Shown here in pieces: positions 1 to 64,000 of a stretch of DNA of 64,000 nt (within the stretch, counting starts at the first letter, position 1; the number at the start of each line of letters is the position of its first letter). The notes under the pieces were generated by a model. It did no database searches. It was not told where the DNA came from and saw only the letters and a program-made list of their open reading frames with translations. The DNA is taken from contig OY744605.1 of assembly GCA_963556255.1 (NCBI GenBank), positions 11,909,140-11,973,139 on the forward strand, written 5' to 3'. The translations under genes and the position numbers were made by a program. The stretch comes from Allolobophora icterica. Lineage: Eukaryota; Annelida; Clitellata; Crassiclitellata; Lumbricidae.

Positions 1-33
<33 letters not shown>
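1..33. repeat. (GT)n microsatellite at window edge
   Basis: A pure GT dinucleotide run opens the window and lies in the SDR copy A intron just before the first visible exon. The equivalent place in copy B has only a short GT-containing tract, so the expansion is copy-specific. Confidence 0.95.
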
Positions 34-37
<4 letters not shown>

Positions 38-68
38 CGCGTATAATGTGTGCATAACATGTTTGTAG

Positions 69-4575
<4,507 letters not shown>

Positions 4576-5210
4576 GAGAGGCTGTTTTGGTTCTGCTATT
4601 TTCTTCCCAGGTGATGCAGACAGAACTAGATTTTGTATTAGCATATTGTTTCAGTTCAGCTACACAAACTGGTATAGAATGATCTGCTTAAACGAAATGG
4701 CAAAAATGTTAATCGATTGCAATTTGTTTTTAAACGAAACAATGTAAATAAACACAAATATCCAGTTTTCTTTTTAATTTATACAAAGTAATATAAAAAA
4801 CACTGATTTTGGACTCCCTTAGGTTTTTATATTTTTTACACCTTAAATCTAAAAACCTGTTTACATGTATTCAGGTCTTCATAATACTACAGTTGTCCAA
4901 ATCATGTATGTGTATATGTATATTCGTTTATTACGTAGAACAAGAGGCAAAACGCTGTAGGCGTACATGAAAAATAGAACTGAGGAAGTAATAGCTTAGT
5001 ATGAGTTGACGAATAACATACGAGAAATAAATACACTGTGATACAAATGTTGCATTCCTTATCACTTTAACGACGAGCTGCATTGGTTTCCCAGTCAACT
5101 TTGGTACACTCTCGTCGTTAAGGTGTTAAGGACTGGCAACTGCTGTCAAATGGTCAAACTATACACTGCCTTGCTTTTGGACATAATCACTGCTAAAGTG
5201 TAGTAGTCGG

Positions 5211-6211
5211 CAGTGTTATTTTAGTTCCAGCATTAATTTCTTTTCCAGTTCTTATTCTATTCCACTGCTATAATTTTAGTTCTAGTTCTAGTTCCTCTTA
5301 AGAAATAATTTTTATTCTTATTCTAGTTCTAGTTCCTCTTAAGAAATAATTTTTATTCTTATTCTAGTTCCACTTCCTCTTTATAAATAATTTTAGTTCC
5401 AGTTCTAGTTCCCAAAAAAATTATTTGTAGTTCCACTTCCAAATCCACTTACAGTTATATCACAGTTCTAACATGAACGGTTAATGTCTGTCGGACAATG
5501 TGAATGCGACTGATAATAAAACAGTTTATAGGCAGACACACTAAAAAGTTACCAGTCAGTTATTTTACTGTTGAGTTTCAAAAACACCCGCATTTCAAGG
5601 GATTTGCTCAATCGATTTCTACGACCTGTAGACATCCATCCTGCAAGGCTGCAACAGAAAAATTCGACGAACGCCTCTGATGCGGGAGCTGAAACTAAAT
5701 CTTCAGCTATAACAGCGAGCCGTCGGTAAACTGAATGTCTACTCTGCCAGAAGTCAAAGAGACTAGGAACAGCGACATGTTCTTCAATTTCCTGAATGTA
5801 TTTAGAAAGTTCTGCTGCAATGCTGTCAGGAGCAAGTAACTCACTCTTGTTGCCAGAAGTTTGAATCAAAGAGCGTATAATTATTATTTATAGAATATAG
5901 AATATGCGGAGAAGCTTCATCATAGCGCCGCACCGTGAGGTCAATCAAGAGCCGTCGCCGTATAGGCCTAGTTATTAGTTAACGTTAGAATTATCGGTTG
6001 GGCAGCTTAAAAATTATTTTTTATTCTATTCCGTTCTCGTCTTGAAAATTATTTTTTATTCTATTCCGTTCTCGTTCTCGAAAAATAATGAAATTTTTAT
6101 TCCTATTCTATTCTCGTTCCACAATTATTTTTCGTTCCAGTTTTCGTTCCGTGGAACTAATATTAAATAATTATTATTCCTATTCTATTCCCTGGAACGA
6201 AAATAACACTG
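5211..6211 (-). mobile_element. Internally deleted hAT transposon with 8-bp TSD
   Basis: 1001 bp flanked by a perfect 8-bp duplication gtagtcgg (5203-5210 and 6212-6219). The ends are CAGTGTTATTTTAGTTCCAG and GGAACGAAAATAACACTG. Both subterminal parts consist of repeated 'attctagttc'/'ttctattcc' motifs. The middle retains part of a transposase frame on the minus strand. It is absent from the matching place in copy B. Confidence 0.92.
5549..5869 (-). pseudogene. hAT transposase fragment, C-terminal dimerisation (hATC) domain
   Basis: A 106-codon frame within the hAT element. From about residue 20 it matches the hATC pattern: a short 'LFDFWQS' Trp segment, 'YRRLAVIAEDLVSAPASEA', a 'SLAGWMSTGRRNRLS' block and a final 'FLKLN'. 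This is the homodimerisation tail of Ac/hobo/Tam3-type transposases. BED finger and catalytic core are missing, and the element is only 1 kb, so it is a non-autonomous remnant. One small lesion seems to lie where family members normally read 'VERVFS'. Confidence 0.85.
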
Positions 6212-6333
6212 GTAGTCGGCCTATTTAAATATCTGTGGGCTTCATGGCCCAATCAGCAGTAGATTCCTACGTTCCATGGCTTCAGTCACCGGAAGACTCG
6301 AGTGGACAACTTAGTGAACTAGACTGTCTAGAC

Positions 6334-7139
6334 CAGTGGTTCTTAAACTTTTTAAAGCTATAAGGACCGGCATCATCTTTATGTTGTTTTTCGCGGACCA
6401 CTAATGGCAAGAGCGGGATCGCAACCTTGAGATACGTACATAAAGTATGGGAGATTCATGGATTTTGCTGTTAAAGTTGCTAAACCAAACTAAATCGCTT
6501 TTTACAAATTACCTATCAAGATGTGTTGAACAGTTTAACATTATTTCTGTAGTATTTTTCATATTTCATTTATGTTTTTTCCAGAAGTTGAAAATTGTGA
6601 ATTTTTAAGGACTGCTTCACGGACCGGTGAGGGGCCATCCACATATTACGTACGCACTTAGGGGGGGAGGGGGGTCGGATTTTGGCGATTTTGCGTACGG
6701 GTGCGAACGGGGGGGAGAGGGGGGTAACAAAATGTGTACGTACCCAAAATAAATTTCTAATTATGACGTCCGCATTAGCTTATTTATAACTCTGTATTAT
6801 CCTATAGTCGTCCCATGGCATTTTATTACATTATATAAAAGCCATGTGCAGTTATTCTGTGCTGTGAACGACACCTATAATTTGTCTATATTGGCCCTTC
6901 AATAATCTGGCCTAAAGTGCAGACAGGCTGCCTGGAGACACTTTCTGCAGCTGGTCATCGGGGGGGGGTGCGTCAAATGTACGTACTCAGGGGGGGTGGT
7001 GGAAGAAAGTACGCTTGCGAACAGGGGGGGAGGGGGTCCAATTTTCCCGGATTTTTGTGTACGTAAATATATGGATGGCCTCTGACGAGAGCTCCGTGGA
7101 CCGGCGCCGGTCCGCGGACCACCACTTTAAGAACCACTG
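6334..7139. mobile_element. hAT-type MITE (806 bp) with 8-bp TSD gtctagac
   Basis: Ends CAGTGGTTCTTAAACTTT and CTTTAAGAACCACTG, flanked by gtctagac at 6326-6333 and 7140-7147. Internal 'ggaccggcgccggtccgcgg' near the right end ties it to the families at 12425-13310 and 62314-63160. It hosts a nested element at 6631-7082. Confidence 0.92.
6631..7082. mobile_element. Nested MITE with G-rich ends inside the hAT MITE
   Basis: Terminal inverted repeats GGGGCCATCCACATATTACG on the left and an inverted 'acgtaaatatatggatggcc' on the right, flanked by tga (6628-6630 and 7083-7085). Just inside the ends are runs of 8-10 G. The 3-bp duplication suggests a PIF/Harbinger-like source, but no transposase is present. 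Confidence 0.75.
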
Positions 7140-7231
7140 GTCTAGACAACATTCTTGCCTTCCGGGCCTCATAAGCCTCGTCTGTTATCACAGGAGCTAA
7201 CATCCCAACCAATGGGGGACTATATGCCATA

Positions 7232-9770
7232 CCCAGCAAACACACCCGCACGGGTCCCTTGTGGGTTTCATCCGGTTTGACGGTACGGAATTCTCGCGGT
7301 TTTTGACCACGGTTTGCGTAAGGGACCCTTACGGTCCAGCCCGCGTCGGTGGCGCCTCCTACCGGTATTCGTATTTCTACCGCCGGTCCGCCATTTTGTG
7401 TGCCTGCCGTTTCGAATGTACACATATTTGACAGATCGCGATGTGTTTCTGTGAAAAGTAAGATTACGTTATATTTATTATAGGCCTACTAATGAACCTA
7501 TATCTGCGTATATTAACAGTTCATGTAAATGCTGTAGGCCTATTTAATTGTGGTCGGGATAGACGAAACGGAGATTGCAGTGGGTTAGGGTCAGGGCTGT
7601 AGTGGTAAAATTAGAGGTGAGTACACGCTACGGGTTAGTTTCCGAAACAAATTAGAGGTGAGTCTACGCTGCAGTATTTTGTGAGTATACGCTACAGTAT
7701 TTTAATATAAATAAATATAACTATTTGGGAGGTGAGTAGGCCTATACGGTCTCTAGAGGTGAGTACACACTGTATAGTGTATACCCGCGTATACCCTCGA
7801 CTACAGCCCTGGTTAGGGTTATGGACTGTACGGTAAACTTGCGCTATGAGGGTCCTAATGTTATGGTCTGACCCAAATTCAAGGGGCTATGTATTACTGT
7901 GTGACAAGAGGTCGCACCTTAACACTAGTTAGCGCCCAGACACCAATAAGGCTATTTAAATGAAAGCACATCGACAAATATTCAGCAGCAATGACGCAAG
8001 TTTTCAAGTTTATCCGTGTTAGATGTTGACATCTCTCAGTTAAGTCGCATTAAAGTTTCATTTAAACATTTTGAACATTTATCCAATAAATGTAGCTTAA
8101 AGTTTCATAGATTATACTTGAACGTTTAGCTTAAACTTCCTATAAATTTAGCTTAAAGTTTCATTTGAACATAGTATCCTTTAAATTTAGCTTATACATT
8201 GTTGAACGTTTACAATAAACTTGAAAACTAGCGTAATTGCTGCTGAATTAAACATTGCAGCTGCCGTGACCATCAAAACTGGATAGTTGTCGAGATCAAT
8301 AAGTACTGCACTCTGTGAAGATGAGAATGACGATATTGCAGGGCTTCATGCAACAAGAGTCGACAACGTTGAAGACTAGTCTGAGAAATTTTAAAGTACA
8401 CAACCATTTAATTGTCTTTGTGATGTAGTTATAATATCTCTGCAATCCTTAATGAACTGATCGAAAACAAGGTGCAATTAGAATATTTTAAACGGGAGTA
8501 CGTGTTGAACAAACATATTAAAAAGGCCATGATTCTGTAGAATGAAATGGTTTCTTAGTTACTTTTATATGAATGATTCACTCTTAAGCTTTGCATTCAC
8601 TAGTTCTTAGTAGCTTGGTAACAGCCTGTGTGATTGACGGGTGTAATGATTACATTTTGTTTTATTATGTTACATTAGTCAACATTGTGCAGGCAGTGTC
8701 TCTAAATATTGTCATTTAATAACAGAAAGAGTTATTGGAATAATACCATTTTACAATACAAATCAGAGCACATCAAATTCTTAATTCTTGTTCTTTGTAA
8801 CTTGTTATTTTTAATCTAAATGTTGCATGTTTGAAATTTCAGGTTCGGTAAAACATAATATTGCTACCAAGGACAGCACGAGGAAAATGGTTGAAGACGA
8901 GTTGGCCATTTGGTTTGGTAATGCTAGGGATCATGGCACTGGAGGCCGCCAACTATTGAAATTGGCGCCATTCAAAGAGACCGAGTCAGAGTCGATCAGT
9001 GTTGATCAGGAGTTCACCAATACTGCTGATGACATTATTGTTAAATGAAATTACAGAGCAGATCGACTGCATGATTACTTTACTTTATTAAATTGACTTT
9101 ACTAAATTGATGTGTCATTTAACGCTTTTGTTGATTATTTATTGCTTTAACTATATAGCACAGTTTACAGTACAGTTTGCATACTATACTGTAAACTGTG
9201 CCACTGGCAGAGTTCTTGTTTGACAGGTGGGGGGCGACGTTTTTGAACTGATCAGGTCAAAAAAAGAGTTTTGAACTGATCTGCTGAAAAGAGGTATAAA
9301 AAAACTGGGGTGACTTTTTTGCTGTTTCCTAAAAATTTGGGGGTGGGGGCAGATGTATGGTGTGTGCCCCTACTGTTCAAGGGGGTCTTGTCCCTTTTGA
9401 ACTGATCTGGTCAAAAAGAGTTTTGAACTGATCTGCTCAAAAAGAGATTAAGAAACTGGGTTGACTTTTTTGGTGTTTCTTCAAAATTGGGGGGGCAGAT
9501 TTATGGTGTGTCCTCCCTACTGTTAAAAGGGGTCTTGTCCCCCTCGACCCCCGGATCGCCGCCCATTAACTGTGCTAAACTGGGTATCACTTTTTACTCA
9601 TCTGGGAATGAACTGGGAATGAACTGGGATGCCCGGCGGGATATCCCGTATGGGTCCCGTACGGAAACCGCGGACAAAAACCGGCGGGATCCCGCCGGGT
9701 ATCCCGTACGGGTCCCGTATGGCAACCCGTATGGGACCCGTCTGGGTCCCGTGTGGGTGTGTTAGCTGGG
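7232..9770. mobile_element. 2.5-kb inverted-repeat element with TA target duplication
   Basis: Left end CCCAGCAAACACACCCGCAC; the right end is its inverse with few changes (gtgtgggtgtgttagctggg). TA lies on both sides (7230-7231, 9771-9772), and copy B has a single TA at the equivalent site. Both subterminal regions are packed with 'gggtcccgta'-like motifs. A 73-codon frame at 8827-9048, preceded by a plausible 3' splice site, is the only ORF I would keep as possibly meaningful. I recognise no transposase domain. A G-rich repeat (9202-9568) is nested inside. Confidence 0.8.
9202..9568 (+). repeat. G-rich 'gatctggtcaaaaag' repeat family, copy 1
   Basis: Shares 'gacaggtggggg' at its left, repeated 'ttttgaactgatctggtcaa' inside, and 'cttgtccccctcgaccccc' plus 'gatcgccgccc' at its right with the copies at 28976-29520 and 46404-46628. 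The outermost bases GGCGGCGAT/ATCGCCGCC form an inverted repeat. It is probably a MITE. No clear target duplication was found. Confidence 0.65.
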
Positions 9771-10578
9771 TATCTTGCATGGGAGGAGTTGCTTCTTTGA
9801 TTCGAAAGGTCATGTACGAAAGCAAATTGGAGACATACTTCTGAAGCAGGTGATTTTGTATTAAATGCTTCAGATGCTGGAGACTTCCAAGACACCGGGT
9901 CTGTGCTGGGAGTACCAGAGGCGTAACTTTGGTATAAAAAGTGGGGGTACCAATATCTTACATACACAAAGCAAGTCCGAGGCTGCGATCTCTGGGAAGG
10001 CACAATAATAAAATATTGATTAACATTGTTGAAAAAGTGGGGGGTACCGTACCCCCAGTCCAAAAAGTTGGGGTACGGGTACCCCCGGCCTTGTATCCCA
10101 CAAATTATGCCTATGGGGAGTACTTTGTTGGTTGAGCACTGTGTAGGCCTACAAGATCTGCTAGTGGCGACTTCCAGTTACCGGAACATTGTTTCCTCTT
10201 ATAATGAACTTTAAAGACCACCTGGGTTACCAAAGGCAAGCTTCTGCAAGGTAGGCTACTTATACCTAACAGACGCTATATAATATATTCATGCTAAGAC
10301 ATGCATGCATACCTCTGATGCAACATATTTACAGTAGGGCCTATCGCGATACATTTATGAGCATTCTGATAGCATTATTACTCGCCATTTCTACATTAAT
10401 TTTAAGAGCAAAATGTTGGTTGTACAAAATAATAGTGGTTATAGTGGAAAGAAATGCCCAAATCTGTACAAATACGTCAATAGCTAAGGAGGCTTAGGAT
10501 CAGTGTTCAATTTTACATAGCTTACCACTTCAGTAAGATCACTGGACACAGATCTGAAGACAACCTGTTGATCAAAGT

Positions 10579-10796
10579 CAGTCACATGATGGCGCATGGT
10601 GCGCCATCATGTTTTACTGAGAGGTCACCAAAAGCGGAATCAGTCAATAATACGTAATCAATGGTTTGGAATTTAAACTTTGAGAAACATAATAATTATT
10701 ATAATATACATATATACGCACTGTACATCATTGAAGTTTCCATAATCTGGTCTGCACGGGTTTAGTTTGCTATCAATACTTAGATTTTCGTTAATT
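10579..10796 (+). promoter_or_regulatory. Presumed promoter/5' region of SDR copy B
   Basis: The 218 bp between the end of the copy A repeat unit and the copy B start codon must hold the copy B 5' UTR and proximal promoter, unless an upstream exon exists. A near-palindrome 'catgatggcgcatggtgcgc' lies at 10587-10610. I see no convincing TATA box at a suitable distance. Confidence 0.35.
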
Positions 10797-18773
<7,977 letters not shown>

Positions 18774-19420
18774 GAGAAGGACAGCTTCTCAGAAGCATCA
18801 AGAGTTAAAATACACTGGTGCAAAACCTATTCTATGAAAATAGAAAGTTTAGGTGTTTAGAATTTAAGATTTTCTATGTTTTTTGGTTCTATTTTTATTT
18901 TCTTCCCAGGTGTTGCAGACAGAACTAGATTTTGTATTAGCAAATTGTTTCAGTTCTGCTACACACTGGTATAGAATGATCTGCTTAAACGAAATGGCCA
19001 CAATGTTAATCGATTACAATTTGTTTTTAAACCAAACAATGTAAAGAAACACAAATATCCGATTTTCTTTTTAATTTATACAAAATATAAAAACCTTATT
19101 TCGGACAACAGGTTATTAGATTTTTAAACCTTAAATCTAACCTATTTATTCACATCTTTGTAATACTACAGTTGCCCAAATCATAAATGCACTGTGATAC
19201 AAATGTTGCATTCTTTAACACTTTAATGACGAGCTGCATCAGTTTCCCAGTCAACTTTGGTACACTTTCGTCATTAAAGTGTTAAAGACTGGCAACTGTT
19301 GTCAAAAGATCACACTATACACTGTCTTGCTTTTGGACATGACCACTGCTATAATGACGGACAAGAGTCTGCTTATTTAAATGTCTGGGCTTCATAGCCC
19401 GGTCAGCAGCAGATTCCTAT

Positions 19421-19639
19421 GTGCCATGGCTGCAGCCACCGGAAGACTCAAGAGGACAACTGGATGAACTAGACAACATTCTCACCTTCCTGGCCTCTTC
19501 AGAAGCCTTGTCTGTTATCACAGCAGCTAACGTACCAACCCATGGAGGACAAAATGCTATCCTATGTGAGGCAGGAGTTGCTTCTTTGATTCGAAAGGTC
19601 ATGTACGAAGGTGAATTGAAGCAGGATGTTTTGTATTAA
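19421..19639 (+). pseudogene. Relic or alternative SDR last exon after copy B
   Basis: The frame contains ILTFLASSEALSVITAANVP followed by THGGQNA. This lines up with the true last exon ([14 protein letters not shown], then LPVDGGRHA) and continues for about 30 unrelated codons to a TAA. The upstream residues SRGQLDELDN also mirror the [10 protein letters not shown] stretch. It is clearly a diverged copy of the SDR terminal exon. It could be a remnant of an older paralogue or a rarely used alternative last exon. The Gly-Ala of the ITGAH motif has become Ala-Ala. The copy A counterpart is broken by transposons. Confidence 0.7.
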
Positions 19640-19726
19640 ATGCTTGGGACATGTGCAGCATCTGAAATAGGTCCTGACAACAACATAATTCAGAGGCACT
19701 CTCTGTGCTACCCTATAGGATGTTAA

Positions 19727-20038
19727 ATGTCCTTAGATTTCATGAGTAAACCAAATAATATACAGGAAACTAACAGTCAACCTCTTTCGACTGCCTCTGA
19801 CCGTCCTCTCCATTCTTTAGACCATCACGACCTCTTAATCCATCGGACCAAGATTTCTATGGCTCAACACCGTGCCTACGCGTCTGTTGACCCATACCTC
19901 TGGAATGATCTTCCTTCCATGACTCGTTCTCAGACCCTAACTGCGGACATTGCTGCTACTTCTTTTCTCATGGAGCTCCTTGCACCGGGAGCGCCTCTGA
20001 TTAGCTTGTACTGCAAGAGGCGCTTTATAAATTCGTAA
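19727..20038 (+). pseudogene. Non-LTR retrotransposon fragment (post-RT tail) inserted in copy B only
   Basis: The frame contains ISMAQHRAYASVDPYLWNDL and ends with a short 'LISLYCKRRF' tail. It matches the 'R...APRLWNSLP' region downstream of the reverse transcriptase in CR1/L2-like elements. The following 'ggcgctttataaatt' 3' end recurs at 43195-43230. It is surrounded by about 880 bp missing from copy A, so it inserted after the duplication. Confidence 0.65.
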
Positions 20039-21065
20039 ATACAATACCGAAAGAGTCGCCAATGGCAAGCCCAGCCCCAGCAACACATACAAGTCGAGTC
20101 CAACCAAAGGATTCCCATACATCGTAACTGATGGTTTACAGATAGCAAGCTGCATCAACAGTGTGGAGCGACAAACGCAGGAGCAGCATCGCTTCATACT
20201 TTTGATGCAGCTCGGTATAATACATGTACAAATTTCAGAAACTTCGTATGAGTGACTTCTTTTATGATGGCTAGGTTTCTACAACAGCTTGGGTTAGAAA
20301 CATTTTTAAAACCAAATAACAAAATGTGTGGAGTCTGATCTGTATAGAAATGATGGTACAGTGCTCTCAAACAGTAGCTTACACATGCAACAGTATCAAA
20401 ATGCCACAGCACCGTGAAATTCTACAGATGCTGCTCACATCTTTTACCAATGCTGCTATCAAGCACCATCAAAAGTTTTCAGCTGCAACATCCCAATGAT
20501 CTTCCTCGAATATTCTTGATTGTAGCCTTACACAGGTGATACTATTACATCATGCAACCTGGAGACCTCCAAGACAACAGGTCTGTGCTGGGGGTACTTC
20601 GTTGGTTGGGTGCTGTGTACAAGATACTGCTAGTGGCAACTTCTAGACTTTACCTGAGCATTATTTCCTCTTATGAACTTAAAATTACACCACCTTGGTT
20701 ACCACAGGCAATACTGTTGCAAGGTACTTGTACTTAAAAGATGCTATATAAAGTGCTAAGACACATGCATGCATACTTTTGAGGCACTTGAAGAAGCAAC
20801 ATATTTACGGAATCATGCTACGTTTATGAGCATTCTGGTAACATTATTACTGGCCAATTCCATATATTCATTTTAAGAGCAAAATGTTGGTTTTACATAG
20901 CAGTTAATCATACGAAATGCCTAAATCTGCAAAAATACGTCAATAGCTAAGAAGTTTTAGGGTCAATGTTCAATTTAACATAGCTCACAACTTCAGTAAG
21001 ATCACTGGACACAGATCTGAAGACAACCTGTCGATCAAAGTGATCGAAATGCGCAACATTAACAT

Positions 21066-24000
21066 CTATTTCCGTTTCTTTAGCTCTTCAAATCTCTTTG
21101 CCAGGTCATCAAAGTTGGCATCGTCATCGACTGGCGGACCTCCTCTCACAGTGGCTGGCACACTGGGTAGCTCAGGTAAGGTCTCGTATGTAGATGGCTG
21201 AACTCCTCCCTCAGATTTCGTCTGCCTGGGATCTCCAGGAGAATTGAAGCTGAATCCAGGGGGTGGTGGATTACCAGCCTATAACAACAAAGCAACTGGT
21301 CAGATTAATAATATGCAAAGAGCACTACATCGTATGCAGGGCTGAAGGATTTTTTAACTGAATCACCGACACATGTACCATATATTCAGGAGACCCATTA
21401 TACTACACTTTGTTATACGACAAATTCTGATACGAGTCAAGAACATGGATCCCAAATTAGTTTAACTATAGGAACTAAACTCACTATAACATGACTTCAT
21501 TTTAAGTTGGCAGGGCTTTGAATATTGCGATACTGTATCGCAATAACAAGATATCGATGATACTTTTTCATTATCACTATCACAATAGTTTAATTTTTTT
21601 GCTATCTCATGTGTATCACCAATACTGTCTAGCCTATAAATCACTGATACTCGATACCAATACTTTTTCCACAATAGGCCTATAATCACATTCTCCCTAT
21701 ATAATTATATATGGTCTCTCGTCTAGTTTCTCTTGAACAGTGCTACAGAAATTTCTTATTGCAATTATAATGAGCTGCAGGACTTGCCTGTGAAGGATAC
21801 ATGAAAGGCGCCTGTGGCAGAGACTGGTGCGTTCTACCTCCTCCTCCTCCTCCTCCTCCTCCTCTGTTATTTGAGCTCATATCATCGAAAAGAAGGTTAG
21901 GCTGCATCGAGTCCATTGCTAATGGATCGGACACGTACGCAATGTTATACGACTTTGCGATCTCTTCAAGGTATTTCTCAATCAGGACTCGTGGAGGTGC
22001 CTGCACGCTCAGCTTATGAATCAGCTTCTCGTTGACGACATTCATTGTGTTGGCTCGACAGCTCTGAGTGAACTCCTTGCCATACTTTGCCGTCAGCTGC
22101 TCTGAGATTTTCGCCAATTCCTGTACCTCGGACTGCAGCCTTGGCGTCGCCCAGATGATGCTTGCAATTGGCTCTTCCAGTCCATCATCCATTTCCCTGT
22201 GATTTCAAACAGTCAAGGAATTAATTAACTATGATTTTTAATTAGCACTTACACTGTTACATTCAAATCAATGCAGTTTCGTTACTGTTCATACTTAACA
22301 TAAATTATGCTCATCGTCTCCGCTCTGTTATCTATCTTGAATCCATCACATGATGGGAGTGTTTGGATCAAACAGGTAGTCTGATAAATACATAGTTCAA
22401 TAACATTTCAAATGGTTATTTGTTATCAGAAATATTACAGTGTAAATGATAATTTCTCTTGTGGCATTATTTCTAAAGCATTGTAAAATAAATGGTACAC
22501 TAAATCTATAAAGGCTCATCTGTATTTTTACATTTGGATTTATAACGCGATATGTTATAATGCGTTAATAATTGAATACTTTAAAAAGAAATTGCCAGAT
22601 TGTATTATTTTTAGTGCTTCAAAGTAAGTGTGCTGCCATATATATTATAGTGAGTTCTCCAAGTGGTCTTACTTCGTGCTTTGGATAAGTCCCATGCGTG
22701 CCAGCAGCAGATCACAGTACATCTCTATAAGTTCCATGGCTTCTACCATGTAATCTTCGCGGACAATGTCGATGGCTGGAAGCACAAAGGTGCTAAGCGC
22801 ACTTTTCTTAATTCTAAGAAAACTGAAGTTGAAGTTTTGTTATGTGTTGCTAAAATTCATTATTCAAAATAATTCGATTTGCAATGACTTTTCCAAAAGA
22901 AGAGCTTATTGCAGTGTTACAAGTATTTTTATTTTTGCACAAATAATTCTGTTTGTAAAAAAAAAATGACTTTGTAAAATTACTGTAAGGAAATATATGC
23001 ACTTAGGACTTTTGTGCGCTGATGCTGGGACACCTGAAATACTAATTCATGTCAACTGTTTTGACAATTGTTTTAGAAGACCCTTAATAAATACTGTTCT
23101 AACTAGCCTTTAAGCATTTGTTAATTTATTAAGCACCACATGATTATATTATTTAATTTTAAAATGTCTTTTAAGCAAAAAAACTCCTAATAATATCAGG
23201 AAAATAACCAAAAATAATTTAATTCAAGTATGAGCGACTCTTACGCCGAGTTTTCCTTCAAATTAATGTGATAATCATAGCTGTCATACTTATCATTATA
23301 ATTAACATCCAATAAAGATTTAAGAAAAAAATATTATAATGAAAATCAAGAAGCACCAAAATGCATCTTCCTCCATAATTTATCCACATTTCACACGTTG
23401 AAGAAGTAAAACAATAAAATGCAACAGTAATTATAAAATAATGCTCTGCATTCAAGCCATTAGTTTCAGATAAGAAAAGAATAACATTAAGTTTGAATTC
23501 AGTCTTCTTCCTCGTCAGCACAGGGCTCCGGAAGACAGTCTCGAGCTCTAGCATTTGAAGGCAAGTCATTGTAGAAAACCGCATGCTCTGCCGGAATTAC
23601 TCTGCTCTTCAGTAGCGCAAGGAGGTCAGCTTTTTTGGCCGTCGAGATTGGGATTCGAGAGAGATAGGCTGGTGTAAGGTCCCCTATCAGTGTGTTTGGC
23701 CTGCCGCGTTTGCTGGATATGTTGAGGCGAAGGAAATTCTCATCACTAATCTGGTATTTGTACTCAATGACAAATGGGTGAAGTTTACTGAAGCGCAGCC
23801 ACTTAACACGTAGCCAATTCACCGTATCCCCCTCCATATTCTTGCTGCGATTTAGTAGAAGAGTAGAAGCCAGCATCTTCAAGTCACTGAAGTCTGTGTG
23901 CATCATTCGCTGAACGATAAATGGAGGAGCTTTCTTTCGTGCACCGGCTATCGCCACTTCCCAATCACGAGTTGTATAAATTTTGAGATGCTTTGTAGCT

Positions 24001-27000
24001 CGCTCAATCAGGGAGTGCATTAGATCTACATCTAAATACGAGTGGCCACTCTCCATATACTTTAGATCAACAGTTTGTAGAGAAGGCAATGTTCTAATGG
24101 CGTACAACATGACTGCACAGATAAACTGGTTGCGATTTTGTCCACCGCAAGTATCTGAGAATGATGTGACGTGCGTGACGGTTGCTGGAAGTTTTCGCAA
24201 GTAATCCAGAAGGGCGGACCCTATATCATTTGCTCCCCTACCACCTTCTGTCTCGTCCCATATGTAATTGAATCCTTGTTGGGATGCCGATTCCAGTATC
24301 GTAAAGTTGTACACAGCAAGCTTCCTTCTATAATATATTTGTGAATCACCTGCATGTGGAGTAGAGAGAACTGCTTCAAGATCAAATGTTATGGCTCGAT
24401 ACGATTGGTCACTGCAAGCTTTTACTTTATCGCGACTCTTCTCCTCCATAGACTCTTTTTCTCGCCTTTTATGTGCTTCCCATGCATCATGCAAGTTCGT
24501 CTTCTCTGTATCCACAGCATTTCTGTAGCTATTACAAGTGGAGCACTGATCTTTCTTAGGAATAAAGAAGCCAAGATTAAATTGGGTATTGAAGACTCTT
24601 CGATAGATTTCTTGCTTAACAGGTGCTACTCCAAGCCTTTGACAGTAATCCTCACTGTACAAACGGTAAAGCTGTTGAATATTAAGATCAGGTGCCAAAT
24701 ACCGTTTACGTGAGTCTTTGCGAGTGTAATGCGATTCAACCTGCGGAAAGCTGTTTATGTGATCGACGATCTTCTGGATATTCTCATCTGAAGTTTTATT
24801 TGCAGGAACCTTTCCTTTCCGACCATCTTTTCCAACAAATAAACCAGTATCTGATTTACCTTTTAAAGCCCTGTTAACAATCTTGATTGAAATAGCAAGA
24901 GTACTGCAAAAGAAGTTTCTACAGACACGCATTCGATCATCATCGGACATCAAATAATACTCTCGACTTTTCTTGCGCTTTGTGCTTACAGCCTCTCCAG
25001 TTGCAGCATCTATGCTACGCCTGCGGACAGCAACTTCAGTGACTGCGCTGCAGAGGAACTGAGACTTGCACTGAATGTCTTGCAACGAGTAATACTCGTT
25101 GCATAATTGCACTTGCTTATCTTCCGAAATCATGACCCCACACTTAAAACGACATCCTTCTTCGCAACCCCCACATGGTTTTTTTCCCGCCACTAGTTTC
25201 CCTTTCCTCGAAACATACTCCTTTCCATTAGCTCGAGATAGCTGCCTAACATTTCGTTTCCAACCTTGTGTATTTCGTTTACGCTTTCGTGAACGCTCCT
25301 CCATATCTGATGGTGGTAGGCAAGGTGTAGATGCATCGTCGCTGAGAGGAAGACTTCCTGAGGGACCAGGCTCTTCGTTAGAGAGAGAAGTTGAACGAGT
25401 AGACACTGTAACTTCTGTTGGATGTGGAGGATTAACTACATCAACTGTTGTTGGAAGCACTGAATCAGGTGACATCTGTTGAGAAGAAATAACCCCGACT
25501 GGAACTTGCAAAGGTTGCAAGATTGATGGCCTACATGACATGTAAAATAAAAATAAATGCCAATTAAACACTCATTTTTAATAATTTAATAATCTTCCTT
25601 TATTGAAGTTCACATTCACAGAATGCATTGCGATTACAATGAAACATTCATAATCATAGTACACTGTAGTAACTGATGACAAGTTTAACAGAAGTTTAAT
25701 TTAACTTTTGTATTTTCATCATAAGAGTAGTTTAAGTAAATTAATTCATCAATTATAATGGCAGAAATACAAGAAAATGACTACTCCATAGAGACAATGA
25801 CTATTAGACCTACATCTTAAAATAATAATTGAAACCACATTTGAAATGATAGTACAAAGAACTACCTTAGGCGAGTAATGATGATAACTTTACGGGTACG
25901 AGTTCTTTCCATCGGAGTGGCCATACTTGCAACATGAAGGTTGAAAGGCTCGGACGTCAGCAGGTGTGAATGGTCGAGCACTTCTACTGCAGAAACCTCT
26001 CTGCAAAAAGGCTCCAAGACTAGAGGAAGTGTAGGATCAAGCCCTTCAACTGTCATAGCAGGTGTACGATTAAGCGGAGAAGAAACCTCGAGGTCCAGAG
26101 GAAGCATAGTTGCAGGCAAATCAGTTGCCAGCGGGTGTGAATGGTCGAGCACTTCTACTGCAGAAACCTCTCTGCAAAAAGGCTCCAAGACTAGAGGAAG
26201 TGTAGGATCAAGCCCTTCAACTGTCATAGCAGGTGTACGATTAAGCGGAGAAGAAACCTCGAGGTCCAGAGGAAGCATAGTTGCAGGCAAATCAGTTGCC
26301 AGCGGGTGTGAATGGTCGAGCACTTCTACTGCAGAAACCTCTCTGCAAAAAGGCTCCAAGACTAGAGGAAGTGTAGGATCAAGCCCTTCAACTGTCATAG
26401 CAGGTGTACGATTAAGCGGAGAAGAAATCTCGAGGTCCAGAGGAAGCATAGTTGCAGGCAAATCAGTTGCCAGATGTTCAGTAGATGTTCCTAAGACAGA
26501 CAAAATGCATACCCAAGTTAAACAATGTAAAGAAACACGGAGGGATGCATCGCTGGTTTTAATATTCACTATGGCAAGCAATACCGGTCTATGCGTCTGC
26601 AGGTGTGTTCTGGTGGTCACGATCCCACCTGTAGTTGCTTAATAATACCGATGAGACGTCCATGACATTGCCTTTCGATGCAGCCCAAACCTTACTGCAT
26701 AATACCGCATAATTTTTACAATTTTACCACATAAGCCGATTTCGAGCTTTAAATCACTTAATTTCCCAAACATCAACATTTATTTTCCATAATTTTACAG
26801 CATTTTCTAAGGTTCCTATTCATAAGCTTACCATCATCACTGGATTCCTCGATTGAATCATTAAGGTCCATGATCATCTGAAGCGCTTTTGCAGAACTGA
26901 AACGATGCACTCGTTTATGCATTTCAATAATAAAGATTTCGAGATATTGTTTCTGTTATTTTTAATGTAACTTTTATTATTTTTGTAACGGGGACGACGA

Positions 27001-27457
27001 TAAACAGTAATGGCGAATGGCGTGGAAGTCAACAACAAAGACAAGGCGTTAAAAAAAGAGGGTGCACATAGGTATTAAGTGCGCTTGAGCTATTTGCGCT
27101 CTATGGATTTCAGCCAATGAGACTTAGCCCAATTGTGTTTTTGGTGCCAAGTGATCCAAATTAACATCGTAAACGTTAGTACCTTTGTGCTCCGATGTAT
27201 ATTTCTTCCAGGCATATTATGCACTACTTTTTTGAAAAACCCAAAAAAGTGCGCTTAGCACCTTTGTGCTTCCAGCCATCGATGTGTTCTACACGGATTC
27301 TCGCCCTCTCTTCCTTGCCAGACTGGAGGTAATCGGCGATCTCTTTGCGTGCCTTAACCGCCATCTCAGTTTTCTTCTTTTCGAGCAGTTTCAGTCGGTT
27401 TATAGCCAGACGAAGGTTCGTCGAAAGCTTCTGATATTGAGGTCCGCTGCTGAACAT
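21066..27457 (-). CDS. IST1: IST1 homologue, ESCRT-III-associated protein (4 exons, 306 aa as spliced here)
   Basis: IST1 binds ESCRT-III (CHMP1) and VPS4/LIP5 and acts in endosomal sorting, tubule scission and cytokinetic abscission. Exons (minus strand): 27457-27262, 22775-22673, 22196-21788, 21278-21066, 921 nt in all. Exon 1 gives the start MFSSGPQYQKL and the conserved LRLAINRLKLLEKKK and KARKEIADYL helices. Exon 2 gives VREDYMVEAMELIEMYCDLL. Exon 3 gives the APPRVLIEKYLEEIA helix and a poly-Gly tract. Exon 4 ends with a MIT-interacting motif, FDDLAKRFEELKK. Intron 1 is a DNA transposon (22770-27281); the splice sites I use lie in its TIRs and add ten residues after RVEHI (DGWKHKAID plus one). 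Without the element the frame reads RVEHIVREDY, as in relatives. Intron 3 needs a GC donor. Identity is very firm; the exon 1/2 junction is inferred. Confidence 0.92.
21279..21787 (-). other. IST1 intron 3, a probable GC-AG intron
   Basis: The only frame-preserving join between exon 3 (ends tat cct tca cag) and exon 4 (starts gct ggt aat cca) uses the donor CAG|GCAAGT and acceptor tgttatag. The nearby GT (aa|gtcctg) would put a stop right after the junction. CAG|GCAAGT is the usual strong context of natural GC-AG introns. Confidence 0.75.
22236..22440 (-). pseudogene. Partial copy of the 28.6-kb secreted-protein ORF inside IST1 intron 2
   Basis: Aligns with 28530-28730, including the 3' flank, the stop position and the C-terminal codons: LIQTLP then FKI, R.ET and KYEQ-stop are kept. 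Upstream, frame is lost (an in-frame stop and small indels). It is a truncated, decayed duplicate, or a second member of a repeat family containing that ORF. Confidence 0.7.
23499..26922 (-). CDS. DDE/RNase H-like transposase of the IST1-intron element (3 exons, 915 aa)
   Basis: Exons 26922-26832, 26490-25866, 25530-23499; 2748 nt with consistent phases (donors gatg|gtaagc and ctaag|gtagtt; acceptors gtcttag and catgtag). N-terminus MHKRVHRFSSAKALQMIMDL is acidic after residue 20. Exon 2 is mostly three 57-residue repeats. Exon 3 holds a basic stretch, a Cys cluster (CGGCEEGCRFKC, about residues 358-369), helices with SREYYLMSDDDRMRVC, the block ESHYTRKDSRKRYLAPDLNI, then a second Cys pair (KKDQCSTC, about 564-571). 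The likely catalytic fold follows: ITFDLEAVL (Asp 622), FSDTCGGQNRN (Asp 698) and MESGHSYLDVDLMHS (acidic residues 732-741). I recognise a widespread metazoan family of uncharacterised proteins with this layout (DUF7869-like). The assignment of D-D-E residues is inference. No stop or frameshift is seen. Confidence 0.82.
25965..26477 (-). repeat. Three tandem 171-bp repeats inside the transposase exon 2
   Basis: Units start at 25965, 26136 and 26307 and are nearly identical in DNA (one obvious change is aaacctcg/aaatctcg). Each encodes 57 residues including ATDLPATMLPLDLEVSSPL and AMTVEGLDPTLPLVLEPF. The length is a multiple of three, so the frame survives. High identity points to recent duplication or an assembly-relevant array. 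Confidence 0.95.
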
Positions 27458-28209
27458 CTTGGCTTCAAGGCAGATTTTTCAGAAAGATAGAAACATTCGC
27501 ACGGGCGTTGCCTAGTAGTGCTGTTTGTGTAGAAGGCACGACACAAAACTCTCAAAAACGTTTAAAAAGCTTGTAAAATCCTACGGAAACCAAGTGTATT
27601 CTGCCCTTCCCTCTATGTATCATTTGACTCACTACTGCACGAATTTTAGTAATCACAGAATACGATTATTTCAAACTTTGACTCAGTGTTGTTCTATTCG
27701 CGGCCGACTGACTAATTTTCTTTTGCAGACCGGAAAACGAGGCTACATTGTGCGCAGAATAACACAGACGCCATCTTTAAAGAGGATGACATATAATGAA
27801 CGCTCCTAGCGGTCAGCAACTATTTTAAGTCTACATTATAAATATCCCCAGATTCCAGTTCACTTAGCCTGAATGTAGAGAACGATTTGAGAAGGAAAAT
27901 GGTATATTTTCCCATAACTCTTCAGACCATCCATGCACAGGAATAAATTTCTCCCCATAGACCTGAGCGCAGTGTTTCCCTTCCTTGCCGCCAAGTCGAT
28001 TTTCATCGTCGCCAAACGATCTACCGGCTACAGAACTCCCAAAACCTCCGCTTGTTCGCACATCTCCCTCTGTCGATTGTCACTGTCAGCACATCCGCTT
28101 GCTAGGCCTATGTCTCCTCCAGCATTTCACTCATATCAAGACTGAAAACCAAACCTTTCAGGCTATCCTACTCTGATACCACTCATGCACTTACCCGTGA
28201 TCACCATCG
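27458..28209. other. IST1 5' flank; no further gene seen
   Basis: Holds the IST1 5' UTR and promoter (reading leftward from about 28 kb), but I find no clear TATA box or upstream exon. Short ORFs on both strands show no domain pattern. Confidence 0.4.
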
Positions 28210-28217
28210 CCAACGAC

Positions 28218-28398
28218 CAGGGGCGTTTACACCATAGAAACCTTGGAGCAAATGCTCCATCCAAGAAATAGGGGGGAACAGATTTGTCAGTGTGTGTGTG
28301 TGCCGCCATTTTTTTTTGGGGGGGGAAGGATCGGGGAGGGGGAAGAAGAGGGGAAAAGGGACGTTGCTCCAATGACTTAGGGGGGATAGACGCCTCTG
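28218..28398. mobile_element. hAT-type MITE (181 bp) with 8-bp TSD ccaacgac
   Basis: Perfect direct repeats ccaacgac at 28210-28217 and 28399-28406. Ends CAGGGGCGTTTACACC and GATAGACGCCTCTG. The interior is G-rich with a GT microsatellite. Confidence 0.9.
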
Positions 28399-28566
28399 CC
28401 AACGACTTCCATTATAGCACCATGCCGTCTCCTCAGCCTAAGACCCTAAGCCCTCAGATTCTAAGTCGACCCCGACACCGATCAAACTACGATTAGCCTA
28501 ACTACGATTTTAATTGACGTTTACACTATTAGGCCTACATTCAAACCAATGAAGTTTAGTTAGGCC

Positions 28567-28893
28567 CTACTGCTCATACTTCGCATCAAGTACTCTGATA
28601 GTCTCCACTCTGTGATTTATCTTGAACCGATTGGAGGGTGGGAGTGTTTGGATCAAAGCAGGAAGTCTGATAAATGAGTAGCCTAGTTCAATAACATTTG
28701 AAAATTGTGATTTGTTATCAGAATCCTGAGTCGAATCGTTTACTGCAATGTCGCCTTTGCTGACATTCCAGAGCGCAGTATCATTCGTCTTCAGGCGGTT
28801 ATCAACGCCGCTGCTCGTCTGATCATGCGATTTAGAAAGTTCGACAACATTAATTACAACGGCGATACACAAGATCAGCTTCAATGGCTTCAC
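28567..28893 (-). CDS. Putative small secreted protein, 108 aa, unknown family
   Basis: The start MKPLKLILCIAVVINVVELS has a short basic end, a hydrophobic core of about 14 residues and a plausible cleavage near SKS. This gives a textbook signal peptide and a mature chain of about 85 residues. The mature part has no cysteine and two N-glycosylation sequons (NDT, NVS; also NDS). It ends LPALIQTLPPSNRFKI, then KYEQ. A TATAAAA motif lies 36 bp upstream. The C-terminal third is conserved in a decayed copy at 22236-22440. I do not recognise the family; a secreted peptide precursor or the first exon of something larger are both possible. A chance ORF within a repeat is the main alternative. Confidence 0.45.
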   Translation of the reverse strand: MKPLKLILCIAVVINVVELSKSHDQTSSGVDNRLKTNDTALWNVSKGDIAVNDSTQDSDNKSQFSNVIELGYSFIRLPALIQTLPPSNRFKINHRVETIRVLDAKYEQ

Positions 28894-28928
28894 TGAAATC
28901 GGTCAGGGCCAGATGTTGTCAGGGCCGT

Positions 28929-28935
28929 TTTTATA
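28929..28935 (-). promoter_or_regulatory. Candidate TATA box for the 108-aa ORF
   Basis: TATAAAA on the minus strand in the context cctataaaaacgg, 36 bp before the ATG at 28893. If used, the 5' UTR would be under about 10 nt, which is short, so the call is tentative. Confidence 0.3.
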
Positions 28936-28975
28936 GGTCGTCGTAGCAGTGCCGTCCCTTAACAGCAGTGTACGC

Positions 28976-29520
28976 CTTGCAGTGGCGGCGATCTTGTCTG
29001 AGGGGTGGGGGGGGGACAAAGTCGGCCACGATCTCGTCGACGACCGTTCTTTTTAAATCTTGTCCCAAAAAATTTTTTCTGCCACTTCATCTCCGAAAAA
29101 TGTCGCTTTCATCTCCGAAAAAAGTTGCTGACCTTTTTTTAGTCATTCACCTTTTTTACTATCTTTTCACACTGGTCTGCTTTCTCCCCAAAAAAATTTC
29201 GTCTTTTCTGGGATCTCATGTTCCTACTAAAAAATATGCAATCTCATCTTCGAAAAAAGTTGATGACCTTTTTTTCGTTACATCTTCAGAAATCATAAAA
29301 AAAATTGAGCTTTTTTCCTTCTCTTCCACAATTTTATTACTTTTTTTCTTGAAATTTGGGGGGACACTTCTCCTCAAAACAACTTATCTGCTCAAAAAAC
29401 CACAGAAAACTCATTTTCGCCCTCACACACAATTGCATTTGTTGACCTTTTTTGGTGTATCTTCAAAATTTGAGGGGGTCCGATGTATGGCGTGTCCCCC
29501 ACTCTTAAAGGTGGGCGTCG
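28976..29520 (+). repeat. G-rich repeat family, copy 2 (long)
   Basis: Starts 'agtggcggcgatcttgtctg' with a G run like the copies at 9202 and 46404. The body has many 'aaaaaagttgctgacctttttt'-type blocks split by drift. It ends 'gatgtatggcgtgtccccc'. The right terminus is less clear than in the other copies. Confidence 0.6.
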
Positions 29521-30344
29521 TAGGCTTTGGGCACTCTTCTACTCTAAGACCCCAACTTAACTGCCAACTCTGCATTTAAGCTAAATGCATTCACGTTATT
29601 TTATTTCTTGACGCCATGTTTAATCATGATTCACGAACGTAGGCCCTACTCAGTTTTGATTTTAAGACTCATTCTAATTTTTGTAATATTCGTTATTAGA
29701 TTTGAATTTGCTGTTATTTGCAATTTTCCTTTTTCCATTTTCCCGGTCAGTCATTCAATATCTCATTATCAGATTTTCAGACTTTCGTAGGCCCATGAAA
29801 GTTTCGTAGGCTCTAGGCACAGTGCCTAGGCCTACTGTGCCTACTGTGCCTACTGGGCCTAGTGGATAAGGCGGCCCTGGATGTTGTTTGTTGCTGTTTA
29901 ACACAGTTTGCTGTGTCATAACAAAGATGATTAGCGTCGCCTTCCTCTTTTATCCAGGCTTTGAACTGGTACTGGCAGAGTACCGGCGGTATAGCGGAGT
30001 CCAGGAAGATGTCCAAAAAACACACCAGAGATTTATGACTCCTCTCACCCGATGGAGGCACAACAACGTCGGCATCTGCTGCTGTTGCTGCTGCTGCGGT
30101 AGAACAGTGACCGATGGTGCATGTTGGCATCCTGTCTCCTCATCCAATGATTGAGTTTGTTTGCATTCTGTCAGCCGCTATTGGCCAAACCCCCATCAGC
30201 GAAACTGCCACTCATGTGGCCTAGAAACCATATGCACAGCAAATATACTAGGTATTAATATTTATATATGTATGTATATATATATATATGTATGTATATA
30301 TATATATATGTATATATATGTATATATATGTATGTATATATATG

Positions 30345-30427
<83 letters not shown>

Positions 30428-31255
30428 CGATAGTAGATCATATCGAGTAGCTCTCTCTCCCTCGCTCTGGTCTACGCTGTACACAAACGGACGTTCAGAA
30501 GTATGAGTAGGGAGAAGCTATACGTAGGCGCACTGTCTGGCCAAGTCTTTGAATTGCCGCACATGAGCAGATTGATGGTCTGAATCGGCGCAAAGGTTGA
30601 TTTCTATCGGAAATTAATTAGGTCCATGTTAGAGTAGTTGATATTTATTAGGCCTCTATTAATTAGAACAGCTGATAGCAATCTACAGGTCTGTCAAGTG
30701 TGGGCCAAGTATAGAGACCGCCTTTAAACGATAGAGAGGCAATGATTATCTTTAGTATTTTCAGTTTCACGGCACTTACGGTCTGAGCTGCCACGGACTC
30801 CAGTTATCAGGTGAGTTTCACAAATCGGGGCTAAATGCAGTGGTTGACGGATTGATGGATGGATGGCGGGTTTAATAATAGCTCCATATAAATGTTGGGC
30901 GCATTACATGTACGACAGCGGAGAGTTGGAAAGTGTGCGCGGATTGGATGGATTGATGAATGAATGGATCAATGGATACATGAATGCCTAGGTGAACGGA
31001 TATAAGCTTATGTGGATGAATGGGTGGATGGTTAGATGAATGGATTGATTGACTGACTGACTGATTGATGGACGGATGGATGGATTGATTATTGGGTGGA
31101 TTAAAAAGCTTTATCAACATTTTCTTACTTTTTCGGATGGCAAATCGTTTAATGGTGATTTGACAGGTATAATACTCTATTGTTTGTTTTGACAAAGAAA
31201 GATGATTAAGATACTGTCGGAAGATTTCGTTTTGGTAGGCCTATAAGCTTATATA
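29521..31255. other. Gene-poor stretch with microsatellites
   Basis: Holds an (AT)n tract, a 'tgcctaggcctactg' mini-repeat near 29820-29860, and an imperfect 'ggatggatgaatgg' tetranucleotide-type repeat at about 30845-31100. No supported coding sequence. Confidence 0.6.
30268..30427. repeat. (TA)n / (TATG)n microsatellite
   Basis: About 160 bp of alternating TA with TATG interruptions at the left half and pure TA on the right. Likely hairpin-forming and length-variable. Confidence 0.95.
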
Positions 31256-31563
31256 ATCATAGGCGTAGCTACATTGAGGCAAGAGGAGGCAGTTGCCTCC
31301 TCTCGGTTTTATAAATTTAAAAATTGTCCTTGGGTTATAGCCCTGCACCTGGATTTTGCCTCCTCTTGAACGGTGGATCCTGGTCCAAGAGAAGAAATTT
31401 AAGAAGAAATCCCAAAAAAGGTCATCAAATTTTTTGACTGAGAAATCTCCCAAAAAGGTCATCAATTGCTTTGGGCAGCAATCTCCAAAAAAGGTCATCA
31501 AATTTTTTTCAAGATTTTTTTTGCCTCCTCTTGAATTTAAGTCTGGCTACGCTCCTGCCTATA
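31256..31563. mobile_element. MITE with 'aggcgtagcta' ends
   Basis: The left end 'ataggcgtagctacattgag' and right end 'tggctacgctcctgcctata' are inverted relatives. Just inside both ends 'ttgcctcctctt(ga)' recurs in opposite orientation. The interior has repeated 'aaaaggtcatcaaattttt' units. Confidence 0.65.
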
Positions 31564-31889
31564 ATTACCTATACTGCCATCGTGTCTGTATATTATGCAT
31601 GGCACATTGAATTAAACGGTCATGACCCCACTCCCGACAGAAGGCATGCATAAGAGAAGAGGAGGAAATGAGCATTAGCCTGCGTTAAGTTAAATGGCGT
31701 ATGACGTGCTAGCGAATTCGTTTTCTTAGCCTCGGCATATGAGGGACTGAGCTGACGAGCTCTCTGACGTCCTTGGAAATGCTTTATTAATAACCAATAT
31801 CTGAATATTCAATCAAATGCCATGGCTATGGAGAGCTATAGCTGGTTCCATCAAAGCTTGGTGGTCTTCCATCTATACAGTATAGTGTA

Positions 31890-32170
31890 CTGCTTGGGGT
31901 GCGAGTAGTGTAGTGGTTAGCGGGCTGGACTGTCAATCAAGAGGTCGCGGGTTCAAATCCCCGCCAGGCAGAAATTTGGTTAGAGATTTCTGCTCCAACT
32001 CCACCCCTAGCCAACACAGCTAAAATGAATACACTGACCGTACACTGTCGGTGGGAAGTTGAGATGGCGTGGGACAGGACTGGTCACCCGCCTCATATGC
32101 CGAGGCTAAGAAAATGAAGTCACTATACTTCATACTCATGGCTGCCTCATCATCATCATCATCATCATCA
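31890..32170 (+). repeat. Full-length tRNA-headed SINE, family A
   Basis: The head (31890-31971) folds like a tRNA: acceptor arm ctgcttg/caggcag pairs over 7 bp, A-box-like 'tagtgtagtggttagcgg', anticodon loop ctgtcaa (GTC, Asp-type), B-box-like 'gggttcaaatcc'. The body follows (shared with 267-425 and 14557-14745), then a (TCA)n tail. The head has one stem mismatch and an enlarged D region, so this is a SINE and not a working tRNA gene. Confidence 0.82.
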
Positions 32171-32174
32171 TTGT

Positions 32175-32272
<98 letters not shown>

Positions 32273-32385
32273 TTTATTTTATTTTATTTTTTGCCGCCCG
32301 AGGTGTGACCCTCAGGCTCTTAGAGATTGAGTATATCTATAGGTGCGTGGTTAAATTGGTTTACTGTGCCTCGTCCTCCCCCTCG

Positions 32386-32467
<82 letters not shown>
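32175..32467 (+). repeat. Two (ATT)n microsatellites
   Basis: Pure ATT runs at about 32175-32272 and 32388-32467, separated by 115 bp of unique sequence. Confidence 0.95.
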
Positions 32468-32468
<1 letters not shown>

Positions 32469-32561
32469 TTATTTTGTATAGGCCTACTAGATGTATTCAC
32501 TTTATGTAGGCCCATATATAGCCGGGTTCGCTAAGGACGACATAATGGAACTGTGGAATTT

Positions 32562-32632
32562 CTGTTGGTTCTAAGATTTGAACCTGGACTGTAAGTCCAC
32601 CACGCTTACCATTAGAGCATCTCCTCTTATGT
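32562..32632 (-). repeat. tRNA-like sequence (SINE head or tRNA pseudogene)
   Basis: On the minus strand: 'gctctaatggtaagcgtggt' resembles an A box region, and 'ccaggttcaaatctt' has a good B box. The anticodon arm does not give a proper 7-nt loop. Confidence 0.5.
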
Positions 32633-34262
32633 GAAACGGAGACCGATTTTCCACTGATTTTGACTGACATTTCCAATTCCAGTTCGTCTGGAAAATGAAA
32701 ACGATAAGCCCATGATTCTAGTTACATTCGGCAAATGGTTGTAGGGTTGAATGGCCACCAACAGCCGTATAGATCATTAACTGCCATATCACCATATCCA
32801 GTTCATATAATAGCTTCAGCCTATACCTGCTTAGTCATCGGCGCTACATCAAATCAAGTCCGCAACAGCCTGCAGGTTGCTTGGTCCGATTCTGTGCCAG
32901 GTCAGAATCCGAGGGAGGTCAAGCCGAGGAGACAGCCTGCAGGGTGCTATGGTGGAAATCGTTGTTGGTGGTGAGGGTGTTGGTGGTCATGGGGTGTTGT
33001 AGGAGTAGAATCGGATAGCTTGAAGAGTTCGGTTTTCAGTTGCGAGTGGAAAGCTGCAGGAGAGAGGGAAAACGGAGGAGAGGTGAGATTGACAGACGAT
33101 ATAGAGGAGGATGGGGAAATACCTACTACGTATACTCTGTCTGGTATACACTGTGATTCTGCTTCGTGGTCTTGCTATACCAAGCTGTGCTTCCGTGATC
33201 TGTTGGCGCAGCTGGGTGCCTCAGTGAGTCCTTTGTGTATTTTCGTTCTCTAATCAATCAAGATGTTTCTCTTTTGGCGTGATCATAAAGCGTCACGCGA
33301 ACAAACAAGCATTACATGATCAAACAATCAACAGAAGATGAAACAAGCTTTAGGCCTATATGATCAAAAAAGCATTACATGATCAAAGAACTTAAACAAG
33401 CATTATATGATCAAATGAGTACTATGGTATATATACAGCATCAAAAGTGTACACTGAAATATGGCAAGCGTTAAGACTTAAGAGCTCTCTCACACTTAAA
33501 TGGGGTTAAAGATGGAACACTTGTCCTCCCCATGTGGAATTCCCAAACAAACCGAACCTAAACCGAACAATTTTGGCCAACGTCAGAAATTAGTCTTCGA
33601 AAGTTGCAATAACTAAAGCTCTAATTTTTATACCATGCAATATCTTTGCCAAAACTTGCTCCATCCATTACTTTACCACGGGGTCGCTTTGATGGGATGA
33701 GCCTGCATTAAATTAGATATATTGCATTAGACTGGATAAGATCTGATCATATTAGATCAGATCTGGTGATATATTAGGCTACGTGGTCACGAGGCATTAC
33801 ATTCAAGCTGCTACTGTATGGGATTCCGCTCTGCGCCTTTCCAAACATTTCCCTAAACGCCCCTCCCCGACGAAGCCCGGCTGACTCCACGGGGTTCAGA
33901 CCAACTGCAGGATACCTTACTGATGAGACATCTCGCAACGAAAGCGACAGGCTTAGATTCGACCCCTAACTGTGTGACTTTTCGGCTTTCAACCGCTTTC
34001 CTAACCACCGCATTGTTACGCTTGATTGATGAGGCACCTCTCGAGATTTTACATTGCCTTATGACGAATAGTCAGTCCGTTTAATTAAGTATTAATATAT
34101 GTATATAGGGCCTACACTGGAAAGAGAGACAGACAGACAGAAGGATAGAGAGAGACAGACAGACAGACATACAGACAAAGAGAGACAGACAGAGCCACAG
34201 AGAGAGAATGAGACAGACAAAGTCAGAGAGAGACAAAGACCGAGCGACATGCACAGACAGAC

Positions 34263-34407
<145 letters not shown>

Positions 34408-34491
34408 GACAGACAGACAGACAGAGACAGAGACAGAGACAGAGAGACAGAGACAGAGACAGAGAATTAGAGAGAAAGAGAGAGGTGTTGT

Positions 34492-34556
34492 AATTGACTA
34501 ATGGTTAGTGTTAGTCATCCAGAGGTCGGGAGGTCAAATCCCCGCCGAGGCAGAAA
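34492..34556 (+). repeat. Partial tRNA-like SINE head
   Basis: 'gactaatggttagtgttagt' followed by 'aggtcaaatccccgccgagg' matches the head of the SINE at 31890 (ggttagcggg, then ttcaaatccccgccaggcag) with several changes. No family A body follows. Confidence 0.6.
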
Positions 34557-35085
34557 GGTTTTGAAAGTTTCGTTTGCATTGGCATTTGGCACCCGCTGGC
34601 AACTCAAACGAGTGAACTGCAAATGTAAAAGTACATGTGTTTCCATAGCGAGGCAGAGACATACTAACTAGCCACTGTTTGTCTGTCTACATGTATGTGA
34701 CTCGCAATGTGACTTATAATCGAGCATTCCAATATACAAATTCTTTTCTCTTCCTATCACTCCATTCATTTTCTTTTTCAACCCGTCATATATGACGGGC
34801 AAATACTCTACGTAATACTCTACGTAAATAAACCTCAATTGATTAAGCCTAGAAGTGACCATCGATTGACGCCATGTGCCTTAGGATAATGGCGCTATAG
34901 AAATGCCACTGATCGGTGATTGAAGCATTTGATGAGCAGCTGGGACAAACGAATTCCAAATAACAGACACTCGGATAAAATGAAGTCAGAAGAGAAGAGA
35001 CTGATTGGCGTGAAGATCTTTAGCCATCATTAACACCCCTTGCATTCGGTAAATACTGTCGATTGAATTGAAATACTATAGGCTA

Positions 35086-35290
<205 letters not shown>

Positions 35291-35999
35291 TTATTATTAT
35301 TATTACTCTTATTGTAATTGTAGTTGAAATTGTAATTGTAGCCTAAGACTTATATAGCGCCACTCAGATTAGCGGCGCTGTCGACCAACATCAGTGCCAG
35401 CATCGGCCAAAGAAAGGTTTTCAAGCGTCTACGGAACTGAAGAGGAGAGAGGAGAAAGAAGACATAGGAGGAATTGTTATTGCATTTGCTACTGTCATTG
35501 TTGTTTTTATTATTATTATTGTTATTATTATTATTAATTTATAATCTTCTTTAGAATGTTTGTCGTCAAAGCCAACATTTCCCCTCAGTCTTCCAGCATG
35601 GCTTAATGATACTTAGCCTAATTACGAAACCCTTAACCTAGTTTTGCTGCCCGACCTCTGGCCATTCCCACCACCCAATACCCCTCTTGGCTTCCTTTCA
35701 TCTAATCTCCTTTCATTCCTCCACGCTCCATCGATTCTGCTCTTCATCTTCCGTACCACTCTCGTCCTACCCTCACTCCTCCCCGCCCGTTAGTCCACTT
35801 GCTGCCTTACCCTCTGGCCCTCAACTAGCCTCAGCCTGACCCTCCTCCATTAAGTGGCCAGCAGGTCTGGGTCAGTTGGAGAAAGGCGTCGGAAACCACT
35901 TTGACGCCTTTGATCGTTAATTGCTCTAATTAATGAACCGCATCTGCAAAAGACGCCGCTCAAGCAACTTCTTCTCTGCCGCATCACCTCATCCCCTCC

Positions 36000-37910
36000 G
36001 CTTAAACGTTTTTCTGCCTCCTCCTCCTCCTCCTCCTCCTCCTCCTCCTCCTCCTCCTCCTCCTCCTCCTCCTCCTCCTCCTCCTCCTCCTCCTCCTCCG
36101 CCTCCTCCTCGTTTTCCTTCTCCATCTCCTCATCTTGCTCTTTATCCTCCTCCTTATTCTACTTCTCCTCCTCTTCCTCCTCTTTCTCTGTCTCCCCCAC
36201 CTTCTTCACACGGTTTGCTACGTAGACTTGACCGCGCCTCCTACACCTTCATATGTCTGTCGTTGCCTTTGTTTTGTATGTATGTCTGTATGTCTGTATG
36301 TCTGTCTGCATGCCTGCTTGTCTCCGACTAGGCTGGTTCCTGGCTTTCTCTTTGCAGCAGCAGCAGCCGATGTTGCTTGTGATGTAGCATCTGTTGCACG
36401 GAGACATAGATACTGACACGTACAGACGTACAAACAAGCACACACAGAATACATGGACACATAAGTGTAATACAAACACACATACATACATAAACACACA
36501 GGTATGCGTACAGACACGCAGACAGGAAGAAAGACTCGTTCTAGTTCATCGTTGCAGCCCATAAAGTCCATTCGTACCCCTTCTCCTCTTCTTCCTCCTC
36601 CTCTTTCTCCTCCTCTTCTTCGTCCTCATCTTATTATTCCTCCTCCTCTTCTTCTTCTTCTTTTTCTTCCTCCTTCTCTTGCTCCTCCTCCTGCTTCTTC
36701 TCCTCCTCCTCCTCTTCCTCCTCTTCTTCTTCCTTCTTTTCTCCTCTCATTTCGCTCCTCTGCAGCCTACCTTTCGTCCGACCTTTGACTGGGCGTTCCT
36801 CGGCGAACCTGGCACGAGAAATAACAGTCTGCAATCGTCCCACCCTCCCAGCCCCCTTTCCCACAACCCAGGCGCCTTCCACTCGCCTCCAAGCCCATCA
36901 AAGACTGACGCCGCCAAAGGGCCACGCGACCGTACGTAGTGCGCCGAAAAATTCACAGCTTAAACGGCGCCGACAATTGTCCATCGTCAATTAAACATAG
37001 CATCGTTGACAGATTTATGAGCACGCTGTATTGGATGCAGTTTAACAGCTGTAATGTCAACGTAATGTCCTGTAATAAAACGAAGCTCTCATTTGGCACC
37101 TCTATATGATAATGTATTAATAATGTTTGCGCATAGATGTGAATGGTGATTCTAACGTTTGTTCTAACATTGTTTTCGTTTCCGTCCTCTCTCCTCTCCT
37201 CTCCCCCTGCTCTGCTCTCCTCTGCTCCGCTCTCAACTCTGGTCTCGTCTCCTTCCCTTCCCTCCTCCTCTCTCGTCTCGTATCCTCCTCTCTGTTCTCC
37301 TCTGCGCCTCAATCCTCTCCAAAACCGGTTCATATTTATAGGCCTATACCATGGATGCCTATTGTATATATTTCTTATAACAAGCTGAACTGTTAATTAT
37401 TTGGTTATATATCACTTTTGTACAACAAGTTTCGTAAAGTGTTTTACTGTAAGTTGAAGTGTGTCTATAAAGATACAATTATTATGCGTCTGCATGCGAG
37501 ATTGGAGAATTGTTAAATGAGGCTAAGAGGATCGATTCAGTTCTTGTGTTTTGGCGAACGAGCGCGTTGGACGGCCGCCATCTTGAATTGGCTCAATGGT
37601 CAAGCTTTGAGGGCGGAAGCGCTTCCTCCTCCTCCTCCTTCTCTACTTCTGCTCTTCTGCTTTATTGTGCTCTTCTTCCTCACCTCTCTCCTCTACAGCT
37701 TCTTCTGTTCTTCCTCTTCTGCTCCTCTTCCTTCTTTTCCTGTTCTGCTCCTTTTCCTCCTCTTCTCATCTTATCTCCCTCTTCCTCCTCCTCTTTTTCT
37801 TTCTTCTTCCTCTTCTTCTTCCTCTCCTTTCCTTTTTTTCTTATCTTCTTCTTCCTACTTCTTTTCTTCATCTTTCTCCTTCCGTTTCCCGCTTATTAAT
37901 TCGTACAACC
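36000..37910 (+). repeat. Pyrimidine-strand-biased zone with (CCT)n core
   Basis: A pure (CCT)n run at about 36018-36113 starts three broad C/T-rich blocks (36.0-36.2, 36.57-36.76, 37.62-37.9 kb), with nearly all purines on the minus strand. The blocks look like decayed CCT/CTT expansions and could adopt triplex structure. Confidence 0.85.
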
Positions 37911-38654
37911 CTTTACAATCCTTCCCCCTTTCCACGCCCTAATAATGGAACATGGTTCAGTGAGAATCATTGGTAGTGCTATGATAGGCCTATTAATGAA
38001 ATGCCTTTTTAATCGTTACTGCACTGTAACATAATTCGTGCAATCGTTTCGTTGGTCTTGCAACTTTTCAGTTTGTTTCTTAAACCTGCTGCTATTACTG
38101 TGTTTTGCGTTTGCAGCGTCTGACTCCTTTGCTCACGTCAGTTCGGCGACTGATGTGAAAGAACTGCTATAACAGTAACAAGGACATCGGTTGCTGAAGC
38201 AGAAGTTGACGATTCCAACGTATTGCGCTGTTTACAGACACCACTAAGACGGTTCCTTCTGTGCATGTCGCATCAATGCCAAGCTCACAAGTAAAGACCA
38301 ACCGCATACCTATTGCTATACGCTATGGCGCACATAATGTATTGAAAGGAAGTCATCAACGTTGAACATTTTACGAGTTACGACATCACATACAACGTAT
38401 CTGCAAATTGTGACAGTCTGATCTGTGGGTCTGGTCTTGGTTTGGTTACATGAAGCCGAACCCAACAAGGCCTGTCTCATCGATATTCCTCTAACTGAGC
38501 GCATGTGAATAAGGTTATTTGCCGCAGAATAAAACAGGAGATCATTTTGTCGAGTTGTTGCGCTTAACGTGCATGGAAAACAGCGTGAAGTTTCCCAGTA
38601 GTGAATTTTAGAGTGTTAACAGATTCTTATGAACTCAGCTGCAACTGACTGGAT

Positions 38655-43096
<4,442 letters not shown>

Positions 43097-43181
43097 TAGA
43101 CCTAATCGTTGCATATAGAAACGATATGGATGATGGAGTTTGTGAAGGGACTATAGTACTATACTATAGGCTCACACGCTT

Positions 43182-43260
43182 AAAGCGCCTCTGAATAGTC
43201 CGCACTATGAGATGCGCTTTATAAATTACCATTTAGCATACCATACCATACAATATACTA
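43182..43260 (+). repeat. Non-LTR 3'-end remnant
   Basis: 'aaagcgcctctgaatagtcc' followed by 'gcgctttataaatt' and a 'cataccatac' tail. It matches the end of the element fragment at 20000-20045. Confidence 0.55.
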
Positions 43261-43438
43261 CACTGGTTCAAGCTATCTCATACTGAACATACATTTCCCT
43301 CCATACTTTTCACTGTCTCTCGTTTATACACTTTCTCCGTACCTGGTACATTGCTTGTCCGGGTCGTATGTCTTCTGTTATCCATTGGTCCATGCTATCT
43401 CACACTGAACATACATTATCCCTAGGTAATATTATCAT

Positions 43439-44523
43439 TGACTATAGCAAGGCATTCGACTGCATTAACCACGATTTAATGTGGAAAACCCTGCTTGAAA
43501 TGGGAATTCCGAAACACCTGATAATGTTACTAAAGGGTTTATATGAAGACCAGATAGCGGTGATAAGAACAGAATACGGAGACACTGACAATTTCAGAAT
43601 CAAGAAAGGAGTGAGGCAGGGATGCATCTTGTCTCCATTCCTGTTTAATCTATATGCTGAAAGAATAATGAGAAAGGCAGAACTGGAGGGGGCAATTGAG
43701 GGAGTAAAAATCGCTGGAAAGACACTGAATAACCTTAGATACGCGGATGACACAACATTAATGGCAAAAAGAAAAGAGGATCTGGCAGAACTGATAAGAA
43801 GGGTCAGGAGAGAAAGTGAAAAAGCTGGTTTATACTTCAACATAAAGAAGACAAAGGTCATGACAACAGCAGATTGGGATAGTTTTGAGATAGACGGAGA
43901 GGAAATAGAGGTGGTAGAAAGCTTCACATTCCTAGGATCAATGGTTGGAAAGGAGGGAAAGTGTGATCCAGAAATAAAACGAAGGATTGCTATAGGGAAA
44001 GCTGCAATGACCGGACTGGAAAAGATATGGAAAGACAAACATGTGAGCATAGAAACCAAAAAAAGGCTCGTGAGAGCACTAATCTTTCCTACGGTACTGT
44101 ACGGTTGTGAGACGTGGACAATGACAAAGAACATGGAAAATAAGGTTAACGCTTGTGAAATGTGGATTTGGAGGAAGATGCTGAGAATATCTTGGACTGA
44201 GAAAAGAACGAACGAATCAATACGAGAGGAGATTGGAATTGAGAATGAAGAGTCGTTAAAACAAACTGCGACAAGAATGAAGCTAAGGTTCTTTGGACAT
44301 GTTATGCGATCTGATGGTCTGGAGAAGGAAATGATGCTGGCGTGCGGTGAGGGGAGGAGAAGACTGGGTCGCCCAAGGAGGAGATGGATGGATGAGATAC
44401 AAGATGTAACTGGCATGAATTTGGCGGAATTGAGAGACTTGTCATCGAATAGGAGACGGTGGAGTGTGTTCACCAGGACGATCGCTAGAGCTCCACGAGC
44501 TGACAGCACAAGGTGACAAGGTG
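43439..44523 (+). mobile_element. 5'-truncated non-LTR retrotransposon with 11-bp TSD and open RT frame
   Basis: Flanked by aatattatcat (43428-43438 and 44524-44534). The frame is open from the truncation to TGA at 44514-44516. It shows reverse transcriptase motif A (DYSKAFDCINHDLMW), motif B (GVRQGCILSPFLFNLY), motif C (LRYADDTTLMAK) and the C-terminal FFGHVMRSDG...RLGRPRRRWMDE tail. Endonuclease and most fingers are missing. The 3' end comes 7 bp after the stop with a short tandem 'acaaggtg' repeat. The clade is not certain; RTE-like is my guess from the very short 3' UTR. The intact frame and perfect TSD indicate a young copy. Confidence 0.9.
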
Positions 44524-44524
44524 A

Positions 44525-44850
44525 ATATTATCATCCACTCCTACTGAAGGCACATTTTCTTAATACATTTGCTTATCATGCACTTGTTCAAGCTACCTCC
44601 AATACATGAACGTATACATTTCTCCCAAACATGTCACTGTCTACCACTGAAGATTCATCTTCCTCGTACATTTTTCTCTTCTTTCATCTGCTGATTCAGG
44701 ATGCCTCTCGCCGAACATACATCTTCTCCAAACATTTTACTGTCTTCCACTGAAGTTATACTTTCTTCATATAGTTTGCTCCTCGTACACTTCTTCAGAC
44801 TATCGCCAACTAAACGAGACTACAGCTTGCTCTCTATCACTGAAAATACA
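44525..44850 (+). repeat. Diverged tandem units around the RT insertion
   Basis: Units of 'ttcaagctacctc...gaacatacatttctcc...ctgtctaccactgaa' recur about four times here and on the other side of the retrotransposon (43266-43427). The RT fragment landed within an older imperfect repeat. Confidence 0.55.
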
Positions 44851-44879
44851 TTTTAATGGAATTGTTAAGGAAGTTGTTG

Positions 44880-45036
44880 GTGAAGTCGGTATCTGTATTA
44901 GACAGCATTATATCGAACATAATTCGGCCAGACTTAAAAATTGAAGTCAACTCTGACAGTAAGCTTGAAGACATTTGGCTGGAATTAAACGTAAGAGGTC
45001 AAACCTACATAATTGGGGGTATTTACCAGCACCCTG
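44880..45036 (+). pseudogene. APE-type endonuclease fragment of a non-LTR retrotransposon
   Basis: Reads GEVGICIRQHYIEHN, then after a frameshift LKIEVNSDSKLEDIWLEL and YIIGGIYQHP. The 'EDIWLEL..YIIGGIYxHP' signature is characteristic of the AP endonuclease domain of CR1/Jockey-like elements. It is cut off at the border of the next inverted-repeat element. Confidence 0.75.
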
Positions 45037-46003
45037 ATCTTGGCCTTCTTTGGTTCTTTCGTTTTCGTTTTTTTTCCATAAAGCACCAGCGTTACCACTC
45101 CTTGGGTTTTTTCACAAGATCTTGGGTTTTTTAATCCGAACTTGGGAAATGGGGTTTTTTCCTGGAGACCTTGGGTTTTTTGCTTGGGTTTTTCTTCTTT
45201 TATTGAAACCCTATTTTTCATTATTATTTTAATTAATTTTTGCAACGGTCTGGATGAATGAGGTCAATAAATAAATGGCGCAATATGTGTGCAAGCATGT
45301 GTTATATTAATCTATTGCTATGTTAAGCATACAACTCTATAGACTACATTTGCTATAATTCTACTCCACTGCTATATTTAGAAAATATAACTCTAAAGAC
45401 TAAAGGAAACTGCAGACTCAGGCTGTACTTTTTCGGAAGTTTTCCTGAAGTAATAAGCTCTTGCTCGTTTTTTAAACTTAAGATATAATATTTTGAGTTT
45501 CATCACGGGCGTCCCCGCAGGACTTTTTCTTAGCGGGGGACGAAATTTTTTAAAGGGCAAATTTTTCTTTTGGGGATGACGTTTATGCATAGAAACAAAA
45601 TTTGCATAGAAATAAAATTTAAAACCCAATAAAATGTGCGATAGAAGTAATAATTCACATGATTCGAACTCTGATGATAATAAAAACATGTATATAAACA
45701 TTATTAATTTGCTTTGAATATTTACTAAAAACTTTTAACAATTAACGATTACCCATAAAATTGTAAAAATGAGAGAGAGAAATGAAAGATAGAACAACAT
45801 TTTCATTACAGGAATTGGTATAATTGCATTATATTATTATATTCAATCTTATAATAGCCTACGTTTATTGATTTAAAAAGTCTGCAGAAAATCACCTTGG
45901 GTTTTCTTGGGTTTTTTCAATGTCCTAACTTGGGTTTTTCATTTTTTATGAGTGGTAACACTGTAAAGCACCACTCGAAGGCCAAGATCAGGGCACCAGC
46001 CTA
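45030..46003. mobile_element. AT-rich element with long imperfect inverted ends
   Basis: The left 'ccctgatcttggccttc' and right 'gaaggccaagatcaggg' are exact inverses. Next come 'aaagcaccagcgttaccact' on the left and the inverse 'gagtggtaacactgtaaagc' on the right, then 'cttgggttttt' runs on both sides. The interior has no coding sequence. Likely a MITE-like DNA element; target duplication not resolved. Confidence 0.7.
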
Positions 46004-46184
46004 TTCACAAGCGCTACAGTGCATATAGGCCTACGATGACGACCGTTAACACTATTAATCGAAGAACATGGGAACAAAATGGCATGCTTCTATCCATAGA
46101 TTGTAATAAATTATATTTGTCTACACCAATCGTAATCGTTATCTCGCCCTCTTTCCCCTCCTCTCTCTCTGTCTCTGTCTGGAT

Positions 46185-46390
46185 CATTTGAGTGAGGTAG
46201 GAATTCTGGAACAGATGAGACTTTAGCTTTGAATGGAAAGTCTGAGGGGTGATAGATGAGGAGGCAGATTCTGGTGGGCAGGTGACAATACTCATGGAGA
46301 GAACGAAAATCTACCGAATTCCGGAGGAGGTCGTTCCAGAATGAAGGCGCAGTGTGGTATAGGCCTATGCTTGTAAATAGTGGACGGTGG
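46185..46390 (-). mobile_element. CR1/L2-like 3' fragment
   Basis: The minus strand shows a 'TAPSFWNDLL' segment in one frame and 'TFHSKLKSHLFQNSY' in another, i.e. the WNxLP and KLKxxLF blocks after the RT, split by a frameshift. Confidence 0.65.
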
Positions 46391-46403
46391 AGTCATTGTT
46401 TTT

Positions 46404-46628
46404 CACAGAAGCACTGGCGGCGATTTTGTTCGACAGGTGGGGGGGAGGACACTTTTGAACTGATCTGGTCAAAAAGTTTTGAACTGATCTGGTCAAAAAA
46501 CATGTCAACAAATTTTTATTTGGTGACCTTTTTGGTGTTTCTTCAAAATTGGGGGACAGATGTATGGTATGTCCCCTCTGTTAAAGGTGGGGGTCTTGTC
46601 CCCCTCGACCCCCAGGATCGCCGCCCAT
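46404..46628 (+). repeat. G-rich repeat family, copy 3 (shortest, best-defined)
   Basis: Starts ggcggcgattttgttcgaca and ends cccccaggatcgccgcc, with 'tttgaactgatctggtcaaa' repeated inside. The inverted GGCGGCGAT/ATCGCCGCC ends suggest a MITE. Confidence 0.7.
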
Positions 46629-47586
46629 GTACAGACGACGAAATCGTTTAGAAAAGACGTTAGGCTGAGGTGATTAAAGATCTCAAATCATGTCTTTATC
46701 GATAAATTGCTTTGCCATGACCCAATGGCAACAGAGGTTTGTCTTGTATAGCTATAGCAAGCAGGTGGCTAGCTGTGTCTCCTATTTTTGGAGCAATCGG
46801 TTCAACTATTCTTAGTCCTACGAAAGTAGTTTACATAACTGTCCGGCTTTAGACAACAATGAATGTGTTTTCATCAGAAAATTATGTCAATGATCGTTTT
46901 GTAACATTAGCCTTAAATCAATTAATGATGGCATAAAGTCAATTATTTGCTAGAGTCAACAAATGGCTGAAGTCAACCATTAGCTAAAACTAAAGCAAAG
47001 TCGCCTAATGGTAAAAGTGAACAAATGGCTAAAGCCAGCTAATGGCTACAGACGCATTTTCCAAGGTTTCCACATTTATTCCTGTTAAGAGACATTTTAT
47101 TCACATGCGAAAAATTCTTCCAACTCTGCAGAATTACTCGTCACAGAGACTTCACCTGGCAAAATGCAATGCAGAGGTTCGCAAAACAGTCAGCACAGTT
47201 TCCACGTTTGAAATACTAGAAACACTTAACCGAAATACTGCATCAACTAAATATTTCCCTATTCAGACATCAACTTATCACCAACTCCAAACAGTACTTC
47301 ACGTACTGGTACCACAATAAAGAAGGCCACGTCCAAGGACATTCCTCGTTAGACTACAAGTTCAGTTACAATTAGAGACAATAAAAAATTTCTTCGTACA
47401 AATTTCAAGGTTTCAAATATGACATAGCAATTCTGACTAAGCACTGTCAAAAACAGCAATCTGAAAGAAAAAGTGGCGAATTATTAAATTAAAAATGCAG
47501 AGATAATCGCATGCAAATTGCAAAATCCAATTCCAGGTGAAACAACAAAATTCCTCCAGTTAACTGCACCTGCTACACCGACGAAG

Positions 47587-47757
47587 TCTAAACCGCTAAT
47601 CAAGACTAAACTGCTAATCGAGTCTAAACCACTCATCAAGACTAAACCGCTAATCGAGTCTAAACCGCTAACCAAGACTAAACCGCTAATCGAGTCTAAA
47701 CCACTAATCAAATCTAAACCGCTAATCGAGTCTAAACCACTAATCAAGTTTAAACCA
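47587..47757 (+). repeat. 18-bp minisatellite
   Basis: About nine to ten units of 'tctaaaccgctaatcaag' alternating with '...atcgag'. The plus-strand translation is a KPLIKS/KPLIES repeat inside a 111-codon ORF, which I regard as incidental. Confidence 0.92.
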
Positions 47758-49470
47758 AGTTCATCGCCCAGAATCCATTCAAAATTAACGCAGTGTTTCA
47801 TTCACGATTCTGGCCACCAAAGGTTTCCATCAATTCCATGTATAGAAAAATAGATCAAAAACCTAATCCACGAAAGAAAAGCTGGAAAGATAACCTGAAC
47901 ACAGGAATTTGAGCGAATCTTGATAAGCATTCGATATAATTAACCCCACCAGCAAGTCCAAATGGGCTCCACACGACCTTCATGGAGCTCATACAGGTCC
48001 ACAGGCGACCTTATAAGGCTCATATGGGTCCATCAAATGCTTATGGGTATGCTGGCTGGATCATTCAATATGTTATCTGTCTAAGGCAATAACACTTTCT
48101 TGACACGGGCATACGCAAACACGGGCATGAGCTTTGGCCACAAGCAACAGAAATCGGCCACAAATTTTCAAGCAGGTCAAATATCTTCATTGGTTTTAAC
48201 TCCTCGGCAATCATTTACTCAGAAATTATACTTGCAAATGTTTTCAAAAGAAATCTCAAGAGACATGTCACCATTTTCAATTGTGAATAGAAAAATTTGA
48301 TGCCAAACATGTTAATTTCAAACTTTATAATCTTCATAAACTTGATACTGGCCATACAACTGAATCTCAAAATCTTAGCACCACAGGATAATTTCCCTGC
48401 GAATGCCTAAGTTTCTCAAATGACAAAACCATTTCAAAGGTTCAATTGAACAAACAGCACAATGTGTACAGCTGAAACGCAAAAAATTAACCATAGCAAC
48501 TACCGTACTTTCTCAAATTATCGCCCAGGTGAAATCAGAACACTGGTTTGAAGATCAATGACGATTTAGCCAGAGTATGGGTACGCACCAGAACAACTAC
48601 AGCGTTCGCATAAAAAATTCTAAGCTCATTCCAAGAGTTCAAAAAGCTTCATTTTAATTTAATGGTTATAATAAGTTAAAACAGAACTGCACAAAATGTG
48701 GACAAGTCTGTAAATCTTAGAATAATCTTATTAAAAAATGATCAATACTTTATATAGAAGTCTAGTAAAATATTCAAACAGGACACGTCATCAGGGCATT
48801 AAAAAAATTAAAACTTGATTCCCAACAACCAAATCAAACTCACTGACCTGGTTCACCTTTACAAAATTGACTTAAAGGTATGCTCATTATTATTGGTACT
48901 ATCATCATCATCACCATCAGAAAATCTTACAAGTTCTCATTCCCAATAATAAATATTATTATTTATTAATTTATTTTCCCCAGTAGTATAATTGTTCGGA
49001 TTATTTTCACTTTCAAATTTAGTGTTTGCTACCATTATTTACTATGTTCAGGAATTACAATTCTTAACAATTTGTACCCATTTTCTTATATTAAGCAATA
49101 TACGTTTCAGAAGTATTCAAAGAACATGTACAAATGTTCGAGTACCATTTAAGAGCAAAGAATTGCCTACATGTAAATAGAACACTGTTGACATCATAGA
49201 CATCATGAATATTCATAGCATCACTATTAAATATTCATGAACAGTAATATTCGTTACCTCTCTGTTTAAAATTAATCCACTGTAAAAACCGTTACGTCAG
49301 CAATGACGTCAGCTCAGTTTCAGATTCAGCCAATAGAAATGCAAGTATTCACAATGCAATACGCATCTACTCAAAAGAATGAGGTAATTCAAAGCATTAG
49401 AATGGGATGGACTGCGAAATGGTTTGAGTAAGGTCAGCCCTTCTGTCAATTATAATATATGCAGTGCTTT

Positions 49471-49720
49471 TTTTCTGGAAAAAAGGTTCCGGAACGGAAC
49501 AATAGGTTCCGGAATGCAATAATTATGGGCGGGCTAAACTCTCCAGAAAAACGGGATTGGGGGTTGGGAGAGGTCTCAATAAACACTGAAAACAGTTCAA
49601 AACACTGAAATTAAAATAAAAAAACTAAATTATTGTTTTTATTATTAAAATAAATAAATTATTTGTTAGTACCTGAAAAAAGGTGCCGGAACGCTGTTCC
49701 GGCTGAAAAAAAGCACTGTA
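49471..49720. mobile_element. hAT-type MITE with imperfect 8-bp TSD
   Basis: Ends CAGTGCTTTTTTTC and GAAAAAAAGCACTG, inside aatatatg (left) and tatatatg (right). Subterminal 'ttccggaacgg' and 'cggaacgctgttccgg' resemble the MITE at 2536-2712, so the two are related families. Confidence 0.8.
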
Positions 49721-50109
49721 TATATGAAATGTTACAGACTTAATTTTCTCTGCCTTGGTATATGAAGGAAAGGCCAGTCCTCTCCCTCACCGCCTAATCC
49801 TAACACCGACAGCTTAAAGACAAATATGAAAAGATCTCTCTTTCATAGCAATGCTTACACCTCATACTGACCAGCGCCCACTCTCAGAATTGAGTCATTC
49901 AGTTAGTAATCTAGACACTTAATACAGTGTCTATTTAAACCCCACAGTGTTCATCGCTTACTTCATTTACAGCTAGGCTTGCAAGATGGCACAATCTTTA
50001 ACTTAACTTTCTAAGCATCAAGTGCAATGAAATGAGAGAAAGAAACAATGGTCATCTTAGCCGAAAACAATTACTTTCACCATTATTATTTATGTTTCTG
50101 TATTTTTAG

Positions 50110-50250
50110 GTGCCACAAACTGAGCAATTTGTCTGGGGAGGTCTTGTTCAAGGTCTCAATGTGACAAGCATAACAAGGGAGGCTCAAACTCACACCCATC
50201 ATGTCACAAGGCGAGCGCTGAAACCAATCAGCTACCGTGTTATATAATCA
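50110..50250 (+). repeat. SINE-like repeat family C fragment
   Basis: 'caaggtctcaatgtgacaag' and 'aaccaatcagctaccgtgtt' are similar in layout to 51727-51890 ('caaggtccctacacagcatc', 'taatcagctacagtgtccc'). Confidence 0.45.
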
Positions 50251-51716
50251 ACTAGATAGATCATTTGTTCTATATAGAACTAACCAACTCAGCTTTATCA
50301 CACGACAAAAACAATGAAATTCGAGATTTTAAAAGGTGCTAAATAAATTTTCACTTATAGGTTAAATTACAGATATCAAGCGAGTCTCAAGTCACGAGAA
50401 GTCTCAAAGTGAAAAAGACCACAGAAAATACCACAAATAACATAAGCCGACAGCCTCTGCCATCAGGAAAAATTTCGCCGTCAAAAAACAACGTCGCCAT
50501 TCTCATCGAATAAACACTGCAGGGCCAGACATTAATAACCTTTACTGAATAACTATTCTGAATACATCGTATTCGCAAAACCGAGTTCACTGTCAGGGCC
50601 AGCAATTAACAATCTTATATCGAAATAGTACAAAATGCAAGACATACACACATATCCTTAGATCGTCGCTATCGACATCCTGATCGTCCTCGATCTCCGT
50701 AAGGCACGTTAAACGGAACATCAAAAAATAATCTCAAGCCAGTTTTTACTCTAAGCTACAAAGTGCTATTTACAAATTCGATGAAACTTCCAACTGTCAA
50801 AACTACAACGTCACTTTACAACTGTACAGCTTCGACGCATCTGTTCAAAAATGACAGGAAAAGGAGCAAAACCCTTTCGACTGCACCTGTTCTCACAGGA
50901 TTTCTGTACAAACCTAACAAGTATCAACAAATGCAATTCTAACGATTCAAGGCATTTTAAAACGGAGAGACCAACGCAGCCGAGAAACAACAAAAGCCGA
51001 AAGCAACAGACATCGATACAACTACTTGACAACAACGACAACAGCTACTTCTACTACTACAACAGCATCAGGAAAAGCTAGCAGCGGACAATGACTTAAG
51101 CAGGCACGAGAGGAATCCACTATCACAAAACCAGGGAGCGGAGTTCATGAGAAGCAGACAAGAAACATGTATCAGAAACAAACCCCAAAATAACTTCGTT
51201 AGCTCAACCAAAACATTTTCTAGGATATCAGCAGATCTTTCACAACACAAATTCCACAAAGTTCTGATGACAAGTAGCTACACGCCTTCTACAAAGAGTC
51301 ACATACCGTGTTTCAACCGTAGTCTGTTTTAAAGTCTTAATCGTAATCGTAACTGTACATTTATACAACATCTCTTCAAGATTACTCATCAGAAAACACA
51401 AGACCATTGTGAGTTCACCACCAGTTTAACATTAGCTAAGAAATGAACAAGCCTTTAGTTTGTAGAGTTTTCCAACAGTTCTGTGAAAAGACGGGCATGG
51501 TTGGTAACAAGAACTGCAGCAACGAATTTCCGCAAAGAACTACAAACACTGATGGAAAGTTAGCCAAGACAGTGACAATGTTTACTACGGTCACATCTGA
51601 GATAATATAATAACGCAGATCTTTCTCAAACAGGTTCAACATACTCGAAGCGCTTATCAAAGCATACTATACACAACCAAAACTTGTAGCATAAATTTAC
51701 AATTCATCCACATATA

Positions 51717-51890
51717 TTATTATTATGCATTTATTAAGCGCCACTATCTAATGACCACGCATCAATTGATGGCGCTGAGGAATTGTGAGTGAAGGACTTA
51801 CTCAAGGTCCCTACACAGCATCTGACTAAGGAGGGGCTAAACTACAAGGAAAGCACCCTAACTAATCAGCTACAGTGTCCCAATGTCGAT
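51717..51890 (+). repeat. SINE-like repeat family C
   Basis: Includes 'attaagcgccactatctaat', 'acgcatcaattgatggcgct', 'actcaaggtccctacacagc' and 'ctaatcagctacagtgtccc'. Related pieces: 50110-50250, 53125-53180, 61145-61270 and 'cttatatagcgccact' at 35348. Probably a short interspersed family. Confidence 0.55.
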
Positions 51891-54800
51891 CTCTTCTATA
51901 ATACTTTATCTCTTTTATAATATTTCTATTTCATATATTATTCTTAAGGCTGACTTCTTCTAAAGTCTTAGTCTTTTCCAAAGACATTTCTCATGAATCT
52001 AGGATGTTCTATGTTGCGTTAAATGTGCTATCTTTGCTTCACAAAAGTGTGCGAGCAGGACGCGGCAGTAACAGCACGCTGCACGTCAAATATACAACAT
52101 CAGAAATAGCGACAGGAAAATATAAAATGTAACAACTTCATCGTGAATCTCTCGTTTTAAAATCAAGTTCAAAACAAAAAAGTGTAACAACTCCAAGATC
52201 AATATCGAATGTAGCAATTTCCGAGATTAATCTCGAGCTCCATGATCAAAGCAGAACTACAAAAAAATCTATCTATATCAAATCGCATTTCAGCAGCCAA
52301 GTTCCTACGCTCCAGACAATTGAGACTTCGTACAACACAATCAGAGAACTGTTAAACGTTTAATTAATTAATTAATTAATTAATTCCAGAAACACAAGCC
52401 AACATGGAATCAAGAAATTCATATCCGCACAGAACTCCAGGATTGAATCTACTGACAACGAGAACCACGTACACGCATTTCAATGCGAATGATCTCGTAC
52501 AAACTATCATAGTTTGGTAGTAACTACAGTCCGAGGTATTCAGTTTCTGTCCCACCAAACACATCACAAAAATTAACTGTCTTAGAAAGCAAGTGAGTAA
52601 TAATAAAAATAATAAGTATAATAAAAATAATTAATACTCCAGTACTTTGACGCATCTGCTTTTCACGGCGCATTGACCAAGCCGGTCATAAGCAGACTCT
52701 CTTCCATATCATACCCAGCACAACTTTTTCACCTAATCCTCGGGAGACAAGTCTTTACATTAACAAACTAATCGCAACAATCATTATAAAAATAAAGTTA
52801 TGGTATATAATAATTTAAGATGAATCAGAAACACCTCGTTAAAGAATGAACCTATGAAATGCGATCCTCGGCCCGCGGGATACGTTAGTTGGAGTTCAAG
52901 CGCTGGACAACCTTTTCTTTACATGGACCAGAAGAAAAAAATAAAACAGCCGTAAGGAAATAACATTAAAATTCTAAAATAAATAATAACAAACAAATAA
53001 AATGTTCATGGTTAAGCAGAAAGAAACACCAAAAACTAAAAAACGACGGTGTTCTGCTTCCTCTCGTCAACTGTTTATTCCGTGCTATCTCAAACGCTGG
53101 TCCTCATCCATTATATTATTATTATTATTATTTATTGAATACCAATATCTAATGACCAAGCATCAATCGATGGTACTGTTCAATCACTTCTTCTCTTATT
53201 TCATTTTATAAACGATTAAAAGACTTATCTTTTTCCAGCTACCCACAGTTTTGAGGTGAATTTATAATTTAGCACTGTATTAGAATCTGATTAATAATAA
53301 TAATAAAAATAATAATAATAACAATAATAATAATAAAATACACTTCAAGAAATGGCACTTCTGCTCTCAGATGTCAAGCTGAATGCAAATACAACCTTTT
53401 CAAAAGTAGCTATGGACTGCAATGTGTTATGTGTGCCGAGTAAGATCGTGCAGGTAATGTAGGCCTACACAGATGTCCTGCTATGTGAAAGTACATTACC
53501 AAAACATTCGGATCATGTTGCATGACGAATTTAACGTAAGGCTGGATAGCATCACAGTTCAATGTTAAGACTGTTGCTGTTTTAATTTTATCACATGTGC
53601 TGAACTTTAACACCAGATGGCACTGATTGACAGTGATTTACAATTACCTGAGTCTAGTCTTAGAAAAAATCTCATTACTTGGATAAGATATGATGGTAAC
53701 TTCAACAAATTGTAACTATTTACAGTTGAAAAGTCTTAGTTCTAAACTAATCCAAAGATTGCTGTATATCATTATACACAAGGCATGGGTCAATTCTTGT
53801 CATAGTTCTAGCCACAGAATTTAGATAAGGAAACCACTAATTTAATAAAAATCAATGTTCATCAACGCTCTTGGAATTGAAGGAAATTCTGACACACTTA
53901 AGACAACATTCAACAACCATTCCCTATTATTTCAAATGACTAATAACAATAAGTCAATTTCCCATGATGCACTGAGGTTTGAAAACCGGAAGTAGACTTT
54001 AAAAGGCAAACCCATTACAGATTCATATTTTCCGGAAGTGTAGATTCTTGGAAACACCCAGGCTTATGTTCGTGCTGTAACAGATCCTAAATTTTGTCTA
54101 ATTATCTCATAAAATATATTAGGCATGTTTAAAATGGAAATGCATAATGGATCTATTATAATTTGGCACAGGTTTGACTCTTTAAAATATTCGTGCTTGT
54201 ATCCATTTGAGGGATCTTCAAATTTTGTCCAATGCATATCATAAAACATATCTCCATGAAATGCAAAAATCAAATTTCTAGAGTCTCAATACAAACTTTG
54301 AAAGCTTTTATGAGACATAATTAACAAATTAATCATGCCTGGCAAATTAAATACTGGATAAACTCCAACTGATAATTTAATAAATAATTTAAAAAACCCT
54401 GCTCTGAAATCTTCCACAGAAATTTACAAGCAATATCATTCAATAAAACCCTATTTACATGATTTTAATTACAATTTCAAGTAAGCACGGAACAGCGGGG
54501 AATTTGGCAAGATATTTTAAAGGCAGTATTTCATAAACCTTGATAAGGCCAGGTTTTTGGGGACAGTATGTACAAAGCCCGGACTCTTAAAAGTTGGAAG
54601 ACAATGTGGGTGAAGAGACAAACCAAGTTAACTGATCGTTTTTATAGCAAATATAAAGACAATGCGAAAGCACACGAAAGGACAAGGAAACAATGAAACT
54701 CCTAACGATGCACAAACATTTATAGAAAGAGAAATGACACAATCACAACAAGAGAGTGGGAATTCAAATGCATCACGGATTGTATATCATGTCAGGTTCA

Positions 54801-54974
54801 TACATGACCAGAGAGAAAATCTCCCACCAATGTTCCATTCAAAATTTGCAGCAGCACACAAAAATGTGTCTCCATAACAAATCTAGAAAGTTCACACAGT
54901 CAGCCACATTCTTGGGCCCCAACGCTTGCCCACACTGTGCCACCAGCGGCTGGCTTTGGGCTGATTGAAAATGT

Positions 54975-55230
54975 AAACTGGTGGTCAGAGGAATTATTTT
55001 AATTATTTAATGAAAATGTAGAATGGCAGGCATAGGAAATATTTTAATTATTTAATGAAAATGTAGAATGGCAGTCATAGGAATTATTTAAATTATTTAA
55101 TGAAAATGCAGAATGGCGGTCATAGGAATTGTTTAAATTATTTAATGAAAATGCAGAATGGCGGTCATAGGAATTATTTAAATTATTTAATGAATATGTA
55201 GAATGGCGGTCATAGGAATTATTTAAGTCA
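54975..55230 (+). repeat. 45-bp minisatellite
   Basis: Units of 45 bp start at 55021, 55066, 55111, 55156 and 55201 (gaatggcggtcataggaatt followed by atttaaattatttaatgaaa), with a diverged unit before them. In the putative RBMS 3' UTR. Confidence 0.95.
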
Positions 55231-56849
55231 CTCATTCAGACCTTTTCTATAGCACCTTTCCCAGAGGTGCTCCCAGCCAAACCTTGGTGAAAAAGAACAG
55301 TTTTCAAGTGTTTATAGAACACGCAGTCTAATTCTCCTTTTTTCTTGGCATTGAAGTGCGTCATGTGCATTCTTATCACCGAAGTTATCTGTTACGATTA
55401 GTTGGAAAAACTCAAGTGATAAAAATAAGAAATAAATCCAATGAAATTAGAGACATGGAAACCAGCAATGATCACAACAGCTTGAAGAAACTAAACGAAA
55501 GCAACAATGTGACAAGATCGACCAAAATGCAATTCTTAAACTGGGTAGTGTGGATATTGGGTTAAGAGAACTCAGTTTTTCTCAGCTTATCTTCGAATTC
55601 CGATTGCAGGCACAAGCAAAAGCTTAGATCAACGTTCAATAATGTATTGAGCTCCATAATCTTATCAAACAAACCACGCAAATAAGTCTGGATCTGAGAA
55701 CTGTAAATTAATTACTAAATTAATTTATTAATGAAAGAACCGGTTCTTGACTCGGAACAGCACAGAACTTCCTATTTGACTCAAAGGCACAAAAGAGCCT
55801 TCTGTGGACTCAAAAGAGCAAAGAATTTCTAATGACTCAAGAAGAGAGCATAGAGCTTTCTGTTGACTCAGAGCAGAGAACTTCCTATTCGACTCAAGAG
55901 AGCAAAGAGCCATCTGTCCACTCAAAAGAGCAAACTATAATTTTCTGGCTCAAAAGGGCAGTTCAATTTGATCAAAAACAAATGGAAAGCACAAAGAATA
56001 CTGGTAAAGAGTATAAACTGACCATGGTCACAACCCTCTCCCCATTTCCAATATGATCCACACGGTCATTACAATCCCCTCCCAATTTCCAATATGATCC
56101 ACAAGATTACTACAATCCCCTCCTCATTTCCAATTTTGATCAGTGTTGTAAAAGATCAAACATAAGAAATTACGCATAAAAAACAACCCCCCATCCTAGA
56201 AATTACCAGAGTTGTACAAACTTTACCCCAGCATCCCACTTAACCCACCCATACTCAGCGAAATAGAAAAACACAGGGTGCCAAAGGCCGAAAACAGAAA
56301 AGCAAGCTCTCTACAACTACAATTTCATAACCTAACCAAAATCCTACACAGAGACGTTAAAGCAGTACACCCACGCAACCACTGCTCACAATTTCCTTCA
56401 ACACTGACACGCTCATCTTAGCACACAATAGGCACACACTGTGGCTCGTCCACTAGCAGTTCCACAAATTCCAGCCACAGCAGCGCATCTGTACAAACAT
56501 TATTGCTCCTACACTCGACGTAATCAGAAAAAAGTACGCAAGAAAAAAAACAGCAGGTACGGATCAGAATCAGCCAAAAACAGTCTCGCGAACGGCGTAA
56601 AATCTCTGCAAAAAACAGCGGACACAAAGGCAAGAGCAAAATGCATGCAACAACAACTGTAGACACAATGAAACGAAGTCGCGCTCGACTTTTCGTCCGT
56701 GCACACGTCATCGGAAAACGAGTCGTCGTCCCAAAAAGTCCCGAATCGATGTCGTCTCCACGCCCAAACTGAAAATTCTGCCAAAGTCAACGTATCTCAG
56801 GAAAGAAAGAACAACTGAAGGGTTCCTCAAACGCTGTTGGTTTTTACTT

Positions 56850-59251
56850 TTATCTCATCTGAAAGAAAACACAGACAAGAAACTAAAAGATGAGTTGAAC
56901 ATTGAGAGCAGAATTGCATGATTTGCATTTTTGCTTGATGTATTCTATGTGATTTTAACAGTATTACGCTAGCTATAAGATTACATTACTCGTAAGGTTG
57001 GATTAGTTTAAGTTTAGATTATTTACAAGATTAGATTACTTACAAGTTTAAATCACTTATACTTATACATCAGTTATAAGGTTTACATTTATATTAACAA
57101 GATCAGATTAAAGTTTCAGCACAGAACATAGTTATAAAAGGCTTCATATGTCGTTCCAGTCTTTACCAGTCTGTTCTACACAAGTGACAGTAATGAGCAA
57201 GCCCTCGAAAATCTAAATTGGGTTTGATTGGACTGGAATTGTTGAACAGCAATTATTACAATTGTAATTAGGTGAAAACCGCATGTTTCTATCGCAAATA
57301 ACAGAAAAGTAACGAGTAGAGATTACCAGTTTTAAGTATTTGGCCAAATATGAATATTCAGCTCTCTGGTGGTAAAATATATTATATCGAAAAATTAAAA
57401 ATTAAACACTAGAAATATTTTCATAAAATATTATATTGGAACCCTACCCTTCACTATCCTACCCTAGTTCATCTTACCTCACCTTGCCTCATCTTACCCT
57501 ATCTACCATATCTTACCTTAAATTGCCTTGCCATAGTAGTCTACGCTAGCTTCCATGACTGTGATATTAATGCAGTGATGGTGAACGGATCTTAGGGATC
57601 TAAGGAATCTTAGAAAAGTTATTCGTCTAAGTCAAATTTAAGAATTTTTTTAAATACAAATATTCGAATTTTGTATTTATTTGTAAATCAAATCAAATAT
57701 TCGGTACATTTCTCGTTAAAAGTTTTAAAGATCTTTAGTTCTTTTGCAACTCCTTTTCAGAAATCAAATATTACCACAACTATGACCCGACTTAAGCTGT
57801 GTGTAGACTGTAGAACTTAGCGCTCATGAATACACTGGTGCCCTGAGCTTGGCCTTTAAGTGGCGCTCCAGCAGTTTGCAGATTACGATTACCCAAAAAC
57901 CTCAGAATGTAAAACTGTGCTCAAAACAACTTGGAACTTACCAAAAAATTTCCTAAGCTCTGTCCTACTTTGCCATCGCATGAGAATACTGAGATGGAAA
58001 GTGCATATCATCACCACCTGATACCGTTGCCTGATCCTAAAGTGTGATAACAACGTGCTGATCAGTAGTGCACACGTTTATGTGAAACACGTCTCTTTCA
58101 CTCATGTCATTTTCTCATCATACCCTTTGCATGTAACAACTTTCGGTTAATAAGTTATATCCTTAATATGCCAAGGATTAACTAAAATATCTTATTGTTA
58201 ATCGTTGGCACATAATCCTTCTCAGTTAAGAAAGTGTTTGCTCATATTTGAATGCCAACTTTTTCTCCAACATGATTCTGCACGATCCATTTGCAACATA
58301 TTTTTTCAGCATTAAAAATAATAATAATAATAATAATAATAAAAAATAATAATAATAGGTGTCGTTCTAGACATTATTTTGCTCTTTTTAATTAACATCT
58401 AAGTCCTTGAGGGATCCTGTGTACCTCGGGGCCAAATAATAACAATAAATTCTGCCTGCTGTGTCATTTCAGTTGGCCCACATTTGCCTACAGATCAAAT
58501 TCATTCTCTTCTCTGGTCTTTGTTCACATTTTGAAGGCGTGAATTTATTTTTTATGTGCTTTTATTTCTCTTCAATTAGTAATACTGTTGTCGTCTTGCA
58601 AATGCAGAATCAAATTCATCAAAGTGAAAACTAGAAGACAATTTGCAAGAAACTCATATAAGAGTGGATGGAAAGTGCTACTCCAAAGCTATAGAACTAT
58701 AGTCCGTTGCCTATAGTTTATAGACCGTAGCCTATAGTTTTCCCAGGCCTGTCACAAACGGCCCTTATCGAAATGAAATCAGACTGCATGTGCTTCTACC
58801 CATGTGACAACAGACAACACATGAGATCTTGATGTCTGCTTTCATCACTGCAGTAATTCTCGCCTGGTTTTTGACACAGCAATTATCGCTAACCAGGAAA
58901 AAACAACAGTGCGAGTGCCTCCGTACTGAAACTCCATCCGCGCACGCGATAATCCAGTTTCGGGAAGTTGTGTATTTTCACTCACAGAATCTTAGAGTAT
59001 GGTAAATCCTCTTTCAATTAAAAGCTAGGGTCATTACATGGGCTTGTAATAATGACTCTCAACTAACAATGGCTATGAAGTGACAAAAACGTGGGAAAAG
59101 CATTATCAATTGGGTTAAAATGAGATTTACCTCTAAAGACAACTGATGCATTGGTGGAGGAGGAAACGCCACGTGAACATACTGAGGGCCCCCTGTCGGA
59201 CCAGAAATGTACTGCAAACAAAACAGGCAACAGGTGAGTATACCACAACAC

Positions 59252-59290
<39 letters not shown>

Positions 59291-59439
59291 TATATGACAT
59301 ATATGTACATATATAGTGCATATACTTGGATCTAAACATGCACATACCAGTATATGTAAACATACATTCAGATACTGTAAATATAATCAAATACATGCAT
59401 ACTTATTTATTATGCAGTGTTCAACTGTGTTTGTGTGTG

Positions 59440-59473
<34 letters not shown>

Positions 59474-59488
59474 GGTGTGCGTGTGTGT

Positions 59489-59525
<37 letters not shown>

Positions 59526-62191
59526 TGTGTGTGTGCATGTGATGTGATATTGTTGATATTGGGGTGAGCAGGGACTTGGGTGAGGAATGTTTGGAGTGAG
59601 GCATAATTGGGGTGAGCCGTGATTGAGGAGTATGATAGAGAAGAGAGCCATTTGGGGTGAGACTGCATGGGATAAGAAGCTGACTGACCTGCTGGGGTGT
59701 TATGTGGAGTTGACTCATCTGCGCTGAAAGATGCGGCAACATCATCGGATCCATCGCAGGACCTGTCGAACCTGGATGCATATTGGTCGGAAGCATCTGG
59801 AGCCACACAAGACACTCCCATCATCGTCATCACCAACATAGTACCACAGTTATCATCACCACAATGACCATCACAGTCACAACCACTACCATAGTCACCA
59901 CCAAGAAGCCACCACCATTCACCAAAAACCCGTCACTACCACAGTCACAACCACCACCAGTCGCCACCAACCAGTCACCACCAGATTCACTAAAACCAAG
60001 TCACCACCAATCAATCACAACTACAGTCACTAAAACCAAGTCACTACCAAACAGTCACCACCAACCAGTCACCACCAGAGTCACTACCACCAGTCACCAC
60101 CAATCAGTCACCACAACACTCACCACCACCACCAGCCACCACCAACCAGTCACCACCACCAGTCACCACCAACCAGTCACCATCACAGTCACAAGCACCA
60201 CCTCAATCACCACCATCATTTATCGTCACTGTCATCATCACCATCCTCACAATCATCAGACTAGATGTAATTCATACATATATTTCTAATACATTCACAA
60301 AACCCAACACATACAAATCTAAGTCTATATGCACTGACAACAGCACCTACACAGTACTCCTGCATCTAAAGTAACAGCCAGTATGCTACAATGCAGTACT
60401 TACGGTAGCAACTGGTGCCTGGACGAGGTATCCGCCTGGGTATGGAATCCAGCTGCCAGGTGGTAAGTGGTAGCTGTTGACTGGTGATGTCGCCAGTGTG
60501 GCGTAGCGTGGAATTGCGCTCAGCGACGTCATCAGAGCAGGACTTAAACTGACAAACAATGATAACCAAAGGCATCTCAATCCTTCTTGTATGTATGTGT
60601 CTGTGCGAGTGTTTCTGTGTGTCTCTCTGTGTGTCTCTGTGTCTAGGTGTGTGTATGTGCCTGTGTTTGTTTGTTTGTTTGTATGTGTCTCTGTATACAT
60701 GTGTGTGTCTGTATTTGTGTGTGTGTGTCTCTCTGTGTCTGTGTGTGTAGGTGTGTGTGTGTGTGTCTGTGTTCTCCCATTTACAGTGCATAGTCAGTGT
60801 ACTTATTTTATTTATACATTGATGCATGTATTCATGTATAAATGTATGGATGTATAAATGCATGGATGTATAAATGTATGCATGTATAAATGCATGGATG
60901 TATAAATGCATGGATGTATAAATGTATGCATATATAAATGCATGGATGTATAAATGCATGGATGTATAAATGTATGCATGTATAAATGTATGCATGTACA
61001 TATATGCATGTATGCCTATGCAATAGATACTATATCAATGCTAGATAAACAGAAAGCACATAAGTAAGAAAAAAGGAGACCGAGAAAGTAGGTAAACAAG
61101 TAAGTAAAACTCCTATATTGCTTGCACCACATACGGCAGACCCTCATTTCACCTTTTGGTCCTAGTGCCAGCAGTGGATGAGACCCAAGGTCCCAGACAT
61201 CGTAATTTGTAATATATACTTCTATCATGCCAGTGTCTAATGCACAAGGCATCAACTGATGGCTCACCTAAACCAAACCATAATCAGATCAATATCCAGA
61301 AGGTCAGTTCATAAGACAGAGAGGCGTAATTTGACTCACCCGTTTGGAGCAATGGCTAGGTGTTCGTATGGATGATGTAGACCCAAAGCCTACAAACAAC
61401 ACACAGATAACAACTCATTAACATCTGTAACAAACAATTCAATTAACACACTTATGTCAAGTAATATATTCGTAAAAACACTTCTAACTAGGAACAAATT
61501 GTTGACCATGCAATAATAACACATAAGAATGGAATTAACATCACCGTATGGTGCTTTTTACAACGTAGATGTAGCATATACGTACTTTGGTACTGTTGCT
61601 TTTCGCAACAAGTACCAAAGCTAACTGTCTTAAAATGGACTTATCTGGATCTCTTTAAAAAGTCATAGAAACAGTGCTCTTTGTAAGCTACTAAAATCTG
61701 CCATAATAAGTGTCCTGATAAATGCATACATAATATTATAGACATACATATTTCAACATTCATTAATATATACATTCATCAACACATTAATCTGTTCATC
61801 CACCCATCTATCCTTCCATATAGCTACCCACCCATTCATACACCATCCATCCTTCCGCATAGACACCCACCCACCCATTCATCCACCCACCCATCCATCC
61901 TTCCATACAGCTACCCACCCATTCATCCACCCATCCATCCTTCCACAAAGTATTCATTACATCACTTAAAGGGCGCGAAATTTTTATCATCTAGACACGT
62001 GCACAGAAATACACATAACATGTTATGTTATGTTAAATTGTGTTACTCTGTGTTATGTTATGTTATATTAAGTGTTGCTCAGCAGACGTTACTCACATCC
62101 TGTTGTCGGTCGATCCATTGGTTGTTCTGATATTGTTGCTTCTTTTTACTTCCACCATCGGCAAACTTCGCGGTAAGTTGTTCTTTGTATC
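56850..62191 (-). CDS. RBMS: RBMS-family RNA-binding protein, C-terminal exons (5' part beyond the right edge)
   Basis: RBMS proteins (Drosophila shep, vertebrate RBMS1-3) bind single-stranded RNA/DNA with two RRMs and regulate mRNA stability and translation. Exons (minus): 62191-62097, 61389-61340, 60542-60404, 59796-59689, 59211-59131, 56858-56850, all phase-compatible. The first ends RRM2 with LTAKFADGGSKKK, the typical KFADGG end. Next come LGLHHPYEHLAIAPNG, TSPVNSYHLPPGSWIPYPGG, MLPTNMHPGSTGPAMDPMML, LSAQMSQLHITPQQ, and YISGPTGGPQYVHVAF. These follow the order of RBMS C-terminal motifs (SPVSTYQ...SWMPHP, MQPANMMGP, MNHLSLG). The last micro-exon codes only Met-Arg-stop after ttttctttcag and is the least certain part. 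About 159 residues are visible; both RRMs lie mostly outside. Confidence 0.8.
58320..58360 (+). repeat. (AAT)n microsatellite
   Basis: Short AAT run in the last RBMS intron (56859-59130), which otherwise shows nothing I recognise. Confidence 0.85.
59250..59290. repeat. (TA)n microsatellite
   Basis: About 35 bp of TA, some 40 bp upstream (in sense) of the RBMS exon at 59131-59211. Confidence 0.9.
59430..59536 (+). repeat. (GT)n microsatellite
   Basis: About 105 bp of GT with a few GGT/TTT/CGT interruptions, in the RBMS intron between the exons at 59131-59211 and 59689-59796. Confidence 0.95.
59838..60240 (+). repeat. Imperfect CACCACCAGTCA minisatellite
   Basis: About 400 bp of 'caccaccaaccagtcaccac'-type units in the RBMS intron. 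The 168-codon plus-strand ORF over it (Thr/His/Pro-rich) is a translation artefact. Confidence 0.9.
60590..60775 (+). repeat. Imperfect GT-rich microsatellite
   Basis: 'tgtgtctctgtgtg' and 'gtttgtttgtttg' units, irregular, next to the RBMS exon at 60404-60542. Confidence 0.85.
60818..61010 (+). repeat. 16-bp minisatellite (atgtataaatgcatgg)
   Basis: About 11-12 units alternating 'atgcatggatgtataa' and 'atgtatgcatgtataa'. In an RBMS intron. Confidence 0.92.
61780..61950 (+). repeat. 'ccacccatccatccttcc' minisatellite
   Basis: Repeated 'cccacccattcatccaccca' and 'tccatccttccatatagcta' units in the RBMS intron between 61389 and 62097. Confidence 0.88.
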
Positions 62192-62313
62192 CTGTCAACA
62201 GCAACAGTAAAACAACAGTAAAACAACAGTAAAGCAACAGTAATGCAACAGTGCAGCAACAGTAGAGCAACAGCAAAGCAACACTACTAAATGTAATGTG
62301 AAGTCATCTAAAG

Positions 62314-63160
62314 CAGTGCTTCCCAAACTGTGGTCCGCGGACCGGTGCCGGTCCGCGAGCCCTCAGTTGCCAGTCCGCAAAGTGAGCCAAAAAACCGATA
62401 GAAGCATGTTCGATTGGGTCTCGCTTCAACCTGTTTTAAAAAAACACGATTGTCTCACTATCAAAACCATATTTTCCATCTAAATTAAAAAGATTTGTTC
62501 TTGGAGTAAATGTATTTCAGCTATTGTAAACGAAAACTGCCGAAGAAATAGTTATTCTCGAGACGGATTGCTGAAAGGTCAAATAGAAGTTGTTGTTCGC
62601 CTTTACTAGAAATTTTGATCACAACATTTGCGGATTTTGACCGGTAATTATAAACGGGATGTGACTTATCTCTTTCTTCTTTAATAACCCGGTCACTGCT
62701 TCCGTCAACAGAAAATGAATAGCTCTGCTTTTAGATTTGATATTGTAAGTATAATATATTATAAATTTGAAAATTACAACAATTAAAAATACCACCCCGG
62801 AGACGAGGACGGCGTTCTCTAAGCTTAAACACAATTCTGTTAGGCCCCCCTATATAGTTTCTTAGAGCCTGATGGATTTTCGTACCTCGAGCTTTAAAAA
62901 AATATTAATAAACAGCACAAACATGCATATTTATACTTTTTTTGAAAAAATGCAACTTTTTTGATTCATATCAGATCAGTATTCAGTTGATATTTAGTAC
63001 TGAATTATATACCTGCGCTACTATTAATAAATAATTTAACTTTATTGACCCAACTTACAGATAAAAATAATTAATAAATTGGGCATCGTTCCTGCTGCAA
63101 TGGGAAAATTCCTGCTTGTCCATCACACTGAAAGTAAATTCCTGCCAGTCTGTCACACTG
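62314..63160. mobile_element. hAT-type MITE, same family as 12425-13310, inverted
   Basis: Starts CAGTGCTTCCCAAACTGTGG with 'tccgcggaccggtgccggtc' just inside. The far end 'cctgccagtctgtcacactg' is the inverse of the start region of the 12425 element. Flanks atctaaag and aactaaag (62306-62313, 63161-63168) are a 7/8 match, so an aged target duplication. It lies upstream (in sense) of the first visible RBMS exon. Confidence 0.82.
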
Positions 63161-63610
63161 AACTAAAGCAAGGCATATACCAGTATGTAGCATTTATGGA
63201 TGCATTGGTATACATATGCATGAACTAGTATGTACCAGTATTTTTAGTACATGTGCCAACAGGCTTAAAAATTGGATGCACACCCCCAAAAACTGGAAGC
63301 ACAACCCTCCCTTCCCCTCTCATCCCCACCCGTCCCTTGGCCGCCACTCATACTCATACACTGAAAATGACTCAGAGTGACTCATAAAAAATTTCAATTT
63401 AGATAACATCTAATGCTTTAACATGGCGTATTGCCGTTTAACAAAAATACAGATGCGATGCCTATTCATTGTGTGGATTTGATTTGGTGGTTGTACGAAC
63501 GTGCGTCCAAAGTGTCCGCCTGCGGGCACCTATGCCAATATATATATATATATACTTGTATGTCCTGGTATGTATTTATGTATATACATGTGCTAAATAT
63601 GTATATATAT
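63161..63610. other. Short unassigned stretch
   Basis: Contains a (TA)n tract near 63538-63555 and nothing coding that I can support. Confidence 0.5.
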
Positions 63611-64000
63611 TGTTGGGAGTTGGCCTTCAGCCATCCCGCCATTATCATCCTCACGTGCACTTACTAACCTTAGTTAAGACGCACCTCGTTGAAGCTAAAT
63701 GTAGGATGGTCTCGTTGACTATATATAGCAGTGTTCTTGTGTCTACAGGGAGACCGGTTTTAGTTAAGTAAGGCGTAAGACGTGCACTGGTTGTGTCACG
63801 CATTGTAAGTACCCTTTTGTGGTCGTTTTCCGAGAGTGTACCCTACGTGGTCGCTACTCATGTTTAATTGCCGGTTCTCGAGTTGTATCTTCCTTTGTGG
63901 AGTTTGTGCAGGCGTCTTCTCGGAGAGTCTGTCCTTTGACGTTTCGTTTGTCTTGTATGTGTGAGTATCGTTTCAATTTTGTACATAGTGTAAATATACG
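63611..64000 (+). mobile_element. Probable LTR of a retrotransposon, cut by the window edge
   Basis: Begins TGTTGGGAGTTGGCCTTCAG directly after a TA-rich tract. Low in repeats, with a clear TATA-like actatatatagcag at about 63718 and a leader-like downstream region. TG start, internal promoter and lack of coding are LTR-like. The CA end, primer-binding site and gag/pol would lie beyond 64 kb, so this is provisional. Confidence 0.5.

Follow-up and report, generated by a model that had tools for sequence, protein, structure and literature searches.

An insertion in the coding sequence of an earthworm IST1 gene

The DNA analysed here (the window) is a 64,000-nucleotide stretch of contig OY744605.1 from the earthworm Allolobophora icterica, and it carries an IST1 gene that is split by a large insertion. 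The mitochondrial COX1 of this genome shares 97 percent identity with an Amynthas sequence and 96 percent with sequences of Eisenia, Polypheretima and Pontoscolex, which places the host among the earthworms. Both flanks of the insertion belong to this one minus-strand gene, as judged by Pfam Ist1 matches (6.1e-15 and 3.5e-28) and by comparison with solved human IST1 chains. The coding sequence runs from the ATG to the insertion at 27286–27457 (MFSSG...RVEH; Pfam, human IST1 chains and frame), resumes past it at 22673–22769 (IVREDYMVEAM..., in frame) up to a GTAAGA donor, and continues with a third exon at 21788–22196 (EMDDGLEEP...PSQ; Pfam and frame) and a last exon at 21066–21278 (GNPPPPGF...KKRK and a stop, in an open frame). 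The first-pass annotation had claimed that the downstream exons remain open, and we found them so up to the terminal ...FDDLAKRFEELKKRK. The last intron (21278–21788) begins with a GC donor, CAG^GCAAGT, and is of the GC-AG type.

Between the first two coding blocks lies a complete DNA transposon of 4512 bp (22770–27281), recognized by its terminal inverted repeats (TIRs), its target site duplication (TSD) and its 55 genome copies, with its transposase gene on the minus strand, as IST1 is. The two 37-bp TIRs form a perfect pair, at 22770–22806 on the plus strand (the 3' end in the sense of the gene) and at 27245–27281 on the minus strand (the 5' end), and they are flanked by a perfect ATGT duplication at 22766–22769 and 27282–27285. 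This structure had been described correctly in the first-pass annotation, and so had the effect of removing the element: the flanks joined with one duplication give ...RARIRVEHIVREDYMVEAM... / ...RARIRVEHIVREDYMVEAMEL... in a single IST1 frame, and EHIVRED reappears if one ACAT (gene strand) is retained.

We then compared this site with the 120 IST1 homologues listed of the 1212 found, 114 by pattern, five by printed context and one (P0021) by eye; none of these 120 has the insertion. The best matches among those listed are 95 percent (P0001) and 92 percent (P0002) identical. Because no listed homologue has an insertion here and the flanks join in one frame, the element is an insertion into IST1 coding sequence, and the earlier claim that it entered an exon and not an older intron holds.

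The genome contains two further IST1 genes, at C6:32.15 Mb and C4:75.09 Mb, which makes three altogether; we matched these paralogues to the window gene exon by exon over residues 1–184. According to the first-pass annotation, an ordinary intron at the insertion codon would speak against its reading of the element. The paralogues narrowly fail to provide this case: in both, a phase-0 intron of the ordinary kind separates R55 from V56, but it is placed 11 nt upstream of where the element went in. That intron is absent from the window gene, whose coding sequence runs through R55–V56. Also absent are the other introns that both paralogues (L121 and L122) contain, the full set being near residues 31 and 55/56 and, apparently, near 120 and 147. 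Since the paralogues carry introns that the window copy lacks, this pattern suggests intron loss in the window copy. A fragment of the third IST1 exon (L123, G000 C4:11889750-11889974; residues 168–225), some 41 kb away from the window gene, contains a stop and is an IST1 pseudogene piece.

A putative DUF7869 transposase

The minus strand of the element accommodates a three-exon transposase model whose exons we picked by splice signals and frame: exon 1 at 26832–26922, exon 2 at 25866–26490 and exon 3 at 23499–25530. In the window copy this model is open over 915 aa, and its third exon matches DUF7869 (PF25273, E 2.7e-6, 27.6 bits against a cut-off of 26). Exon 2 includes three in-frame tandem repeats of 171 bp (25958–26473) that are 99 percent alike.

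A homology search found 339 related proteins, of which 120 were listed. The top listed entry, P0121, groups 16 sequences that are almost the same and come from SRA assemblies; below it, the listed homologues reach at most 57 percent identity and include named nemertean, sea cucumber, Hydra, beetle and mollusc proteins. Across 42 aligned sequences D459 and a GQNRN motif are invariant, while D383 and E509 are nearly so. The conservation of these three acidic residues suggests that the protein has a D-D-E core. Searches with the transposase profile gave no match to solved structures up to E = 1, NCBIfam gave a single match far under its cut-off (E 0.063), and we found no paper naming DUF7869 in the literature.

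Fifty-five nearly identical copies

The first-pass annotation had proposed a search for further TIR copies, and we ran it on the whole genome (1.118 Gb in 328 contigs). A pattern search that allowed two mismatches gave 55 TIR matches in each orientation, forward and reverse, with no mismatch in any of the 100 rows listed, and a left-end pattern that allowed three mismatches found 55 matches, each again with none. Neither search returned diverged or unpaired ends, although copies without ends escape searches of this kind. The element is 4512 bp long in 53 of the 55 copies, with one copy of 4511 and one of 4514 bp; for the length of 4512 bp, 48 of the 50 listed pairs were measured by coordinates and the other five right ends fall at the positions that this length predicts.

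We also compared the ends of other copies with those of the window copy. In 15 copies the two 1537-bp ends together differ from it at six of 46,110 bases, and the 1631-bp left ends of eight further copies show no mismatch in 13,048 bases, so that the comparison covers the ends of 24 of the 55 copies, the window copy included. Because the 55 copies have intact ends and are almost identical in the stretches compared, we interpret them as a very recent burst of an apparently autonomous DNA transposon. The TIRs, the TSD and the open 915-aa transposase model likewise bear out the earlier description of a cut-and-paste element that is apparently autonomous, its activity being judged from sequence.

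Target sites and insertions in host exons

A perfect 4-bp TSD surrounds the element at 52 of its 55 sites. The duplicated sequence is ATAT in 37 cases, ACAT in six, ATGT and AAAT in two each, and ATAA, ACGT, CCGT, ATAG and ATTT in one each. Just outside the TSD there is some palindromic bias, with T or C before it and G or A, then T, after it. At three copies (L025/L026, L045/L046 and L105/L106) the flanking bases do not match, which looks like an exchange or a loss of flanks.

Next, we asked how many copies lie in host coding exons, using a Pfam scan of the reading frames that cross the reconstructed empty sites. A low-complexity filter left 86 frames of 45 aa or more that span the junction; of these, 64 (10 + 54) were scanned, covering 44 of the 55 sites; the IST1 empty-site frame served as the positive control. 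At least two of the 55 sites are in host coding exons, those in IST1 and in a Mab-21-like gene, a lower bound in that 22 of the 86 frames were dropped, eight sites had no such frame and three had dropped frames only. With an assumed coding fraction of 3–4%, chance alone would place 1.7–2.2 of the 55 sites in exons. The demonstrable exon insertions are thus at about chance level and the targets are ATAT-like; exon targeting by the element is not supported.

The Mab-21-like insertion (L031/L032, G000 C3:30332522-30337033) interrupts a 716-aa frame with a Mab-21_C match (E 8.5e-16) and has the TSD ACAT; here the element is opposite in direction to the gene. Another copy (L011/L012, G000 C1:12093808-12098319) precedes a CARD-domain frame by about 29 nt. 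We rejected it as an exon insertion, since a pyrimidine-rich stretch ending in CAG parts the site from the frame; the copy may instead separate the branch point and the acceptor of an intron of the CARD gene. The sites L015, L059 and L065 are inside long frames that by eye resemble other mobile elements, and none of these three slices had a Pfam match.

Candidate splice sites in the terminal inverted repeats

The first-pass annotation had held that both TIRs offer suitable splice sites. Sites do exist. In the sense of the gene, the 5' TIR contains a single GT, at 27261–27260, which forms the candidate donor AAAG^GTGCTA, and the 3' TIR contains the candidate acceptor CTTCCAG^CC, with its AG at 22777–22776 and the exon resuming at 22775. 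Because the TIRs are inverted copies of each other, the element would present such a pair in both orientations. Splicing at these sites would leave 30 nt behind (4 of the TSD + 20 + 6), which are stop-free in all three frames; the predicted IST1 product would read EHI-DGWKHKAID-IVRED, and in the Mab-21-like gene splicing would likewise add DGWKHKAID and keep the frame. The TIR has three AGs, of which two leave a multiple of three and so keep the frame; for this reason we did not count frame preservation as evidence of adaptation.

Scored with a weight matrix that reflects animal splice sites in general and may not fit this species, the TIR acceptor reaches 3.2 bits and ranks 9th of 284 (11th of 303 in the other orientation), while the TIR donor has -0.8 bits and ranks 27th of 238 GTs (29th of 235). 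For comparison, IST1's own donor scores 2.0 bits and its first acceptor 1.3, and the two transposase donors score 4.8 and 1.2. The earlier assessment is therefore right about the acceptor, which is good, and too generous to the donor, which is weak and is exceeded by splice sites inside the element. Past the transposase stop there are also AATAAA signals in the sense orientation, at 23130 and 22933. A transcript that was read through unspliced would add 18 residues to the first IST1 block and then reach a stop.

Consequences for the IST1 allele

We consider it probable that a single young transposon copy of an apparently autonomous type inserted by chance at an ATGT in the IST1 exon and produced an allele that is mostly disrupting. 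As its structure shows, the element with its DUF7869 transposase entered this site by cut and paste, duplicating four bases. Transcripts of the allele would mostly end or be mis-spliced inside the element and be truncated or chimeric, an expectation that is based on the read-through stop, the internal splice sites and the sense poly(A) signals. The allele is presumably young, perhaps heterozygous or polymorphic, and most likely has lost IST1 function. Two features count against disruption: the TIR acceptor outscores the first IST1 acceptor and the second donor of the transposase is itself not strong, and the 30-nt residue is open in every frame. Some mRNA might still be freed of the element, although this is not a role for which the element evolved, and by analogy IST1 may be rescued at the RNA level, through splicing at the TIRs as for Tc1 or through SOS splicing.

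The first-pass annotation proposed that the element is itself an intron, in which the spliceosome joins the TIR donor to the TIR acceptor, removes about 4.49 kb and leaves ten residues (DGWKHKAID and a rebuilt Ile) in the protein. With perfect inverted TIRs, neither the orientation of the element nor the frame would matter, and in Aureococcus introners with both splice sites and added codons are described (PMC9860276). The GT and AG within the TIRs, the good rank of the acceptor and the stop-free residue, which behaves in the same way in the Mab-21-like exon, all fit such a proposal. However, the donor is weak even beside IST1's own, stronger internal sites and the sense poly(A) signals would compete with it, the 55 copies show no bias toward exons, and none of the 120 listed IST1 homologues has the extra residues. 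Frame neutrality is weak evidence when two of three TIR AGs retain the frame. We regard this form of splicing as unlikely, and the intron or introner reading, unproven as it is, is not the one we favour. Equally doubtful to us is the broader version in which we would be seeing a full-length introner at the start of its invasion, with perfect TIRs that act as an orientation-independent, frame-neutral splice pair and with exon insertions that the spliceosome or SOS splicing takes out of the mRNA, the transposase being kept.

SOS splicing depends on TIR pairing, CAAP1 and AKAP17A. At the IST1 locus, TIRs paired in the pre-mRNA would cause the element to be excised independently of the spliceosome and the ends to be ligated by RTCB, partially healing the IST1 mRNA. 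The perfect 37-nt TIRs are able to pair in a transcript; the joined ends fold at -85 kcal/mol (z -14) in a construct without the middle, a fold that tells little about the actual ends, 4.4 kb apart; and the genome has RTCB and CAAP1 domains (the latter at 34 bits, cut-off 25). The process is described in metazoa, where it cuts transposons out of animal mRNAs with RTCB as the ligase, in the review PMC13247085. Against it stand the 4.4 kb between the TIRs and the transcription unit and poly(A) signals that occupy them, and we judge it unlikely. Very improbable is an origin in which the element took the place of a regular IST1 intron close to this codon, or slid away from one: the R55/V56 intron of both paralogues is nearby, but its position differs by 11 nt, and both the ends of the element and its TSD are perfect, inside coding sequence that reads through R55–V56. 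We rejected this origin on these grounds.

Returning to chance insertion with disruption, this reading also bears on the earlier claim that the survival of IST1 depends on splicing out the element. That claim is weakened by the young age of the burst, by possible heterozygosity and by the two paralogues. Because of the paralogues and possible heterozygosity, the allele can persist without splicing.

Relation to known elements

The targets of the element are like those of Sola2-type transposons, which likewise combine TIRs with 4-bp AT-rich TSDs (ATAT, AAAT, ATTT) and a transposase of about 900 aa (PMC3627910). The same paper gives 888 aa for the transposase of the Dictyostelium elements, compared with the 915-aa model here, and TIRs of 12–21 bp, in contrast to the perfect 37 bp of our element. 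We therefore call the element Sola2-like in its targets; it may belong to that family.

The introner survey PMC9860276 describes introners that come from nonautonomous DNA transposons, with family median lengths of 30–654 nt; in that survey some families carry both splice sites and add codons, introners are gene-enriched in 161 of 175 genomes, and the animals with introners belong to two taxonomic groups only. Our element shares with them DNA-transposon features, insertion in an exon, and splice sites with an in-frame addition like those of Aureococcus. It differs in measuring 4.5 kb and encoding its own transposase, in contrast to those medians, and its splicing is a prediction. The word 'annelid' does not occur in PMC9860276, and no annelid is named in the titles or abstract openings listed for introner papers. 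A 4.5-kb transposase-bearing introner in an annelid would be new, if true.

Other analogies come from animal genes with DNA transposons. Rushforth and Anderson reportedly observed in 1996 that Tc1 insertions in C. elegans exons can be removed by RNA splicing; Tc1 is likewise a TIR transposon in an animal exon, but it belongs to another superfamily, and splicing was demonstrated for it whereas here it is predicted. A case of Tc1 splicing in dpy-19 appears in PMC12405876. The substrates of SOS splicing are, similarly, animal mRNAs that carry a DNA transposon (PMC13247085); for our element, excision is a possibility.

Of these results, the recent burst of an apparently autonomous transposon in this earthworm, two of whose insertions lie in exons, is the more solid. 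The genome was apparently caught during or just after invasion by a complete transposon of the DUF7869 family. The element is thus a candidate for being active, and it offers a natural test of how an animal responds when a TIR transposon enters an exon. Should the IST1 mRNA of carriers prove normal, introner birth or SOS splicing would be seen here in nature; otherwise the locus would be ordinary disruption by a young transposon. Elsewhere in this genome, a nuclear contig holds two COX1-bearing stretches in opposite orientation (G000 C8:61145165-61147875), apparently an inverted pair of mitochondrial DNA insertions.
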